In this document: piece after piece, positions 1-64,000 of the stretch
How the letters are laid out: each line of letters opens with the position of its first letter
Position numbering within the stretch: position 1 is the stretch's first letter
Made by a program: the position numbers and the translations under genes
The notes under the pieces: generated by a model
Told to the model about the DNA's origin: nothing
Databases searched by the model: none
What the model saw: only the letters and a program-made list of their open reading frames with translations
Assembly: GCA_000517565.1 (NCBI GenBank)
Contig: CP007051.1
Location: 186,001 to 250,000, forward strand
Source of the DNA: Desulfurella acetivorans A63
Lineage (GTDB): Bacteria; Campylobacterota_A; Desulfurellia; Desulfurellales; Desulfurellaceae
DNA length: 64,000 bases
Direction: 5' to 3'

Positions 1-33
1 TAATGTAAATATTTCTAATTAGTTTATATTATC

Positions 34-61
34 TTGACAAATTTTTAATTTTGGTTATATT
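34..61 (+). promoter_or_regulatory. Promoter of the fmdE-like/tauE-like pair
   Basis: TTGACA (34-39) and TATATT (56-61) are separated by 16 bases, a good sigma-70 match. A strong Shine-Dalgarno GGAGG begins at 81, ahead of the ATG at 93, so this transcript has a normal leader. Confidence 0.6.
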
Positions 62-92
62 ACTATAACAAAATATATCTGGAGGTGTTTCA

Positions 93-740
93 ATGAATGA
101 TTTTGAAAAATTGGTAGATCAACTAGGTTTAGATGAAAAAAGGTCAAGGCTTCTTGCATCAAGCCTTGCAATTCATGGCCATGTATGCGGTGGTATGCCG
201 CTTGGCTTTATAGCAGGCGAAGCTGCACTAAAAGCTTTAGGTGTAGAAAGAGAGCAGAATATGGATAAATTTGTAATTCTTGAGTCTGGAGACAATCATG
301 CAGCAGGCTGTTTTGCAGATGGTGTGCAGTTTTCAACGGGCGCTACATTTGGCAAAGGGCTTATGAAAAAAGACCCAAAAGGTAAGTTTGCTTTCTTGCT
401 AATAGACAAGCTAACCAAAAAAGCTGTGCATGTACGTATAAAAAATGAAGTGATAAAAAATGCGTTTAATTCACCGTTTATTACAGAGTTTAGAAAAAAA
501 GGGATAAAGCCATCTGACATACCATCTGAGATTGCTTTTGAGATGCTAAAAAAACCTTTCAATACGCCTGTTGGAGAGCTTATTGAGATTAAAGGTCCAT
601 TTGAATATGACTTTTTTGAGCCACCCGCAACATTTAACCTTGTAGAATGTGAAGTATGCGGTCAGTTGTGCGCAGAAAATTACGCAAGGATTGAAAACTC
701 TAAAAAGGTTTGCCTTGAGTGTTTTACTTACTCAAAGTGA
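93..740 (+). CDS. FmdE-family protein with C-terminal zinc ribbon
   Basis: A 215-residue soluble protein. Residues about 26-40 carry the FmdE signature HGHVCGGMPLGF, with His and Cys residues placed to bind a metal. The C-terminus has a CEVCGQLC and CLEC pair typical of a zinc ribbon. The family is named after subunit E of formylmethanofuran dehydrogenase, but many bacterial members occur without methanogenesis genes and their substrate is unknown; some are linked to molybdenum enzymes. The start is supported by a GGAGGTG ribosome site. The TSUP transporter gene begins 7 bases after the stop, so the two are probably co-transcribed. Family assignment is firm; function is open. Confidence 0.85.
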   Translation: MNDFEKLVDQLGLDEKRSRLLASSLAIHGHVCGGMPLGFIAGEAALKALGVEREQNMDKFVILESGDNHAAGCFADGVQFSTGATFGKGLMKKDPKGKFAFLLIDKLTKKAVHVRIKNEVIKNAFNSPFITEFRKKGIKPSDIPSEIAFEMLKKPFNTPVGELIEIKGPFEYDFFEPPATFNLVECEVCGQLCAENYARIENSKKVCLECFTYSK

Positions 741-747
741 GGCTTAG

Positions 748-1491
748 ATGCTGACTTTAATACTTGGACCCCTTCTTATATTTATATTTACAATCTTTTT
801 AACTGTAGCGGGTTTAGGCGCAGCATTTATTGTAATTCCTACGCTGTATTATCTGGGTATTCCACTAAAAGAAGCTATGGCTATTGGACTGCTTCTTAAT
901 GCTGTGAGTATGAGCTTTGCAAGTATAGGCTACATTAAAAATCACCTTGTAAATTTCAAGGCAGCCACCCCTATAATAGTTTTTGGGATTGTATTTTCAC
1001 CGCTTGGAGCATACAGTACAAAGTATTTTTCAAAAGAACTTTTGCTTTTGTTTTTTGTATTGTTTTTACTTTTTGCCGGTACAATGATGTTGTTTTACAA
1101 ACCAAAGCAAACTGGGCAAAAAAAGGTAAACGATTGGGCACTGGGAAGTATTTTAGGAGTTGGCGCAGGATACCTTGGCGGTTTGCTTGGCGTTGGAGGG
1201 GGAAACTTTATAGTGCCTGGACTGGTCTGGAGTGGATTTAACCCAAAAAATGCATCGGGCACCACCGCTTTTATTGTAATATTTTTGTCTTTTGCGGGCT
1301 TTTTGGGGCACATTGCAATTGGCAAAATTGATATTATGCTGTTGAGCTTATGTATTGCTGCTTCAATTGCAGGTGCTTTGGTAGGTTCTTGGGCAATGAC
1401 CACAAAATTGAATGCCAATCAGGTAAAAAAAATTATAGCTATTGTTTTGTATGTTGTAGCAATAAAGATGATTTGGGGACTTCTAAAATAA
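748..1491 (+). CDS. TSUP (TauE/SafE) family membrane transporter
   Basis: A 247-residue, very hydrophobic protein with about eight predicted membrane spans. The two halves repeat the family signature: GLGAAFIVIP near residue 22 and GVGGGNFIVPGL near residue 150. TSUP proteins export or import small sulfur or organic anions such as sulfite, sulfoacetate or thiosulfate. The substrate cannot be told from sequence. Given sulfur-relay genes elsewhere in the window, a sulfur oxyanion is a reasonable guess only. It sits directly behind the FmdE-like gene and is probably translated from the same mRNA. Confidence 0.85.
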   Translation: MLTLILGPLLIFIFTIFLTVAGLGAAFIVIPTLYYLGIPLKEAMAIGLLLNAVSMSFASIGYIKNHLVNFKAATPIIVFGIVFSPLGAYSTKYFSKELLLLFFVLFLLFAGTMMLFYKPKQTGQKKVNDWALGSILGVGAGYLGGLLGVGGGNFIVPGLVWSGFNPKNASGTTAFIVIFLSFAGFLGHIAIGKIDIMLLSLCIAASIAGALVGSWAMTTKLNANQVKKIIAIVLYVVAIKMIWGLLK

Positions 1492-1599
1492 TTTATTGCG
1501 CGAAGTCTTTTTGTCTTTTTGGGAACGCAAAAAAGCGTTTGAAAGGATCTTTACACAATTCAAGGGATTCTTTGTTAACGTATTAGATAACACCGCATT

Positions 1600-1738
1600 G
1601 TCATTCTGAGAAAGCGCAAAGCGCGACGAAGAATCCCATTTACTTTATAATGGTTGCTAGGTAGATTCTTCGCTAGCGCTTCAGAATGACGAAAAAGACA
1701 CTTCAGGATGACTAACTTCGCTTGCACTTTAAGATGAC
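1600..1738. repeat. Palindromic dispersed-type repeat between convergent genes
   Basis: The 274-base gap between tauE-like and the RND gene holds no gene. An inverted pair lies in it: GTCATTCTGA...GAAGAATC (1600-1635) faces GATTCTTCGCTAGCGCTTC plus AGAATGAC (1664-1690). Two decayed half copies follow: CTTCAGGATGAC (1701-1712) and a CTTCGCTTG...AAGATGAC unit (1716-1738). A short AACGC/GCGTT hairpin (about 1524-1539) lies upstream. The layout resembles REP/MITE-like dispersed elements. The copy number in the rest of the genome cannot be seen here. Confidence 0.7.
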
Positions 1739-1765
1739 AAAATTTGCGTTTGAGTATACTTGTTT

Positions 1766-4700
1766 TTACGTAGTTTTGTTCATATTTTTACCAATAATCA
1801 AATACACTGTAGGTACAATAAATATTGTTAAAAAAGTACCTATGCCCAGGCCACTTGCTATTACAAGACCTATATCAAACCTGCTAACAGCACCTGCGCC
1901 TGTTGCGGCAAGCAACGGGACAACGCCAAAGACCATTGCAGCGGTAGTCATTAAAATTGGGCGTAGCCTAATTTGAGCAGCTTGCTCTATAGCTTGTCGT
2001 TTTTTAACTCCCTGATTTTGCAAGTCATTTGCAAATTTTACAATTAGTATACCATGTTTGCTAACCAGACCGATTAATGTAACCAGACCAACTTCAGTAT
2101 AAATATTAACAGTAGCAAACCCGAGACTTAAAAATATTAATGCACCGGTTATAGACATAGGAACGCTAATTAGTATTATGAGCGGATCTACAAAACTCTC
2201 AAATAATGCTGATAAAACAAGATATATTATTACAAGTGCAAAGATAAAGGTAATGAGCATACTCGAGCCTTCCTGGACAAATTGGCGTGATTGTCCAGAA
2301 AAATTGTAAGTATAACCTTGAGGAAAAATTTTTTTTGATAATTTTTCTAAATAATTAAGTGCCTGACCAAGCGTTACGCCTGGCTTCATTGTAGCAGATA
2401 TAATTGCGCTATTTTGCTGGTTAAACCTGTTTAGAGCTTCGGGGACAGTGCTTGTTTTGATGGTAATAATGCTTGATAATGGTACCAGCTGGCCGTTTGA
2501 AGCACTAATGTAATAATTTTTTAGGCTATTTTGATCCAGTCTGTATTTTTCAGGTACCTGCGGTATGACTTTATAACTGTAACCTTGCATGCTAAACCAG
2601 TTTATGTAGTTTTCACTTAAAAGCGTAGAAAGACTATCACCTATTGTTTGCATATTTATTCCCATACTTTGAGCTTTGCTTTTATCTATTTTTATATCTA
2701 TTTGAGGCTGGTCATATTTAAGATCGCTGTCCATGAAAGCAAAAAGACCGCTTTTCATAGCTTGAGCAATAAGTTCATTTGAGACTTCATACAGTTGTTG
2801 GTAATTTGATGTTGTTGTTATTACAAATTGAACTGGCAAACCCTGAGAACCAGGCAAACTTGGCAGAGGAAAAGCAACAATTTGCAAACCAGGCACTGTG
2901 TTTAATTTTTGCTGCAAATAAGGCATTATTTCCATTTGTGTTTTTTTGCGCTGGTTCCATGGCTTTAGCATAAATCCAGAGATTAGAGCGTTGTTTGATG
3001 AGCCAAAACCCAATGCCATAAAGTACTGCTGAAGCTCGGGGAATGTTTTGTATATTTGCTCAATTTGCTTTGCGCTTTTTGTAAGGTCATTGAGTGTAGC
3101 TGTTGGTGCGCCTGTGCCTTGGACAAATATTACACCTTGATCTTCTGTTGGGGCTAGTTCCGATTTGCTTGTAATAAACAAAAAATACGCACTTGTTAGC
3201 ACAACAACAATAACAAATACAACAACGGGCTTTGAATCCAACACTACTTTTAAAATTTTTGAGTATAGTTTGCGCACCGCTTCAAATTGTTTATCTAAAA
3301 AGTGAGAAAAACCTTTTTTTGTTGTTTCTTCTTTTAAAAATTTTGATGCAAGCATTGGAGATAGTGTCAGTGCTACAATACCAGATATTACAACATCGCC
3401 AGCCAATGTAAAGGCAAACTCTTTAAACAAAGCACCAGTTAGACCACTCATAAAGCCAATAGGTAAAAATACGGCAACAAGTGTTATTGACATGGCTAAA
3501 ATCGGTACTCCAAGCTCTCTAGCTGCTAAAAGAGATGCTTCAAGACGGTTTTTGCCTTCACTTATGTGTCTATCAACATTTTCAACAACAATTATAGCAT
3601 CATCTACCACAAGACCAATAGCTAAAACCATAGCTAGTAATGTTAGAAGGTTTATAGTATATCCAAGCAAGAACATCATAAACATACCGCCAATTATAGA
3701 TAGTGGTATTGCAATAACAGGAATTATAACGCTTCTGTATGAGCCCAAAAACAAAAATATTACGGCAATAACAACAATTAATGTTTCTAAAACTGTTTTT
3801 ACTACTTCATCGATTGATGTTCTAATGTAGGTTGTTCTATCGTATGCAACTTTCATTTTCATTGCGCTTGGTAGCTGGCTTTGTATTGATGGCAGTATTT
3901 TATAAATATTGTCTACAACTGTTAGGGGGTTTGCCGTTGGAGTAGTAAATATACCAAGCACTATTGCTTCTTTGCCGTTAAAAATATTTGTTGCTGAGTA
4001 ATTTACAGAGCCTAACTCTACTTTTGAAATGTCTTTTAAGCGTATTAGCGTACCATTGTAATTGGCTACAACTAAATTTTTAAATTCATCAACTGTGTGC
4101 AAATCAGTTGCAGTAGATATATTTATTTGAATGTATGGGCTTTTTGTGTAGCCTGTAGCAGAAATGTAGTTATTTGCCGAAAGTGCCTGATAAACCTGCA
4201 GGGGTGTTATGTGAAATTCAGCCATTTTTGTAGGGTTTAGCCAGACGCGCATTGCAAATGTTTTGTTGCCATAAACCATAACTTGCCCAACGCCATTTAC
4301 TGCTTGAATTTGAGGTACTATAACTCGGTTTATATAGTCAGTCATTTGAGATGAATTCATACCGTTTGAAGTAAATGCAAGATACAAATACGCAACATTT
4401 GTAACGCTTGTTTTTGTAATAACGGGCAACTGTGCCTGCTTTGGCAACTGATTTAAAACAGAGTTTACCTGGGCTAATACTTCGGATAATGCAGCGTTTG
4501 GATTGTAGTTTAGTTTCATATAAACATTTATTGTGCTAATGCCTTCCTGACTTGAAGAAGTCATATAATCAATTCCTTCTGCTGAGGCAATTGCGCGCTC
4601 AAGTGGCGTTGTTATGAACCCTTGCACAACATCAGCGCTTGCACCAGGGTAGGCGGTTTGAACCGTAATTAGCGTATCTTCTGTTTTAGGGAATTGTCTT

Positions 4701-4801
4701 ATACCAAGCTCACTTATTGACCTTAAACCCAAAAATAAGATTACAAGGCTAATAACAACCGATAAAACAGGTTTTTTAATGAAAATATCAGTAAATTTCA
4801 T
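1766..4801 (-). CDS. RND multidrug efflux permease (AcrB/HAE1 type)
   Basis: A 1011-residue inner-membrane proton/drug antiporter. It has the family layout: TM1 near residue 10, a large periplasmic loop, TM2-6, a second loop, and a terminal membrane block. The paired proton-relay aspartates are present in GLVVDDAIIVVEN near residue 400. It would form the trimeric pump that takes drugs or lipophilic compounds through an adaptor and an outer-membrane channel. The adaptor gene lies directly upstream with a 1-base gap. No TolC-type gene is in the window, so the channel must be encoded elsewhere. Length is typical. Substrate is not predictable. Confidence 0.93.
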   Translation of the reverse strand: MKFTDIFIKKPVLSVVISLVILFLGLRSISELGIRQFPKTEDTLITVQTAYPGASADVVQGFITTPLERAIASAEGIDYMTSSSQEGISTINVYMKLNYNPNAALSEVLAQVNSVLNQLPKQAQLPVITKTSVTNVAYLYLAFTSNGMNSSQMTDYINRVIVPQIQAVNGVGQVMVYGNKTFAMRVWLNPTKMAEFHITPLQVYQALSANNYISATGYTKSPYIQINISTATDLHTVDEFKNLVVANYNGTLIRLKDISKVELGSVNYSATNIFNGKEAIVLGIFTTPTANPLTVVDNIYKILPSIQSQLPSAMKMKVAYDRTTYIRTSIDEVVKTVLETLIVVIAVIFLFLGSYRSVIIPVIAIPLSIIGGMFMMFLLGYTINLLTLLAMVLAIGLVVDDAIIVVENVDRHISEGKNRLEASLLAARELGVPILAMSITLVAVFLPIGFMSGLTGALFKEFAFTLAGDVVISGIVALTLSPMLASKFLKEETTKKGFSHFLDKQFEAVRKLYSKILKVVLDSKPVVVFVIVVVLTSAYFLFITSKSELAPTEDQGVIFVQGTGAPTATLNDLTKSAKQIEQIYKTFPELQQYFMALGFGSSNNALISGFMLKPWNQRKKTQMEIMPYLQQKLNTVPGLQIVAFPLPSLPGSQGLPVQFVITTTSNYQQLYEVSNELIAQAMKSGLFAFMDSDLKYDQPQIDIKIDKSKAQSMGINMQTIGDSLSTLLSENYINWFSMQGYSYKVIPQVPEKYRLDQNSLKNYYISASNGQLVPLSSIITIKTSTVPEALNRFNQQNSAIISATMKPGVTLGQALNYLEKLSKKIFPQGYTYNFSGQSRQFVQEGSSMLITFIFALVIIYLVLSALFESFVDPLIILISVPMSITGALIFLSLGFATVNIYTEVGLVTLIGLVSKHGILIVKFANDLQNQGVKKRQAIEQAAQIRLRPILMTTAAMVFGVVPLLAATGAGAVSRFDIGLVIASGLGIGTFLTIFIVPTVYLIIGKNMNKTT

Positions 4802-4802
4802 T

Positions 4803-5885
4803 TTAATAGTCCTTATCTATAGACTCAATAATTACGCTTGAACCATTTCTCAGTTTTAGCTGGCCTTGAGTTACAACCATCTGGCCACTTTTTAGGCCTT
4901 TTAGAATAACCACTTTGTTGTTTTGAGTCTGACCTGTTTTGACATACACCGTATTTGCAATATACTCATTGCCTTTTTTTGTTACAACATATACAAAATC
5001 ACCATATGGATTATAGGTAATTGCTAAAGCTGGCACAACAACCACATTTGGTATTTTAGGCAATATAATGTTTACCTTAACAAACATTCCAGGTTTTAGT
5101 AGGTTGTCTTTATTGTTAACAATAGCTCTTATTGTTGCATTTCTTGAAATATTATTTATGTTTATACTGATTGTTTTTATTTTACCTATTATGGTTTTAT
5201 TTGGATCTGAATCGGTATGAATCTCAATTTTTTGACCTACACCGATCTTTCCCAAATCATTTTGAGGCAGTGTGAAATCCACATAAATTGGATCAATCGT
5301 ATATAAAGAAACAATTGGTTGACCGGGGTTTACATATTGACCTACACTTACATACCTCATACCTAAAATGCCTGAAAATGGAGCTTTTATGGTCATTTTG
5401 TCAATTATAGATTGAGTTTGAGCTATTAAAGCCTGAGTTTGCTTTAATGCCGATAGTGACTGTATGTAAGAAGCTTTTGAAGAAGCGTTTTTTTCATATA
5501 ATTGCTTATACTGAGTGTAGTTAAATTCATCAAGAATTAGTTGGGCTTTGTATTGTTTTAGCTGGGCTTTTTGTGTGGAGTCATCCAATTTAGCAAGTAT
5601 CTGGCCTTTTTTTACAGATTCTCCCGAATCAAAGTAAATCTTTTCAATCTGACCGCTCACCTGTGTTGTTGCGTTAACAGAATCAATCGATACAACATTG
5701 CCAATGGATTCCAGGTAGGGCTGATAGTTTTCTAACTTTGAGTATGCAACACTTACATATACTTTTGGGGTACCATGCATCATTTGAGCTTGTTTTAGTT
5801 TTGAGGCCATATAAGCTTTAAAACCAAAAATACTGCCAAAGATTACCAAAAGCACTATAAAAGCAATTAAAAAACGCTTCCACAT
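4803..5885 (-). CDS. RND efflux periplasmic adaptor (membrane fusion protein)
   Basis: A 360-residue HlyD/AcrA-type adaptor. The N-terminal hydrophobic stretch (about 1-25) is a membrane anchor or signal. A split biotinyl-lipoyl domain follows (GQIEKIYFDSGESVKKGQIL, then a partner strand near KAPFSGILG), with an alpha-helical hairpin between about 100 and 165 and beta-barrel and membrane-proximal domains after it. It links the downstream permease to an outer-membrane channel. A GGAG ribosome site precedes the ATG. No lipobox Cys is evident near the N-terminus. Confidence 0.92.
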   Translation of the reverse strand: MWKRFLIAFIVLLVIFGSIFGFKAYMASKLKQAQMMHGTPKVYVSVAYSKLENYQPYLESIGNVVSIDSVNATTQVSGQIEKIYFDSGESVKKGQILAKLDDSTQKAQLKQYKAQLILDEFNYTQYKQLYEKNASSKASYIQSLSALKQTQALIAQTQSIIDKMTIKAPFSGILGMRYVSVGQYVNPGQPIVSLYTIDPIYVDFTLPQNDLGKIGVGQKIEIHTDSDPNKTIIGKIKTISININNISRNATIRAIVNNKDNLLKPGMFVKVNIILPKIPNVVVVPALAITYNPYGDFVYVVTKKGNEYIANTVYVKTGQTQNNKVVILKGLKSGQMVVTQGQLKLRNGSSVIIESIDKDY

Positions 5886-5924
5886 AGTTTCTCCTTTTGA
5901 GTTTTAAAATTAATCAACCATATA

Positions 5925-5953
5925 ATTAACGCATTTTATAAGAAAAAAGTCAA
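5925..5953 (-). promoter_or_regulatory. Likely promoter of the RND efflux operon
   Basis: On the minus strand TTGACT (5953-5948) and GTTAAT (5930-5925) are 17 bases apart, just upstream of the adaptor gene. No regulator gene is adjacent. The -10 match is mediocre. Confidence 0.4.
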
Positions 5954-5980
5954 GAATTTAGTTGAATTTGAAATAAAAAT

Positions 5981-6691
5981 TTAATTTTCTATACCAAAAT
6001 ATGCTTTTTTTACTATATTATTTGATTTTAAATCTGATAGATTGCCTGAAACTACCACTTTACCATTATCTATAACATAACCTCTTTGCGCAAAGTCTAA
6101 AAAAGCTATGTTTTGTTCTGCAATTAGTATAGAAAATTGTTCTTTGTTTTGTAAATCATCTAAAATATTTATTATTAATTTTACAAATTTAGGCGAAAGG
6201 CCGTTTGAAGGTTCGTCTAAAACCACAAGTTTGGGGTTTGACATCAAAAGCTTTGCTATACCAAGCATTTTTCTTTGACCGCCACTTAAACTACCTGCTA
6301 AAGCCTTTTTATGACTCAATAAATCCTGAAAGTATTCATACATTTGCTGTTTTCTTTGATGCGTAAGTTTACTGTCTAAAAAAAATGCACCTAACTCCAG
6401 GTTTTCATCTACAGTAAGATTTGGAAATATTCCTATCTCAGACATATATGCTATGCCCAACTTTACTCTCTTGTCGGTTCTTAAGTGTGTTATATCTTTG
6501 CCTTCAAAATAAATTTTACCATTGAATATTTTTAAAAGGCCCATAATTGCTTTTAAAAGCGTGGTTTTTCCAGCACCATTAACACCAAGTAAAATAACTC
6601 TTTCTTTTTGCTCAACATTTAAATCAATACCCCACAAAACTTTCAAAATCTTATATCCAGATTCTAAAGATTGGACTTCCAGTAGGCTCAA
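5981..6691 (-). CDS. livF: LIV-type ABC transporter ATPase LivF (operon 1)
   Basis: A 236-residue ATPase of the hydrophobic amino acid uptake (HAAT) family. Walker A is GVNGAGKTT near residue 36, the signature LSGGQRKM is near 135, and Walker B is LVVLDEP near 155. With LivG it powers import through LivH/LivM. It is the last gene of the livJHMGF order, 2 bases after livG. Substrates of the family include branched-chain amino acids, amides and short carboxylates, so leucine transport is only the default assumption. Confidence 0.9.
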   Translation of the reverse strand: MSLLEVQSLESGYKILKVLWGIDLNVEQKERVILLGVNGAGKTTLLKAIMGLLKIFNGKIYFEGKDITHLRTDKRVKLGIAYMSEIGIFPNLTVDENLELGAFFLDSKLTHQRKQQMYEYFQDLLSHKKALAGSLSGGQRKMLGIAKLLMSNPKLVVLDEPSNGLSPKFVKLIINILDDLQNKEQFSILIAEQNIAFLDFAQRGYVIDNGKVVVSGNLSDLKSNNIVKKAYFGIEN

Positions 6692-6693
6692 TG

Positions 6694-7467
6694 CTAACCT
6701 CCCAAAAATACTTCTACAACCCTTTTATCATTTGCCGCTTGCTCTAGTGTACCTTCAAAAATAGGCGACCCAGAATCCATTACAACTACCCTTGAAGTAA
6801 TTTTGTGAATGAAATGCATCAAGTGTTCAACTACAATGATAGAAATAGATTTTTTAACAAGTGTCTGTAAAATTTCCGCAATTTTATCTGTTTCTTCCTG
6901 ATTAAGGCCAGCTGCAATCTCATCTACAAGGAGTAATTTTGGTTTTGTTGCAAGAGCTCTTGCAAGCCCTAATAATTTTTGCTCTGATGTATTTAGTTGT
7001 GTTGCTTGCTTGTCCTGCAATTTATCTAAACCTACTATTGAAATGGCAGTTTGGACATCATCTTCGATATTGCAATAGCCTTTTTCCATAAATTTAAAGT
7101 TTTTTAAGTGTTTAAAAAAAGATTTTAGACATTGTTTGCCAGAATACAATGCAGCTACTTCAACATTTTCACGCACGGTCAAACCATGAAAAGGTTTTGG
7201 TATCTGAAATGTTCTATTTATTCCTAAATGAGCAAGTTTATATGTTGCTATACCATCTATACGTTTGCCAAAAAAGTAAATTTTACCAGCATCAGGTTTG
7301 TATATGCCAGATATGACATTTATAAGCGTAGTTTTTCCAGAACCATTTGGACCTACAAGACCCAATATCTCATTTTCATAAACGCTTAAATTAACTTTAT
7401 TTAATGCTTTTAGGCCACCAAATCGTTTTTCTACATTTTCAACTTTAAGTATTTCTTTAGGGGACAT
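6694..7467 (-). CDS. livG: LIV-type ABC transporter ATPase LivG (operon 1)
   Basis: A 257-residue ATPase partner of LivF. Walker A is GPNGSGKTT near residue 39 and Walker B LLLVDEIAAGL is near 175. The ABC signature is not LSGGQ: the aligned stretch reads LNTSEQKLLGLARALA. Relaxed signatures are known in LivG-type proteins, where the partner LivF supplies a canonical motif. The start overlaps the end of livM by 11 bases, indicating translational coupling. Confidence 0.9.
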   Translation of the reverse strand: MSPKEILKVENVEKRFGGLKALNKVNLSVYENEILGLVGPNGSGKTTLINVISGIYKPDAGKIYFFGKRIDGIATYKLAHLGINRTFQIPKPFHGLTVRENVEVAALYSGKQCLKSFFKHLKNFKFMEKGYCNIEDDVQTAISIVGLDKLQDKQATQLNTSEQKLLGLARALATKPKLLLVDEIAAGLNQEETDKIAEILQTLVKKSISIIVVEHLMHFIHKITSRVVVMDSGSPIFEGTLEQAANDKRVVEVFLGG

Positions 7468-8386
7468 AGTCTTTTACCTTCTTAAACAAAGAAACAACGC
7501 CATTTGGCAAAAACATTATTAACATAACAATCAAAAGACCATAAATCAACTGAAAATATTGAGGTGTTGATATACCTATAAAATTATACATTCCGTATAA
7601 AATAACGGTGCCAATTAATGGTCCAATCAATGTTGCAGCTCCACCAAAAAGTACAAATACAATAGCAAATATGCTTATATTTAAACTAAAAACCGTTTCC
7701 GGGTAAAAAACAGATGTATACCAAGCAAAAACTCCACCACACAATCCTGCAACAAATGCACTCAAAAGCCAAGCAATGGTGCGTGCAAGTACTACATTTA
7801 CGCCAGCTACGCTTGCAGTTATACTATCTTCTCTTATTGCCATAAGCGATAAACCAAACCTTGATTGTCTAAAAAATAAAACAAGCATAAATGCAAAAAA
7901 CATAACTATTAGCATAGCATTGTAACTTGCTGTTGCATCATATACGCTAGATAGCATTATGCCGTAGGGGCCCTGTGTTATATTTTCCAGATGAGGATTT
8001 GATATTATATAATAAATAGCTTGGGAAGCAGCCAGATTTGCTATAGCAAAATATGCACCAGAAAGCCTCAAAAGAGGTGTTAGGATTATGCCTACTATGC
8101 TTGCAGCTACACCGCCCAGTAAAATGGCTGGCACAACGCCTACATGCAAAAGTAATATTAAAAGAGATGCACTGTATGCACCTATGCCAAAAAAGCCCAC
8201 ATACCCAAAAGGCAAATATCCTGTAAAGCCATAGATAAGATTTAAGCCTTCGGCTAAAGCGATATAGAGCATTATATTAAAAAGTAAAAAATTATTGTTG
8301 TAGATTTTGGGTAGCAGAGCAAACAAAGCTGTCATGACTAAAATTAATATTATTCCAATAATCAGTCTTATGTTTTTTTTACGCAT
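7457..8386 (-). CDS. livM: LIV-type ABC transporter permease LivM (operon 1)
   Basis: A 309-residue integral membrane protein with 8-10 hydrophobic segments and the LivM motif GYVGFFGIGAYSA in the N-terminal third. It forms the translocation channel with LivH and docks the two ATPases. It overlaps livH by 8 bases upstream and livG by 11 bases downstream. The cytoplasmic MAIREDSITASVAGVN loop, typical of LivM, is present near residue 184. Confidence 0.92.
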   Translation of the reverse strand: MRKKNIRLIIGIILILVMTALFALLPKIYNNNFLLFNIMLYIALAEGLNLIYGFTGYLPFGYVGFFGIGAYSASLLILLLHVGVVPAILLGGVAASIVGIILTPLLRLSGAYFAIANLAASQAIYYIISNPHLENITQGPYGIMLSSVYDATASYNAMLIVMFFAFMLVLFFRQSRFGLSLMAIREDSITASVAGVNVVLARTIAWLLSAFVAGLCGGVFAWYTSVFYPETVFSLNISIFAIVFVLFGGAATLIGPLIGTVILYGMYNFIGISTPQYFQLIYGLLIVMLIMFLPNGVVSLFKKVKDYVP

Positions 8387-9260
8387 TTCTCACCTTTTTA
8401 CCTAAAAGCCCACTGGGTTTTACTAGAAGAATTAAGATTAAAATAACATAAGGAACAAGATTGGTCCACGATGCTAAATATGTTTGCATAAACATCATGG
8501 CAAGTCCATATATAATACCCCCAAGGATTGTACCAATTGGTTTACCCAAAGATCCAATTACAACGATTGCAAAAGATGTTGTGGTAAGCGATGCACCAAT
8601 AGATGGGTCTATGCTTCCAATCATAAAAGGGGCAAGTACTCCAGCTATAGCTGCTAAGCTTAAACCTATACCCATTGCAAAAGCAGATATTTTAGAAACA
8701 TCTATGCCTACACTTGAAGCTTCTTCTGGGCTTGACATTATTGCTCTTGTAGCATATCCAGTTCTTGTAAAGTATAAATAATAATAAACAAAACCTATCA
8801 TCAAAAGACTAATAGCAGCGCTAACAACCCAGGAGAATGGGATCGACTGTGAGAGTATACTTATGCTACCTTTACCTAATGTAGAAAACGGTATAGATTT
8901 TTGATTATTTCCAAAGGCAAATATAGCAAGTGCTTCTATAATCTGAGCAATTCCAAAAAAAAGTATAAAAGATAGCATTTCGGGATCTCTTGATTTTGAA
9001 AGCCTTGGCACAAATGCATAATAAACACCAAAACCAATTATCATAAAAATAAATATTTCTATTGGTATAGCTAAAAGTGGATTCATATTTAATTTACTAT
9101 AAGCAAGCCAGGCGCCAAAAGCGCCCAGCATAATAAAATCTCCATGCGCTAGATTAACCATTCGCATGACGCCAAAGATTAAATTTAATCCTATACCTAC
9201 AAGAGCAAAAAATATTCCATATAAAATTCCGCTAATTAAAGCGTAGAAAAACAATTCCAT
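8379..9260 (-). CDS. livH: LIV-type ABC transporter permease LivH (operon 1)
   Basis: A 293-residue membrane permease. The N-terminal region carries the LivH hallmark GLNLIFGVMRMVNLAHGDF, and the C-terminal half has GSLGKPIGTILGGIIYG. It pairs with LivM. It starts 12 bases after the stop of the broken binding-protein gene. Its reading frame is intact, so the membrane and ATPase parts of this system remain coding even though the binding protein is interrupted. Confidence 0.92.
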   Translation of the reverse strand: MELFFYALISGILYGIFFALVGIGLNLIFGVMRMVNLAHGDFIMLGAFGAWLAYSKLNMNPLLAIPIEIFIFMIIGFGVYYAFVPRLSKSRDPEMLSFILFFGIAQIIEALAIFAFGNNQKSIPFSTLGKGSISILSQSIPFSWVVSAAISLLMIGFVYYYLYFTRTGYATRAIMSSPEEASSVGIDVSKISAFAMGIGLSLAAIAGVLAPFMIGSIDPSIGASLTTTSFAIVVIGSLGKPIGTILGGIIYGLAMMFMQTYLASWTNLVPYVILILILLVKPSGLLGKKVRNA

Positions 9261-9272
9261 AGCGTTTTGCCT

Positions 9273-10508
9273 TTAAGGTGCTGGGTAAATTGGTTTTCCA
9301 GTAGCAATATTTTGTGGATATACAACATGTAATACTATACCTGTTTTTGTTGGTTGGAATTGTCCCACAGGCAAAAATTCTCCAATTTGAGCACCTTCAT
9401 TGTTGATTTTAAACAAGCCATTGAGTGTGAATAATTTTCCTGAAAAAGTATTTATTGCGTTTCTTAATGCCAATTGATTAAATTCTTTGCTTGTTGCAAG
9501 TGTTTTTTGTATTATCAAACCAGCATTATAGCCTGCTACAGTTAGAAAATCTACAGGTCTTTTTGTTGTTTGTGTGTAAATCTTTTCAAACTCGCTCATT
9601 GGCATACCATAATTTACTTTGTTGTAAACCAGCAAAGGCGGTGTTGGGTATGTATAAGTATACTCAAGTGCTTTTGTTCCAACATTTTTTTCTATCAAAG
9701 CAAGTTGTTGACCGGGGAAGATGGTAAATACCATATTGAATTTAGCTCCACTTGCCTGCAAATTTTGCAAGAATGCTATATCATTTGTTGGATATCCAAA
9801 TTCTATAAGTGCCTTGGGATGTGTTGCTTCAATTGTTCTTATAAGCACAGTATAATTTGAAGTATCGGTTGGTACAGCATGATAATAAACAGGTTTGATC
9901 TTGGCAGCTTCTAATTTAGATTTGAGTGTTTCTGCTTGTGATTGATTAAAGTCGTTTGCTGAATAAATTACAGCGACTTTGTTTATCTTGTGAGAAATTA
10001 GAAAGTCAGCTAATACAGTTGGCCATACGCCACTTGTTGGTAGACTTGTAAGAACAAGGTATGGATTATGCGGTGAAAAGAATTTTGCAGAAGTACCTGT
10101 TGGATCAAAAAGTAACATTTTGTGTTCTTGAGCAATAGGCACAGCAACAGATGTTAACACAGAACCAAAGTCAGCTACTAAAATATTTACTTTATCCCTT
10201 GTAATTAACTGGTTGTATAGTGTAGCTGCAAGTGTTGTAGAGCTTTGATCGTCATATGCTACTAATTTTACCGGTATCTTCTTTTTAAAAGCAGCTACAT
10301 ATACACCGCCTTGTTTGTTAACCTAATTTACCCAAAATTCTAGACCATGATACTGCGATGTAGAAGAGGTTGCAAATGGTCCCGAGCTTGCATAAAGTGT
10401 GCCAATAAGTATTTGTTTTGGTGCCGCAGCTTTAGCATAAAAAGGCATCAAAACAATACCCGTCATTAATGCAAGCATAAAAAATATACTTTTTTTGAAC
10501 CAGCCCAT
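9273..10508 (-). pseudogene. LIV-type periplasmic binding protein split by an amber codon (operon 1)
   Basis: One continuous reading frame of about 412 codons from ATG 10508 encodes a signal peptide (MGWFKKSIFF...) and a type-1 periplasmic binding protein, interrupted once by TAG at 10325-10323. The residues around the stop read GLEFWVN-stop-VNKQGGVYV. The intact paralogue of operon 2 reads GIQLWVNNVNKNGG, so the stop replaces one ordinary codon with no frameshift. Downstream residues stay well conserved, which implies a recent event. Without readthrough the cell would make only a 61-residue fragment. Possible explanations are a real nonsense mutation, a sequencing error or low-level suppression. 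Confidence 0.85.
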
Positions 10509-10530
10509 GGTTCACCTCCCAAGTCTAAAC

Positions 10531-10558
10531 TTTAAATTAATTTATAAATTAATTTAAA
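10531..10558. promoter_or_regulatory. 28-bp perfect palindrome over the livJ1 -10 box (operator candidate)
   Basis: Bases 10531-10558 form a perfect 14+14 inverted repeat with half-site TTTAAATTAATTTA. It covers the -10 hexamer and the likely start point of the first LIV operon, where a repressor would block transcription. The AT-rich background makes some symmetry likely, but 28 perfect bases are notable. Confidence 0.5.
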
Positions 10559-10569
10559 AAATTTGTCAA
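10541..10569 (-). promoter_or_regulatory. Promoter of LIV operon 1
   Basis: On the minus strand TTGACA (10569-10564) and TATAAA (10546-10541) are 17 bases apart, close to consensus. A GGGAGGTG ribosome site precedes the ATG at 10508. Confidence 0.65.
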
Positions 10570-10624
10570 TAAGTTTTAATTAAAAATTATTGCGAGAATA
10601 TAAAAATTATTTATTAATTATTGA

Positions 10625-10647
10625 TTACAAAAATGTAATTTTTGTAA
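10625..10647. promoter_or_regulatory. 23-bp palindrome between divergent transport genes (operator candidate)
   Basis: TTACAAAAAT-GTA-ATTTTTGTAA is a 10-bp perfect inverted repeat around a 3-base centre. It lies midway in the 215-base divergent gap between the LIV binding-protein gene and the DUF3311/symporter genes, so it could serve either direction. The rest of the gap holds the liv promoter and an AGGAGG ribosome site for the plus-strand gene. Confidence 0.4.
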
Positions 10648-10723
10648 ATAAATTATAAGTTAATAATATATTGACTTTTATTAAAAAATATAATAATTAT
10701 TTTAAAAATATTAAGGAGGATTT

Positions 10724-10942
10724 ATGAAAACTTACAAGCGTTACCATCCACTTGTATGGATACTTACCATTATACCTATTTTAATTTTATCTTTTGGGGT
10801 ACCTTATTATAACAGAAGCGATATTGTATTCGGACTCAATTTCATGTCATTTTTTCTCATTGTTATGGATATTATTACAATTATACTGACTTTTGTTGCC
10901 TATAAGATTGAGCAAAAAACCAGTCAAAGGAGAGGTAAATGA
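10724..10942 (+). CDS. DUF3311 small membrane protein (symporter partner)
   Basis: A 72-residue protein with two hydrophobic segments (about 10-30 and 42-62) and a basic tail. The central FGVPYYNRSDIVFGLNF region fits DUF3311, small proteins usually encoded directly before MctP-like or pantothenate-type sodium:solute symporters. The stop codon overlaps the next ATG in an ATGA junction. The AAGGAGG ribosome site is strong. The gene is intact although its symporter partner is broken, so it is probably now without function. Confidence 0.75.
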   Translation: MKTYKRYHPLVWILTIIPILILSFGVPYYNRSDIVFGLNFMSFFLIVMDIITIILTFVAYKIEQKTSQRRGK

Positions 10943-12054
10943 ATATTTTAGAATTATCTATTATGCTTGTGTTTATTGTTATTGTGGGTATTGTTGGAAT
11001 TTTAGCAGAGCTACCATATATAGGCCTACAGATTTTTGGGATGAATTTTATGCTAAGTGTTACACATGTACCTTCAAACATTACCATAATAATCTCTTTG
11101 CTTTTAGTTATGGGTTTTACGGTTTTTAATGGACTTAGAGCTCCAGCATTAACTGCATTTATAAAAGACTTTTTTGTATAGGCTATGGTGTTGTTTTTAA
11201 TTATTTACATTCCTATACATTATTTTGGCTCAATTGGACATATGTTTAGCTGGTTTAATTAGCATTATACAAAAAAATCTGTACTTGCTCCTGGTCAGAT
11301 TAGTGTATTTGGCACGCTTGCATTTGGATCTGCTGCAGCATTATTTTTATATCCGCATGCAATAACTGGCGTTTATTCGTCAAAAAGTGCAAATACTGTA
11401 AGAAAAAACGCTATTGTGCTTCCAATATACAATATAATGCTGCTATTTATAACATTGTTAGGTTTTGCGGCATTGTTTGTAGTTCCTGGTTTAAAAAATC
11501 CCAATATGGCATTTCCAATGCTTATTTCAAAAACATTTGGACCTATTCCTACAGCATTAATTGGCGCAATTATAATACTTGGCAGTATGATACCTGCTTC
11601 CATTATGTCAATTGCAAGTGCCAATCTTTTTACAAGAAATATTTACAAAAACTTAATTAATCCAAACATAAGTGATTCTACTGAAAGAATAATAAGTAAA
11701 GTTTCTGTTGCAATAATAATACTGCTTGCTCTATATTTAAGCCTTGCAATGAGTCCTTCATTTATTATTACTTTGCAGCTAATGGCTGGGTCGTGGGTGG
11801 TGCAGTTATTTCCACTCATCTTTTTGCCGCTTTTTACAAACAGGGTTTCAAAAATTCCAGCTGGTATTTCAACAATAGCGGGTATAGTGCTTACTACTTA
11901 CATTTTATATTTGGGTCATTTTAAGTTGGCTGTTTATAAGGGAATATGGGTAGGTTTATACGGCATTGCTATTGAAATTGTTGTTTTGTTAGTTTTGACT
12001 TTTTTGTTTAAGCCTATGGCGAACATAAGCCTTGATGATTACCTGGATGATTAA
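10939..12054 (+). pseudogene. Sodium:solute symporter remnant (MctP-like): two amber stops and an internal deletion
   Basis: A single frame runs from ATG 10939 to the stop at 12054, interrupted by TAG at 11179-11181 and TAG at 11260-11262. The translated pieces match the SSS family: AELPYIGLQIFGMNF, GLRAPALTAFIKD, FLYPHAITGVYSSKSA, ASANLFTRNIYKN. Family members are usually about 480-500 residues, but this frame is only 372 codons long. The missing stretch is near the N-terminus: the first membrane segment (residues 1-20) joins directly to the region that normally begins around residue 120-130. About 110 codons were therefore deleted in frame. Such symporters take up monocarboxylates; this one cannot be functional. 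Confidence 0.85.
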
Positions 12055-12064
12055 AGCTATAAAC

Positions 12065-12775
12065 CTATAAACCTAAAAAGGCTTCTTTTACTTGGGGATT
12101 TTCCAGCAAATCCCCACCGCTTCCAGATAGCACTAATTTGCCTTCTGAAAGCACATAGGCGTTGTCTGCTATTGACAAAGACAAGTGAACATTCTGCTCA
12201 ACAAGAAGCATAGCAATGCCTTTTTCTTTCAGATTTTTGATAATACTAAACACTTCAATTGTCAGTTTTGGTGATAAGCCAAGGCTTGGCTCGTCAAATA
12301 TTAGTATTTTTGGGTCTGCCATTAAGCCCCTTGCAATGGCAACCATCTGCTGTTCGCCGCCAGATAGACTTTGGGCCTTTTGATTAATCCTTTCAGATAG
12401 CTTTGGAAACAAACTAAATACGAAATCTAGGTTTTGCTTGTATTTGTCTTTGGCTCGCTTCAGATAAGCACCCATTTGCAAATTTTCAAGGACACTCATT
12501 TCGCCAAAAAGCAATCTACCTTCTGGAACCATTATAACGCCCATTTGAGCTCTGATATGGGCTGGTAGTTTTGTTATGTCTTTGCCGTCAAATATGATAG
12601 AGCCACTCATTGTAGGTATAATACCTGTAATTGCTCTAAGCAGTGTGGTTTTGCCTGCTCCGTTTGAGCCAATAATTGCGCACAGTCCACTGCAAGTTTT
12701 AATACTGACATCCCATAGTATTTGTATTTCACCATATCCTGCATTTAAATTCTTAATTTCCAATACACAACTCAT
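12065..12775 (-). CDS. livF: LIV-type ABC transporter ATPase LivF (operon 2)
   Basis: A 236-residue ATPase with Walker A GSNGAGKTT near residue 37, signature LSGGEQQM near 136 and Walker B ILIFDEPSLGLSP near 154. It is the last gene of the second livJHMGF operon and its start overlaps the stop of livG by 4 bases. Unlike the operon 1 copy, it sits in a system whose binding protein is intact. It ends 10 bases from the convergent symporter remnant, with no obvious terminator between them. Confidence 0.92.
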   Translation of the reverse strand: MSCVLEIKNLNAGYGEIQILWDVSIKTCSGLCAIIGSNGAGKTTLLRAITGIIPTMSGSIIFDGKDITKLPAHIRAQMGVIMVPEGRLLFGEMSVLENLQMGAYLKRAKDKYKQNLDFVFSLFPKLSERINQKAQSLSGGEQQMVAIARGLMADPKILIFDEPSLGLSPKLTIEVFSIIKNLKEKGIAMLLVEQNVHLSLSIADNAYVLSEGKLVLSGSGGDLLENPQVKEAFLGL

Positions 12776-13518
12776 TTAGCACCTACCAGCTGCATAGCAA
12801 GTTTTGGGTCACCCAAGTAAGCTTCAATAACTCTTTGGTTATTTGAGATTTCTTGAGGGCTTCCTTGTGCGATTTTTTCTCCGGAATCAAGCACCATTAT
12901 ATAATCGCTAGCTTTCATTATGGCATGCATGAGATGCTCAATCATAATAATTGTTATGCCATTTTGTTTTATTTTTAATATTACATTTAGCATGCTGTCA
13001 ACTTCTTTTGGGTTTAAGCCAGCTAAAACTTCATCCAATAGGAGAATTTCTGGCTCATTTGCAAGCGCTCTTGCCAGCTCAAGTCTTTTTTTAAACGCTA
13101 CATTAAGCTGGCCTGCCTGTGTAAACATTTTAGTAGACAAACCCACAAAATTAATAACATCCAAAGCTACTTTTTGAGCTTGTTTTAAATTGTAATTTTT
13201 TTTCCCAAAGCAAGCTCCTACCATGACATTTTCTATGACTGTAAGTTCAGATAGAGGTTTTACAATCTGGTGTGTTCTTGCTATGCCAAGACGAGCTCGC
13301 TTATATGTAGGAAAGTTTGTTATATCTTTATCTTTAAAAAATAATTTTCCCTCTTGAGGTTTGTAAACACCACTTATTATGTTAAAAAGTGTAGTTTTAC
13401 CAGCACCATTGGGACCGATAATGCCAAATATCGTTTTTTCTTCAATTTCAAAAGACACATTATTTACAGCTACAAGACCGCCGAAGGATAATTTTAAATT
13501 TGTTCCTTTTAAAATCAT
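12772..13518 (-). CDS. livG: LIV-type ABC transporter ATPase LivG (operon 2)
   Basis: A 248-residue ATPase with Walker [10 protein letters not shown] near residue 36 and Walker [14 protein letters not shown] near 168. The signature position reads [16 protein letters not shown] instead of LSGGQ, similar to a known LivG subgroup (family form close to LTLAGRKRLE). It overlaps livM by 4 bases and livF by 4 bases, so the operon is tightly coupled. Confidence 0.92.
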
Positions 13519-14477
13519 TCAAGTACCTTCCGCAAATTTTTAAAATATTTAGTTAAAAAGCCCACTATACCGCTTGGAGCAAACTGTACAATAATAAGTA
13601 ATATTAAACCAGAGACTGCAAGATGTAGGTCTTTAACATAAGGCATAACAAGCAGTATGCTTTTAATTTTTTCATAAAATAGCGCACCAAGTGCACTTCC
13701 AGCAACGCTGCCGTAGCCACCAAGCATTACCATTACAATCATTTCAATTGATTTTACAAGGTTAAACGCCCCAGATGGCTCAATATTTCCTGCTTTGAAG
13801 GCAAAGATGCCGCCAGCTATAGCAGGGAAAAACGCCGAAGTTGCGTATGCTAAGGATTTGTAAAGCTTTGTTTTTATACCAAGAACTGCGCTTGCATCTT
13901 GATCTTCTCGTATAGAAAACAAGCCGAGTCCAAATTTGGATTTTTTTATATAGTATGCAGCGATTACACTTAAAATTGTCAGAGTACCCATAAGGTAATA
14001 AGATAGCCAGATAGCTTTTAAAGCCCCACCATAGTTATCATATATGCTAAAATCAAAATACAATCCCATTGCGCCGCCTAAAATTGATATGTTATTAATG
14101 AGACTTTTTACTGCTTCATTAACACCAATTGTAGCAATGGCAAAAATTGCGCCCCTTAGGCTTAAAACCGCCTGGCCCAAAACAAACGCTATTGCAGCAG
14201 AAACAAGTCCACCTAAAACAATTGAAACTATAAGGCTTACTTTATATGCATACATCAAGTAAAATGCAAAATATGCGCCAATACCATAGTATACAATGTG
14301 TCCAAAACTTACATATCCAGTAAATCCCAGAATAATATTTAAACTAATAGAGAGCGTAATACTTAACAAAATCAAAAATACTGTTTCTCTAAGCATTACA
14401 TTATTGGTTACAATTGGGTAAATTACAAGCGCTATAAGTGCAGGTAAAAGCCAAAAGAGAGTATAGCCTTTTTGCAT
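13515..14477 (-). CDS. livM: LIV-type ABC transporter permease LivM (operon 2)
   Basis: A 320-residue membrane protein with about ten hydrophobic segments. The LivM motif [19 protein letters not shown] is near residue 54 and the [15 protein letters not shown] loop is near 192. It forms the pore with LivH. Its ATG shares a base with the livH stop and its own stop overlaps livG by 4 bases. Confidence 0.92.
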
Positions 14478-15331
14478 TAGCGCCTCCCCAATATACCATT
14501 TGGTTTAATAAGCAAAATTATAACAAGGATACTAAATTCTATAAAAGGCATGTAATCTACAGGCATTTTAAGCGATAAGAGATTTTCTAGCAGTCCCAAG
14601 ATTAAACCTCCCAAAATTGCACCAGCAGGACTTCCAAGACCACCAAGTACGCAAATAACAAAACTTTTGAGTTCATAAACACCGCCAGATAGTATGGTAA
14701 ACGGAAACAATGATGCAATAAGGGCACCAGATACACTAGCAAAAGCAACGCCAATGCCAAAAGAAATAGACAATACCAATGTTGTATTTATACCGTATAG
14801 TTTGGCTGCAGTTGGGTTTTGCGATACTGCTCTTATGGCTTTACCTAACGATGTTTTAAATAAGAATAAATATAATGTTCCAGCAAGAAATAATGAAATT
14901 AAACCTACAATTATGCGCGAATACGATATGCTGGAATAGCCAAGAGTAATTGAACCTAGATGAGTGTCAATTGCCCTTGGGTTTGTTGTAAAAAAAAATG
15001 TTCCAAGTCCAATTAATATAAGACTCAAAGAATAAGTAGAAAGCAATGTTGTAAGCTCAGGGGCATTTAGCACCCTGTATAAGCTTACAAAAAAAGCTAC
15101 GATACCTACAATTAATCCTGCTACAAAAATGGGTATCAAAGACGTATAAACTGAAACCCCAAGTAGCTTTACTGACATATATGCTGCAAACATGCCAAAA
15201 GCTATAAAAGCTCCATGAGATAAATTTATTACTTTCATTACACCCCATATAAGGTTTAAGCCTAATGCAGCAATAGCATAGGCTAAACCTATAAGAATAC
15301 CACTAATTACAGCATTTACATAAGCTAACAT
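14477..15331 (-). CDS. livH: LIV-type ABC transporter permease LivH (operon 2)
   Basis: A 284-residue permease with the LivH signature GLNLIWGVMKVINLSHGAF near residue 24 and GGLGSPAGAILGGLILG in the C-terminal third. It lies 6 bases after the binding-protein gene. It shows no damage. Confidence 0.93.
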   Translation of the reverse strand: MLAYVNAVISGILIGLAYAIAALGLNLIWGVMKVINLSHGAFIAFGMFAAYMSVKLLGVSVYTSLIPIFVAGLIVGIVAFFVSLYRVLNAPELTTLLSTYSLSLILIGLGTFFFTTNPRAIDTHLGSITLGYSSISYSRIIVGLISLFLAGTLYLFLFKTSLGKAIRAVSQNPTAAKLYGINTTLVLSISFGIGVAFASVSGALIASLFPFTILSGGVYELKSFVICVLGGLGSPAGAILGGLILGLLENLLSLKMPVDYMPFIEFSILVIILLIKPNGILGRR

Positions 15332-15337
15332 AACAAC

Positions 15338-16591
15338 TTACTTTTTAAACTTAATGTTGTATGGAAATACAAGCTTTGTATTAGCAGCAGCAAGTGGCCA
15401 CACAACTTCTTTTGATATTTGACCATTTTGTTTTACCCATTGTAAATAGACCATCTCATGGCCAATCTGCAGACCATGGTATTTGCCTTGAGCAAATTTT
15501 ATCTGTCCGTAAAATGTCATAATGTTCATTCTATCAAGTGCTTGCTTTATTTTGTTGGAGTCCAGCGTGCCTGTTTCTTCAATGGCTTTTTGTAACACTA
15601 AAGCTGAGGCAAAACCGCCTGCTGCGTGGTATCCTGGTTCTTGTTTGTAAGTATTTCTATAAGCATCTGCAAACCACTTTACGCTTGGACCATAATAAGC
15701 CAATTTTAATTTTTTGGCATTTTCTGGTGAGTATGTAGCTTCTGGTTCCCACTGAGAAGGAGCTGTTACATATAATGCAGCTTCACCAATTTCTTTGAAC
15801 TTTGGAACTGCTGGTGCGACTATTAGCGATATTAACTTAAGAGACATTTTTTGCTCGTAAACCTGTTTTGCAAGTGTTTCACCGTCAGCAAAATGACCAC
15901 CACCAATTAATGCATCTGGTTTAAGCGAAGCCATTTTGTTTAGAAATGCACTAAAATCTGTTGTATTTGGAGTATAGGCTTCAAACATAACTACATTAAA
16001 GCCATGTTTTTGAGCATAATCTTTTGCTGCATCACATACAGCTTTTGCAAATTCACTTTGTTCATAAATTATAGCGACTTTTTTAGCTTTAGGATCGTAT
16101 TTTTTAAGCATATCCAAAGCTCCAGTTAAATACCTGGAAGCCGGTGTATACATTTGATAAACCACTGAAAAGCCTTTTGCAAAAATATCATCTGCAGCAG
16201 CACCTGTGCTTATCATGATTTTACCGTATTGTTGAGCAATAATTGCTGCCGTTGCCGTGAGATCTGAACTATATGGGCTTATCAAGAAATCAACATGATC
16301 ATTATTAATTAATCTCACATACAATTGTTGAACGCGTTCTTTGTTACTTTCATCGTCATAATACTTAAGAGCAACAGGTAGCTTTTTGCCCATGGATTTT
16401 ACATAAATACCACCATTTTTGTTTACGTTATTTACCCATAGCTGAATACCTTGTAATTGAGCCTTTGATTCTGCATTAAGTTTGCCCGTTAGAGAAGTTG
16501 TAAAACCAATTAAAATTTGGTCTTTTGCAAAAGACTGTGTAGAAAAAATACCAAAAAGAGCAACAATTAAAAATACAAGCAGTCGTTTCAT
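15338..16591 (-). CDS. LIV-type ABC transporter substrate-binding protein (operon 2)
   Basis: A 417-residue periplasmic protein. Residues 1-22 form a Sec signal peptide (MKRLLVFLIVALFG, cleavage near SFA-KDQ). The rest is a type-1 periplasmic binding fold of the Leu/Ile/Val or amide group, with LIGFTTSLTG at the first beta strand and GGIYVKSMGKKLPV after it. It captures the ligand for LivHMGF. A strong AAGGAGGT ribosome site precedes the ATG. It is the intact paralogue that shows where the operon 1 copy is broken. The ligand is unknown: an amino acid, amide or carboxylate are all possible. Confidence 0.9.
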   Translation of the reverse strand: MKRLLVFLIVALFGIFSTQSFAKDQILIGFTTSLTGKLNAESKAQLQGIQLWVNNVNKNGGIYVKSMGKKLPVALKYYDDESNKERVQQLYVRLINNDHVDFLISPYSSDLTATAAIIAQQYGKIMISTGAAADDIFAKGFSVVYQMYTPASRYLTGALDMLKKYDPKAKKVAIIYEQSEFAKAVCDAAKDYAQKHGFNVVMFEAYTPNTTDFSAFLNKMASLKPDALIGGGHFADGETLAKQVYEQKMSLKLISLIVAPAVPKFKEIGEAALYVTAPSQWEPEATYSPENAKKLKLAYYGPSVKWFADAYRNTYKQEPGYHAAGGFASALVLQKAIEETGTLDSNKIKQALDRMNIMTFYGQIKFAQGKYHGLQIGHEMVYLQWVKQNGQISKEVVWPLAAANTKLVFPYNIKFKK

Positions 16592-16625
16592 AGCGCTACC
16601 TCCTTAATTTTTAACTCAATTCTAT

Positions 16626-16653
16626 ATTCTAACTACTAATTACATTTTGTCAA
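16626..16653 (-). promoter_or_regulatory. Promoter of LIV operon 2
   Basis: On the minus strand TTGACA (16653-16648) and TAGAAT (16631-16626) are 16 bases apart, followed by a normal leader and an AAGGAGGT ribosome site. Confidence 0.65.
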
Positions 16654-16659
16654 TAATAA

Positions 16660-16686
16660 TTAAATTATTTTTTAATGATAATTTAA
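16660..16686. promoter_or_regulatory. Inverted repeat upstream of the LIV operon 2 promoter
   Basis: TTAAATTAT (16660-16668) and ATAATTTAA (16678-16686) are perfect 9-base arms around a 9-base centre, just upstream of the -35 box. The half-site TTAAATTA also occurs in the palindrome over the first LIV promoter, so a shared regulator is possible. The sequence is very AT-rich, so chance cannot be excluded. Confidence 0.3.
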
Positions 16687-16725
16687 AAAAAATTTTTTCA
16701 ATATTTTCATAAATCGCAAAGCATC

Positions 16726-16753
16726 TTGATTTTTCGTAATTTTAGTTTATACT
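16726..16753 (+). promoter_or_regulatory. Promoter of secA
   Basis: TTGATT (16726-16731) and TATACT (16748-16753) are 16 bases apart. Transcription would start near 16760, giving an 87-base leader ahead of secA. Confidence 0.5.
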
Positions 16754-16781
16754 CAAAAATAGCTTAAAAGCTTTGAAAGTT

Positions 16782-16850
16782 ATGTTGAAAAGATTACTAA
16801 GGTTGACTTTTAAAAAAATAAACTTTGACATTAAAATGGAGATTGCATGA
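16782..16850 (+). CDS. Possible 22-codon leader ORF overlapping the secA start
   Basis: ATG at 16782 opens a 22-residue frame, MLKRLLRLTFKKINFDIKM plus EIA, rich in Lys and Arg. It ends in TGA (16848-16850), which overlaps the secA ATG as ATGA. It lies wholly inside the predicted secA leader, and the secA ribosome site GGAG falls within its last codons, so translating it would affect secA initiation. Its own ribosome site (GAAAG) is weak, and it lacks a signal sequence like that of SecM. It may be a regulatory leader peptide, or a chance frame. Confidence 0.3.
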   Translation: MLKRLLRLTFKKINFDIKMEIA

Positions 16851-19228
16851 TAGGTAGTTTTTTGAAAAAAGTTTTTGGTACACAGAATGAACGGGTTTTA
16901 AAGAGCATTGAGCCTCTTGTTTTGAAAATCAATGAAAAAGAATCTACATACAAAGTTATGAGCAATGAACAATTGCAAGCTGCATATAAAAAGCTTCAAA
17001 TTGATTACGAAAGCGGTAAATCCTTAGACGATTTGCTTATTGATTCTTTTGCAATAACAAGAGAAGTTGCTAACAGAACGCTTTCAATGAGGCATTTTAA
17101 TGTGCAATTAATAGGTGGTATTGTGCTCCATCAAGGTAAAATTGCTGAGATGAAAACAGGGGAGGGCAAAACACTTGTTTCTACATTACCTATTGTACTA
17201 AATGCGTTAACCAAAAAAAATATTCATTTAATAACCGTAAATGATTATCTTGCAAAAAGAGATGCCTTATGGATGGGTCCTATATATAAATTTTTAGGTT
17301 TGAATGTTGGTGTTATACAACAGGAAAATAAATCGTACCTAGTTGAATTTGAAGATGAAAAGACTTTTAAAACAAAGCTTGTACCCTGTGAGAGAAAAGA
17401 TGCCTATTTGGCAGATGTAACATATGGTGTAAATAGTGAGTTTGGCTTTGACTATTTGAGAGATAATATGGCATATTCTAAAGATGAGTGGGTACAGCGC
17501 GGTTTTTACTATGCCATAATAGATGAAGTTGATTCAATTTTGATAGATGAAGCAAGAACGCCACTTATAATATCAGGTCCAAGTGGTACTCCTACTAAAG
17601 TTTACTACGAAGTAGACAAAGCAGTAAGTCAGCTCACCAAAGATGATTATGAGGTGGATGAAAAACTTAAAACAGCTGTTTTAACAGATAAAGGTGTAGA
17701 AAAAATTCAGAAACTTCTACATTTGGATAATTTATACGATAGCAAAAACATAGAAATAATACATATAGTTAACCAATCACTTAAAGCTCATACATTATTT
17801 CTAAGGGATAGAGACTATATAGTAAAAGATGCCAAAGTAATAATAATTGATGAATTTACAGGCAGAATGATGCCAGATAGACGCTATTCTGACGGCCTTC
17901 ATCAGTGCATTGAAGCAAAAGAAAAAGTTAAAATTCAAGAAGAATCTCAAACGCTAGCTACAATTACGTTTCAAAACTATTATAGAATGTATGAAAAGTT
18001 GTGTGGAATGACGGGTACGGCAGATACAGAAAGTAGAGAATTTAAGGAAATATATAACCTTGATGTGGTGGTTATTCCTACAAATAAACCTATGATAAGA
18101 ATAGACAGACAGGATTTAATATTTAAAACACATAAAGAAAAAATTAATGCAATCATAAATGAAATAAAAGCAAGATACGAAAAAGGCCAACCTGTACTTG
18201 TTGGTACAACAAGTGTTGAAAAATCAGAAGAATTACACAAAATCCTTATTAAAATGCGTATCCCACATATGGTGTTAAACGCCAAACACCATGAAAAAGA
18301 AGCAGAAATTATCGCTCAAGCAGGCAAAAAAAAGGCAGTAACAATTGCTACAAACATGGCTGGACGAGGTGTTGATATAAAAATAGATGAAGAAGTAGCT
18401 AAACTTGGCGGTTTGTTTATACTTGGTACAGAACGCCACGAGTCAAGAAGGGTAGACAATCAGCTAAGAGGTAGAGCTGGCAGACAAGGCGATCCTGGAG
18501 AATCAAGGTTTTTTCTTTCACTGGAAGATGATTTATTAAGGATATTTGGATCAGAGAGAATTCAAGTTATAATGGATAAGCTAGGCATAGCTGAAGGTGA
18601 GGCTATAGAAAATAAATTCGTTACAAGAGCAGTTGAAAATGCTCAAAAGAAAGTTGAAGAATATAACTTTGATATAAGAAAACACCTGCTTGATTACGAT
18701 AATGTGGCAAATACTCAAAGAAGTGTAATTTACAGGCAAAGGAAAGAAATACTCGAAAGTGAAAGCGTTAAAGATACAATTTTAGATTTTATAGATGATG
18801 TAATAAGCTCCATTGTGGATAGTTATTTAGAAAACATTATCGATTTAAAAGCACTTAAGTTAAAATTTAAACAAATTTTTAATTTAGAAATTGATATCGA
18901 TGAAAATGAAAAAGATAGAGAAAAGATATTTGATCAATTAAAAAACTTAGTCCTTGCAGTATATAAAGAAAAAGAAGACATACTACAAGACCAGATGAGA
19001 GATCTAGAAAGAAACATATTGCTACAAGTTTTAGATTCAGCTTGGAGAGAGCACTTAAAGAATATGGATGCATTAAGAGAATCAATTGGGCTTAGAGGTT
19101 ATGGTCAAAGGGATCCATTAGTGGAATATAAAAAAGCTTCTTTTGAGATGTTTGAAGATATGATAAATAATCTCAAAGAAGAATGTTTATCAACCCTTTT
19201 CCATTTAAAAATTGTATTTGATAATTAA
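16847..19228 (+). CDS. secA: Preprotein translocase ATPase SecA
   Basis: A 793-residue motor of the Sec export pathway. Walker A is MKTGEGKTLVS near residue 102, Walker B DEVDSILIDEARTPL is near 226, motif III TGTADTE is near 388, and the second RecA-like fold carries TNMAGRGVDIKI near 503. The C-terminus stops at LKIVFDN, right after the helical scaffold region. The usual C-terminal linker and zinc-binding Cys motif are absent, so it is shorter than the typical 830-900 residues. Loss of this tail is known in several lineages and does not abolish activity. The start follows a GGAG site. Confidence 0.97.
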   Translation: MIGSFLKKVFGTQNERVLKSIEPLVLKINEKESTYKVMSNEQLQAAYKKLQIDYESGKSLDDLLIDSFAITREVANRTLSMRHFNVQLIGGIVLHQGKIAEMKTGEGKTLVSTLPIVLNALTKKNIHLITVNDYLAKRDALWMGPIYKFLGLNVGVIQQENKSYLVEFEDEKTFKTKLVPCERKDAYLADVTYGVNSEFGFDYLRDNMAYSKDEWVQRGFYYAIIDEVDSILIDEARTPLIISGPSGTPTKVYYEVDKAVSQLTKDDYEVDEKLKTAVLTDKGVEKIQKLLHLDNLYDSKNIEIIHIVNQSLKAHTLFLRDRDYIVKDAKVIIIDEFTGRMMPDRRYSDGLHQCIEAKEKVKIQEESQTLATITFQNYYRMYEKLCGMTGTADTESREFKEIYNLDVVVIPTNKPMIRIDRQDLIFKTHKEKINAIINEIKARYEKGQPVLVGTTSVEKSEELHKILIKMRIPHMVLNAKHHEKEAEIIAQAGKKKAVTIATNMAGRGVDIKIDEEVAKLGGLFILGTERHESRRVDNQLRGRAGRQGDPGESRFFLSLEDDLLRIFGSERIQVIMDKLGIAEGEAIENKFVTRAVENAQKKVEEYNFDIRKHLLDYDNVANTQRSVIYRQRKEILESESVKDTILDFIDDVISSIVDSYLENIIDLKALKLKFKQIFNLEIDIDENEKDREKIFDQLKNLVLAVYKEKEDILQDQMRDLERNILLQVLDSAWREHLKNMDALRESIGLRGYGQRDPLVEYKKASFEMFEDMINNLKEECLSTLFHLKIVFDN

Positions 19229-19256
19229 AACTCCTTTTTCAAAGGATTTGTTGATT

Positions 19257-19667
19257 ATGGGTGAAAATAAGATAGACAGAATTATTTTTGTTCAAAAAAA
19301 TAATACATATAAACAAACTCCTTTACAAAAAATGTTTTCTATGGTATTTAACAAAAAGGATTTGTCTTTTTTTGATTATGATTTACTTAATTGGGAAAAG
19401 TTAAGTGATGAACAAAGGATGGTGTATGACTATTTAAGGCTAATCAATGGGATTATCACTTATAAAGAATTGGGCGAAAAGTTTGGTTTTCATCAAAGGA
19501 AAATTGCCTATTTAATGAAAAAAAATCCTTTTGTATACGTTGTACCATGTCATAGAGTTGTTGCAAAAAATTCAATTGGTGGATATCAGTATTCTGTTGA
19601 ATTTAAAAAAGAGTTATTGGATTTTGAAAAAAACACTAAAAGGAGTTTGCAGGATGGATTTATTTGA
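19257..19667 (+). CDS. ogt: Methylated-DNA-protein cysteine methyltransferase (Ogt/MGMT type)
   Basis: Repairs O6-alkylguanine by transferring the alkyl group to its own Cys. The active-site motif PCHRVV is near residue 97, followed by the GGY substrate loop (SIGGYQYS), and the preceding helix-turn-helix reads [18 protein letters not shown] start it at ATG 19257 (136 residues), preceded by AAAGGA; an in-frame ATG at 19212 would overlap secA by 17 bases. The N-terminal domain is short and divergent, and the DNA-binding 'arginine finger' helix is unusual, so it may be a divergent or alkyltransferase-like variant that keeps its Cys. Confidence 0.8.
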
Positions 19668-20835
19668 TAAATGCAAAAATTTTGTGGTTTACAAAGAAAT
19701 AGAACAAGCAGGACTTTACCCTTATTTTCAGCCAATTTCAAGCGAGCAGGGTACAGAAGTAATAATAAATGGCAAAAAAATACTAATGCTTGGTTCTAAT
19801 AGTTATTTAGGTTTAACTGTTCATCCTAAAGTAAAACAAGCAGCAATTAATGCAATAAAAAAATATGGGACTGGGTGTGCTGGATCTCGTTTTTTAAATG
19901 GAACATTAGATATTCATATAGAGCTTGAAGAAAAACTTGCAAAATTTACAAAAAAAGAAAAAGCGGTTCTTTTTTCTACAGGTTTTCAAGCAAATTTAGG
20001 AGCAATAGCTGGTCTTGCAGGCAAAGATGATTATGTTATCATTGATAAATCAGACCATGCAAGCATAGTTGATGGCACAAAGCTATCATTTGGGGAAGTA
20101 AAGCGCTTTTTACACAACGATATGCAATCTTTAGAGAAAGTGCTTCAATCTATTGATATAGATGCGGGTAAGCTTATTGTAGTAGATGGTATTTATAGTA
20201 TGGACGGAGATATTGCTAATTTACCAGAAATTATAAAGCTTAAGAAAAAATACAATGCACGCGTAATGGTAGATGATGCACATGCTTTTGGTGTAATTGG
20301 TGAAAATGGTTCTGGGACTGCAAGCCATTTTAATTTAATAGAAGATACTGATATTATAATGGGCACATTTAGCAAGTCATTTGCTTCACTTGGTGGTTTT
20401 ATTGCTGCAGATGCATATGTTATAGATTATTTAAAGCATTTTGCGCGAAGTTTGATATTTTCTGCAAGTATAACGCCAGCATCATGTGCTGCTGTACTTG
20501 CAAGCCTTGAGATAATGCAAAGTGAGCCTCAGTTGATAGAAAAATTGTGGGCAAATACAAATCGCATGAGGAACGGTTTAAAAAGCGCTGGTTTTGATAC
20601 GCTTCAAAGCTGCACTCCAATTATTCCTGTACTTGTAGGGGAAGATTTAAAGGTATTGCAGTATAGAAAAATGCTTTTTGAAGAGGGCATATTTGTTAAT
20701 CCAGTAGTCTCGCCTGCTGTACCAAAAAACAAAGCTCTCATAAGATTAAGTTTGATGGCTACACATACATTTGATCAGATAGATTTTGCTATTGAAAAAA
20801 TTACAAAAGTAGGCAAAAAATTAGGCGTTATATGA
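19654..20835 (+). CDS. Serine palmitoyltransferase-like alpha-oxoamine synthase (PLP-dependent)
   Basis: A 393-residue member of the family that condenses an amino acid with an acyl-CoA or acyl-ACP (AONS/KBL/SPT). The PLP lysine lies in [13 protein letters not shown] near residue 240, with the cofactor Asp in [10 protein letters not shown] near 206 and the His in DHASIVDG. The stretches [25 protein letters not shown] and [10 protein letters not shown] match the Bacteroidota-type serine palmitoyltransferase pattern better than biotin (BioF) or Kbl enzymes. If so, it makes 3-ketosphinganine, the first step to sphingolipids. I start it at ATG 19654 behind AGGAG; a longer frame exists but lies inside ogt. 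No biotin genes are nearby. Confidence 0.85.
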
Positions 20836-21935
20836 TTGTTGAGGTAACTGGCAACAATTTATTAAAAGAATTTATCGATTTTCCCTTTTTATTATACCAA
20901 AAAGACAAATTTTGGGTGCCGCCGTTGCGTTTTGAAGAAAAAAAATTATTTGACCAGAAAAATCCATTTTATAAAAATGCCAAAATAAAACTATTTCTTT
21001 ACAAAAAAGAAAATAAAATACTTGGTAGGATAGCTGCTATTGTTAATAAATGGCACAATGATTATCATAAAGACAAAGTTGGTTTTTTTGGGTTTTTTGA
21101 ATGCATTGATGATTATGAAGTTGCAAAAGCCTTATTTGATGCTGCAAGCGATTATTTGAGACAAAATGGTTTAAAATCCATAAGGGGACCCGCAAACCCT
21201 TCACTTAACCATACCTGCGCAGTATTATATGAAGGTTATTTTCAAGAACCAGTTTATATGATGCCTTATAACCCTAAGTACTATATTGAATTAATCGAAA
21301 ATTATGGCTTCAAAAAGGCAAAAGATCTATATGCTTTTTATTTATCTGTGGCAAACAAGCCTAACCAAAAGTATATAGAATTAAGCAAAAAGATTGCAAA
21401 AAAATACAATATTACTTTAAGAAATCTTTCAAAAAAACATTTTAAACGAGATTTAGAAATTTTATGGGGCATATACTCTAAAGCCTGGGCTGATAACTGG
21501 GGATTTGTACCTCCAACCAAAGAAGAATTTTTTTATTTATCAAATGATATGAAAAATCTAGTAAGCTCAGAACTTGTTATAATTGCAGAAAAAGACGGAA
21601 TTCCTTGTGCTTACTCTGCAATTATACCTGATTTTAATTATATTTTAAAAAAAGCAAAAGGTTCTATAACACCTTTGAATTTGGTTTCAATTATGTCAGC
21701 ATTACCTAAAATTGATAATTACAGACTTATTACACTTGGAATCTTACCAGAATATAGAAAGTTGGGTATTGATTTGCTTTTATATCTTAAAAGTTTTGAG
21801 GTTGTTGAAAAAAGAAACGGAAAAGGCGGTGAGCTTTCGTGGACATTAGAAGACAACGATAAAATTAATAAAGCTATTTTATCAATGAATGCAGAACATT
21901 ATAAAACTTATCGTATTTATGAAAAAATCCTATAG
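20832..21935 (+). CDS. GNAT-fold acyltransferase-like protein (YghO-like) paired with the SPT-like gene
   Basis: A 367-residue soluble protein overlapping the SPT-like stop by 4 bases. It opens with [19 protein letters not shown], and the middle has [18 protein letters not shown]. The C-terminal third shows GNAT-like features ([20 protein letters not shown]). This matches the YghO-type family often found next to SPT homologues. Its role is not established in general; N-acylation or another step in sphingoid base handling is plausible. It ends in TAG, 1 base before the convergent mrdA stop, with no terminator visible. Confidence 0.6.
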
Positions 21936-21936
21936 C

Positions 21937-23727
21937 TTATTTATTTGGTTCTATCAAATGATATTTTAATAATCCCTCATAAATTTTTTTTGAAACAGCT
22001 GCTGCATAGTGACTATCATAGCCATGCTCCAAAAACACTACCATGATTATCTGAGGGTGATGTTTTGGTGCAAATGAAGCAAACCATGCTTGAGGTAAAT
22101 ATTTTCTGATTTTGTTTAAATCCCAGTTACTATTTACAAGTAACGTATTTAGCTGTTGACTTGTCACAACCTGAGCTGTGCCTGTTTTGCCACATATAGT
22201 TAAGTTTGGGATGTAAGCATTGTGGGCTGTGCCAACCGGGCTTGATACGGTTAACTCAAGCGCATCTTTGATGATTTCAAAATCTTTTTTGGCATTTTTA
22301 ATATCATATAGAATTTCATGGGGCTGGATATAACTTAATCTAGGCTTATAGGCAATTCCATCGTTTGCTATTACAGAAAATGCAACAGCAAGTTGCAGTG
22401 GCGTAACAAGTGTATAGGCTTGTCCAATAGCACTTGTAATTGTATCTCCTAAATACCATGGTGTATGATACATTTCATATTTATATCGCGGAGACGCAAT
22501 AATTCCTTTTGATTCATATCCAAATAAACCTACACTTTTACCAAACCCAAATTTCTGCAAATATTCATCAATAGTTTTTATACCCAATTTCATACCTATC
22601 TGATACATAAAAACATCTGATGATCCAGCTAAAGCTGTATATAGATTAATTTTGCCAAAACCACCCGGTTTCCAATCTTTAAAAGTATATTTGCCAATTT
22701 TAATTTCGTAAGGGCAGTATAAATAGGTATCAGGCGTTATAATGCCTTTTTGAAGTGCAGCAAAAATTAAAAAAGGTTTGATTGTTGAGCCTGGAGGGTA
22801 TGCGCCCTGAACAGCTCTATTAAAAAGGGAAATTTTGTCGCCTTCTTGTAATTGTTTCCATTCAGCTTCACTTATGCCTTCAACAAAATCATTGGGATTA
22901 AAAGATGGTTTGCTTACCAGGGCTAACACATCACCGTTGCTTTTTAGAATAACAACAGCCCCTTTATAATTACCAAGTGCATCATAGGCTATTTGTTGAG
23001 CTTTATAGTTTATGGTTAATCGTATGTTTTCTCCTTTTATTGGATTTTGCTGGCCTAAAACCTTTACCGTTGTGCCAGAAACATTACGTTCTACTTCTTT
23101 ATAGCCCCAAACGCCTTCTAGCTGTTTATTAAATATTTTTTCAACGCCCATTTGTCCAACATATGAGCCTGGAATTGCACCTTTTTCAATGTCTTGCTGA
23201 TTGGCTTCTTGAATATATCCTACAACACTTGCGTAAATATATGGGTTTCCAAGGTAAACTCTTTTTGGTTCTATTTCAACATCAACATTTTTTAATGTAT
23301 TTTTATGCGATAATATCTCAAAAACTTGGTCATGACTTATATTATTTGCTAGTATTTGAGTTGAAAAGTAGCCGATAGAATTAATTTTTTTTTCAATTTT
23401 ATTTTTAGGTTCATTAAGGATTTTGGATAATAGATCTATTTCTTTTTGGTCGGTTTTAATATTTCTTGTAAAATACAATGTAAATGACGGTTCATTTGAT
23501 GCAATAATATAATTATCAGAAGTTAAAATTTCACCACGTGCTGGTCTTATCCCAATAAGGCGCAAGCAGTTATTTTTTGCCATTTCATTATATTGGTTAT
23601 AGTTTATAACTTGCAGATAAAATAACCTGCCTATAATTATAATTGTTGCTATAAGTAAAATAAATTTAATGTAATTTTTTGCTGTGGTAAAATTTTTTGA
23701 TACAGGAATATCAATCTTTCTTGGCAT
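21937..23727 (-). CDS. mrdA: Penicillin-binding protein 2 (elongasome transpeptidase)
   Basis: A 596-residue class B PBP. One N-terminal membrane anchor (about 18-38) is followed by the dimerisation domain and the transpeptidase domain. The active-site tetrad STIK is near residue 312, the second motif is in GSSDVFMYQ, and KTGTAQV is near 511. It crosslinks side-wall peptidoglycan as part of the MreBCD/RodA complex. It overlaps mreD by 17 bases and is the last gene of the mre group. RodA, its glycosyltransferase partner, usually follows but is not here. Confidence 0.95.
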   Translation of the reverse strand: MPRKIDIPVSKNFTTAKNYIKFILLIATIIIIGRLFYLQVINYNQYNEMAKNNCLRLIGIRPARGEILTSDNYIIASNEPSFTLYFTRNIKTDQKEIDLLSKILNEPKNKIEKKINSIGYFSTQILANNISHDQVFEILSHKNTLKNVDVEIEPKRVYLGNPYIYASVVGYIQEANQQDIEKGAIPGSYVGQMGVEKIFNKQLEGVWGYKEVERNVSGTTVKVLGQQNPIKGENIRLTINYKAQQIAYDALGNYKGAVVILKSNGDVLALVSKPSFNPNDFVEGISEAEWKQLQEGDKISLFNRAVQGAYPPGSTIKPFLIFAALQKGIITPDTYLYCPYEIKIGKYTFKDWKPGGFGKINLYTALAGSSDVFMYQIGMKLGIKTIDEYLQKFGFGKSVGLFGYESKGIIASPRYKYEMYHTPWYLGDTITSAIGQAYTLVTPLQLAVAFSVIANDGIAYKPRLSYIQPHEILYDIKNAKKDFEIIKDALELTVSSPVGTAHNAYIPNLTICGKTGTAQVVTSQQLNTLLVNSNWDLNKIRKYLPQAWFASFAPKHHPQIIMVVFLEHGYDSHYAAAVSKKIYEGLLKYHLIEPNK

Positions 23728-24157
23728 AGTTAATTTGCAGAAGTCTTTTAGTAATATGATAAAAAACTAATAGCAAAAAAAGATTTAATAATGAAGTAAA
23801 AACGGGTATTTTAAATACCAAATTATCGTATATAGCAATAAATAATAAAAAAATATAAACAAATTTAGAGCCAAACATATTTTTTAAAAAATCATTTAAA
23901 AAAACTATAAAAGAAAAGATAATTGCATTATAAAAAATTGTATTATGCTGTAAACTATCCAATAAAAAACCTCCAAAAAAAGCTACAAGGTAGAGCTTGT
24001 TATTACTTTTAGAGCTGGATTGTGTATTATTGGATAAAGCAAGTATGATAATTATTAAAAAAGAAAAAAAGTTATAAGGTATAAAAAACATATAGCTGCT
24101 AAATATTGAAAATGCACATGCTATAATAAAAATAACTGTTAAAATCAAAAATTTCAT
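23711..24157 (-). CDS. mreD: Rod shape-determining protein MreD
   Basis: A 148-residue integral membrane protein with four to five hydrophobic segments and few polar residues. MreD is poorly conserved, so the call rests largely on position between mreC and mrdA. It begins directly after mreC with no gap and overlaps mrdA by 17 bases. It anchors the elongasome in the inner membrane. Confidence 0.8.
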   Translation of the reverse strand: MKFLILTVIFIIACAFSIFSSYMFFIPYNFFSFLIIIILALSNNTQSSSKSNNKLYLVAFFGGFLLDSLQHNTIFYNAIIFSFIVFLNDFLKNMFGSKFVYIFLLFIAIYDNLVFKIPVFTSLLNLFLLLVFYHITKRLLQINYAKKD

Positions 24158-24907
24158 CTATTTAACCACAAAAACAAAACTATCATTTAAAAATGTTTTG
24201 TCAACTTTAACTATAGCGACTTTGTAAAAGCCTCTAACTTCGTAAATCTTTTCAACTGTACCGATATTTATATTTGGTGGTATATTACCTATCAAACCAG
24301 ACGTTATTACTAAATCATTTTTTTGTATATGACTTTGTGTATTTAAAAATTCTATTTTAGGTTGATTTAGTGAACCTTTGAAAATACCTCTGTAATATTT
24401 ACCCTCGTGTACTATAAAACAATCTGCTACAAAATTACTATTGAATATTGTTTTTACTGCATAAAGATTGCCTAATTTTGATTCCACTGTTCCAACTAAA
24501 TTGAGTTTTTGAGATACAACTGTTTTATGAAGGATGTCTTTTTCAGGTGCATTTGATTTTATGTAAATATAATTAATATCAGAGAAATCTTTAAATATAA
24601 ATGGACATTTTATTAAATTTGGTGCAATGGAAGTATCAATATTGCGAAGTTTTGCTTGCAAAATCTTATTTTCTAAATTTAATTTATTAATTTCATTTTT
24701 TAAATGTCTATTTTCTTTTTGAGCATTTTGCAAGATTATGTAGTTTTTTGCAATATTTGAAATTGAATCCAAAGCATAAAAGCTTTGAGTTTCAACTGGA
24801 TTTGCAATATACAATAAACTCTTTGCAATAAAAAAACTAAAATCTGTATAGTAATTTATGAGTGAAAGAATAAAAGCAAGTAACGCATATATAATGAGTT
24901 TTTTCAT
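24158..24907 (-). CDS. mreC: Rod shape-determining protein MreC
   Basis: A 249-residue bitopic protein: a short cytoplasmic N-terminus, one membrane segment (about 5-22), a coiled coil at about 62-90 (KENRHLKNEINKLNLENKIL), then the periplasmic beta-rich domain with TSGLIGNIPPNINIGTV near 205. It links cytoplasmic MreB to periplasmic PBP2. Its ATG overlaps the mreB stop by 4 bases. Confidence 0.92.
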   Translation of the reverse strand: MKKLIIYALLAFILSLINYYTDFSFFIAKSLLYIANPVETQSFYALDSISNIAKNYIILQNAQKENRHLKNEINKLNLENKILQAKLRNIDTSIAPNLIKCPFIFKDFSDINYIYIKSNAPEKDILHKTVVSQKLNLVGTVESKLGNLYAVKTIFNSNFVADCFIVHEGKYYRGIFKGSLNQPKIEFLNTQSHIQKNDLVITSGLIGNIPPNINIGTVEKIYEVRGFYKVAIVKVDKTFLNDSFVFVVK

Positions 24908-25947
24908 TCAATTGTAACTTCACTTAGAAAATCAAGATTTTCAAGTACTTTTCCAGCTCCTAAGACAACAGCAAGTAGTGGTTGTTCAAAAACCTTTACA
25001 GATAAACCAGTTTCTTTTGAAATCAGTGTATCCAAACCTTTTATTTGAGATCCACCACCAGTTAGTGTAATACCATTGTCTACAATATCACTTGCAAGTT
25101 CGGGTGGAGTTTGCTCAAGCGCATCTTTTACAGCATTAACAATTAACTGTATAGGCTCTTTTATTGCATCTCTAATTTCTTCTACCGTAATTTCTATTGA
25201 GGTTGGTATGCCTGTTATTAAATCAATGCCTTTAATTGATATTTTTTGGCTGTCATTTTCTTGAGGATAAGCGCTTCCGTAGTTTATTTTAATGTTTTCT
25301 GCGCTTGATTCGCCAATTAGTAGTGAATATTTTTTCTTTATGTAGCTAGCTATAGCTGCATCTAATTTATCGCCGCCACATTTAATAGAAACACTATTGA
25401 CAATACCTCCAAGTGAAATAACGGCAACTTCTGTAGTACCACCACCAATATCTACTATCATTGAGCCTATTGCTTCTTGGACTGGTAGGCCAGCACCAAT
25501 TGCTGCACTCATGGGTTCCTCTATTAAATATACTTCTCTTGCTCCTGCATCGTTTGCTGCATCCTTTACTGCCTTTTTTTCAACTTGAGTAATTCCATGA
25601 GGTACAGCTATTATAATTCTTGGTTTAAATATTGTTCTTGAGTTCTTTGATTTTTTGATAAAATACCTTATCATTCGCTCTGCTATTTCAAAATCTGCAA
25701 TAACTCCATCTTTCATAGGTCTTATTGCTGTAATATTACCTGGTGTTCTACCAACCATTTCTTTAGCTTCTTTACCTACTGCCAATACTTTTTCAACACC
25801 ATTTGATTCTTTTTTTACTGCAACAACACTTGGTTCGTTTAGTATAATACCTTTGCCATTTGCATAAACAACTGTGTTTGCTGTTCCAAGATCAATTGCT
25901 ATGTCATTTGAAAAGTAATTAATAAGTTTACCTAACAAGCTAGTCAT
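24904..25947 (-). CDS. mreB: Actin-like cell-shape protein MreB
   Basis: A 347-residue actin homologue. Phosphate-1 motif DLGTANTVVYANGKG is near residue 18, phosphate-2 MIVDIGGGTTEVAVI is near 167, and the adenosine motif ITLTGGGSQIKG is near 293. It forms membrane-bound filaments that guide side-wall synthesis, so the cell is likely rod-shaped or curved. The ribosome site GGAGAAT precedes the ATG. It sits 4 bases after the Rel gene. Confidence 0.97.
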   Translation of the reverse strand: MTSLLGKLINYFSNDIAIDLGTANTVVYANGKGIILNEPSVVAVKKESNGVEKVLAVGKEAKEMVGRTPGNITAIRPMKDGVIADFEIAERMIRYFIKKSKNSRTIFKPRIIIAVPHGITQVEKKAVKDAANDAGAREVYLIEEPMSAAIGAGLPVQEAIGSMIVDIGGGTTEVAVISLGGIVNSVSIKCGGDKLDAAIASYIKKKYSLLIGESSAENIKINYGSAYPQENDSQKISIKGIDLITGIPTSIEITVEEIRDAIKEPIQLIVNAVKDALEQTPPELASDIVDNGITLTGGGSQIKGLDTLISKETGLSVKVFEQPLLAVVLGAGKVLENLDFLSEVTIE

Positions 25948-25951
25948 TTTA

Positions 25952-28126
25952 TTATTCTCCTCTTCTAAAATCTTTTTTTAATCCTCTTTCAACTTTGATA
26001 ATGCTCGGTTCTTTTGATAGTGCATTTATGCATTCATTTATTTCTTTGATACTAGATACTTCTATTTCAAGTAAAAATATATCTTTTTCTGATTTTTTTT
26101 TCATTTTAAAGTCTGTTATATTTATATTTAAATTTGCTATTGCAGAAGAAATTTTTGATATTAAACCAAGTGTATCTTTTGCGTGTACAGTGAGAATGGT
26201 TTTAATTTTCTTTTTAGATTCTTGCCATTGAGCCTTAATTAGGCGTTCTGAATTATAACCAATTTTTGCAATATTTTCACAATCAAGTCTATGTATCATA
26301 ATAATACCTTTTTTTGAAATATACCCAATAATTTCATCTCCTACAACAGGACTGCAACATTTTGCTAATTTTATATCAAAGTTGTTTGTGCCGTCAATAG
26401 TAATCATAAATTCAGATTTTGCCTGAGCGTCGATTTCTTTTTTCTTTGTATCTTTTTGAGGTTCTAAAGAGCTTAGCAGGTTTTGGGGATTTATTTTTTT
26501 TAGTCCTATATTTTCAAATAAGTCATCTTCCTTTGCAAATCCTAAACTTGAAAGCATATCTTTAAAGGTTTTAGACTTAAGATAAGAGGTAAGAGTTATA
26601 TTGTGCCTTAGCAATTCTTTTGATAATAGATTTTTGCCTATTGCAACCATTTCTTGTTTTTCTAATTCTCTTACGCTTTGTTTTATTTTGTTTCTTGCCT
26701 TTGATGTCTTTACAAAAGAAAGCCAATCTCTTGAGGGCTTATGAGATGGGCTTGTTAGGATTTCTACAATATCACCACTTTGCAATTCATGTCTTAGAGG
26801 CACTATTTTATTATTGACTTTAGCACCTGTGCACATATCTCCAATTTGTGTATGAATTTCATATGCAAAGTCAACACAGGTTGAACCTCTAGGCAGAACT
26901 TTTAAATCGCCAGCAGGTGTAAAGACATATATTTCACCACTTTCCAAATCATTTTTCATGTTTCTTAGAAATTCCTGTGAACTTTCACTTTGTGTATTTT
27001 CAAGGAGTTTTCTTAGCCACACAAACATTTTATCATTTAGGTTAAATTTTTTGCCTTCTTTGTAACGCCAATGAGCAGCCAAACCTTCTTCGTTTATTTC
27101 ATGCATTTTTTTTGTTCTAATTTGGATCTCAAGTATAACATCACCTGGTCCAAAAACAGTTGTATGCAACGATTGATACATATTTTGTTTGGGAAGGGCG
27201 ATGTAATCTTTAAAGCGATTTGGAAGAGGTTTGTAAAGCTTGTGCACCACACCTAATGCATTGTAACAATCCCTTTCTGTGTCTGTTATGATTCTAAAAG
27301 CTACAAAATCATAAATACTATCAAGATCAATATTTTTTCTTTGCATTTTGGTATATATACTGTATATGTGTTTTACTCGTCCGTTAACTTCGCATTTAAT
27401 ATTGTTTTGCAATAAATCTTCCTTTAAAGAATTTTCTATAAACCTTATATATTCTTCTTTTTTTTCCAAAATATTTTCCAGGTAAGATTTTATTTTATTA
27501 TAAGTTTTATAATCTATAATTTCAAAGCTTCTGTCTTCAAGTTCGCTTTTGAGCCAGTATATTCCAAGTCTATGGGCCATAGGTGCATAGATATCAAGTG
27601 TTTCACGGGCTATTCTTTGTCTTTTTTCTTCATTTAAATAAACAATGGTACGCATATTGTGTAATCTGTCTGCCAGTTTTATAAGAATAACCCTTAGATC
27701 ATTTGCAACTGAAATCAAAAGCTTTCTAAAGTTATCTGCTTGTTTTTGTTCTACGCTTTTGTATTGCAAAGATTCAATTTTGGTTAATGCTTTAACTAGC
27801 ATCAATATATCAGATCCAAAAGCATTTTCTATTTCTTCTTCTTTTGTTTGCGTATCTTCTAAAACATCATGCAAAAGTGCAGCTGCTATTGTATTTTCAT
27901 CTAATATCAATCTAGTTACGATTTTTGCTGTATTTATTGGATGGATAATGTAACTTTCATTTGAAGCACGCTTTTGAGTTTTATGCTTTTCATAAGCAAA
28001 CAAAAAAGCTTTATCTATAAGTTCAAAATTTAAATTACTCTTTTGTTGCTTTAGACATGCATCCTTTATAGTTTCTATTAAATCTTTATATGCAATCTCA
28101 ATGTCTGGTTCTATTTTATACTCCAA
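25952..28126 (-). CDS. Bifunctional (p)ppGpp synthetase/hydrolase (RelA/SpoT homologue)
   Basis: A 724-residue stringent-response enzyme. The N-terminal HD hydrolase domain is intact (HPINTAKIV, LLHDVLEDT near residues 63-92). The synthetase domain follows (IYDFVAFRIIT near 265; RFKDYIALPKQNMYQSLHTT near 303), with the RFKD form typical of bifunctional enzymes. TGS (about 395-455) and ACT (about 650-720) domains follow. It probably uses a TTG start, with AAGGAT upstream, and overlaps the end of rpoZ by 16 bases. The gmk-rpoZ-rel order is a conserved bacterial neighbourhood. Confidence 0.95.
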   Translation of the reverse strand: MEYKIEPDIEIAYKDLIETIKDACLKQQKSNLNFELIDKAFLFAYEKHKTQKRASNESYIIHPINTAKIVTRLILDENTIAAALLHDVLEDTQTKEEEIENAFGSDILMLVKALTKIESLQYKSVEQKQADNFRKLLISVANDLRVILIKLADRLHNMRTIVYLNEEKRQRIARETLDIYAPMAHRLGIYWLKSELEDRSFEIIDYKTYNKIKSYLENILEKKEEYIRFIENSLKEDLLQNNIKCEVNGRVKHIYSIYTKMQRKNIDLDSIYDFVAFRIITDTERDCYNALGVVHKLYKPLPNRFKDYIALPKQNMYQSLHTTVFGPGDVILEIQIRTKKMHEINEEGLAAHWRYKEGKKFNLNDKMFVWLRKLLENTQSESSQEFLRNMKNDLESGEIYVFTPAGDLKVLPRGSTCVDFAYEIHTQIGDMCTGAKVNNKIVPLRHELQSGDIVEILTSPSHKPSRDWLSFVKTSKARNKIKQSVRELEKQEMVAIGKNLLSKELLRHNITLTSYLKSKTFKDMLSSLGFAKEDDLFENIGLKKINPQNLLSSLEPQKDTKKKEIDAQAKSEFMITIDGTNNFDIKLAKCCSPVVGDEIIGYISKKGIIMIHRLDCENIAKIGYNSERLIKAQWQESKKKIKTILTVHAKDTLGLISKISSAIANLNINITDFKMKKKSEKDIFLLEIEVSSIKEINECINALSKEPSIIKVERGLKKDFRRGE

Positions 28127-28308
28127 TATCCTTGAGCTATTTCTTTTAATGCTATAACAGTATTTTTGTGTGTATTTGGTTTAATATTTATAAGAGGTTT
28201 ATCTCCTCTGTAAAGCGCGTGGGTTCTAATTGCTGCTGCTTTTACTAAAGCGTATTTGCTTTCAATGTGTTCTAGTGCCTTATATACAAGCTCAACAGTT
28301 GTTTCCAT
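28111..28308 (-). CDS. rpoZ: RNA polymerase omega subunit
   Basis: A 65-residue protein with the omega-like core KYALVKAAAIRTHALYRGD and the tail NTVIALKEIAQG. It promotes folding and assembly of the beta-prime subunit and is part of a ppGpp site in proteobacterial polymerase. It overlaps gmk by 1 base and rel by 16 bases, the usual order. Confidence 0.88.
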   Translation of the reverse strand: METTVELVYKALEHIESKYALVKAAAIRTHALYRGDKPLINIKPNTHKNTVIALKEIAQGYWSIK

Positions 28309-28901
28309 TAATCCTCCTCATATTGCTTAATGTTAGATTTTAGCTCACTTATTAAACTTTTTATATTTTCTTTACATTTTACTTCTTCGCAATATACAAT
28401 TGTTTGAATTTGTTTAACGGTTTTTTCTACTGAGTAATTCACAATAGCATACTCGAAATTCCATACCTCATCCAATTCTTTTATAGCATTTTTTAAACGT
28501 ATATCAAAGTTATTTCTTTGGGTTTTATTTATTCTTTTCATCCATTCTTCAAAAGAAGGTGGAAGTAAAAAAATTGTTACAACAGAAGGCATAATTTTTT
28601 TTATTTTAGCAGCACCTTGGACATCTATGGTGAGTATTTTGTGTTTAGAATTTGACTTTAAAGATTCTTTTGATATACCATAAAAATTATCATGCACCAA
28701 TGAAAACTCTGCAAAAAAACCCTGCTTAATTAATTCATTAAATTTTTCTTTTTCTATGAAATAATAATCAACCCCTTCTGTTTCAATTGGACGCTTTGGT
28801 CTTGAAGTATAAGTTACAATACGCTCAAAATTTGATTTTTCAAGTTCTTTTGCAACTGTTGTTTTGCCCACGCCACTTGGGCTTGAAATAATAATAATCA
28901 T
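28308..28901 (-). CDS. gmk: Guanylate kinase
   Basis: A 197-residue enzyme converting GMP to GDP with ATP. The P-loop SSPSGVGKTTVAKEL is near residue 6, and the GMP-binding region TSRPKRPIETEGVDYYFI is near 35-53. Length is normal. It lies 3 bases after remA. Confidence 0.95.
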   Translation of the reverse strand: MIIIISSPSGVGKTTVAKELEKSNFERIVTYTSRPKRPIETEGVDYYFIEKEKFNELIKQGFFAEFSLVHDNFYGISKESLKSNSKHKILTIDVQGAAKIKKIMPSVVTIFLLPPSFEEWMKRINKTQRNNFDIRLKNAIKELDEVWNFEYAIVNYSVEKTVKQIQTIVYCEEVKCKENIKSLISELKSNIKQYEED

Positions 28902-28904
28902 AGT

Positions 28905-29144
28905 CTAAGTCTCATTTATGCGCTCAGCTAATGTTTGAGGCGCAATTGCAGACATTATAATATGTCCTGAATCTGTTATCAATATAGCGCGTGTTTTTTT
29001 TCCTTTTGTAGCATCAATTATTTTGCCAGTATTTTTAAATTCATCTTTTAATTTTTTGATTGGTGTTGAATCTGGGTTTAATATGGCTATAACCCTTTCT
29101 TTGTTTACAATATTGCCAAAGCCGATGTTAACACAAACCTTCAT
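28905..29144 (-). CDS. remA: RemA/DUF370 family regulator
   Basis: A 79-residue protein with the DUF370 pattern: NIGFGNIVNKERVIAILNPD near the start and KTRAILITDSGHIIMSA near residue 50. In Bacillus, RemA is a DNA-binding regulator of biofilm matrix genes; in Gram-negative bacteria the role is unclear. It is conserved directly ahead of gmk in many phyla, as here. Confidence 0.85.
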   Translation of the reverse strand: MKVCVNIGFGNIVNKERVIAILNPDSTPIKKLKDEFKNTGKIIDATKGKKTRAILITDSGHIIMSAIAPQTLAERINET

Positions 29145-29153
29145 ATTTACTCC

Positions 29154-31007
29154 TTATACTGGCTCTAAATCTATTTTTCCTTCATAAATATCAACTTTTA
29201 TAGGTTTGACTTTTATAGAATCACCTAGTCTAAAAATTTTTTTTGTTTTTCTTCCAATTATCATTTGTTTTTGGTCAAAAAATGTATAAAAGTCATCTTT
29301 CAAAGCACTGTATGATAAAAATCCTTCTACAAACATTTCTTTTAGTTCAATAAACATACCACTTCCTATCATATAAACAATTGTACCATTAAAAATTTTA
29401 CCAATATATTTTTCAATAAGTCTTGCTTGCTTTATATCTTTTGCAAAGTATTCGGCAGCTTCTGTAATAAGTTCTCTTTTTTGTACTTGTTTAACTATAA
29501 TTTCAAGCCTTTTGTGGGAATATTTTTTTTTATTAAGTAATGTAGCTTGAAGTATTTTATGTACTATCAAATCAGGAAAGCGCCTAATGGGCGATGTAAA
29601 GTGCGTATAATTTTCAAAACCAAGTGCAAAATGTGGGATTTCCTCTAGTGAGTATTCTGCTCTTTCCATACTTTTTAAAATTATTTTTGATATAATGCTT
29701 CTTTTTGTTTCCTCTATTGACCAGATAAATTTTTGCATTTTTTTTGCATTTGGTTTTTTAGGGAATGCATAACCCATTTCTTTGAGTTGATTGCTTAAAT
29801 CCATAAGTTTAGTTATTTGGGGTTTTTCATGTATTCTACGCAAAAAAATTGTTTTATTGTTTAGGTAGTCGGCAACAGTTTTATTTGCAGCCAACATAAA
29901 TTCTTCTATTATTGAATAAGAAAACAATCTTGGTTTTTGTATGACATTTACTATTTCGTTGTTATTTATTATAAAAGTGGCTTCTTTAATGTCCAAATCA
30001 AGACTTCCTTTTAAGAATCTTCTTGCATGTAAAATTTTAGCTAAAATTTTCATTTTTTGCAAATAAGACTTTAAGTTTTCTTCACAATCCACCAAATCGT
30101 TCAAACAATTTTCTACAAAATCATATGTAAGGCGATTTTTATTTCTTATAATGCTTTTTGTAAACTTAAATGACTTTCGATTACCTTTTTTGTCAAAATC
30201 TATAATAACTGTAAATGCAAGTCTGTCTTTATCTGGAACAAGTGAGCAAATATCGTCAGAAAGTTTTCTTGGTAACATCGGTATGTTGCTTTGAGGAAAA
30301 TATACACTAAAGCCTCGCTCAAAGGCACTTTTTTCGATTGCGCTGTTGTCTTTAACATAATAGCTTACATCAGCAATATGCACATATAACCTATAGCCAT
30401 TTTTTAAAAACTCTATATCAATTGCATCATCAAAATCTTTAGCATCAGCACCGTCAATAGTTATGGTTCTTAAGTTTCGAAAATCACTTCTTCCAATAAA
30501 ATCTTTCTCGTTTGGTTCATTTATAGATTGAAGTTCTTTTTCAACTTCCGGGCTAAATTCTGTTGGCAAGCTATATTTGTCTATTACAATTAATTCGTCA
30601 TTTAAAGATGAATTAGAGTAGACTTCAACAATTTTTGCAAACTCAGTATTTTTTTGCTGTATAATTCTAGCTTTAACAAGCTTACCTTCCTCAGCTTGGC
30701 CTGAGAGTTTAACAAGAAATTTTGTTTTTAAAGGTTCAAAAAAATAATTAGAATTTATTTTTTTTATATAACCAACTACGTATTCATTGTACCTTTTTGC
30801 AACATTTAACAATTTTGCTTTTGGATGTTTTGCCCAAATAAAAAGTGCTTCAACTTCATCACTATCTTGAGCAAATTTATCTGAAAAATCAAAAAATTCT
30901 TTTTCAATACTGTAAGTATTTTTGTCTGTAATTATTGAGTAATGTGTTTTTTCTATTTTAAATAGACCTTTTATATAAATTCTTTTACTTTTGTTTTTTT
31001 TAGACAT
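29154..31007 (-). CDS. rnr: Ribonuclease R family exoribonuclease
   Basis: A 617-residue 3'-5' exoribonuclease. The RNB catalytic domain (about 175-510) has the acidic cluster DGADAKDFDDAIDIEF near residue 195 and HFTSPIRRFPDLIVHK near 470. Cold-shock-like OB folds precede it, and an S1 domain forms the C-terminus. It is shorter than the roughly 800-residue E. coli RNase R, with a reduced N-terminus and tail, as in several small genomes. It shares one base with the rpoN stop. Confidence 0.9.
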   Translation of the reverse strand: MSKKNKSKRIYIKGLFKIEKTHYSIITDKNTYSIEKEFFDFSDKFAQDSDEVEALFIWAKHPKAKLLNVAKRYNEYVVGYIKKINSNYFFEPLKTKFLVKLSGQAEEGKLVKARIIQQKNTEFAKIVEVYSNSSLNDELIVIDKYSLPTEFSPEVEKELQSINEPNEKDFIGRSDFRNLRTITIDGADAKDFDDAIDIEFLKNGYRLYVHIADVSYYVKDNSAIEKSAFERGFSVYFPQSNIPMLPRKLSDDICSLVPDKDRLAFTVIIDFDKKGNRKSFKFTKSIIRNKNRLTYDFVENCLNDLVDCEENLKSYLQKMKILAKILHARRFLKGSLDLDIKEATFIINNNEIVNVIQKPRLFSYSIIEEFMLAANKTVADYLNNKTIFLRRIHEKPQITKLMDLSNQLKEMGYAFPKKPNAKKMQKFIWSIEETKRSIISKIILKSMERAEYSLEEIPHFALGFENYTHFTSPIRRFPDLIVHKILQATLLNKKKYSHKRLEIIVKQVQKRELITEAAEYFAKDIKQARLIEKYIGKIFNGTIVYMIGSGMFIELKEMFVEGFLSYSALKDDFYTFFDQKQMIIGRKTKKIFRLGDSIKVKPIKVDIYEGKIDLEPV

Positions 31008-32296
31008 TATAAAAGAAACTCGCTTTTTCTATCCTTTGCCTTTGGGATTTTAAGTTCTTGTCTATATTTTACAACTGCGCGTCTTGTTACATTAATATTG
31101 TGTTTTATCAATATCTGTCTTAGAGATTCATCATCGAGTGGATTTGAAGCGTCTTCTTGAGCAATGGCAGCTTTTATTATTTCTAATATTCTATGCTTTG
31201 ATATACCTTCTTTTGATGCACTTGAGAAGAATACTTTAAATGGGTAAATTTTAGATTTAAATAAAATATATTTATTTGAAAGTGCTCGACTTATTGTAGA
31301 AACACTATATCCTATATGCATAGCTATTTGAGACATAGAAAGGGGTGTAAGCACGCCTTTTTCAAAAAAAAGCCTCTGTTTTTGCACAACAATATTTGCG
31401 ATTTTTAAAAGCGTTTGATAGCGCATATTTATAGCATCGTGGAGTATTTTAATTTCTTTAAGTTTTTCCTTTAGGAAATCTACGTCTTTAATCTGATTGA
31501 TAAGTGTTTCATTTACTATTAATTTATTTGAAAATTCATCATTCACGATGGGTATAAATTCGTTACCAATTTGCTTTATTTCTATATCGTAATATAAAAA
31601 ATCTTCCTGACGTGACTTTATATAGCCATATAAAGGATAAGGCCTAAAAGCTTTTATTTTTTCTAAAAAAAACTGTACCTGTTTATCGTTTAGATTGAAT
31701 TTTTGAAGTTTTTTTAGATCAAGACCAAAAGTAAAAATTGTATCTAAAAATTCATTTAATTTATTAAAATAAGGTTCGTTTTTATAAAAAAATTCATTTT
31801 GTAAATGAAAAAACTCTTGAACATTTTTAGTGCCCACACCTAATGGTTCGAGGTTCATTATTAATCTTCTGATATACTCATATTTTTTATCTAGACCGTG
31901 ATCTAAAAAATAACCTTTTTCATCTAAGTTGTATATTATTTGCTCAGCAATTTGTATTTCTTTTTGATTCAAATTATAAGATAAAACCAAATCTTGTAGT
32001 AATTTTTGTTCGAATGTAGTTTCTTGTTCAATAAAGTCTAATTCATCATATTCTTCTTCACTTTCAAATTTAACTTTATAGTTTTGATTTATTTCTTTAA
32101 ATTTACTTTCAAAATAGTTGTTTGGCGCAGTACGATAATTTGCATCTATATCAATTAATGGATTTTGCAAAACTATTTCATCAATTTGTTCTTGTAACTC
32201 TATCAGACTTGCACTTAAAATTTTAAGCGATAAATCAAGTTGGTGAGTAAGAATAAGACCTAAATTTATATTTAATTCATGCCTTAGCTCTACCAT
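31007..32296 (-). CDS. rpoN: RNA polymerase sigma-54 factor
   Basis: A 429-residue sigma factor. Region I (residues 1-50) is a Leu/Gln-rich activator-response helix set. The core-binding and HTH regions follow, and the RpoN box reads TRRAVVKYRQELKIPKAKDR near the C-terminus, close to the canonical ARRTVAKYR. Transcription with this factor needs AAA+ activators, none of which is in the window. It lies 4 bases after lptB, an arrangement common in Gram-negatives. Confidence 0.95.
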   Translation of the reverse strand: MVELRHELNINLGLILTHQLDLSLKILSASLIELQEQIDEIVLQNPLIDIDANYRTAPNNYFESKFKEINQNYKVKFESEEEYDELDFIEQETTFEQKLLQDLVLSYNLNQKEIQIAEQIIYNLDEKGYFLDHGLDKKYEYIRRLIMNLEPLGVGTKNVQEFFHLQNEFFYKNEPYFNKLNEFLDTIFTFGLDLKKLQKFNLNDKQVQFFLEKIKAFRPYPLYGYIKSRQEDFLYYDIEIKQIGNEFIPIVNDEFSNKLIVNETLINQIKDVDFLKEKLKEIKILHDAINMRYQTLLKIANIVVQKQRLFFEKGVLTPLSMSQIAMHIGYSVSTISRALSNKYILFKSKIYPFKVFFSSASKEGISKHRILEIIKAAIAQEDASNPLDDESLRQILIKHNINVTRRAVVKYRQELKIPKAKDRKSEFLL

Positions 32297-32300
32297 AAGT

Positions 32301-33011
32301 TTATAGTTTAAATGTTTCGCCTAGATATATTTTAGCCAACCGCTCATCATTTACAATATCCATTTTAGAACCTTCTTTTATAACCTTTCCATCATATAAT
32401 ATGTATGCTTTATTTACTATATCAAGCGTTTCCCTTACATTATGGTCTGTAATAATTATTCCCAAACCTCTTTCTTTGAGATCAAATATCATTTTTTTTA
32501 ATTGTTCAACCATTAAAGGATCAATACCAGAAAAAGGTTCGTCTAGTAGTAAAAATTTAGGATTTGTTGCAAGGGCTCTGGCTACTTCGACTCTTCGTCT
32601 TTCGCCACCGCTTACCGCATATGCTTTAGTTTTTCTTATGCTGGTTAAGTTAAATTCAGAAAGCAACTCCTCTAAACGCTCTTTTTTGTTTTTTATATCA
32701 ACAAACTCAAGTACAGCATAAATATTTTGTTCCACTGTTAATCCGCTAAATACAGAAGGTTCTTGCGGAAGATATGAAATGCCTATTTTTGAACGCTTGT
32801 GTATTGGCATCTTTGTGATTTCTTGACCGTCAAGAAAAATTTGACCGCTAGTTGGTCTGATAAAACCTGATATCATATAAAATGTTGTTGTCTTGCCTGC
32901 ACCATTTGGACCAAGTAGTCCTACAATTTCACCTTTTTTTGCAATTAAATTAATGCCTGCCACAGCCACTTTTGTTTTATACTTTTTAACAATGTTTCTA
33001 CATTCAATCAT
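32301..33011 (-). CDS. lptB: Lipopolysaccharide export ABC ATPase LptB
   Basis: A 236-residue ATPase that powers LPS transport with LptFG. Walker A is [13 protein letters not shown], the signature is AVSGGERRRVEVARAL, Walker B is FLLLDEPFSGIDP, and the switch is IIITDHNVRETL. I start it at ATG 33011 (MIECRNIVKKYK). The in-frame ATG at 33020 lies inside the -10 box of the promoter and could not be translated from it. lptA and lptC, usually just upstream, are absent. Confidence 0.95.
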   Translation of the reverse strand: MIECRNIVKKYKTKVAVAGINLIAKKGEIVGLLGPNGAGKTTTFYMISGFIRPTSGQIFLDGQEITKMPIHKRSKIGISYLPQEPSVFSGLTVEQNIYAVLEFVDIKNKKERLEELLSEFNLTSIRKTKAYAVSGGERRRVEVARALATNPKFLLLDEPFSGIDPLMVEQLKKMIFDLKERGLGIIITDHNVRETLDIVNKAYILYDGKVIKEGSKMDIVNDERLAKIYLGETFKL

Positions 33012-33018
33012 TATTACC

Positions 33019-33046
33019 ATTATATACTATAGTGCTTTAAATTCAA
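33019..33046 (-). promoter_or_regulatory. lptB promoter, apparently giving a leaderless mRNA
   Basis: On the minus strand TTGAAT (33046-33041) and TATAAT (33024-33019) are 16 bases apart. Only 7 bases separate the -10 box from ATG 33011, so transcription would begin at or next to the start codon. No ribosome site is present. It may drive the whole lptB-to-mrdA run. Confidence 0.55.
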
Positions 33047-33445
33047 ATATAATTTGTTGCTGATACATTAGATCTATCAGTTTGAAATCAAAAAATGCTA
33101 GATTTTGTACAAAAACTTGAAAATTGCTAATATTGTATACATAGAGGGAACAATAGTTTAGAAGCTTTGAGGGGTAATTCTTATGTCTATTTTTAATCTA
33201 AAAGATAATGGATAAAATTAGTTAAAAGTTTGCTTGTAGAAATTGATTGTATTAACCTATAAAAACACAATAAAGATTACCAGAATAGTTTAGAAGAGAT
33301 GCTTGTGCTATTAATAGACAAATAAATATCAAGGTCATAATAAATTATCTTATATGTCTTTTCTAAATGCAAGTTTCATTTTTTGATTATTTTTATTCAA
33401 TTTTTATAACTTAAAACCATAAAGTGTGAAAATTTAAGTTGTCCT
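33047..33445. other. About 400 bases without a recognisable gene
   Basis: Very AT-rich, with stops in all six frames and no convincing ribosome site. The short phrase AATAGTTTAGAAG occurs twice (near 33152 and 33284). It lies between lptB and a decayed RND gene and is probably eroded coding DNA, but I recognise no family in it. Confidence 0.5.
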
Positions 33446-34089
33446 TTATTTTTTATATTTTACAATACTAAACAAACTGAACAAAGAAGGAGCTATTATT
33501 AGAGATGCAAAAGCACCAAAAATCAAACCACCAATAGTAGCAGTAGTAAGGGGTTTCAATAAATCAGTACCTTTGCCAATACCTATGGCTAAAGGCAAAA
33601 AACCAACAATATCAGCGCTCATTGTCATAATAATTGGTCTTAATCTGCTACGAACAGCAAGGGCTACACTTTTGTGCGTGTGAGTTTTGCTTAATTGTTT
33701 TGATCTTGTAAATATGAGTATTATATTGTTTACTACAATAGCAAATACAAGCAGTATGCCTAAAAAGCTGTACTATCAAGATTTAGTCGCGCTATTAAAA
33801 GTGACAATAAAGAAAAACTCGCAGTAGAGCTAATAACTATTATTGCAACTATAGCACATTTTTGGCTTGAAAATTGAAAACCAAAAAGTATTAGCAAAAT
33901 AAAAAGCGCTATCGTTAGTATTAGATACATATTTTGAAAACTTTTTGTTTGTTGTTTGTAATAGCCACCAATAGAATAGCTAATGTCATGTGGAAGATTC
34001 ATATGCTTAACTATATTATCAATATCATTTGCAGCCTTTGTCAAACCTATGTGAGAATATGGTTTGACCCACACCCACGATTTTATTAA
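33446..34089 (-). pseudogene. RND efflux permease remnant: frameshifted and 5'-truncated
   Basis: Two overlapping frames encode the C-terminal membrane part of an RND permease. The upstream frame (34089 down to a stop at 33760) has SHIGLTKAANDIDNIV and LLIARLNLDSTAF. The next frame continues with LGILLVFAIVVNNIILIFT, RLRPIIMTMSADIVGFLP and ends at 33446. Adding one T to the T5 run at 33762-33766 would restore a single frame, so one base has been lost. More than 800 N-terminal residues are missing: the sequence meets the IS607 element near 34090 and the rest is not found on its other side. It is unrelated in detail to the intact pump at 1.8-4.8 kb. Confidence 0.85.
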
Positions 34090-34091
34090 CT

Positions 34092-34145
34092 CCGTTAAAC
34101 GTTGTTAGCATTTTTAATAAATTCTGTGTTACCACCACCTAACGG
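34092..34145 (-). ncRNA. Candidate omega-RNA 3' end (TnpB guide scaffold)
   Basis: TnpB proteins use an RNA made from the 3' part of tnpB and the element end, followed by a guide from flanking DNA. On the minus strand CCGTTA (34145-34140) can pair with TAACGG (34097-34092), closing a loop over the tnpB stop, immediately before the predicted element end. The guide would then be read from the RND remnant. This is a position-based proposal and no RNA was modelled. Confidence 0.3.
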
Positions 34146-35729
34146 ATCAGGCACAAACGGGGTGATGCAACACTGCCTGATGCCTTCATAATACCGATTG
34201 AGTATGTTTTTAATTGTCCATTTGTTGAGTTTCTTAGGCGTTAATCTGCCGTAATCATCGGTATTATGAAGATTTGTTTTCAGAACATCTGAAACAAATC
34301 TTAAAAGAATATTTTTACTTGCGTTTAAGTCTGCGTTAGCTTTGTGTCCGCAATTTTCACACTCAAAATCTTCCTGGGTTTTTCTATTTGATCTTGATAT
34401 ATGTCCGCATACCGGGCAGGTTTGAGAAGTATAGTGGCTTGGAGTAATATGAACCCTGATGCCTCTTTTTTCTGCCTGGGTAATAAGTTTGTTTTTAACA
34501 TTAGATAAGTGCAGGAGTTTGGAAAGTCTTGAGTATTTTATGTCAAATTCTTCATTGATGCCGAATTTACCGGATAACAAAAGGTCTTCTATTACAAGGT
34601 CTGTAATGCTGTTTTTTTCAAGATAGTTTAAGAGACTATATATGAGATAAGATACATACCAGTCAAGCTGTCTGTATATTTTTTTAAGTTTTTTAAGCTG
34701 TTTAGCTGTTAGATTCTGATAACCTATTTGATCTAACTCTTTAAGGTTTGACACAATACGTTTCATATAGTTTCGGTCGTAATCTACTATGTAACCATCA
34801 GAAAGAGTGGCAAAGTTGTTTTTAAGATTCAAGTCCATACCTATGGATTTACTGTAAGGTTTGAATTCAGGTTTCTTTGCTTCATAGACAGTTGCTATGT
34901 TTATCTTATTGCCTTTAGCAGACGGATAAATGACAAATTCTTTTGCTTTAGGCTTTCTGGTTTCGTTGTGGTAATCACCGTTTATCTGCAGCGGCAATCT
35001 AAATTCTCTGCCGTTTTTCATTCTAAATACAAACCAGTATTTATACAGAGTATTTTCATTATCGTAATCAATGCGGGCTTTATTTACAGTGTGGTCTAGG
35101 AGTAAAGAAGATGTTTCTGTAAACTTTATGAGCTTTAATTTGTTTAAAATTCTTGTTTGTATGTTTTTTGCAAGGTTTACAATGCGGGCAAAATAAGGCT
35201 TGGTTTTGTAATACTCATATAAAGCTGTAATACCTTCATTTTTAAGCTGTGGCAGTATGTCTTTGTCTAACTCAAGGTAAACAAGGTATTTGACAAACTT
35301 TGTAAGTTTTGTTGATTTGAATTTTATTTCAAAACGCTTTGTATCGCCTTTTTTAGCATATTTTGTGTCTTTTTTGTAGCGTTCTATAATCATTTCACTT
35401 TGCAATCTGACTTTGAAGTTCTGCAGGCGCTTGTTTAAAGCGTTTTTATACTTATCTACAAGCATTTGGTGTTCTTTCTGGATGTTCCATGAAAGTATAA
35501 GCGGGTCTTTCGTTGGATTTTCAGCTGTTTCATCATTGTAAAGATTAACACTGCTGTAAAGTGCGTTAAGCTTTTTAATGCCGTCTGAAACTAAGAGGAG
35601 ATGCCTATTAGCGTAAATACACTCAGAAAGATTGTTTTTAATCTCTGTTGTTCGTTTCAGCACAGCAAAAACGTCTTCGCCTTTAGTTTTATTGTAATAT
35701 TTAGAAGTAAACAAAACAGATTTAATCAT
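34095..35729 (-). CDS. tnpB: TnpB RNA-guided nuclease of the IS607 element
   Basis: A 544-residue TnpB, longer than the usual 350-450. All three RuvC acidic residues are visible: Asp in SIGMDLNLKNNF (near 297), Glu in LVIEDLLLSG (near 379) and Asp in ADLNASKNI (near 461). The zinc ribbon between them reads CPVC...CENCG. The extra length lies mainly in the first 280 residues, a helix-rich, Lys-rich region that would bind the guide RNA and recognise the target motif. TnpB nucleases cut the donor site to favour element retention and are the ancestors of Cas12. It ends at the element edge. Confidence 0.92.
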   Translation of the reverse strand: MIKSVLFTSKYYNKTKGEDVFAVLKRTTEIKNNLSECIYANRHLLLVSDGIKKLNALYSSVNLYNDETAENPTKDPLILSWNIQKEHQMLVDKYKNALNKRLQNFKVRLQSEMIIERYKKDTKYAKKGDTKRFEIKFKSTKLTKFVKYLVYLELDKDILPQLKNEGITALYEYYKTKPYFARIVNLAKNIQTRILNKLKLIKFTETSSLLLDHTVNKARIDYDNENTLYKYWFVFRMKNGREFRLPLQINGDYHNETRKPKAKEFVIYPSAKGNKINIATVYEAKKPEFKPYSKSIGMDLNLKNNFATLSDGYIVDYDRNYMKRIVSNLKELDQIGYQNLTAKQLKKLKKIYRQLDWYVSYLIYSLLNYLEKNSITDLVIEDLLLSGKFGINEEFDIKYSRLSKLLHLSNVKNKLITQAEKRGIRVHITPSHYTSQTCPVCGHISRSNRKTQEDFECENCGHKANADLNASKNILLRFVSDVLKTNLHNTDDYGRLTPKKLNKWTIKNILNRYYEGIRQCCITPFVPDPLGGGNTEFIKNANNV

Positions 35730-36324
35730 TACTGATGTCTTCCTTAATAAGCTGATCTATGAGCGTTTTTTTTCTTTTGCTGTAGAGTTTCATAGAGTAG
35801 CAATGAAGCAGGCTTACTATTTCTTCAAATATCTCTTCGCTGTCCAGTTTTTTAGAACCAATTTCGTTTACAACAACTATTTGCGTATTGTATTTTTTAA
35901 ACAGATAATCAAATAAATCAAAACCAACCCTTGAAAGCCTGTCTTTGTATGAAATAATTACTCTTTCTATTTTTCCTGCTATGACTAAATCAAGCATATT
36001 AAAAAACTCTTTTCTGTCTTTAAAACTTATACCGGATGCAATGTCGGAAAATACTGCATTAATAGTCCAGCCGTTTGAGTAACAGAATGTTTTGAGCATT
36101 TCTATTTGGTTTTCCAAATCCTGTTTTTGTTTCCTTGTTGACACTCTTGCATATATCACAGTCTGGCGGTTTATGCCTTTGTTAAATATCTTATATACAT
36201 CTTCATCGTTATAATCATAATGTCCGCTTGGAAGAACAGTTACTCTTATTGTTCCGTTTTTGACATATTTAGTAAGTGTTTGGCGTGTAATACGCAACAG
36301 GTTTAAAACTTCTTTTGTCTTCAT
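35722..36324 (-). CDS. tnpA: IS607-family serine recombinase TnpA
   Basis: A 200-residue transposase: an N-terminal MerR-like helix-turn-helix (about 1-50, TRQTLTKYVKNGTIRV), then a serine resolvase domain with IYARVSTRKQKQDLENQ near 57, where the Ser attacks DNA, and YKDRLSRVGFDLF near 130. The DNA-binding domain ahead of the catalytic domain is diagnostic of IS607. The start ATG lies 6 bases from a TATAAT and lacks a ribosome site. Confidence 0.93.
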   Translation of the reverse strand: MKTKEVLNLLRITRQTLTKYVKNGTIRVTVLPSGHYDYNDEDVYKIFNKGINRQTVIYARVSTRKQKQDLENQIEMLKTFCYSNGWTINAVFSDIASGISFKDRKEFFNMLDLVIAGKIERVIISYKDRLSRVGFDLFDYLFKKYNTQIVVVNEIGSKKLDSEEIFEEIVSLLHCYSMKLYSKRKKTLIDQLIKEDISND

Positions 36325-36330
36325 AATAGC

Positions 36331-36357
36331 ATTATATTCCTAAATCAAAAAAGTCAA
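36331..36357 (-). promoter_or_regulatory. tnpA promoter, apparently leaderless
   Basis: On the minus strand TTGACT (36357-36352) and TATAAT (36336-36331) are 15 bases apart, slightly short. The ATG at 36324 is only 6 bases beyond the -10 box. Confidence 0.4.
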
Positions 36358-36498
36358 GGTTTTTAATCAAAAAAAAGAATATAATAGAATAAAGTTAATG
36401 AAAGAGGGAATGATATACAAGAAAAATTAGATGTAGTTAACAAAAAACTCGATATAGTCCTGGAAGAAGTATATGCTCAAAAAACCCATAGAAAATCG

Positions 36499-37017
36499 AT
36501 GGAAGATTTAAATGCAGATTTGATGAAAATAGGGGAGAGTGTATACGATATAGCATTAAAAAATCTTGAAGAAGTTTCTGAGTATGCAAGTATAGATAAT
36601 GTATTTTATTTTCTAAAAAAACTCGCACGAAATATTGATAATTTAACAAAGCTATTTAATAGATTGGAAAGTTTAATAGATTTTTGGGAATCTTTTGAGC
36701 CTTTAACAAGAGAAATAGCAATTTCTACGCAAGATTACTTGGATAATTTAGAAAAAATTGGCTATTTTTCGTTATTAAAAGAATTTAAAAGTTTGATGAA
36801 TGATTTAGTAAAAAATATTACGGTTGAAGATGTAAACCGTTTTAGCAAGACACTTTTGCTCACATTTAAAGCTTTAAAATTAGCTGATACAAAAAAAGCT
36901 GATGATTTATCATTTTTAGGTATGGTAAAGCTTTTAAATAGTAAAGAAATAAAAACAACTTTGGCATTTTTTGTAAGTTTTTTAGAACATTTTAACAAGC
37001 TAAACCAAAAACAATAA
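36499..37017 (+). CDS. DUF1641 protein with a damaged or displaced start
   Basis: The 172-residue frame from ATG 36499 is a helical DUF1641 protein (EDLNADLMKIGESVYDIALK at its start). These occur beside sulfide:quinone reductase, formate dehydrogenase or sulfur-relay genes, with unknown function. The same frame is open upstream and encodes the expected family N-terminus, DIQEKLDVVNKKLDIVLEE, but has no start codon there. An ATG at 36410 with a good GAGGGA ribosome site is out of frame by one base and hits a stop after six codons. A single-base loss just after 36410 would explain this. ATG 36499 has no ribosome site, so expression may be weak or abolished. Confidence 0.65.
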   Translation: MEDLNADLMKIGESVYDIALKNLEEVSEYASIDNVFYFLKKLARNIDNLTKLFNRLESLIDFWESFEPLTREIAISTQDYLDNLEKIGYFSLLKEFKSLMNDLVKNITVEDVNRFSKTLLLTFKALKLADTKKADDLSFLGMVKLLNSKEIKTTLAFFVSFLEHFNKLNQKQ

Positions 37018-37034
37018 AAATTTGGAGGTTTTTT

Positions 37035-37352
37035 ATGGGAGTTTTAATTGTTGGAGAAAAAAGTATTCAAACGGATGATGAGGGTTATTTAGTGAATTTT
37101 TCTGATTGGAGTAAAGAAGTAGCTGAAGTTATAGCTAAGCAAGAAGGAATTGATAAGCTAACCGATAGGCATTGGGTTGTAATTGAGTTTATGCAAAAAG
37201 AATTTAAAGAACACGGCACTGGCCCTTCTATGAGAAAATTAACAAAAGAAAGCGGTGTGTCTACAAAAGAATTATACGAATTGTTTCCCAAAGGGCCAGC
37301 TAAAAAAGCAGCTAAAATCGCTGGTATCAAAAAACCAGTTGGTTGCGTTTAG
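37035..37352 (+). CDS. TusE/DsrC-like sulfur-relay protein with one C-terminal Cys
   Basis: A 105-residue protein of the TusE/DsrC/DsvC family, which carries sulfur as a persulfide on a C-terminal arm. It has the family core RHWVVIEFMQKEFKEHGTGP and ends KKPVGCV, keeping the penultimate Cys. True DsrC has a second Cys about 11 residues earlier in GxACKxAGL; here that stretch is KKAAKIAGI, so Ala replaces Cys. The protein cannot form the DsrC trisulfide and is closer to TusE-type or other single-Cys relays. A strong TGGAGG site precedes it. It is co-oriented with DUF1641 and DsrE genes. Confidence 0.88.
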   Translation: MGVLIVGEKSIQTDDEGYLVNFSDWSKEVAEVIAKQEGIDKLTDRHWVVIEFMQKEFKEHGTGPSMRKLTKESGVSTKELYELFPKGPAKKAAKIAGIKKPVGCV

Positions 37353-37360
37353 AGGTTTTT

Positions 37361-37816
37361 ATGAGTAAAATTTCTATTATTATATCAAAAGGTTCTCTAG
37401 ATGGGGTTTATCCTGGTCTTATAATGGCAAATGGAGCCTTAATGGAAGGTCATGAGGCAATATTGTTTTTTACATTTTTTGGTCTAGATGCGATTATTAA
37501 GTCTAGAATGAATAAGCTAAAAGTAGCAACTGTTGGCAATCCCGCACTACATATACCTTCTTTAATTGGTATATTGCCTGGTATGTCTAGTTTTGCTACT
37601 GCTCAAATGAAAAAAGAAATGGAAAAATTGGATATACCACCAGTTGGTGAATTCATAGAAATGATACATGATGCAGGCGGTAAAATATATGCTTGCAAAG
37701 CAACTGTGGATATGTTTCATTTAAAGAAAGATGATTTTTGCGAACAGATGGATGATATTGTAACAGTGGGTCAGTTTTACGAAATGTCATTAGATGGACA
37801 TATTATATTTACATAG
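37361..37816 (+). CDS. DsrE/DsrF-like sulfur-transfer protein
   Basis: A 151-residue member of the DsrE/F/H-like superfamily. It opens MSKISIIISKGSLDGVYPG and has the conserved Cys in GGKIYACKATVDMF near residue 107, the likely persulfide carrier. It lies 8 bases after the DsrC-like gene. I chose ATG 37361 behind AGAGG; an in-frame ATG at 37343 lies inside the previous gene. The set resembles the DsrE-TusA/DsrC modules that feed sulfane sulfur to Hdr-like or tRNA-thiolation systems. Hdr-like genes are not in the window. Confidence 0.85.
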   Translation: MSKISIIISKGSLDGVYPGLIMANGALMEGHEAILFFTFFGLDAIIKSRMNKLKVATVGNPALHIPSLIGILPGMSSFATAQMKKEMEKLDIPPVGEFIEMIHDAGGKIYACKATVDMFHLKKDDFCEQMDDIVTVGQFYEMSLDGHIIFT

Positions 37817-37836
37817 CCCCCTCTTTGTTTGCATAG

Positions 37837-37866
37837 GCTTCCTGCTTGAAAGCGGGGAGCTTTTTT
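37837..37866 (+). terminator. Rho-independent terminator after the sulfur-relay operon
   Basis: GCTTCCTGCT (37837-37846) pairs with AGCGGGGAGC (37851-37860) over 10 bp, counting two G-U pairs, with a TGAA loop. TTTTTT follows directly (37861-37866). Confidence 0.8.
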
Positions 37867-37874
37867 GTTAATAT
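37846..37874 (+). promoter_or_regulatory. cutA promoter embedded in the upstream terminator
   Basis: TTGAAA (37846-37851) lies in the terminator loop. TAATAT (37869-37874) follows after 17 bases, and the cutA ATG is 7 bases further on. No ribosome site is present, so the mRNA would be leaderless. Confidence 0.4.
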
Positions 37875-37881
37875 AAAAATT

Positions 37882-38202
37882 ATGAGTGATTTTGTAATTA
37901 TTCTTACAACTTCAGATAAAAAAGAAACACTTAAGCGTATTGCCAATTATTTAGTTGAACAAAGACTTGCAGCATGTTGTCAGATTATAGGCCTAATTGA
38001 AAGTTTTTATATTTATGAAGGTAAATTTGAACATACAGATGAGTACTTATGCATAATAAAAACACATAGTAGTTTGTATAACAAAGTCGAAAGCGCAATA
38101 AAGCTTTTACATAACTACAAAACACCTGAAATAGTAGAGATTGATATTCAAAAATTAAATTTAGACTACCTAAAATGGATGAAAGAAATATTAAATATTT
38201 GA
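37882..38202 (+). CDS. cutA: Divalent-cation tolerance protein CutA
   Basis: A 106-residue trimeric CutA1 protein. It has the family features VEQRLAACCQIIGLIESFY and PEIVEIDIQKLNLDYLKWM. CutA1 was linked to copper tolerance in E. coli but its real role is unknown. A longer frame from 37846 would begin inside the terminator hairpin, so I start at ATG 37882. Confidence 0.9.
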   Translation: MSDFVIILTTSDKKETLKRIANYLVEQRLAACCQIIGLIESFYIYEGKFEHTDEYLCIIKTHSSLYNKVESAIKLLHNYKTPEIVEIDIQKLNLDYLKWMKEILNI

Positions 38203-38340
38203 TTTTTTAATTTTTGAGCGATTTTTAAAAATTTAATTTCACGTAAACTTTAAGTTAAATGTTTTTTGGTAATATTTTGGTAGCCTGTATTGCCTATAAG
38301 CTAGTTGAGTATTGGGATTTTAAAACTAAATAGAATTTTT

Positions 38341-39006
38341 ATGTTAAATTTAGAAGAAATTCAAAATCTTGATATAAAAAAATTAGAAATACTTGATAGA
38401 TCATTTTTTGTCAGAAACGATATACAGCAAATAGCAAGACAACTTTTGGGTAAATTACTTATTACAAATACAAATGAGGGCTTAAGTGGAGGTATAATTT
38501 GCGAAACAGAAGGTTATTTTGGTTCAATCGATCTTGCTTGCCATGCTCATAAAAATAAAATTACAAAAAGAAATGCTGCTTTGTATAGGGAAGGTGGCAT
38601 ATTGTATGTGCACACATGTAGAGGTCATGTGATGCTGAATGTAGTGACGAATAAAGAAAATATACCACATGGTATTTTAATAAGAGGTATTGTTCCGATA
38701 ATAGGTATTGATTTGATGAGAAAAAGAAGAGGATTTATAAAAGATTCAATGCTTGCAAATGGCCCAGGAAAGCTTACGAAGGCTTTGGGTATTACAATGA
38801 AACATAATATGCTAAAGATTTGTAAAGACAAATTTGATATTTTTTTGGAATTACCAGAAATTTGTATACTGGATTTAAATTTATATATTGATAAGAAAAT
38901 GATTAAACAAACTCCACGCATTGGTGTAGATTACGCAAAAGCATGGGCAAATATACCTTTGAGGTTTGTGATTTTGCCACAATTGTTCCATAAAATACAA
39001 TTTTAA
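38341..39006 (+). CDS. mpg: 3-methyladenine DNA glycosylase (AAG/Mpg family)
   Basis: A 221-residue base-excision enzyme of the eukaryotic-type AAG family. The catalytic Glu region reads IICETEGYFGSIDLACHAH near residue 53, with ILYVHTCRGHVMLNVV near 89 and the conserved NGPGKLTKALGI near 140. It removes alkylated purines. A TTG start at 38305 is possible, but ATG 38341 fits the usual family length; neither has a clear ribosome site. It follows an intergenic stretch of about 140 bases. With Ogt at 19.3 kb it gives the cell two alkylation-repair routes. Confidence 0.87.
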   Translation: MLNLEEIQNLDIKKLEILDRSFFVRNDIQQIARQLLGKLLITNTNEGLSGGIICETEGYFGSIDLACHAHKNKITKRNAALYREGGILYVHTCRGHVMLNVVTNKENIPHGILIRGIVPIIGIDLMRKRRGFIKDSMLANGPGKLTKALGITMKHNMLKICKDKFDIFLELPEICILDLNLYIDKKMIKQTPRIGVDYAKAWANIPLRFVILPQLFHKIQF

Positions 39007-39100
39007 AGAGTCATTTACTAAAATTTTTTACACAAATATTCCATAAAATTTTCATATTATAGTTTATATACTTAGCAGAACAAAATAAGGAGGTTTTAAA

Positions 39101-39295
39101 ATGTTGGATGATTGGCATGTAATGGTTGTGGTTTTGATATTTGCTTTGATTTTTGGAGCAAAAAAGTTGCCAGAGATAGGTTCAGGTATAGGTAAAGGTA
39201 TAAAAAATTTCAAGGAATCATTAAAGGATGAAGAAAAAACGCCAAATAGCGAGGATACAAAAATAATTGAAGACAAAACACATTCAAAAGATTGA
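39101..39295 (+). CDS. tatA: Sec-independent translocase subunit TatA
   Basis: A 64-residue protein with one short membrane helix (about 7-20), the FGAKKLPEIG hinge motif, an amphipathic helix (GIGKGIKNFKESL) and a charged acidic tail. It oligomerises to let folded proteins cross the membrane with TatC. A strong AAGGAGG site precedes the ATG. tatC is not adjacent. Confidence 0.93.
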   Translation: MLDDWHVMVVVLIFALIFGAKKLPEIGSGIGKGIKNFKESLKDEEKTPNSEDTKIIEDKTHSKD

Positions 39296-39440
39296 GTGAT
39301 TTATAATATAGTTATAAGTTTTAAAAAAATTAATCATGTTAAACGGATTGTAAAGAATGGATGTGTTAGGTTTTGTCTCATCAGTAGTTTTTGTTATAAT
39401 TTCATTTTTTTTAATTTTTTTTGTATTTTGAAGGTGGTTT

Positions 39441-39533
39441 ATGCAAAATTCACCATTTAGCATCGGAATTGGAGTATTTATTTTTTTTGTTTTATCTGGT
39501 GGACTTATTCTTCTGTTTTTAAAAAAGAAATGA
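39441..39533 (+). CDS. Small single-span membrane protein (30 residues), uncertain
   Basis: ATG 39441 follows a good GAAGGTGG ribosome site and opens a 30-residue frame, MQNSPFSIGIGVFIFFVLSG followed by GLILLFLKKK. It has one hydrophobic helix and a basic end. It stops 13 bases before mrcA, so the two may be coupled. A second, 24-codon hydrophobic frame (39357-39431, MDVLGFVSSVVFVIISFF...) lies just before it but lacks a ribosome site. I recognise neither. The remainder of the tatA-mrcA gap shows nothing else. Confidence 0.4.
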   Translation: MQNSPFSIGIGVFIFFVLSGGLILLFLKKK

Positions 39534-39546
39534 ATCGATTAAAATT

Positions 39547-41490
39547 ATGAAAAAAATTCTTATCATAGTTGGTTTATTTTTCTTTTTAATTTTTATGGGA
39601 TTGGGTTCGTTTGCATATACGCTTTATTTGCAGACAAATAAAGATTTTAATAATCTTTTAAATGGAGAAAAGTTTTCAAAACCCACTAAAATCTATGCTC
39701 AAAATGGTCAATGTATAGCCATTATAGGACCACAAAACAGACAGATTGTAACATTTAATCAAATTGATTTGAATATGAAAAAAGCTATATTGGCGGCAGA
39801 GGATAGCAGATTTTATCAACATGGACCAGTAAGTTTTAGAAGCATTCTGAGGGCAGCTTTTGAAGATTTAATACATGGTAAGGTTGTGCAGGGTGGTAGC
39901 ACACTCACGCAGCAACTTGTCAAAAATTTATATTTGACGCCTAAAAAGACGCTTTATAGAAAACTCAAAGAAGCGGTATTATCATACAAAATATCAAGGC
40001 ATCTTACAAAAAATCAGATACTTACCCTGTATTTAAATACAGTTTACTTTGGAAACGGTGCTTATGGTATTCAAATGGCAAGTAAATCATATTTTAATGA
40101 AAATGCTGACCAATTAACCATACCTCAAGCAGCTATGCTTGCCGGTCTTGTCCAGGCACCGACATTGTACGATCCTTATGTTAACCCTTCTCTTGCAGAA
40201 AAAAGAACACTTTATGTCTTAGATAGAATGTATGAAGATAAGTTTATTACAAAAAAACAGTATTGGCAGGCAGTACATTCTAAAATTGTTCTAAGAAAGC
40301 AAAGTTCGTTTTATGCTTATGGATATCAATATAAAGATGGATATTTTATTGAGCATGTTAAAAATTGGCTTGTTAGACATTATGGTGAAGAAGTGGTAGA
40401 TAAAGGTGGTTTAAAAGTATATACAACTTTAAACCCTAAACTTCAATATTATGCTTATCTAGCAGTCAAAAATGGCATAGCAAGGCTCACAAAAAATCTT
40501 AAAGCTCCATATTACGTAGTAGATGTTAGAAAGTGGTTGATTGAGCATTATGGTAAAAATCCTGATCTGGAAGCAGATTTGATATCTGTAGACCCAAAAA
40601 ATGGCTATGTAGAGGCTTTGGTGGGTGGAGTTAGCTATAAAAAAACTCAGTATGATAGGGCAATTCAAGCTCAAAGGCAGCCAGGTAGTGCTTTTAAACC
40701 TATTGTTTATCTTACAGCATTAGAGGAAGGTTTCACACCTTTGGATAAGATTGATGATGAGCCAGTTGAGTATAGATACGGCAATAAAGTTTGGGCACCT
40801 CAAAATTATACGTTAAGATTCCATGGTCCTATTACACTTGAGTATGCTCTTGCACATTCTGTAAATGTTGCGACAGTAAAATTACTGGATAAAATTGGTA
40901 TTGAAAATGTTATTGCCAATGCAAGAAAATTGGGTATTACAGAACCAATACCGCATAATTTAACTATAGCCCTTGGTTCATCTTCTGTAACATTAGAGCA
41001 ACTAAGCCGTGTGTATTGCACAATAGATAATTATGGTTTAAAACCAAAATTAATTTTTATAAGAAAGATTTACAATAAAGACAATCAATTGGTATACGAA
41101 AATAATCCTAAATTAGTAAGAGTTTTTCCTAAAGATTTAGGATTTATCTTAACAAAAATGTTAGAAAAAGTTGTAAAAGAAGGCACAGGTGTCTACGCAA
41201 AAGCACTTGGAAGACCTATAGCAGCAAAAACTGGCACATCCAATCATGCTAGAGATAACTGGTTTATGGGTTTTACACCTCAACTTGTAACTGGCGTTTG
41301 GGTTGGATTTGATGATTATAAACCTTGTGGGCCTTACGCAGTAGGCGCTACAATGGCTTTGCCTATATGGTTAAATTATATGCAAAATGCTTTATCTGGA
41401 AAACCTGTGGAAAATTTTCCCGTGCCAAATCATTTACCACTTATAATGTCAAATTTTTTGTTTAAAAAAACACACATGCAGTCTGGTTGA
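39547..41490 (+). CDS. mrcA: Bifunctional penicillin-binding protein 1A
   Basis: A 647-residue class A PBP: N-terminal anchor (about 3-24), glycosyltransferase domain (about 55-225) with catalytic Glu in AAEDSRFYQHGPV and GGSTLTQQLVKNLYL, then transpeptidase domain with the active Ser in PGSAFKP near 380, SVN near 438 and KTGTS near 561. It polymerises and crosslinks peptidoglycan. It is shorter than E. coli PBP1A because the ODD-type insert is missing. Confidence 0.95.
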   Translation: MKKILIIVGLFFFLIFMGLGSFAYTLYLQTNKDFNNLLNGEKFSKPTKIYAQNGQCIAIIGPQNRQIVTFNQIDLNMKKAILAAEDSRFYQHGPVSFRSILRAAFEDLIHGKVVQGGSTLTQQLVKNLYLTPKKTLYRKLKEAVLSYKISRHLTKNQILTLYLNTVYFGNGAYGIQMASKSYFNENADQLTIPQAAMLAGLVQAPTLYDPYVNPSLAEKRTLYVLDRMYEDKFITKKQYWQAVHSKIVLRKQSSFYAYGYQYKDGYFIEHVKNWLVRHYGEEVVDKGGLKVYTTLNPKLQYYAYLAVKNGIARLTKNLKAPYYVVDVRKWLIEHYGKNPDLEADLISVDPKNGYVEALVGGVSYKKTQYDRAIQAQRQPGSAFKPIVYLTALEEGFTPLDKIDDEPVEYRYGNKVWAPQNYTLRFHGPITLEYALAHSVNVATVKLLDKIGIENVIANARKLGITEPIPHNLTIALGSSSVTLEQLSRVYCTIDNYGLKPKLIFIRKIYNKDNQLVYENNPKLVRVFPKDLGFILTKMLEKVVKEGTGVYAKALGRPIAAKTGTSNHARDNWFMGFTPQLVTGVWVGFDDYKPCGPYAVGATMALPIWLNYMQNALSGKPVENFPVPNHLPLIMSNFLFKKTHMQSG

Positions 41491-41495
41491 AAAAT

Positions 41496-41524
41496 TTGAA
41501 AAAGCTTTTCAAGTTTAGTATACT
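41496..41524 (+). promoter_or_regulatory. queF promoter, apparently nearly leaderless
   Basis: TTGAAA (41496-41501) and TATACT (41519-41524) are 17 bases apart. The queF ATG at 41534 is 9 bases past the -10 box, with no ribosome site. A TTGAAAA/TTTTCAA inverted repeat overlaps the -35 box. Confidence 0.5.
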
Positions 41525-41533
41525 TTATTGAGT

Positions 41534-41929
41534 ATGAGATATGGCGAGGAAGCGATATTAAACAATAAACTTGAAAAGTGGGAAAATAAGAATGAATTTA
41601 AATTTGAAATACATATTGAGTTTGGAGAATTTACTTGTTTGTGTCCACGCAGTGGTTATCCAGATTTTGCCACAATAAGGATTAAATACGTACCGGATAA
41701 ATACGTTGTAGAGCTTAAAAGCTTAAAATTATTTTTAAATAGTTTTAGAAACAAGTATATATCGCACGAAGATTCAATAAATTTAATTTATTCCACTTTG
41801 TTTAATTTTTTAGAGCCCATTTATCTTGAAATTATAGGAGATTTTAACCCCAGAGGTAATGTAAAAACTATAATAAAAATTGATTCTAATATGCAGGGGG
41901 AGTATTTTGAGAAAAATAATAAGCGGTAA
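41534..41929 (+). CDS. queF: NADPH-dependent preQ0 reductase QueF
   Basis: A 131-residue unimodular (YkvM-type) QueF, which reduces 7-cyano-7-deazaguanine to preQ1 in queuosine synthesis. The catalytic Cys is in [17 protein letters not shown] near residue 36, and the family motif is [20 protein letters not shown] near 60. A TTG at 41528 could add two residues. It overlaps the start of iorA by 23 bases. No queC, queD or queE is in the window. Confidence 0.93.
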
Positions 41930-43664
41930 TGAAGCAATAGCAATAGGCGCATACAGGGCAAACGCGAGCTTTGCAAGCGGCTATCCTGGAACACCATCCA
42001 GTGAGATTTTAGAATATACAAAAACTTTTGAAGATATAAAAGTTCAGTGGGCAAGCAATGAAAAAAGTGCTTTTGAGCAGGCACTTGGCTCAAGTATAGC
42101 AGGTAGACGTAGTTTTGTCACAATGAAGCACGTTGGCTTAAATGTAGCCGCAGATAGCCTTATGAGTTCATCCTATACTGGTGTAAATGCTGGTTTTGTT
42201 GTTGTAGTAGCAGACGATCCTGGGATGCATTCTTCTCAAAACGAGCAAGACACCAGGCTTTTTGCAAAATTTGCACAAGTGCCAATTTTAGAGCCGTCTG
42301 ATGCAAAAGAAGCTATGGGATTTATGCAGTATGCTTTTTCTCTAAGCGAAGAATACGATACGCCTGTAATATTGCGTTCTACAACACGTGTGTCTCACAC
42401 CCAAGAGCTTGTGTATTTTGATATGCACAAACTAGGGGGAACGGAAGATAAACTTTTAGCTAAAAATATTTCAAAATATGTGCTTGTGCCAAAAAATGCG
42501 CTTTTAAGGCATAAAAAGTTGTTGGAAAGAAATACAAAACTACAAAAGCTAACAAACGAAACACCATTAAATAGGATAGAGCAAGGCAGTTTAAACGTTG
42601 GCATCATAACAAGCGGTGTTTCTTACCTTTATGCAAAAGAACTTTTGCCAGAAGCAAATTTTTTAAAAATTGGCTTAAGTTGGCCTTTTCCTATAGATTT
42701 AGCAAAAGAATTTACTAAAAACTTAGAAAAAGTTATTGTTATTGAAGAGCTTGAGCCATACATTGAAGAGCAACTCAAAATAGCTGGCATAAATAATGTA
42801 GAAGGTAAAAAGTTTTTCCCTCAAGATGGAGAATTTAATTTAGATATTGTAGAGGAAGGTTTAGTTAAAGCATCTGTTTTGGAAAAGCGCCATAAAAAAT
42901 ACTTTGAAGTGCCTAAAAATTTGCCGGAAAGACCACCTGTTTTATGTCCGGGCTGTCCTCATAGGCCAATATTTGATATACTGCATTCATTGAAAGTATA
43001 TGTAACAGGAGATATAGGATGTTATACTTTGGGTGCAGCACCACCATTATCCAGTATACATACAACTGTTTGTATGGGTGCCAGTATTTCTATGGGCTAT
43101 GGGATTGCAAAAGCCAGCCAAAATCACAAGATTGTATCTGTTATTGGAGACTCTACATTTTTGCATACAGGTATCCAGCCATTAATTGATGCTTATGTAA
43201 ATAATGTAGCCTACACCGTAATCATACTTGATAATTCTATTACAGCTATGACTGGTGGTCAGCCTGATGCTGTATCTGGTTTTAATATAAAAAATGAACC
43301 TGCTCCAAAGGTAGATTTGGAAAATTTAGTGCGCTCAATTGGCATAAAAAGAGTATTTAAAGTTGACCAGTATAATTACAAAAAAACCAAAGAAATTATA
43401 GAGCAAGAGATAAATACAAAAGAATTAAGTGTAATAATTGCTACAAGACCCTGTGTTTTAGCGCCAATAAAAATCAAAGAAACGCCCTATTTTGTAATTG
43501 CAGATAAATGCATTGATTGCAAGAGATGTTTAAGAATAGGCTGTCCTGCGATTGGATACAAAGAAAGTAAAGCCTATATTATTGAAGATTTATGTACAGG
43601 ATGTGCATTGTGTGCTGAAGTTTGTCCTACACTTGCTATAGTAAAAGGTGAATCAAATGAATAA
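41907..43664 (+). CDS. iorA: Indolepyruvate:ferredoxin oxidoreductase, alpha subunit
   Basis: A 585-residue enzyme subunit that decarboxylates aryl-pyruvates to acyl-CoA and reduces ferredoxin. The N-terminal pyrimidine-binding domain has [20 protein letters not shown]; the TPP-binding domain has [13 protein letters not shown] and [11 protein letters not shown]; the C-terminal ferredoxin domain binds two [4Fe-4S] clusters (CIDCKRC and [12 protein letters not shown]). I start it at TTG 41907 because AGGGGG lies 7 bases upstream and the residues after it match the family start. It works in amino acid fermentation or, in reverse, in aromatic amino acid synthesis. Confidence 0.93.
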
Positions 43665-44217
43665 AGGTATAATATTTTGCGGTGTGGGTGGTGATGGTAT
43701 TATTACTGCATCAAATATTTGCGCTCTGGCTTTAATGAGAGCTAGTTTTGATGTTAAAAAAAGCGAAGTTCATGGTATGAGTCAAAGGGGTGGAAGCGTT
43801 AATGCATTTTTGGTTTTTGGTAAAAAAGTTTACTCTTTTCTGCCAGCAAAAGGTAGTTTAAATTATATGTTTGCAAGTGAAAAACTTGAAGCTTTACGCA
43901 ATGTAGATTACTTAAACCCAGACTCAAAACTTCTTGTGAATGATAGAATAGTCCCTATTGTTGGTGCAAATATAGACGAAGTTCAAATTGAAGAAAACCT
44001 AAAAAGTTACTCTTTGGATTTAAAGCTTGTAAACTTCAATGATGTAGCAAAACAACATAACATGCAAAAAGCAGTTAATACAATTATGCTTGGATACTTT
44101 TCAAAAATCATAGAAATAGATAAAAAGTACTTTATCAGAGCGATCTCTGACAATTTAAGTCCCAAACTGATTGATATAAATATTGAAGCTTTTGAGATAG
44201 GATTTAATCTCCAATGA
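43657..44217 (+). CDS. iorB: Indolepyruvate:ferredoxin oxidoreductase, beta subunit
   Basis: A 186-residue partner of IorA carrying the gamma-type domain (GIIFCGVGGDGIITASNIC near the start; VHGMSQRGGSVNAFLVFG near residue 40). ATG 43657 follows AAAAGG and overlaps iorA by 8 bases; a GTG at 43648 is also possible. The stop overlaps the next gene by 4 bases. Confidence 0.93.
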   Translation: MNKGIIFCGVGGDGIITASNICALALMRASFDVKKSEVHGMSQRGGSVNAFLVFGKKVYSFLPAKGSLNYMFASEKLEALRNVDYLNPDSKLLVNDRIVPIVGANIDEVQIEENLKSYSLDLKLVNFNDVAKQHNMQKAVNTIMLGYFSKIIEIDKKYFIRAISDNLSPKLIDINIEAFEIGFNLQ

Positions 44218-45731
44218 ACCAATTTTTGCATCTAAATGAATTTACAAAACGCCTGGATAGTACTCAAGAAATAGAACAAGTTGCAAAACTAACCGAGTAT
44301 GCTCTAAAAAAAATTTTTAATGCAACATTTTTTGGTTTTTTTTTAAAAGAAAACAATACTATAAAACCTATATATACTAATTTTGATGCTCAAATAATTT
44401 TTGATTGCAAAAAGTTGTATAAAATAAGTAACGAAAGTTTTATCGTTCATGTAGATAATATTGATAGCAAAGATTATTTGCACAAAATTTTGAAATTTAA
44501 CAAATTAAACTATTTTATAGCTCAATCGTTTGTTTGTGAAAATGGTTTTGATATTATTTTAAATTTTGGCGTGAAAGATTTGTTCAAAGACTCTCTTGAA
44601 TACATGGAAAGTTTCTTGAATGTTATAAAGTTAAAATTAAAATACCTATTTTCTATTAATAATTTAAAAAAATCACTTGAAAATGCAAAATCTATTTTAA
44701 ACAGTTCATTAAATCTTTTATCCAATCTAGCTGAAATAAGAGATGTTTACACCAAAGGTCACATGCAACGTGTAGCATTTTATGCTAAAAAAATAGCTAT
44801 TAATTTAAAATTAAAAAATGTTGATGTTATAGAAAGGGCTGCACTTTTACATGATATAGGAAAAATTGGCATCCCTGATGCAATTTTACTAAAACCTTCC
44901 AAATTATCAGAGCAAGAATACAATTTTATAAAAAAACACCCTGAATTTTCTGAGTTTATATTATCTCAGGTAAAAGGTTTTGAGGATATTGTGAAAATAA
45001 TAAGATCTCACCATGAATTTTTAGATGGCAGTGGTTACCCTGATGGTTTAAAAAATGGACAGATAATGCTTGAAGCAAAAATTATAACTATTGCAGATAT
45101 ATTTGATGCACTAACAACAGATAGGCCATATAGAAAAGCAATGAAGCCAGATGAAGCTATAGAATTTATGTTTGATAATTTTAAAGGAAAAATTGACGAA
45201 GGCATATTAAGAAACTCAATTGGAGTTTTGTTAGAAGCAAAAAATATGATTTGCGATGATCAAGATTATAATAAACAATTTGAAGAGATGAGAAATATGG
45301 TATTTTTTATAGATTATGAAACAGGCTTTTACTCTAAATACTATCTACCAAAATTTTCGCATAGGTTAGATAAAAAAGTACAATTTTTGTTGCTTGATTT
45401 ACAAGATATGAGAACAATTAATTTTACATACTCAAGGATTATTGGAGATCAGTTGATTTATAAATTCTCTCAATTTATAAGAGAAGTTTTTGCAAAGTAC
45501 AACAGTGAATTCTTTAGAGTAGGCGGTGATTCATTTATAGTGGTATTAAAAGAAAAACCAAGTAATTTGATAAACGATATACTTGATTTAGATTCCAAAC
45601 TTAAAGCATCATTTATAAGCATAAATCCATCTTTTTGGTATGCTTGTTGTGATTATAAAGATACTGATAATATTAATATTTGTTTACAAGAGCTAACAAA
45701 TAAAATATTTTATAAAAGGAGAATTTCGTAA
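44214..45731 (+). CDS. HD-GYP cyclic-di-GMP phosphodiesterase with degenerate C-terminal GGDEF
   Basis: A 505-residue signalling protein without clear membrane segments. Residues 1-150 look like a GAF-type sensor, then a helical linker. The HD-GYP domain (about 165-335) is intact: LLHDIGKIGIPDA near 214, HHEFLDGSGYPDGL near 269. The last 150 residues resemble a diguanylate cyclase domain, but the signature is GGDSF instead of GGDEF and other residues are poor, so it is probably a binding or dimerisation module. HD-GYP followed by GGDEF is less common than GGDEF-EAL. It is embedded in an operon with iorAB and valS, with no partner suggested. Confidence 0.85.
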   Translation: MNQFLHLNEFTKRLDSTQEIEQVAKLTEYALKKIFNATFFGFFLKENNTIKPIYTNFDAQIIFDCKKLYKISNESFIVHVDNIDSKDYLHKILKFNKLNYFIAQSFVCENGFDIILNFGVKDLFKDSLEYMESFLNVIKLKLKYLFSINNLKKSLENAKSILNSSLNLLSNLAEIRDVYTKGHMQRVAFYAKKIAINLKLKNVDVIERAALLHDIGKIGIPDAILLKPSKLSEQEYNFIKKHPEFSEFILSQVKGFEDIVKIIRSHHEFLDGSGYPDGLKNGQIMLEAKIITIADIFDALTTDRPYRKAMKPDEAIEFMFDNFKGKIDEGILRNSIGVLLEAKNMICDDQDYNKQFEEMRNMVFFIDYETGFYSKYYLPKFSHRLDKKVQFLLLDLQDMRTINFTYSRIIGDQLIYKFSQFIREVFAKYNSEFFRVGGDSFIVVLKEKPSNLINDILDLDSKLKASFISINPSFWYACCDYKDTDNINICLQELTNKIFYKRRIS

Positions 45732-45734
45732 GCT

Positions 45735-48341
45735 ATGGATACCTATAATAGTGATTTTGAAAAAGATATATACAGATTCTGGGAAGAAAATGATCTTTTT
45801 AAACCAGAAGTAAATAAAGATGGAAAACCTTTCAGTATGGTAATTCCACCTCCAAATGTTACAGGTGCTTTGCATATTGGTCATGCATTAAACCAGACAC
45901 TCCAGGACATTTTTGCAAGATACAAACGTATGTGTGGTTATAGTGTGCTGTGGCTTCCAGGCACAGACCACGCTGGTATTGCAACACAAACAATGGTAGA
46001 GCGCGATCTTGCAAAAAAAGGCATAAAAAAAGAAGAAATTGGTAGAGATGCTTTTATTGAAAAAGTATGGGAATGGAAAAATACCTATGGTAATAGGATA
46101 ATAGACCAAATTAAAAGACTGGGGGCAAGTTGCGATTTTTCAAGACTGCGCTTTACAATGGATGAAGGCTTATCAAGGGCCGTTAGAAAGGCATTTGTTG
46201 AGTTATACAATGCAGGCTATATTTACAAAGGCGAGTATATAATAAATTGGTGTCCAAGCTGCCACACGGCTTTATCGGATTTAGAAGTAGAGTATGAAGA
46301 AGAAAACTCAAAACTTTACTATTTAAAATATTTTTTAGAAAATTCAGACGTTTTTTTGGTAGTTGCCACTACAAGGCCAGAAACACTATTTGGCGACACA
46401 GCTGTTGCAGTTAACCCAAAAGATGAACGCTACAAGCACCTTGTTGGTAAAAAAGTAGTTTTGCCACTTGTTAATAAGCTAATTGAGATTATTGAAGATG
46501 AGTATGTTGATATGAGTTTTGGTAGTGGTGTTGTAAAAATAACACCAGCCCATGATGTAAATGATTTTGAAGTAGGCAAAAGGCACAATTTGGATATTAT
46601 AATCGCAATTGATGATTACGGTAAAATGACGCACAATGCGCCCGGATTAGAGGGTGTGGATAGATTTGAAGCAAGAAAAATTACTATAGAAAAACTTAAA
46701 GAAGCAAATTTGATTTACAAGATAGAAGATTATGTGCACTCTGTTGGTCATTGTTATAGATGTGGGACTGTAATTGAACCATATATATCAAAGCAGTGGT
46801 TTGTAAAAACAAAAGATTTGGCAAAAAAAGCCATAGAGGTTGTTGAAAATGGATCGATTAAGTTTATTCCAAAACACTGGGAAAAAACTTATTTTGAGTG
46901 GATGTATAATATAAAAGATTGGTGTATCTCAAGACAGATCTGGTGGGGACATAGAATTCCAGCATATACATGTAAACAATGCGGTGAAGTTTTTGTAAGC
47001 GAAAATCCAATCGATAAATGTCCAAAATGCTCTGGAAAGCTTATACCAGAAACCGACGTATTAGATACATGGTTTTCTTCTGCTCTTTGGCCATTTTCCA
47101 CGCTTGGTTGGCCGGATAACACAGAAGATTTAAAGAAATTTTACCCTACAAGTCTTCTTTTAACAGGCTTTGACATAATTTTTTTCTGGGTTGCAAGAAT
47201 GATAATGATGGGTATGTTTTTTATGAATGATGTACCATTTAAAGATGTGTATATACACGCTTTGGTAAGGGATAAGTTTGGCCAGAAGATGAGCAAAACC
47301 AAAGGTAATGTTATAGATCCTCTTGATGTAATTGAAAAATACGGAGCAGACTCATTGCGTTTTACTTTGGCAATACTTGCAGCGCAAGGCAGAGATATAA
47401 AGCTTTCCTACGATCAGATAGAATCATACAGACGATTTATGAATAAGATCTGGAATGCTTATAGGTTTATTGAGATGAACACTAAAGATTTCCAACCAGC
47501 AGTTAATACAAATGCTTACTCAAGTGCAAGTTTGTGGATAAAATCGAGGCTTTCCAAAGCAATTGAACAAGTTAGGCAAAGTTTGGATGATTACAAATTT
47601 AATGAAGCAGCCGATAGCATTTACCAGTTTGTGTGGCATGAATTTTGCGATTACTATATAGAAATGAGTAAAGCCCATATAGGAAAAGATGAGTTTAGTG
47701 ATGAAGTAAAAGGTACTTTGCTTGAAGTATTTGAGCAACTTCTTAGGTTATTGCATCCATTTGTTCCTTTTATAAGCGAATTTTTATGGCAAAAACTGCC
47801 AAACAAATCTGCTAAGTCAATAATGATAGCTAAATACCCGCACTCTCAAGAATTTGCTACGCAGATTGAGGAAGAGTTTGAATGTTTGATTGAACTTATT
47901 AAAGCTATGAGAATTTTAAGAAGCGAAAACACAATTGCTGCAACTAAAAAATTGAGTTTTTATTTTAGACCAATAAATGAATTTGCAAAAAATATTATAG
48001 AAAAATATCAAAAGTATGTTTTGCTACTTGCAAATGCTAAAGAAATATCTATAATTAAAACAGATGTGCCAAAAAGCTTTATACAGCCTACTAAGTATGG
48101 CGATATTTTTTTAGAAGCAGGTCAAAATATCGATGTGGAAGGTGAAATTTTGAGGCTCAAAAAAGTAATAGAAAAAGCACAAGTATCAATTGATTTTTTA
48201 AATAAAAGACTCCGCAATCAAGAGTTTATTTCAAAAGCTCCAAAACAGCTTATTGAAAAAAGTAAAAAAGAGCTTCAAGAGGCAATTTTAATTAAAGAAA
48301 ATGCCAAAAAAAGAATAGAACAGCTTCAGAGTGTGTTATGA
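45735..48341 (+). CDS. valS: Valyl-tRNA synthetase
   Basis: An 868-residue class I synthetase. HIGH motif is GALHIGHAL near residue 45, and KMSKT is near 519. A CP1 editing domain lies between, an anticodon-binding helical domain follows, and the C-terminal coiled coil has KKVIEKAQVSIDFLNKRLRN. It attaches valine to tRNA-Val and edits threonine. It starts 3 bases after the HD-GYP gene. Confidence 0.97.
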   Translation: MDTYNSDFEKDIYRFWEENDLFKPEVNKDGKPFSMVIPPPNVTGALHIGHALNQTLQDIFARYKRMCGYSVLWLPGTDHAGIATQTMVERDLAKKGIKKEEIGRDAFIEKVWEWKNTYGNRIIDQIKRLGASCDFSRLRFTMDEGLSRAVRKAFVELYNAGYIYKGEYIINWCPSCHTALSDLEVEYEEENSKLYYLKYFLENSDVFLVVATTRPETLFGDTAVAVNPKDERYKHLVGKKVVLPLVNKLIEIIEDEYVDMSFGSGVVKITPAHDVNDFEVGKRHNLDIIIAIDDYGKMTHNAPGLEGVDRFEARKITIEKLKEANLIYKIEDYVHSVGHCYRCGTVIEPYISKQWFVKTKDLAKKAIEVVENGSIKFIPKHWEKTYFEWMYNIKDWCISRQIWWGHRIPAYTCKQCGEVFVSENPIDKCPKCSGKLIPETDVLDTWFSSALWPFSTLGWPDNTEDLKKFYPTSLLLTGFDIIFFWVARMIMMGMFFMNDVPFKDVYIHALVRDKFGQKMSKTKGNVIDPLDVIEKYGADSLRFTLAILAAQGRDIKLSYDQIESYRRFMNKIWNAYRFIEMNTKDFQPAVNTNAYSSASLWIKSRLSKAIEQVRQSLDDYKFNEAADSIYQFVWHEFCDYYIEMSKAHIGKDEFSDEVKGTLLEVFEQLLRLLHPFVPFISEFLWQKLPNKSAKSIMIAKYPHSQEFATQIEEEFECLIELIKAMRILRSENTIAATKKLSFYFRPINEFAKNIIEKYQKYVLLLANAKEISIIKTDVPKSFIQPTKYGDIFLEAGQNIDVEGEILRLKKVIEKAQVSIDFLNKRLRNQEFISKAPKQLIEKSKKELQEAILIKENAKKRIEQLQSVL

Positions 48342-50188
48342 AAAAATTTTTATTTTCTGTTTTAGCTTTTTTTATTTTTGTAAATATTGCAAAAGCAAAT
48401 GTAGGGCAGGATTTTGCAAACGAACTTGTTTCAAAATTAGTTGAGCAAAAAGGGGAAGTTATTGGTGTTGAAAACAATTATGTTATACTTGATAAAGGTT
48501 CAAATAGTGGTGTACTAAAAGGTGAGCTTGTATATATTTATAAAAACCTAGGAACTTTTGTTGATCCTACAACACAAAAGCGTGTTGAATTAAAAAGTGG
48601 TAGAGCTTATGCTCAGGTAGTGGAAGTAAAACCTGATAAAAGCATAGCAAAGATTATAAGAGGTACGCAAAAAATACAAAAATACTTTTTAGGCTTACCG
48701 TTGATACCAAATGGCTATACTTACTCAAAAGCCCATGTAAGCGATAATGATGAGTGGATAATAGGAAAGAGTTTATATAGGGTAGCTATTATTACAAGAA
48801 ATCCTGTTTTATTTGAAGACATAAGAAACGCGCTTAATTCTACAAATAAGTTTGATGTGATTGATCCAGATACAATTGAAATTGCAATGACAAAGGAAAA
48901 GATTTCGTCAATTAGCACACCAAAAGATGTAGAAAGATTATGCAGTGATATTAACTGCGATTTTGTAATTCCAGTATATCTAAAAAGTAACAATCAGCTT
49001 TCTTACAATATCTATAATGGATATACAGGTGATTTAATATTTTCAACAAGTTCAAAGTTAACTGAGCAAGAAATGCAAAATATAAAAACTGCCAAAGTGG
49101 AAAATTTGCCTCCGGAAAATATTGTACCAAGTACTTTAAACATCGAGCCTAGATTGACATTATGGGAAAGCTTGCTTAATAAATTTGGACTATATAGCAG
49201 ATACTCAAATGTGGGTGCATCCAGTGCTACTATGAGACTAGTTAATTACGCAAATATTGGCTATTCTGCAAAAGCATTGGCTGTAACTTCAGATTTAATT
49301 GTTGTTGCAAATAAGGGTGATCTTGAATTATATAGGTTTGATGGCTACTCATTAAATAAAGTTGCAAGCACCAAAGTAGGTTATAATATATTTAATATTG
49401 ATAGCGCCCAGATTGATGGTAAAACATACCTTGCCATATCAAATTTTAATGCCTATGGACAGTTATCATCTTCAATAGGTTATATTGAAGGTACCTCTAT
49501 ACATATAGTAAAAGATTCAATAGGTTATTGTATAAGATTTTTTGATAAATACTCAAAGCCAGAGCTAATTGCCCAAAATTTATCCATTGGTTCAAAATTT
49601 TATGGGCCTATTTATGAAATGAATTTAGATGGTACAATTATAAAAGAACTAAAATTGCCAATAAATCCTGCATCTTTTTATGAATTTGAGCAAATTGGCA
49701 ACAAGTTAGTTTATGAAACGCCAAACAATGAAATTGCTATATACGATTTAGACACCAAAAAGAATTACTTAACAGGTTATTATGTTGGTTCAAGTATAGA
49801 GCCTATACAAAGGTACACTCATAATTATAACCCCAATGAAAGCTACTTTGAAAACAAAAATGCTGGAAAAGTATATATTAAAAATAGTTTGAAATTTTAC
49901 AAGCAGGGTGAGAATTATTACGTACTCTCACAAACAAGCTATAGAAGTAATGTGGTTCAAGTTGCAGGTAGCCATTACAATGCGTATAGTATATCTATGT
50001 ACAGATTAGAAAACGATAAATTACAGGATATATGGAACTCCGGGAGTGTCTCTGGGCGTATTGTAAGCTTTGCAAGGCAAAATGATTATATTGTGGGTTT
50101 AATTGCAACACCTGCACCATTTTTTACACGATTTATATTGGGTGAAGACGACATTTATAGGTTAACTATATTTGAAATTAACAAATGA
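48338..50188 (+). CDS. Exported protein with FlgT-like and propeller-like regions, unknown function
   Basis: A 616-residue protein with a Sec signal peptide (MKKFLFSVLAFFIFVNIAKA). The first domain (about 22-115) resembles the FlgT C-terminal or CsgG-linked beta domain: KLVEQKGEVIGVENNYVIL then GSNSGVLKGELVYIYKNLG. The second (about 145-240) looks like a TolB-N/CsgG-like fold with DVERLCSDINCDFVIPVYL. The remainder (about 300-616) is beta-rich with regular LYRF, AIYDL and SMYRLEND strands, suggesting a propeller. Probably periplasmic or outer-membrane linked. Its stop overlaps polX and its start overlaps valS, both by 4 bases. No specific function is claimed. Confidence 0.6.
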   Translation: MKKFLFSVLAFFIFVNIAKANVGQDFANELVSKLVEQKGEVIGVENNYVILDKGSNSGVLKGELVYIYKNLGTFVDPTTQKRVELKSGRAYAQVVEVKPDKSIAKIIRGTQKIQKYFLGLPLIPNGYTYSKAHVSDNDEWIIGKSLYRVAIITRNPVLFEDIRNALNSTNKFDVIDPDTIEIAMTKEKISSISTPKDVERLCSDINCDFVIPVYLKSNNQLSYNIYNGYTGDLIFSTSSKLTEQEMQNIKTAKVENLPPENIVPSTLNIEPRLTLWESLLNKFGLYSRYSNVGASSATMRLVNYANIGYSAKALAVTSDLIVVANKGDLELYRFDGYSLNKVASTKVGYNIFNIDSAQIDGKTYLAISNFNAYGQLSSSIGYIEGTSIHIVKDSIGYCIRFFDKYSKPELIAQNLSIGSKFYGPIYEMNLDGTIIKELKLPINPASFYEFEQIGNKLVYETPNNEIAIYDLDTKKNYLTGYYVGSSIEPIQRYTHNYNPNESYFENKNAGKVYIKNSLKFYKQGENYYVLSQTSYRSNVVQVAGSHYNAYSISMYRLENDKLQDIWNSGSVSGRIVSFARQNDYIVGLIATPAPFFTRFILGEDDIYRLTIFEINK

Positions 50189-51906
50189 AATTTCAAGACA
50201 ATGAAAAAATTGCCTCAATATTTGAAACAATAGCAGATGCTCTGGAGTTTTTAAATGAAAATGCATTTAAAATAAGGGCATATAGAAATGCAGCAGAATC
50301 TATCAGAAATTTAAACGAAAGTATCACAGAAATTTATTCTAAACCAAATCCTAAAAAAATAGAAGGTGTAGGCAAAGATTTGGAACAAAAAATTAAAGAA
50401 TATATTCAAACACAAAAAGTAGCTTATTTAGATGAGCTTTTAGAAAAAGTGCCATACACACTGTTTCGATTAAAAGATATAAGAGGACTGGGCCCTAGAA
50501 CTTTGTATAAAATGTTTGAGAAGTATCGTGTAAGGACACTTGAAGACATCAAAAAACTTGTATTTGAAAATGATGAGTTAAAAGATATATCATTGCTTGA
50601 AAAAAGTATAAAAAAAATAAGAGAAGGAATAAAGCTCTACGAAGAAGGTCAAAGCAGATTTCCTTTAGGAGTAGCTTATCCTATTGCAAAAGATTTGGTT
50701 GATAGAGTTTACAAAATAGATAATGTAAAAAAAGTCGAAATAGCAGGAAGCGTCAGACGGGGTAAAGAAACTGTTGGAGATCTTGATATACTTATTTGTA
50801 CCAAAGATTTTAATAGTGTATCAAAAGCTTTGGCAAATTTAGAACACAAGCAAATAATTGCAATGGGTGATACAAAAGTAAGTTTGCTTTTATCAAATAA
50901 TATGCAAGTGGACTTCAGGCTTGTAAATGAAGATTCTTTTGCAAGCGCTCTTCAATATTTTAGTGGATCAAAAGAACACAATGTGCGCTTGCGTGATATT
51001 GCAATAAAAAAAGGTTTTAAACTAAATGAGTATGGGTTGTTTGAAAAAGATAAAAAGATAGAAACAAAAACCGAAGAAGATATTTATAATGCGCTTGGTC
51101 TTTGCTACATAAAGCCAACATTAAGAGAAAACAAAGGCGAAATCGAAGCGTGTTTGGCTAATAAATTGCCAAACGTGGTAGAGCTTGGCGATATAAAAGG
51201 CGATTTGCATGTGCATACTAATTATTCAGATGGGTTAATGAGTCTTGAAGAAGTTATTCAAGAAGCAATTAAGCGAAACTATGACTATATTGCAATAACT
51301 GACCATTCAGTTTCTTCATATGTTGCAAATGGTTTAAGCGTGGAACGTCTTTACGACCAATTAAATGAAATTGATAAACTAAAGGATAAATACAAAGGCA
51401 AGATACACATACTTGCAGGCAGTGAAGTTGATATAAAGCAAAACGGAGAGCTTGATTTTAGCGATAATGTGCTAAAGGATTTAGATATTGTTATAGCTTC
51501 CATACATCAGGGTTTTGCAAACTCAAAAGAAATAAACACAAAAAGGATTATTTCTGCTATAGAAAACCCATATGTAAACATTATTGCTCATCCATCTGGT
51601 AGACTCATTGGCCAAAGAGCACCATACGAGATTGATATTCAAAAAATTGCAGAACATGCTGCAAAACACAAAACAGCATTAGAAATAAATTCTTTTTATT
51701 TGCGCCTTGATTTAAACGATGAACATGCAAGATTGGCAAAAAATGCAGGTGCTAAAATATGTATTAATACAGATACACATACCAAAGAAAACTTAGATTA
51801 TATGATTTATGGTGTTTTAACAGCTCAGCGAGGCTGGATAGAAAAAAGCGATTGTTTGAATACGCTAAACTATAGCCAGCTTAAGCAATTTCTTAAGAAG
51901 CACTAG
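50185..51906 (+). CDS. polX: DNA polymerase/3'-5' exonuclease PolX
   Basis: A 573-residue bacterial family X polymerase. HhH and thumb motifs occupy the first 140 residues (KIEGVGKDLEQKI, IRGLGPRTLYKMF). The nucleotidyl-transfer motif GSVRRGKETVGDLDILI is near 188. The C-terminal PHP domain starts near 337 with GDLHVHTNYSDG and has further metal ligands in AITDHS and IIAHPSGR. It fills short gaps in base-excision repair, with PHP-based exonuclease and AP-endonuclease activity. Its 3' end overlaps the convergent rpsT gene by 14 bases. Confidence 0.94.
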   Translation: MKFQDNEKIASIFETIADALEFLNENAFKIRAYRNAAESIRNLNESITEIYSKPNPKKIEGVGKDLEQKIKEYIQTQKVAYLDELLEKVPYTLFRLKDIRGLGPRTLYKMFEKYRVRTLEDIKKLVFENDELKDISLLEKSIKKIREGIKLYEEGQSRFPLGVAYPIAKDLVDRVYKIDNVKKVEIAGSVRRGKETVGDLDILICTKDFNSVSKALANLEHKQIIAMGDTKVSLLLSNNMQVDFRLVNEDSFASALQYFSGSKEHNVRLRDIAIKKGFKLNEYGLFEKDKKIETKTEEDIYNALGLCYIKPTLRENKGEIEACLANKLPNVVELGDIKGDLHVHTNYSDGLMSLEEVIQEAIKRNYDYIAITDHSVSSYVANGLSVERLYDQLNEIDKLKDKYKGKIHILAGSEVDIKQNGELDFSDNVLKDLDIVIASIHQGFANSKEINTKRIISAIENPYVNIIAHPSGRLIGQRAPYEIDIQKIAEHAAKHKTALEINSFYLRLDLNDEHARLAKNAGAKICINTDTHTKENLDYMIYGVLTAQRGWIEKSDCLNTLNYSQLKQFLKKH

Positions 51907-52174
51907 ATTGTTGTAATTTTTTATTTGCTGCTTTTGCAAGTCTTGAAACCAATCGTGCAGCTTTATTTTTATGTATAACACCTTTACTTTTGATTTTATG
52001 TATTATTTTTTGTGCTTTTTTTAATTCTTCTTGTAAGTCTTGAACATTTTGACTATTTATAGCAAGCCTTGCTCTTTTTACAGCATTTTTCAGTCTCGTT
52101 CTATAAGACTTATTTCTAGCATACCTTTTTTTGTTTTGTTTAACTCTTTTTAGAGCCGATTTATGATTTGCCAC
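51893..52174 (-). CDS. rpsT: 30S ribosomal protein S20
   Basis: A 93-residue, very basic protein beginning ANHKSALKRVKQNKKRYARN, typical of bS20, with a C-terminal stretch KGVIHKNKAARLVSRLAKAA. It binds 16S rRNA during small-subunit assembly. It starts with GTG behind a strong AAGGAGGT site. Its last 14 bases overlap the 3' end of polX on the opposite strand. Confidence 0.96.
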   Translation of the reverse strand: MANHKSALKRVKQNKKRYARNKSYRTRLKNAVKRARLAINSQNVQDLQEELKKAQKIIHKIKSKGVIHKNKAARLVSRLAKAANKKLQQSSAS

Positions 52175-52202
52175 AAACTACCTCCTTATAAAAACTACAT
52201 AA

Positions 52203-52231
52203 TTAATAGCATATCAAAATTGTAAAGTCAA
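52203..52231 (-). promoter_or_regulatory. rpsT promoter
   Basis: On the minus strand TTGACT (52231-52226) and TATTAA (52208-52203) are 17 bases apart, with a 25-base leader and a strong ribosome site. Confidence 0.55.
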
Positions 52232-52279
52232 ATTTTAATTGTTAACATTATTGTTAAAAAGTTTTATAAAAAGCCTGGA

Positions 52280-54769
52280 TTAGAATGACAGTTCCTGGTA
52301 AAACAAAGTCTGACTGAAAAGATACTCAATATTTTGTGGCAAATCTGGTTTTGCAATCAAAAAACCCTGTACTTCATCACAATTGAGCTCCTTTAGAGCT
52401 CTTAATTGTTCTTTTGTTTCAACACCTTCTGCGATTACCTTAAGATTTAAAATTTTTGATAGATTTATTATAGTTCTTAGAATCTCGAAGTTTTTTTTCT
52501 CAAACATTTCTCTAATAAAGGATATATCTATCTTGATTCCACTTAAAGGTATCTCTTTTAAATAAGACAAAGATGAGTATCCTGTGCCAAAATCGTCTAT
52601 AAAAATTTTTATGCCATTTTTGTTTAATTTAGTAAGTTTATCCAAGTGTTTAATAAGCGTGCTTTCTGTTATTTCTATTTCTATCAAGCTTTTATCAATT
52701 TTAGAATTTTCTATTAATTCAACTACATTTTCTACAAAGTTTGGATCATCCAATTGGATAGGCGAAACATTAACAGCTATTTGTATGTTAAATCCCATTT
52801 TTTGCCATGCTATAATTTGATTTATTGATTGTTCAAAAATTTTGTAGCCAAGTTGTGTTATTAAATTTGTTTCTTCTAATAGCGCCATGAATTCATTTGG
52901 CGAAACAATTCCATTTTTTGAGTTCCATCTAAGTAAAGCTTCAACAGAATGTATATGTAAATCATTCAAAGATAATTTTGGTTGATAGAAAAGTATAAAT
53001 TCATTGTTTTTTATAGCATTTTTGAGTTTGACTTGAAGCTGAAGTTTTTCCTGGATCTGTATATTTGAGTCTTCTTGATAAAAGCTTAAAAACAGATTTT
53101 TCTTTTTTGCATCAACAAGAGCTATTTCAGCGTTTGTTATGAGTTTTTCCTGCCTATCTGCATCTGTTGGGTAAATACTAACTCCTATTGTAAAGCCAAG
53201 ATTCATATCTATATCAAAAGATAAAGATTCTATTTTTTCTTCAATGGATTTTGCGATATTTAAAATTTCATCTTTGTTTGATGTACTTAAAATAAAGCCA
53301 AATTCATCACTACCGGTTCTTGCTGCATAATAGATTTTGTCCACTTCCAGGATTGCTTTAGCAACATTTTTAATTATACTGTCTCCTTTTATATAACCAT
53401 GTTTATTGTTTATAGCCGTGAAATTGTTGATATCACAGATAATAACAGAAAAATTTTTTTTATGTTTTATAAAAGACTCAATTGTATACCCAAACATTAT
53501 TCTGTTTGGTAAATTAGTTAAAGGGTCAAAAGATGACAAAAAAACAACCTTTTTCTTTTTTTCAATAAAATCTATTGCATATGCTATATCACTTGCTATT
53601 TCTTCAAATAAATTGATTTCTTTTTCGTCAAAATAATCTATTTCATCTGAGTAGGCTTTTAAAACTTTTGAAGGACCTTGAGACTCCAAAATAGTTATAG
53701 GTACAGTTATTGATGAGTGGAAATTAGATTGTTTTGCCTGATTTCTCCATGGGCTCATTATAGGGCTTTTTTGTATATCATTGCACACAACGATTTTGTT
53801 GTTTCTAATTGCTATACCTGATGGACCACTGCCTTCTGGTTTGTCTTCTTCTATTGAAACAACGATGTTTCTTAAATACTTTTTATCCCCTGCATACGCT
53901 TTAGGTTTTATTGTTTTTGTTTTTTGATCAACACATCCAATCCATGCAAGCTTAAATTTGCCAAAATTAACAAGTATATTGCATACTTCTTCAAATAATG
54001 CATCTACATCCTGTATGCGAACAACCAGATTGTTTATTCTTGATAGTACTTCATAGAGTCTATTTAGCCTAATTAGAAGCTTTTCATTTTCAATACGTTT
54101 TGTTATATCTCTAAAAACTACAACCATTGCAGATTCATTTAGCATATTAACGCTTGCTTCAAGCATGAGAGGCTCGTTTTTTGCAGTTTTAAACTCCAAA
54201 ATTTCAGTTATGCCTTTTTTTTGTTTGACAAACTTTTTAAATAATTCTTGATAGTAATCTTTTTTATTTTCTTGAGCAAAATTTAATATATCCTGATTAA
54301 CTATATTTTTTGTTTTTAAAATATACTCGATAGATTTATTTGAAGAGAGTATTTTACGCGTATTTGTATCTATAACCAAAACGCCATCGTAAAGTTTATC
54401 AAAAATTGATTTTATTTCTTCCAGTTTAAGTTGTGTTTTTGAAACGCATTGCCTTGATATGGATAAACTTTCCTGCAAGATTGTTTTTAGTAAATTGTTT
54501 TCAAGTTGTTCTATGTTTTCAACCTTATGATCCAAAAAAACACCATGTGCAAAATCCAAAAATTCATTTACAAAACTCAAAAAATTTGCCGGATTGTCAA
54601 AAGAATCTAAATCAATTTTTTTGAGCTTATTGTTTATATATTTTCTTAGAATTTCTTTAGTTTTTTCATTGACATTTTTATTTTGAATTGTTTCACAGAT
54701 ATTGTAAAGTCTATTTAGTATCTCTTTATTAATATCTTTTAAATTAGAATCAAAGTAATTATTTGTCAT
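52280..54769 (-). CDS. PAS-GAF-GGDEF-EAL cyclic-di-GMP signalling protein
   Basis: An 829-residue soluble protein. The N-terminal 115 residues are helical. A PAS domain follows (about 120-225, IFDKLYDGVLVIDTNTRKIL), then GAF (about 235-395, PEGSGPSGIAIRN). The GGDEF domain (about 405-565) carries GSDEF, a change in the first catalytic position that usually lowers or abolishes cyclase activity. The EAL domain (about 575-825) has VEALLRW near 610, DDFGTGYSSLSYL and IAEGVET, so c-di-GMP hydrolysis is likely. It overlaps tatD by 11 bases and ends the mscS operon. Confidence 0.9.
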   Translation of the reverse strand: MTNNYFDSNLKDINKEILNRLYNICETIQNKNVNEKTKEILRKYINNKLKKIDLDSFDNPANFLSFVNEFLDFAHGVFLDHKVENIEQLENNLLKTILQESLSISRQCVSKTQLKLEEIKSIFDKLYDGVLVIDTNTRKILSSNKSIEYILKTKNIVNQDILNFAQENKKDYYQELFKKFVKQKKGITEILEFKTAKNEPLMLEASVNMLNESAMVVVFRDITKRIENEKLLIRLNRLYEVLSRINNLVVRIQDVDALFEEVCNILVNFGKFKLAWIGCVDQKTKTIKPKAYAGDKKYLRNIVVSIEEDKPEGSGPSGIAIRNNKIVVCNDIQKSPIMSPWRNQAKQSNFHSSITVPITILESQGPSKVLKAYSDEIDYFDEKEINLFEEIASDIAYAIDFIEKKKKVVFLSSFDPLTNLPNRIMFGYTIESFIKHKKNFSVIICDINNFTAINNKHGYIKGDSIIKNVAKAILEVDKIYYAARTGSDEFGFILSTSNKDEILNIAKSIEEKIESLSFDIDMNLGFTIGVSIYPTDADRQEKLITNAEIALVDAKKKNLFLSFYQEDSNIQIQEKLQLQVKLKNAIKNNEFILFYQPKLSLNDLHIHSVEALLRWNSKNGIVSPNEFMALLEETNLITQLGYKIFEQSINQIIAWQKMGFNIQIAVNVSPIQLDDPNFVENVVELIENSKIDKSLIEIEITESTLIKHLDKLTKLNKNGIKIFIDDFGTGYSSLSYLKEIPLSGIKIDISFIREMFEKKNFEILRTIINLSKILNLKVIAEGVETKEQLRALKELNCDEVQGFLIAKPDLPQNIEYLFSQTLFYQELSF

Positions 54770-55514
54770 TTAAAACTCTTAAACTATTTTCATATGTAAT
54801 CTGAGCTATTTCTTCTGGTGATAATTTTAGTAAATTGCTAAGTTCAAAAAGCGTATATTGTAGAAAGGATGGCTCGTTTGTGTGCCCGCGCTTTGGAACA
54901 GGTGCAAGATAAGGTGAATCTGTTTCTAATACCATATTTTTTAGCGGTATATGCTTTATGTTTTTTCTAATAAGTGAATTTTTGAATGTTACTATACCAC
55001 CTATTCCCAATAGGTAATTACGATCTAAAGCAAGTTTTAAAAGATCAAAGTCTCCGCTAAAGCAGTGAATAATGGCTTTTAAATCTAATTTTGAACTTAG
55101 TATATCAATGCTGTCAGAAACTGCATCCCTTATGTGAATTGATACCCATTTATTATGAAAGATTGCAAAGTCAAGTAAACTTGAAAATAGTATTTTTTGA
55201 GTTTCTTTAGTAGCGTAGTTATAAAAGTAATCCAAGCCAATCTCTCCTATGCCTATACATTTTTCATCTTTCAAGTAACTTTCTATGATATCTAAATCGC
55301 CGATTTTGAACTCGCCTGCATGATGAGGATGAATCCCGGCAAAAAAGTATAAATTTTCATAATTATGTGTTAGTTTACATGCTTTTTCTATATCACTGAT
55401 ATATGATGTAGCAAGAAAAACTTTTTCAACAGTACCAAATCTTTGAATAACTTCGTCTATTATATTATCAAATTCTTTTGATTGAAGATGGGCATGTGTA
55501 TCTATAATTTTCAT
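54759..55514 (-). CDS. tatD: TatD-family metal-dependent hydrolase
   Basis: A 251-residue TIM-barrel DNase-like hydrolase. Metal ligands are visible in IDTHAHLQ at the start, GEIGLDYFY near 93, HIRDAV and HCFSGD near 150, and LETDSPYLAP near 205. TatD proteins act in DNA repair or quality control. It overlaps pncB by 4 bases. Confidence 0.92.
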   Translation of the reverse strand: MKIIDTHAHLQSKEFDNIIDEVIQRFGTVEKVFLATSYISDIEKACKLTHNYENLYFFAGIHPHHAGEFKIGDLDIIESYLKDEKCIGIGEIGLDYFYNYATKETQKILFSSLLDFAIFHNKWVSIHIRDAVSDSIDILSSKLDLKAIIHCFSGDFDLLKLALDRNYLLGIGGIVTFKNSLIRKNIKHIPLKNMVLETDSPYLAPVPKRGHTNEPSFLQYTLFELSNLLKLSPEEIAQITYENSLRVLNDK

Positions 55515-56665
55515 AAATCGACAAATCTCAAGCTTGTTAGTGTATGTTCCCTTATGCTTTTTATATTGGGTAGGTCTATTATTGTTTTGCCACCTTGAAC
55601 TACATACTCAAGGATATCTTGCATGGATCCGCCACAAGAACATTCTTGGGTTTTGATAGTGTATGGCACTACTTTATCGCTAAAGCATTTTTTGCATCTA
55701 AAAAGGCTTTTTGATCCGGAATTTTTGCCTTTTTTAGCAATTGGTTTGCCTTCAATTTCTACAATATCCATAGAAAAATCAATTGTAGACGCACTTGATA
55801 TGCTTGTGCCAACGCCAAAACCATCCACAACATCAACAAGTGGCTCAATTGTTTCTTCGTCAAGCCCACCGCTTGCAAATATTTTTACATTATCTGCGCC
55901 TCTTAAAGATAATTCCCAGCGGATTTCTTCAATAATGGCTTTAAGGTTTCCCCTTCTTGAGTTTGGCGTATCAAGTCTAATGCCTGATAATTTTTTTCCA
56001 AGAGCTTCAAATACCCTTAGAGTTTCAAACTTTTCATCGCCAAATGTATCGATTAGTATTATTCTTGGCACATTACTATCCATTGTTTCGTCAAAGTATT
56101 GAGCTGCACTAACTGTATCACCAGAAAGTAGCACAAGTGAGTGCGGTATTGTCCCGCTTGGTTGAATGTTTAATACATTTGCAGCTTGCACAGTAGATAC
56201 ACCATCACATCCACCAATATATGCAGCTCGTTCAATTGCAACAGCAATAGCAGGGTGCATTCTTCTTGCACCAAATGATAAAAGTTGTTTATCTTTAACC
56301 AATTTTCTAAGTCTTGCAGCTTTTGTTGCAACACCAGATTCTTGACATAAAAAGCCCAAAATTGCCGTTTCAAATTTTGCAAATTCACTATATAGACCCT
56401 CAATTTCAAGCACTGGTTCGTTTTCTCTAAAAATACTGCCTTCTTTAATAGCACGAATATTTAAATTTTTACCTTCAAGCAATTCCAAAACTTCTTCTAA
56501 TCCAACAAAAATTCCCCATTTATAATTTTTTGGCAATTTTTTTACGCTAATTTCAGCTTTTACTTTTTTATCCAGACCCTTTACTTTAAGTGTATAAACA
56601 GTCCTATCAAAATATACATCTGTTACTTTTGCATTTAATATATCTTCTTTTGTTGAAATGAACAA
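55511..56665 (-). CDS. pncB: Nicotinate phosphoribosyltransferase
   Basis: A 384-residue NAD-salvage enzyme. The family stretch SFGARRMHPAIAVAIERAAY is near 130, and the phosphate-binding FGVGTSIS is near 275. It converts nicotinate and PRPP to nicotinate mononucleotide. The C-terminal region has CKKC and CSCGG Cys pairs, suggesting a small zinc site, as in a subgroup of archaeal and thermophile enzymes. The mscS operon continues with 11 bases to the upstream gene. Confidence 0.9.
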   Translation of the reverse strand: MFISTKEDILNAKVTDVYFDRTVYTLKVKGLDKKVKAEISVKKLPKNYKWGIFVGLEEVLELLEGKNLNIRAIKEGSIFRENEPVLEIEGLYSEFAKFETAILGFLCQESGVATKAARLRKLVKDKQLLSFGARRMHPAIAVAIERAAYIGGCDGVSTVQAANVLNIQPSGTIPHSLVLLSGDTVSAAQYFDETMDSNVPRIILIDTFGDEKFETLRVFEALGKKLSGIRLDTPNSRRGNLKAIIEEIRWELSLRGADNVKIFASGGLDEETIEPLVDVVDGFGVGTSISSASTIDFSMDIVEIEGKPIAKKGKNSGSKSLFRCKKCFSDKVVPYTIKTQECSCGGSMQDILEYVVQGGKTIIDLPNIKSIREHTLTSLRFVDL

Positions 56666-56676
56666 TTTTTACCCCC

Positions 56677-57012
56677 CTAATCTACAAACGCATTTAATAT
56701 TAAGCCTATTATACTCATTATTATTGAGCCTGCAAGAGCACTAAAAAAACTTTCAACGACAAAACCTTTTACAATGTACGAGGCAAGGTAAAAAAGTAAA
56801 GCATTGATAATAAGCGTAAATAAACCAAGTGTTAAAATATTAATGGGAAGCGTCAAAATTATCAAAAATGGTCGTATGAATGTATTTAATAATCCAATTA
56901 CCAAGCTTGCTGCAATTAGCGAAAATACACCTTCAACACGTAAACCTTTGACAATCATTACACTAATACCTAAAGCAATAGAATTAATTACCCACTTAAT
57001 TATGAATATCAT
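56677..57012 (-). CDS. Phage holin family IV/YvlD-like membrane protein
   Basis: A 111-residue protein with four hydrophobic segments and the family motif GLLNTFIRPFLIILTLPINI near residue 40. Despite the name, these are small chromosomal membrane proteins with unknown function, not evidence of a prophage. It overlaps mscS by 4 bases. Confidence 0.85.
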   Translation of the reverse strand: MIFIIKWVINSIALGISVMIVKGLRVEGVFSLIAASLVIGLLNTFIRPFLIILTLPINILTLGLFTLIINALLFYLASYIVKGFVVESFFSALAGSIIMSIIGLILNAFVD

Positions 57013-58994
57013 TTTACCTCCAAAAAACGGTTAATTGTAGAAAGCACCACTGAGTTTTTCTTTAATGCTTCAATGATTTTTACATAATAGAGTTCTTGAA
57101 GCCAAACAGGTGCCTTTAAGTCAGTTTTTTCAATCCATGCCCATGCCTCAAACTCAAGGCCGTATATGCTTTGTTTAATCAAAACACACTTTGGCGAGTA
57201 TGTTTCATTGTCTAAAATATAATCTTGTTTCTTTAGTTCTTCAATAACAATTTCTTTAACTTTTTCAATATCTGAATTTATATCCACGATAAATGGTATT
57301 TTCAATTTTATAGCACCAGATGAATAAGTAGAATTTATAACTTTCGAATTTATAAAGTAAGAGTTTGGCACGATAATATCCGTATTATCGTAAGCTCTAA
57401 TAATTGTAGATCTTAATTTAGTTTCTATAACAATCCCAGATATGTTGTTTTCTGGTATATTTATTATGTCTCCTGGTTTAACTAGCTGCTCAAATATTAT
57501 TATGATACCAGAAACCATGTTATTGGCAATATTTTGTAGTCCAAATCCTAAACCAACGCTTAGCGCGCCTGCAATTAAAGCTATGGTAGATGCATTGACG
57601 CCTATAAATGTTAATGATATGGCCAAAATCACTATTACGATAATATATGATCCAAGTGTTTTTAAAATTTGAATATTTGCTTCACCTATAGATTGGCGAA
57701 GTTTAAGCTTTTCCAGGCTTTTTTTGTAATGCTTATCAAGCAAAAATCCTAAAAACAATAAGATGATTATTTTAAGTATCAATGATAAAGATAGATCAAT
57801 TCCTTTATACTCAAAGAATGAGTAATTTAATACATGTGAAACCTGTATGCCTATGTTTTTGAGAGATTTTGCAGCTTTGTTTAATGCATATATTGAGGGA
57901 TTTTGTATATGCAGTAATATTTTTCTAATTGTATTGAGTTTATTTTCCAGTAAGCTTAAGTTTTGCTTGTATGTCATTAAATCAAGTAATGTTTGCTTAA
58001 AATACACAAAATAAGAAACTTGAGAGTTAGCTGTATAATTTGGTGGAGAGTAGTTGGTTATAAACTGAATGTTTGTATCAATTGAATTTTCAATTTTTTG
58101 TATTTCTTTTTGGATTTGTGTGTATACAGCTACAGTATGTGTAGAGTTTTTATTTTCTATAATTTCTATCAAATAACGCCTAATTTTTAGATCAATTATT
58201 GATATTGCTATGCCAAACAATTGATTTTCATTGTAGAGCTTTTGATTTTCCAATTGGGCAAGCCTGTTTTGCAGGTATGTAGAGCTAGTAGAAGAATGCA
58301 TTATTTGAGATACTAAAAGCTGTATTTGAGTATCAAGCTGTATATTTTGAGAAACTATATTGTCTTGCATTTCATCGTAGTATTTTTCTTGTGATTTGAT
58401 TTTTTCATTTATATTTTTTAAAGCGTATTTGTCCAGAGCAATTTTATGCGTTAAACTATTCATTGATTTGTATGAGTCATTTAGGAATTGATTTATATTG
58501 TCTATACTTTTTTTAGCCTGGTCAAGTTTTGCCTGTGTAATTTTATAGCGCAAATCTAAAAGTTCTTCGTCAAGCGTATTTTTTTGAATTGATAAAAATT
58601 CTTCGTTTAAAATTTTCTTTCTTTCACTTAAGTGTTGTATTGTTTTTTCTAAGCTATTTATTGTGTTGCTAAGGTTTGTTAAATAGTCAACAAAATTATT
58701 GAATTCATCAAAGTAAATGACTTTGGCTTTTAATAGACGATCCAGCTTTTCGTTATTTTGAACCTTTGGTTTTGTTGAGTAAAGGCTCTTTAGTTCTCTT
58801 AAAAGATCGATTTTTACATAAAGTTTATCTAATGTTTCTGGATCTTTTGTTTTGCTTATTTGGTTATAGGTTTGTTGTTCCATTTTGTTTATTGCAGCAA
58901 TATTATCTGAGGACTTTTGTATTAAGCCAAATGAGTGTGAATTTATAGTTACCGTAAAGAATATTGCTAATATAAGTATTTTTAAGAAACTCAT
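57009..58994 (-). CDS. MscS/MscK-type mechanosensitive channel with long periplasmic domain
   Basis: A 661-residue protein. A signal peptide (about 1-23) leads into a coiled-coil-rich periplasmic region (about 30-330). Several membrane helices follow (about 385-500), then the conserved pore helix GALSVGLGFGLQNIANNMVS near 478 and the beta domain with KPGDIINIPENNISGIV. It opens under membrane tension to release solutes on osmotic downshock. The start is fixed by a near-consensus promoter only 6 bases upstream and there is no ribosome site. Confidence 0.9.
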   Translation of the reverse strand: MSFLKILILAIFFTVTINSHSFGLIQKSSDNIAAINKMEQQTYNQISKTKDPETLDKLYVKIDLLRELKSLYSTKPKVQNNEKLDRLLKAKVIYFDEFNNFVDYLTNLSNTINSLEKTIQHLSERKKILNEEFLSIQKNTLDEELLDLRYKITQAKLDQAKKSIDNINQFLNDSYKSMNSLTHKIALDKYALKNINEKIKSQEKYYDEMQDNIVSQNIQLDTQIQLLVSQIMHSSTSSTYLQNRLAQLENQKLYNENQLFGIAISIIDLKIRRYLIEIIENKNSTHTVAVYTQIQKEIQKIENSIDTNIQFITNYSPPNYTANSQVSYFVYFKQTLLDLMTYKQNLSLLENKLNTIRKILLHIQNPSIYALNKAAKSLKNIGIQVSHVLNYSFFEYKGIDLSLSLILKIIILLFLGFLLDKHYKKSLEKLKLRQSIGEANIQILKTLGSYIIVIVILAISLTFIGVNASTIALIAGALSVGLGFGLQNIANNMVSGIIIIFEQLVKPGDIINIPENNISGIVIETKLRSTIIRAYDNTDIIVPNSYFINSKVINSTYSSGAIKLKIPFIVDINSDIEKVKEIVIEELKKQDYILDNETYSPKCVLIKQSIYGLEFEAWAWIEKTDLKAPVWLQELYYVKIIEALKKNSVVLSTINRFLEVK

Positions 58995-59000
58995 ATGAAA

Positions 59001-59029
59001 CTTATATATGAAAAACTTTTATGTGTCAA
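59001..59029 (-). promoter_or_regulatory. mscS-operon promoter, leaderless
   Basis: On the minus strand TTGACA (59029-59024) and TATAAG (59006-59001) are 17 bases apart, very close to consensus. Only 6 bases separate the -10 box from ATG 58994. The palindrome GTCAATA-C-TATTGAC (59025-59039) overlaps this -35 and a back-to-back TTGACT facing mobA. Confidence 0.65.
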
Positions 59030-59078
59030 TACTATTGACTTTTTGGAAGTTTTTATTACTTTATAGCAAGTGGTAGAA

Positions 59079-59657
59079 ATGTTAAGATTTGGTGCGCTTG
59101 TACTGTGTGGGGGTAGATCTCAAAGAATTGGCAAAAATAAAGCTTACCTATTAAAAGATAATGAGCCATTTATAAGTATAATTGTCAATAGATTGTTAGA
59201 GATTTTTGAAAAAGTGGTAATTGCGGTTGACGAAACCCAAAAATATACACAAATTATAAATAATAGGGTAAAAGTAGTGGAGGATAAAAGAAATTATTAT
59301 GGACCTATTGAAGGCTTAAGGCAAGGTTTAAAAATATCGCAAAAAGATTACATTTTTGTATGTGGGTGCGATATGCCAAACATTTCAAAAGACTGCATAA
59401 TTGAACTTGCAGGTTATATAGACTACTCGTATGAGTGCATATTGCCTTTTATAGAAAAACCTCAGGTTTTACATGGTTTTTACAGTAAATCATTATATAC
59501 CAAAATTGAATCCGGTAGTTATTTTAGTATAAAAGGACTTTTGGATGATGTTAAAGTTAAGTATGTATCAAAATTCAATTGTAATATAAAAGAATCGGTT
59601 ATAAATATAAATACAAAAGAAGATTACATTAAGTTTTTAGGAGGAGCAAATGGATAA
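59079..59657 (+). CDS. mobA: Molybdenum cofactor guanylyltransferase
   Basis: A 192-residue nucleotidyltransferase that adds GMP to molybdopterin. The GTP-binding loop [15 protein letters not shown] is at the N-terminus, and GCDMPNIS near residue 103 binds Mg. A GTG at 59070 would add three residues; neither start has a clear ribosome site. Its presence implies molybdo- or tungsto-enzymes using bis-MGD. It overlaps rpoD by 8 bases, an unusual pairing. Confidence 0.9.
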
Positions 59658-61125
59658 AACATCAAGTGATGAAATTTTTTCAAGCAGCCTTTTAGAAGAA
59701 GGCAAGAAAAAGGGCTACCTAACTTATGATGATATAAATAAACTTTTGCCAGATGAGATTAACATCGAAGAAATTGATGATTTAATGGATAAGTGCGATG
59801 ATCTAAATATTGATATACTAGATAGTGAAGCAGATGCAAAAAAATTAAGCGCAATAGTAAAAGAAGAAGAACTTTTAGAAGAAGACACAGAAATCAAAAG
59901 TGCAATAAAAATGTATTTTTCAGAAATGGGTACCATAGATTTGCTTGACAGAGATGAAGAAATTGAACTTGCAAAAAAAATTATTGATGAAAAAAACACA
60001 TTGCTTGAAACATTAATAGAGGTACCCTTTTTTAGTTCGGCTTTGGATGATTTAATATACAATGTAAGCAACAATATTATAAAGCTTAAAAATATATCAA
60101 ATGCCCTTGATAGTTCTTTTGATGATGTAAAGCAAGAAGATGAAGAAGATTTTACAACTAAGCAGAAGTTTTTGATTGTTTTCTCAGAAATAAAAGAGAC
60201 ACTTAATTTGTATAAAAAAGAAAAAAAACCAGAATACAAGGAAAAAATCATTCGCAATCTTACTGAAGTTTCGCTCAATGATACATGTATTGGAAATATG
60301 ATAGAAAGTTTTAAACAAAAAGTTTATAAACTTGAACAGACTCCAGAAAAAGATAAAATTTTTGACCAAATAAATAAACTTGAAAAAAGCAAGCTTGTAA
60401 TTGAAAACGCAAAGCAAAGAATGATTAAAGCAAATTTGAGACTGGTTGTATCCATTGCCAAAAAATATTTAAGCAGGGGTCTGTCATTTTTGGATCTTAT
60501 CCAGGAAGGCAATATTGGACTTATGAAAGCTGTTGATAAATTTGATTATAAAAGAGGTTTTAAGTTTTCTACATATGCTACATGGTGGATCAGACAATCA
60601 ATATCGCGAGCCATTGCGGATCAAGCACGAACCATTCGCATACCTGTTCATATGATAGAAACAATAAACAAGATTGTAAGAGCCTCAAAATTGCTTGTAC
60701 AGGAAAATGGTAGAGAACCTAGTGTGCAAGAATTGTCAGAAACTCTTAATGTACCTGTTGAAAAAATCAAAAATATTTTAAAAATTGTAAAAGAACCTAT
60801 ATCGCTGGAGACACCAATTGGCGACGAAGAAGATACAAGACTGGAAGATTTTATAGAAGATAAAAATGCTGCTTCGCCTCTTGATACAGTTATAGAAGCT
60901 GATCTTTCAGAAAAAATAGAAGCAGTGCTTGCTACACTAAGCGAGCGAGAACAAAAGGTTTTGCGTATGAGGTTTGGCATATCTACAGGCTTTGATCATA
61001 CGCTTGAAGAGGTGGGTAGAGTGCTTGGCGTAACACGGGAGCGTGTAAGACAAATTGAAGCAAAAGCAATCAAAAAATTAAGGCATCCAAAACGCTCTAA
61101 AGCACTTGTGAGCTTTATTGAATGA
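59650..61125 (+). CDS. rpoD: RNA polymerase primary sigma factor (sigma-70/RpoD)
   Basis: A 491-residue group 1 sigma factor. Region 1.1-like acidic N-terminus (1-85), region 1.2 ([20 protein letters not shown] near 93), an acidic spacer, region 2 (about 255-330) with [20 protein letters not shown], region 3, and region 4 (about 425-485) with the [23 protein letters not shown]. It directs recognition of the TTGACA/TATAAT-type promoters noted throughout this window. A GGAGG site precedes its ATG. Confidence 0.97.
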
Positions 61126-61814
61126 GGCTTAATAGGTATTTGGCAGCCTGCGGGTTGGGTTCTAGGAGAAAGACTGAAGAATTAATTAAAAACGGTCTCA
61201 TAAGCGTAAATGGAGAGATTGTAAGAGATTTTATAGATATTGATCCGCGAAGCGAAAATGTCTTATATAAAGGCAAACCTATAAAACTGCAAGACAAATT
61301 ATATTTTGCCTTTTACAAGCCTCCTTTTGTTATATCAAGCCTTAAAGATGGGACACACAGGTGTATAGGAGATTTTTTTGGTCATTTAGATATAAGGGTT
61401 TTTCCAGTTGGGAGGCTTGATTACTTATCAGAAGGTTTGATTTTTGTAACCAATGATGGATTATTTGCTAACAAGGTTACTCATCCTTCAAAAAAGGTTA
61501 AAAAGACTTATCTAATAAAAACAAAAAAACAAATAGAAAGTAAACTATTAAATGAACTTTCAAAAGGGACAATACTTGAAGATGGATTTTTTAAACCATT
61601 ATTTATTTCTTTTACAGAAAATAAATTATGGATAAAGCTTGTAATGGATTCTGGAAGGAATAGGGTTATAAGAAGGTTTTTTAAAAAATTTGATATTGGA
61701 ATTGATGTTTTAAAAAGAATATCAATTGGTGGTATTAAATTAGGAAATTTAGCTCCAGGGGAGTATAGATTATTGGAAGAAAGTGAAATATTGCAATTGA
61801 CACAAAGCAAATGA
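61122..61814 (+). CDS. RluB/RsuA-family pseudouridine synthase
   Basis: A 230-residue enzyme: an N-terminal S4 RNA-binding domain ([20 protein letters not shown]) and the catalytic domain with Asp in [18 protein letters not shown] near 101. It isomerises a uridine in rRNA; choosing between RluB, RluE and RsuA from sequence alone is uncertain. It overlaps rpoD by 4 bases, and its 3' end holds the nuo promoter. Confidence 0.9.
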
Positions 61815-61825
61815 TAGTATAAAAT
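61797..61825 (+). promoter_or_regulatory. nuo operon promoter
   Basis: TTGACA (61797-61802) and TAAAAT (61820-61825) are 17 bases apart. The -35 lies within the last codons of the pseudouridine synthase gene. A GGAGGTG ribosome site and ATG 61866 follow. Confidence 0.6.
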
Positions 61826-61865
61826 TCACACGAATTATAACTTTCCAATATGGAGGTGTTGGTGT

Positions 61866-62216
61866 ATGGCTAATTGGTTTATTGCGTTTATTGCATTGGT
61901 GCTTTTGTTTGTAATATTTGCCGGTATGGTTATAGCTGCTAAATACCTTGCGCCACGTGAGTATGATAAGGAAAAGTATGATCTTTATGAGTGTGGTGTG
62001 CCTATGGTGAGTGAGTTCAGGTATTTTAATATTCGCTTTTATATTATTGCGATTATGTTTACACTTTTCGATATTGAAGCGATTTTTATGTATCCATGGG
62101 CAGTATATTTTGAAGAATTAGGTATTTTGGGTGTTATTGAGATGGGTTTGTTTATTATTATGGTATTTGTTGGATGGATTTATGCTTATAAGAAAGGAGC
62201 GCTTGTATGGGAATAG
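61866..62216 (+). CDS. nuoA: NADH-quinone oxidoreductase subunit A
   Basis: A 116-residue membrane subunit of complex I with three membrane helices and the family loop [19 protein letters not shown]. It borders the quinone site. The ribosome site GGAGG lies 10 bases upstream. It overlaps nuoB by 10 bases. Confidence 0.95.
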
Positions 62217-62668
62217 AGAATGCCTGGATTACTACAAAACTGGATAAGTTGGTTAGCTGGGGTAGGTATTCATCTTTTTGGCCTGTAACATTTGGTTTGG
62301 CATGCTGCGCTATTGAAATGATGGCAACAGGAGCTTCACGATTCGATTTAGATAGATTTGGTGTGGTGTTTAGAGCATCGCCAAGACATTCAGACGTTAT
62401 GATAGTAGCGGGTACGCTTACAAAAAAAATGGCAATAGCCGCACGCAAAGTTTATGACCAGATGCCAAGGCCAAAGTGGGTTATATCAATGGGTAGCTGT
62501 GCAAATACAGGTGGTATGTTTGATTCTTACAGCGTTGTGCAAGGTGTTGATACAATAATACCAGTTGATGTATATGTACCGGGGTGCCCTCCAAGGCCAG
62601 AAAGTTTATTATACGGTATAATGAAATTACAGGAAAAGATTAAGAAAGAAGGGTCGATGAATACATAA
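62207..62668 (+). CDS. nuoB: NADH-quinone oxidoreductase subunit B
   Basis: A 153-residue subunit holding cluster N2, the last [4Fe-4S] centre before quinone. All four Cys positions are seen: [13 protein letters not shown] near 30, [10 protein letters not shown] near 97 and VPGCPPRPE near 127. The ribosome site AAAGGAG lies within nuoA. Confidence 0.96.
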
Positions 62669-62681
62669 TAAGGAGTTAGCA

Positions 62682-63227
62682 ATGGATGGTCAAAGCGTTG
62701 TAGAGTTGGTTAAGGGTAAGTTTGGTGATGGTGTTTTGGAAGCAAGTGAGTTTAGAGGCGAGTACAGCATCCTTGTTTCAAGTAATATTGCTCACGAATG
62801 TCTAAAATATTTGCATGATGAGTTGAATTTTGAGTATCTAGTATTTGTTACTGCTGTAGATTTTGGCATTGATGCTGAATATAGATTTCAAGTAGTTTAT
62901 GAGCTCAGATCTCTTTTACATAAGCTTCAGATACGTGTTAAAACCAATATAAAAGAAAATCAAGATATAGAAAGTGTTGTGGATATTTATAAATCTGCTA
63001 CATGGGACGAAAGGGAAACCTATGATATGTTTGGTATAATATTTAGAAATCATCCGGATTTAAGAAGAATTTTAATGCCTCAGGATTGGACAGGATATCC
63101 ATTAAGAAAGGATTACCCTCTAAAAGGCAGACCAGAAGACGATGATTGGCTGGATAAGCATTTACCGCTTGGTCAACTAAAAAGGCCAAGGCATACAAGA
63201 AAGCCTTTTAGTTTAGTCCAAAAATAG
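62682..63227 (+). CDS. nuoC: NADH-quinone oxidoreductase subunit C
   Basis: A 181-residue hydrophilic subunit of the connecting module. The family signature is [20 protein letters not shown] near 108, followed by [19 protein letters not shown]. It is separate from NuoD, unlike the fused NuoCD of E. coli. Confidence 0.95.
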
Positions 63228-63236
63228 GAGTTTAAA

Positions 63237-64000
63237 ATGAATAAAACTTATGTTGTTGAAAACGAAAGAGAAGTCATTGTAAATATGGGGCCACAACACC
63301 CATCAACACACGGTGTTTTGAGGTTTGTTGTAAAACTTGATGGTGAAAAAATCGTTGAATCGGATCCTGATGTAGGATACTTACACCGTGGTTTTGAAAA
63401 ATTTGCCGAAAACATGACATATCAACAATTCATGCCATTTACTGACAGGCTTGATTATTTAGCTTCAATGAACAATAACTTTGCCTATGCAATGGCTGTG
63501 GAAAAATTGCTTGGTATAAGCAGCCAGATTCCAAAAAGAGCTGAATACATCCGTGTAATCATGGCTGAGCTTGGAAGGATTGCATCGCATTTGGTTTGGC
63601 TTGCTACACATGCTTTGGATATTGGCGCTATGACAGTATTTTTATATTGTTTTAGAGAAAGAGAGTATATACTTGATATGTATGAGATGGCATGTGGCAA
63701 CAGGCTTACATATAATTATATAAGAATAGGTGGAGTTGCACGTGATTTGCCAGATGGATTTTTAGACAAATTAAAAGAATTTGTAAAACTTTTTCCTTCA
63801 AAAGTAAAAGAATACCACACTTTGCTTTCAAAAAATAGAATATGGCTTAAGCGTACAAAAGGTATCGGTTATATTTCGAAACAGGATGCTATTAACTGGG
63901 GAATTGCAGGCCCTTGCACAAGAGGTTCCGGTATTGATTGGGATTTAAGGCGTGATATGCCATACTCAGTTTATCCTGAGCTGGATTTTGAGATACCAGT
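63237..64000 (+). CDS. nuoD: NADH-quinone oxidoreductase subunit D (5' part; runs off the window)
   Basis: The first 254 codons of the 49-kDa subunit, usually about 400 residues. It starts MNKTYVVENEREVIVNMGPQ and continues HPSTHGVLRF, with YLHRGFEKFAENMTY and RLDYLASMNNNFAYA. NuoD forms the quinone-binding cavity with NuoB. An AGGAG site precedes ATG 63237, 9 bases after the nuoC stop. Further nuo genes presumably follow beyond the edge. Confidence 0.95.
   Translation, partial: MNKTYVVENEREVIVNMGPQHPSTHGVLRFVVKLDGEKIVESDPDVGYLHRGFEKFAENMTYQQFMPFTDRLDYLASMNNNFAYAMAVEKLLGISSQIPKRAEYIRVIMAELGRIASHLVWLATHALDIGAMTVFLYCFREREYILDMYEMACGNRLTYNYIRIGGVARDLPDGFLDKLKEFVKLFPSKVKEYHTLLSKNRIWLKRTKGIGYISKQDAINWGIAGPCTRGSGIDWDLRRDMPYSVYPELDFEIP

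What the first reader, a model, noticed from the sequence alone, without database searches (positions are those of the whole stretch)
34095..35729. Unusually long, catalytically complete TnpB in an IS607 element
Seen: 544 residues with Asp/Glu/Asp RuvC residues and a zinc ribbon; the extra length is in the N-terminal recognition part. Known: TnpB proteins are RNA-guided nucleases and Cas12 ancestors, usually 350-450 residues. Inference: possibly a variant with an enlarged guide- or target-binding region, from a probable thermophile.
Basis: partly seen in the sequence, partly recalled or inferred. Interest (0 to 1): 0.55.

Follow-up and report, generated by a model that had tools for sequence, protein, structure and literature searches.

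The report
Long IS607 TnpB shared with phages
A bacterial jumping gene carries an unusually long version of the RNA-guided DNA cutter TnpB; its extra front part is conserved in a small family whose other known members sit mostly on large phage contigs, where the likely guide RNA can be recognised, and its predicted shape resembles a phage CRISPR enzyme.

Summary
In detail: 34095-35729(-) encodes an intact 544-residue TnpB with D299/E381/D467 and a four-cysteine zinc ribbon, overlapping an IS607 tnpA by 8 nt, in an element at about 34071-36409. The enlarged N-terminal part is conserved in a supported clade: a second IS607 element (51% identity over residues 1-522) and 15 non-redundant phage-contig copies (536-551 aa). 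In phages it is under purifying selection (dN/dS about 0.10). The phage copies end sharply inside a three-way-junction RNA with strong covariation that overlaps the tnpB 3' end: a convincing omegaRNA, with flank-derived guides. Five copies are 1.86-kb TnpB-only elements; two contigs carry two copies each. For the window element the omegaRNA is only inferred. The predicted N-terminal region matches phage Cas12 CasLambda best in Foldseek (E 5e-5) but ties with Cas12f in VIA-align, without sequence support or a CRISPR array. Best reading: an RNA-guided TnpB nuclease that retains or spreads its element, in a new subfamily with an enlarged REC lobe. Other long IS607-type TnpBs (483-555 aa, e.g. Thermus) exist, but residues 1-180 do not align with theirs. 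RNA-guided cutting was not tested.

The parts
34071..36409 (-). IS607-type insertion element (about 2.34 kb). Ends approximate by a few bases; host flanks are rearranged relative to two sister species.
   Evidence: Host homology to sister genomes G001/G002 ends at 34065/34071 and restarts at 36410 in both (script coordinates converted to window coordinates); the partial second copy L002 is alignable from 34071.
34095..35729 (-). tnpB, 544 aa, intact
35722..36324 (-). tnpA, IS607-family serine recombinase, 200 aa, overlaps tnpB by 8 nt
   Evidence: NF033518 186 bits, cut-off 110; coordinates
35130..35729 (-). TnpB residues 1-200: first WED strand plus enlarged helical REC region, the clade-specific part
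   Evidence: AF2 models; conserved columns; hhalign to the other long group starts only at residue 180
35337..35378 (-). conserved basic motif, residues 118-131 (YKKDTKYAKKGDTK), in a low-confidence stretch of the model; possibly a nucleic-acid-binding loop (inference)
   Evidence: Y118, K119, K123, G128 and K131 invariant in 17 rows; sequences; pLDDT below 50 over 111-136
34842..35129 (-). TnpB residues 201-296: WED beta strands
   Evidence: secondary structure of the models
34329..34835 (-). RuvC core with catalytic D299 (34833-34835), E381 (34587-34589), D467 (34329-34331)
34350..34418 (-). zinc ribbon, C438, C441, C457, C460
34072..34220 (-). putative scaffold part of the omegaRNA (the stretch that was folded), overlapping the tnpB 3' end and the right end; inferred by position and by analogy with the phage branch
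   Evidence: MFE -30.4 kcal/mol, can form a three-way junction, but z-score 0.00; the phage RNA model does not match here
34051..34070 (-). host flank next to the right end, the inferred 20-nt guide source
   Evidence: position directly after the shared right end; inference
33446..34074 (-). remnants of an AcrB-type RND transporter gene at the right flank (two ACR_tran fragments; the last few bases belong to the element)
   Evidence: Pfam PF00873 in both ORFs

Best explanation
The gene is an active-site-complete, RNA-guided TnpB nuclease of an IS607 element, belonging to a distinct long subfamily. It is inferred to bind an omegaRNA made from the 3' end of its own gene, with the DNA that happens to flank the right end as guide. 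It would then cut copies of the insertion site that lack the element, so that the element is kept or copied by repair. The enlarged N-terminal REC lobe is a conserved working part, most likely gripping the guide-target duplex or the scaffold RNA. Shown here: gene, domains, clade, conservation of the N-terminus, selection on it in the phage branch, and a covarying RNA at the 3' end in the phage branch. Inferred: RNA binding, guide use, cleavage, and the same RNA logic in the window element.
For: Catalytic and zinc residues intact and invariant in the 18-row alignment. tnpA adjacent in the window and in L148. One group with SH-aLRT 99 holds the window, L148 and the 10 phage rows given to the tree. 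dN/dS median of 11 phage pairs: 0.10 for residues 1-200, 0.05 for RuvC/zinc. Phage branch: 15 of 15 non-redundant loci end in TTC[TA]TCGGA followed by unlike flanks. On the last 150 nt of these 15, a 41-pair structure has 96.1% of cells paired against 89.6% in shuffles, 48 double-change cells against 15.6, 0 of 500 shuffles as high for both, and slid structures are 41-52% paired. The RNA model finds 14 places in 12 of 15 records; by coordinates each lies at the 3' end of a tnpB copy, one of them a remnant (L163).
Against: No cleavage, RNA or target-motif data. The window omegaRNA is not supported by folding energy (z 0.00; fragment L002 z -1.23), and the phage RNA model does not credibly hit the window, L002 or L148. 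No empty site was found. The dN/dS and RNA evidence comes from phage relatives at 26-28% identity, not from the window protein. The only other copy found in the genome is a 360-bp fragment, so recent activity here is not shown.
Confidence: 0.8

Rival explanations
1. The protein is a transposon-side relative of the phage CRISPR effector CasLambda: this IS607 and phage TnpB lineage shares an ancestor with CasLambda and shows the enlarged REC lobe before CRISPR capture.
For: N-terminal model: CasLambda2 is the only Foldseek PDB hit under 1e-3 (5.1e-5; next AsCas12f1 4.6e-3). VIA on that model aligns 215-258 residues to the five CasLambda rows (Z 10.9-12.0), against 151-178 to the listed Cas12f rows. 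Whole model: the four CasLambda rows lead with Z 17.7-18.1, next Cas12f 15.6. The relatives lie mostly on large phage contigs, and a review describes CasLambda as found in phages (PMC11641405, passages).
Against: No CasLambda sequence hit with two profiles and two single proteins at E up to 10 or with the window protein at E up to 1. VIA on the N-terminal model puts SpCas12f1 first (Z 12.5, 176 residues, 3.3 A), tied with CasLambda (12.0, 244 residues, 5.3 A); and CasX rows also align 219-229 residues (Z 8.8-10.8), so wide coverage is not special to CasLambda. Foldseek on the whole model ranks Cas12f first. Whole-model rmsd to CasLambda is 16-18 A, pTM 0.48. No ordinary TnpB was modelled as a control.
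Confidence: 0.18
2. Ordinary TnpB with a lineage-specific, functionally minor N-terminal expansion.
For: Length varies among IS607-linked TnpBs: L034 483, L035 528, L036 519, L037 555 aa, and short ones of 376-377 aa with a detected TnpA (L086, L108) on the same large branch of the tree. Residues 1-180 have no detected match in the other long group.
Against: N-terminal invariants shared from the window to phages and dN/dS about 0.10 over residues 1-200.
Confidence: 0.15
3. The window element is a decayed relic: the nuclease is intact for now and the guide RNA is no longer functional.
For: Flanks rearranged relative to sisters; the only other copy found is a fragment; RNA folding not better than shuffled.
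Against: Both genes are full-length and open, with all catalytic residues kept.
Confidence: 0.15

Closest known systems
IS607-family TnpB (e.g. ISFba1 TnpB with RAGATH-18 reRNA, PMC11061315)
   Same: IS607 tnpA partner, RuvC D/E/D, zinc ribbon, inferred 3'-end guide RNA
   Different: 544 aa instead of the 330-433 aa that paper gives; no Rfam family reached its gathering score in the window; enlarged REC region; D-L-N instead of D-hydrophobic-G at the first catalytic Asp (motif from PMC10711439)
ISDra2 TnpB (IS200/IS605)
   Same: fold of the N-terminal region, VIA Z 10.6-10.9, and catalytic logic
   Different: transposase partner type and a much shorter N-terminal region (both recalled)
CasLambda, a phage type V CRISPR effector
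   Same: best Foldseek match of the N-terminal model and top VIA rows for the whole model; phage setting
   Different: CasLambda is a 747-aa CRISPR effector (PMC11641405, passages); here no CRISPR-like array in the loci scanned and no sequence similarity detected
Cas12f
   Same: closest solved proteins by sequence, mainly in the zinc ribbon and RuvC end; first in Foldseek with the whole model
   Different: sequence similarity confined to the C-terminal half; no CRISPR-like array here
Other long IS607-type TnpBs on plasmids (Thermus, Bifidobacterium, Indioceanicola, Salipiger, Mycobacterium)
   Same: 483-555 aa; an annotated IS607 transposase directly upstream in L034 and L035
   Different: 18-22% identity to the window protein; profile alignment only over residues 180-488; a separate group in the tree. 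L036 and L037 have other transposase names upstream and L032 has none annotated

Membership tests
TnpB (OMEGA nuclease) | RuvC D/E/D triad | tested here: met
   D299, E381, D467
TnpB (OMEGA nuclease) | zinc ribbon / TNB domain | tested here: met
   PF07282 68.8 bits, cut-off 26.3
TnpB (OMEGA nuclease) | curated guided_TnpB score | tested here: met
   NF040570 106.5 bits, cut-off 100. Of five relatives tested, L155 (109.8) passes; L148, L159, L157, L151 (83.5-95.7) do not
TnpB (OMEGA nuclease) | omegaRNA at the gene's 3' end reaching the element's right end, window element | tested here: inconclusive
   three-way-junction fold but z 0.00; no credible model hit
TnpB (OMEGA nuclease) | the same, phage branch of the clade | tested here: met
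   15 of 15 loci; covariation above shuffles. L039, a frameshifted copy outside the 15, has no such end
TnpB (OMEGA nuclease) | RNA-guided DNA cleavage | not testable with these tools
   needs bench work
IS607 element | adjacent IS607-type serine recombinase | tested here: met
   NF033518 186 bits, cut-off 110
RAGATH-18-linked IS607 TnpB | RAGATH-18 RNA beside tnpB | tested here: inconclusive
   no Rfam family reached its gathering score in the window; whether Rfam 15 holds RAGATH-18 was not checked
Fanzor-like TnpB | DPG motif and alternative glutamate six residues before the zinc finger (PMC10711439, passages) | tested here: not met
   D-L-N at 299-301; E381 is 57 residues before C438
CasLambda | N-terminal lobe fold | tested here: inconclusive
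   Foldseek best hit, VIA tied with Cas12f
CasLambda | detectable sequence similarity | tested here: not met
   profiles A8 and A12 and two single proteins at E up to 10, window protein at E up to 1
CasLambda | adjacent CRISPR array | tested here: not met
   simple exact-repeat scan of the window and loci L148-L184: none; only the few kb of flank fetched were scanned
TldR-type nuclease-dead TnpB | lost catalytic residues (definition recalled) | tested here: not met
   triad complete

The most novel reading that the evidence does not exclude
This lineage is the transposon-side sister of CasLambda: an IS607 TnpB that enlarged its REC lobe, moved into large phages as TnpB-only elements, and represents a transposon-side stage from which a phage CRISPR effector could have arisen.
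Probability: 0.18. Interest if true: 0.85.

Novelty: new variant of a known kind. Interest (0 to 1): 0.6.

Why it matters
If right, it adds a TnpB subfamily with a conserved enlarged recognition lobe, a usable guide-RNA model, and small TnpB-only mobile elements in large phages. That makes it testable whether a bigger REC lobe changes guide length or specificity without CRISPR, and whether phage Cas12 effectors such as CasLambda came from phage-borne transposon nucleases.

Tried and rejected
Chance or annotation artefact: rejected, since a relative 51% identical over residues 1-522 carries the same gene pair.

Window omegaRNA from energy alone: no support. Phage RNA model on the window, L002 and L148: no credible match (best window score 11 bits, E 5.5).

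Empty sites: right flanks of L159, L180, L151 and L167 searched in 12, 11, 6 and 6 records gave no empty site (the first two found their own site, the last two had no positive control). Joined-flank patterns of L180, L175 and L169 in viral contigs: 0 matches each. Reading frames by hand across the L180 and L175 junctions gave inconsistent boundaries, so no target rule is claimed. For the window, the two flanks lie on different contigs in both sister genomes, so no empty site could be shown.

More relatives: two genome-contig scans found none, with narrow peptide patterns. The N-terminal profile in 386 genomes hit only the own genome. A mixed profile (A2) had matches in 34 of 386 genomes; I did not sort these by N-terminus; one of them (G287) aligned over profile positions 85-508 in a 482-codon frame, so other long TnpBs are there. 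Plasmids: 2082 records match the whole protein, 2 of them over at least 80%, the same M. intracellulare protein at 21%; N-terminus alone: none at E up to 10. GenBank phages: 266 records match the window protein and 214 match L159, none over 80% of the query. BFVD with the N-terminal model: nothing under 1e-3, best 1.2e-3 to an unnamed 756-residue entry.

Dropped rows: L184 (557-aa frame overlapping tnpA, protein looks ordinary), L005 (a different, broken TnpB), L039/L149 (frameshifted; only its long frame was used in A8 and the tree, and no right end was found).

Literature: seven searches. No listed title or abstract start that I saw describes this subfamily; this covers open PMC papers only, and five were opened (passages of PMC11061315, PMC10711439, PMC12607003, PMC11641405; abstract and outline of PMC11870625). 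PMC12607003 reports two phage TnpBs of 401 and 433 aa.

Full report
Observation. The ORF at 34095-35729(-) is open for 544 codons, has the RuvC triad D299/E381/D467 and zinc-ribbon cysteines 438, 441, 457, 460, and passes the curated guided_TnpB cut-off (106.5 against 100). It overlaps by 8 nt an IS607 transposase gene at 35722-36324 (186 bits, cut-off 110). Host homology to two sister genomes stops at 34065 and 34071 and resumes at 36410 in both, and the second copy in the genome is alignable from 34071, so the element is about 34071-36409, 2.34 kb. The flanks lie on different contigs in the sisters, so the site is rearranged; remnants of an AcrB-type gene lie on the right. The only other copy found in the genome is a 360-bp right-end fragment at 94% identity.

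Relatives. In 386 genomes the N-terminal profile hit only the own genome; searches with the whole protein in 99 genomes and with a mixed profile in 386 found other TnpBs. Scans of IMG/VR found L148, a complete IS607 gene pair (TnpB 51% over residues 1-522; TnpA 57%), and copies on phage contigs of up to 363 kb, 26-28% identical to the window protein where full length; a remnant lies on a 387-kb contig. I kept 15 non-redundant phage loci for the RNA work; the protein alignment A8 holds these 15, L148, the long frame of L039 and the window (18 rows). In a tree of 46 proteins the window, L148 and the 10 phage rows given form one group (SH-aLRT 99), inside a larger group of 23 rows that also holds the other tree rows with a detected IS607-type TnpA (L034, L035, L044, L086, L091, L108; quick search, no bootstrap). 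Plasmids of Thermus, Bifidobacterium, Indioceanicola, Salipiger and Mycobacterium carry other long TnpBs of this kind (483-555 aa), but profile alignment with them covers only residues 180-488. Being long is therefore not unique; this N-terminal 1-180 is what sets the clade apart.

Conservation of the N-terminus. Twenty-six positions of residues 1-301 are invariant in 17 rows, including Y118, K119, K123, G128, K131. In 11 phage pairs the median dN/dS is 0.10 for residues 1-200, 0.05 for 201-300 and 0.05 for RuvC/zinc (a few pairs undefined in the last two); the 3' tail gives 0.23, where silent sites may be held by the RNA.

RNA. All 15 phage loci end in TTC[TA]TCGGA and then diverge at once. 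Folded one by one, the last 150 nt give nearly the same shape: a long stem, then a three-way junction whose closing stem contains the element's last bases. RNAalifold finds 41 pairs, 14 with double changes; shuffle controls are exceeded (96.1% paired against 89.6%; 48 double-change cells against 15.6; 0 of 500). The structure was derived from these sequences, which favours it over slid versions, and related sequences favour covariation, as the tool warns. A covariance model of the junction finds 14 places in 12 of 15 records, each at the 3' end of a tnpB copy or, for L163, of a remnant; in eight records only part of the first-look candidates was scored, so orphan copies are not excluded. The window's own 3' end can form a similar junction but no better than shuffled sequence, and the model does not match it.

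Mobility. Five phage copies have both ends defined and are 1855-1865 bp, with no room for tnpA. Two contigs carry two copies each. tnpA-like genes lie upstream of 3 of the 15 copies, one as a fragment. At record level 7 of 17 records have an IS607 transposase match, 5 over the cut-off, one of these being L148's own. In G386, whose near-copy G387 holds two TnpB-only elements and the same-scoring transposase, that transposase is 51% identical to the window's but is paired with a different 406-codon TnpB. Movement in trans is thus possible there; homing by TnpB is an alternative. A preprint shows TnpB acting as a gene drive for insertion sequences in plasmids (PMC11870625, abstract and outline).

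Structure. AF2 models: full length pLDDT 75, pTM 0.48; residues 1-301 pLDDT 72, pTM 0.65. Both show a WED strand, REC helices to about residue 197 and WED strands to 282. The N-terminal model's only Foldseek PDB hit under 1e-3 is CasLambda2 (5.1e-5). VIA gives SpCas12f1 Z 12.5 (176 residues, 3.3 A) and five CasLambda rows Z 10.9-12.0 (215-258 residues, 5.1-6.1 A), a tie at the top; CasX rows reach 219-229 residues at lower Z. For the whole model the four CasLambda rows lead with Z 17.7-18.1 against 15.6, at rmsd 16-18, whereas Foldseek ranks Cas12f first. The sequence searches do not list CasLambda. I therefore treat the CasLambda link as a hypothesis.

Verdict.

Noticed in passing
window 33446-34074 (-): Two fragments of an AcrB-type RND transporter lie at the element's right flank; in two sister genomes the two flanks of the element are on different contigs, so the insertion sits at a rearrangement.
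   Followed up: partly
L002 1474-1833 (own genome, C1 around 1218706-1219044): 360-bp right-end fragment of the same element, 94% identical, next to an integrase-like gene and near a tRNA-like sequence at the locus end (both by eye, not searched).
   Followed up: partly
L230 1489-3298: A transposase 51% identical to the window TnpA is paired with a clearly different 406-codon TnpB in a phage contig: the two genes seem to swap partners.
   Followed up: partly
L159 5117-5196: The flank right of this insertion (the inferred guide) is the start of a short element found at four other places in the same contig at 74-80% identity.
   Followed up: no
L163 3908-4267: A tnpB remnant (116-codon frame) in a 387-kb phage contig still carries the full guide-RNA structure at its end (102.9 bits).
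   Followed up: partly
L169 and L173, right flanks: Two insertions lie beside what look by eye like phage tRNA genes; not checked with a tRNA finder.
   Followed up: no
L151 and L156, upstream of tnpB: A short similar reading frame (ending in ...DVDNLED) lies directly before tnpB in both copies, by eye; possibly an accessory gene of the element.
   Followed up: no
L039/L149 and L040/L150: The same frameshifted copy of the long TnpB appears, identical over 1901 bases, in contigs from two samples.
   Followed up: partly
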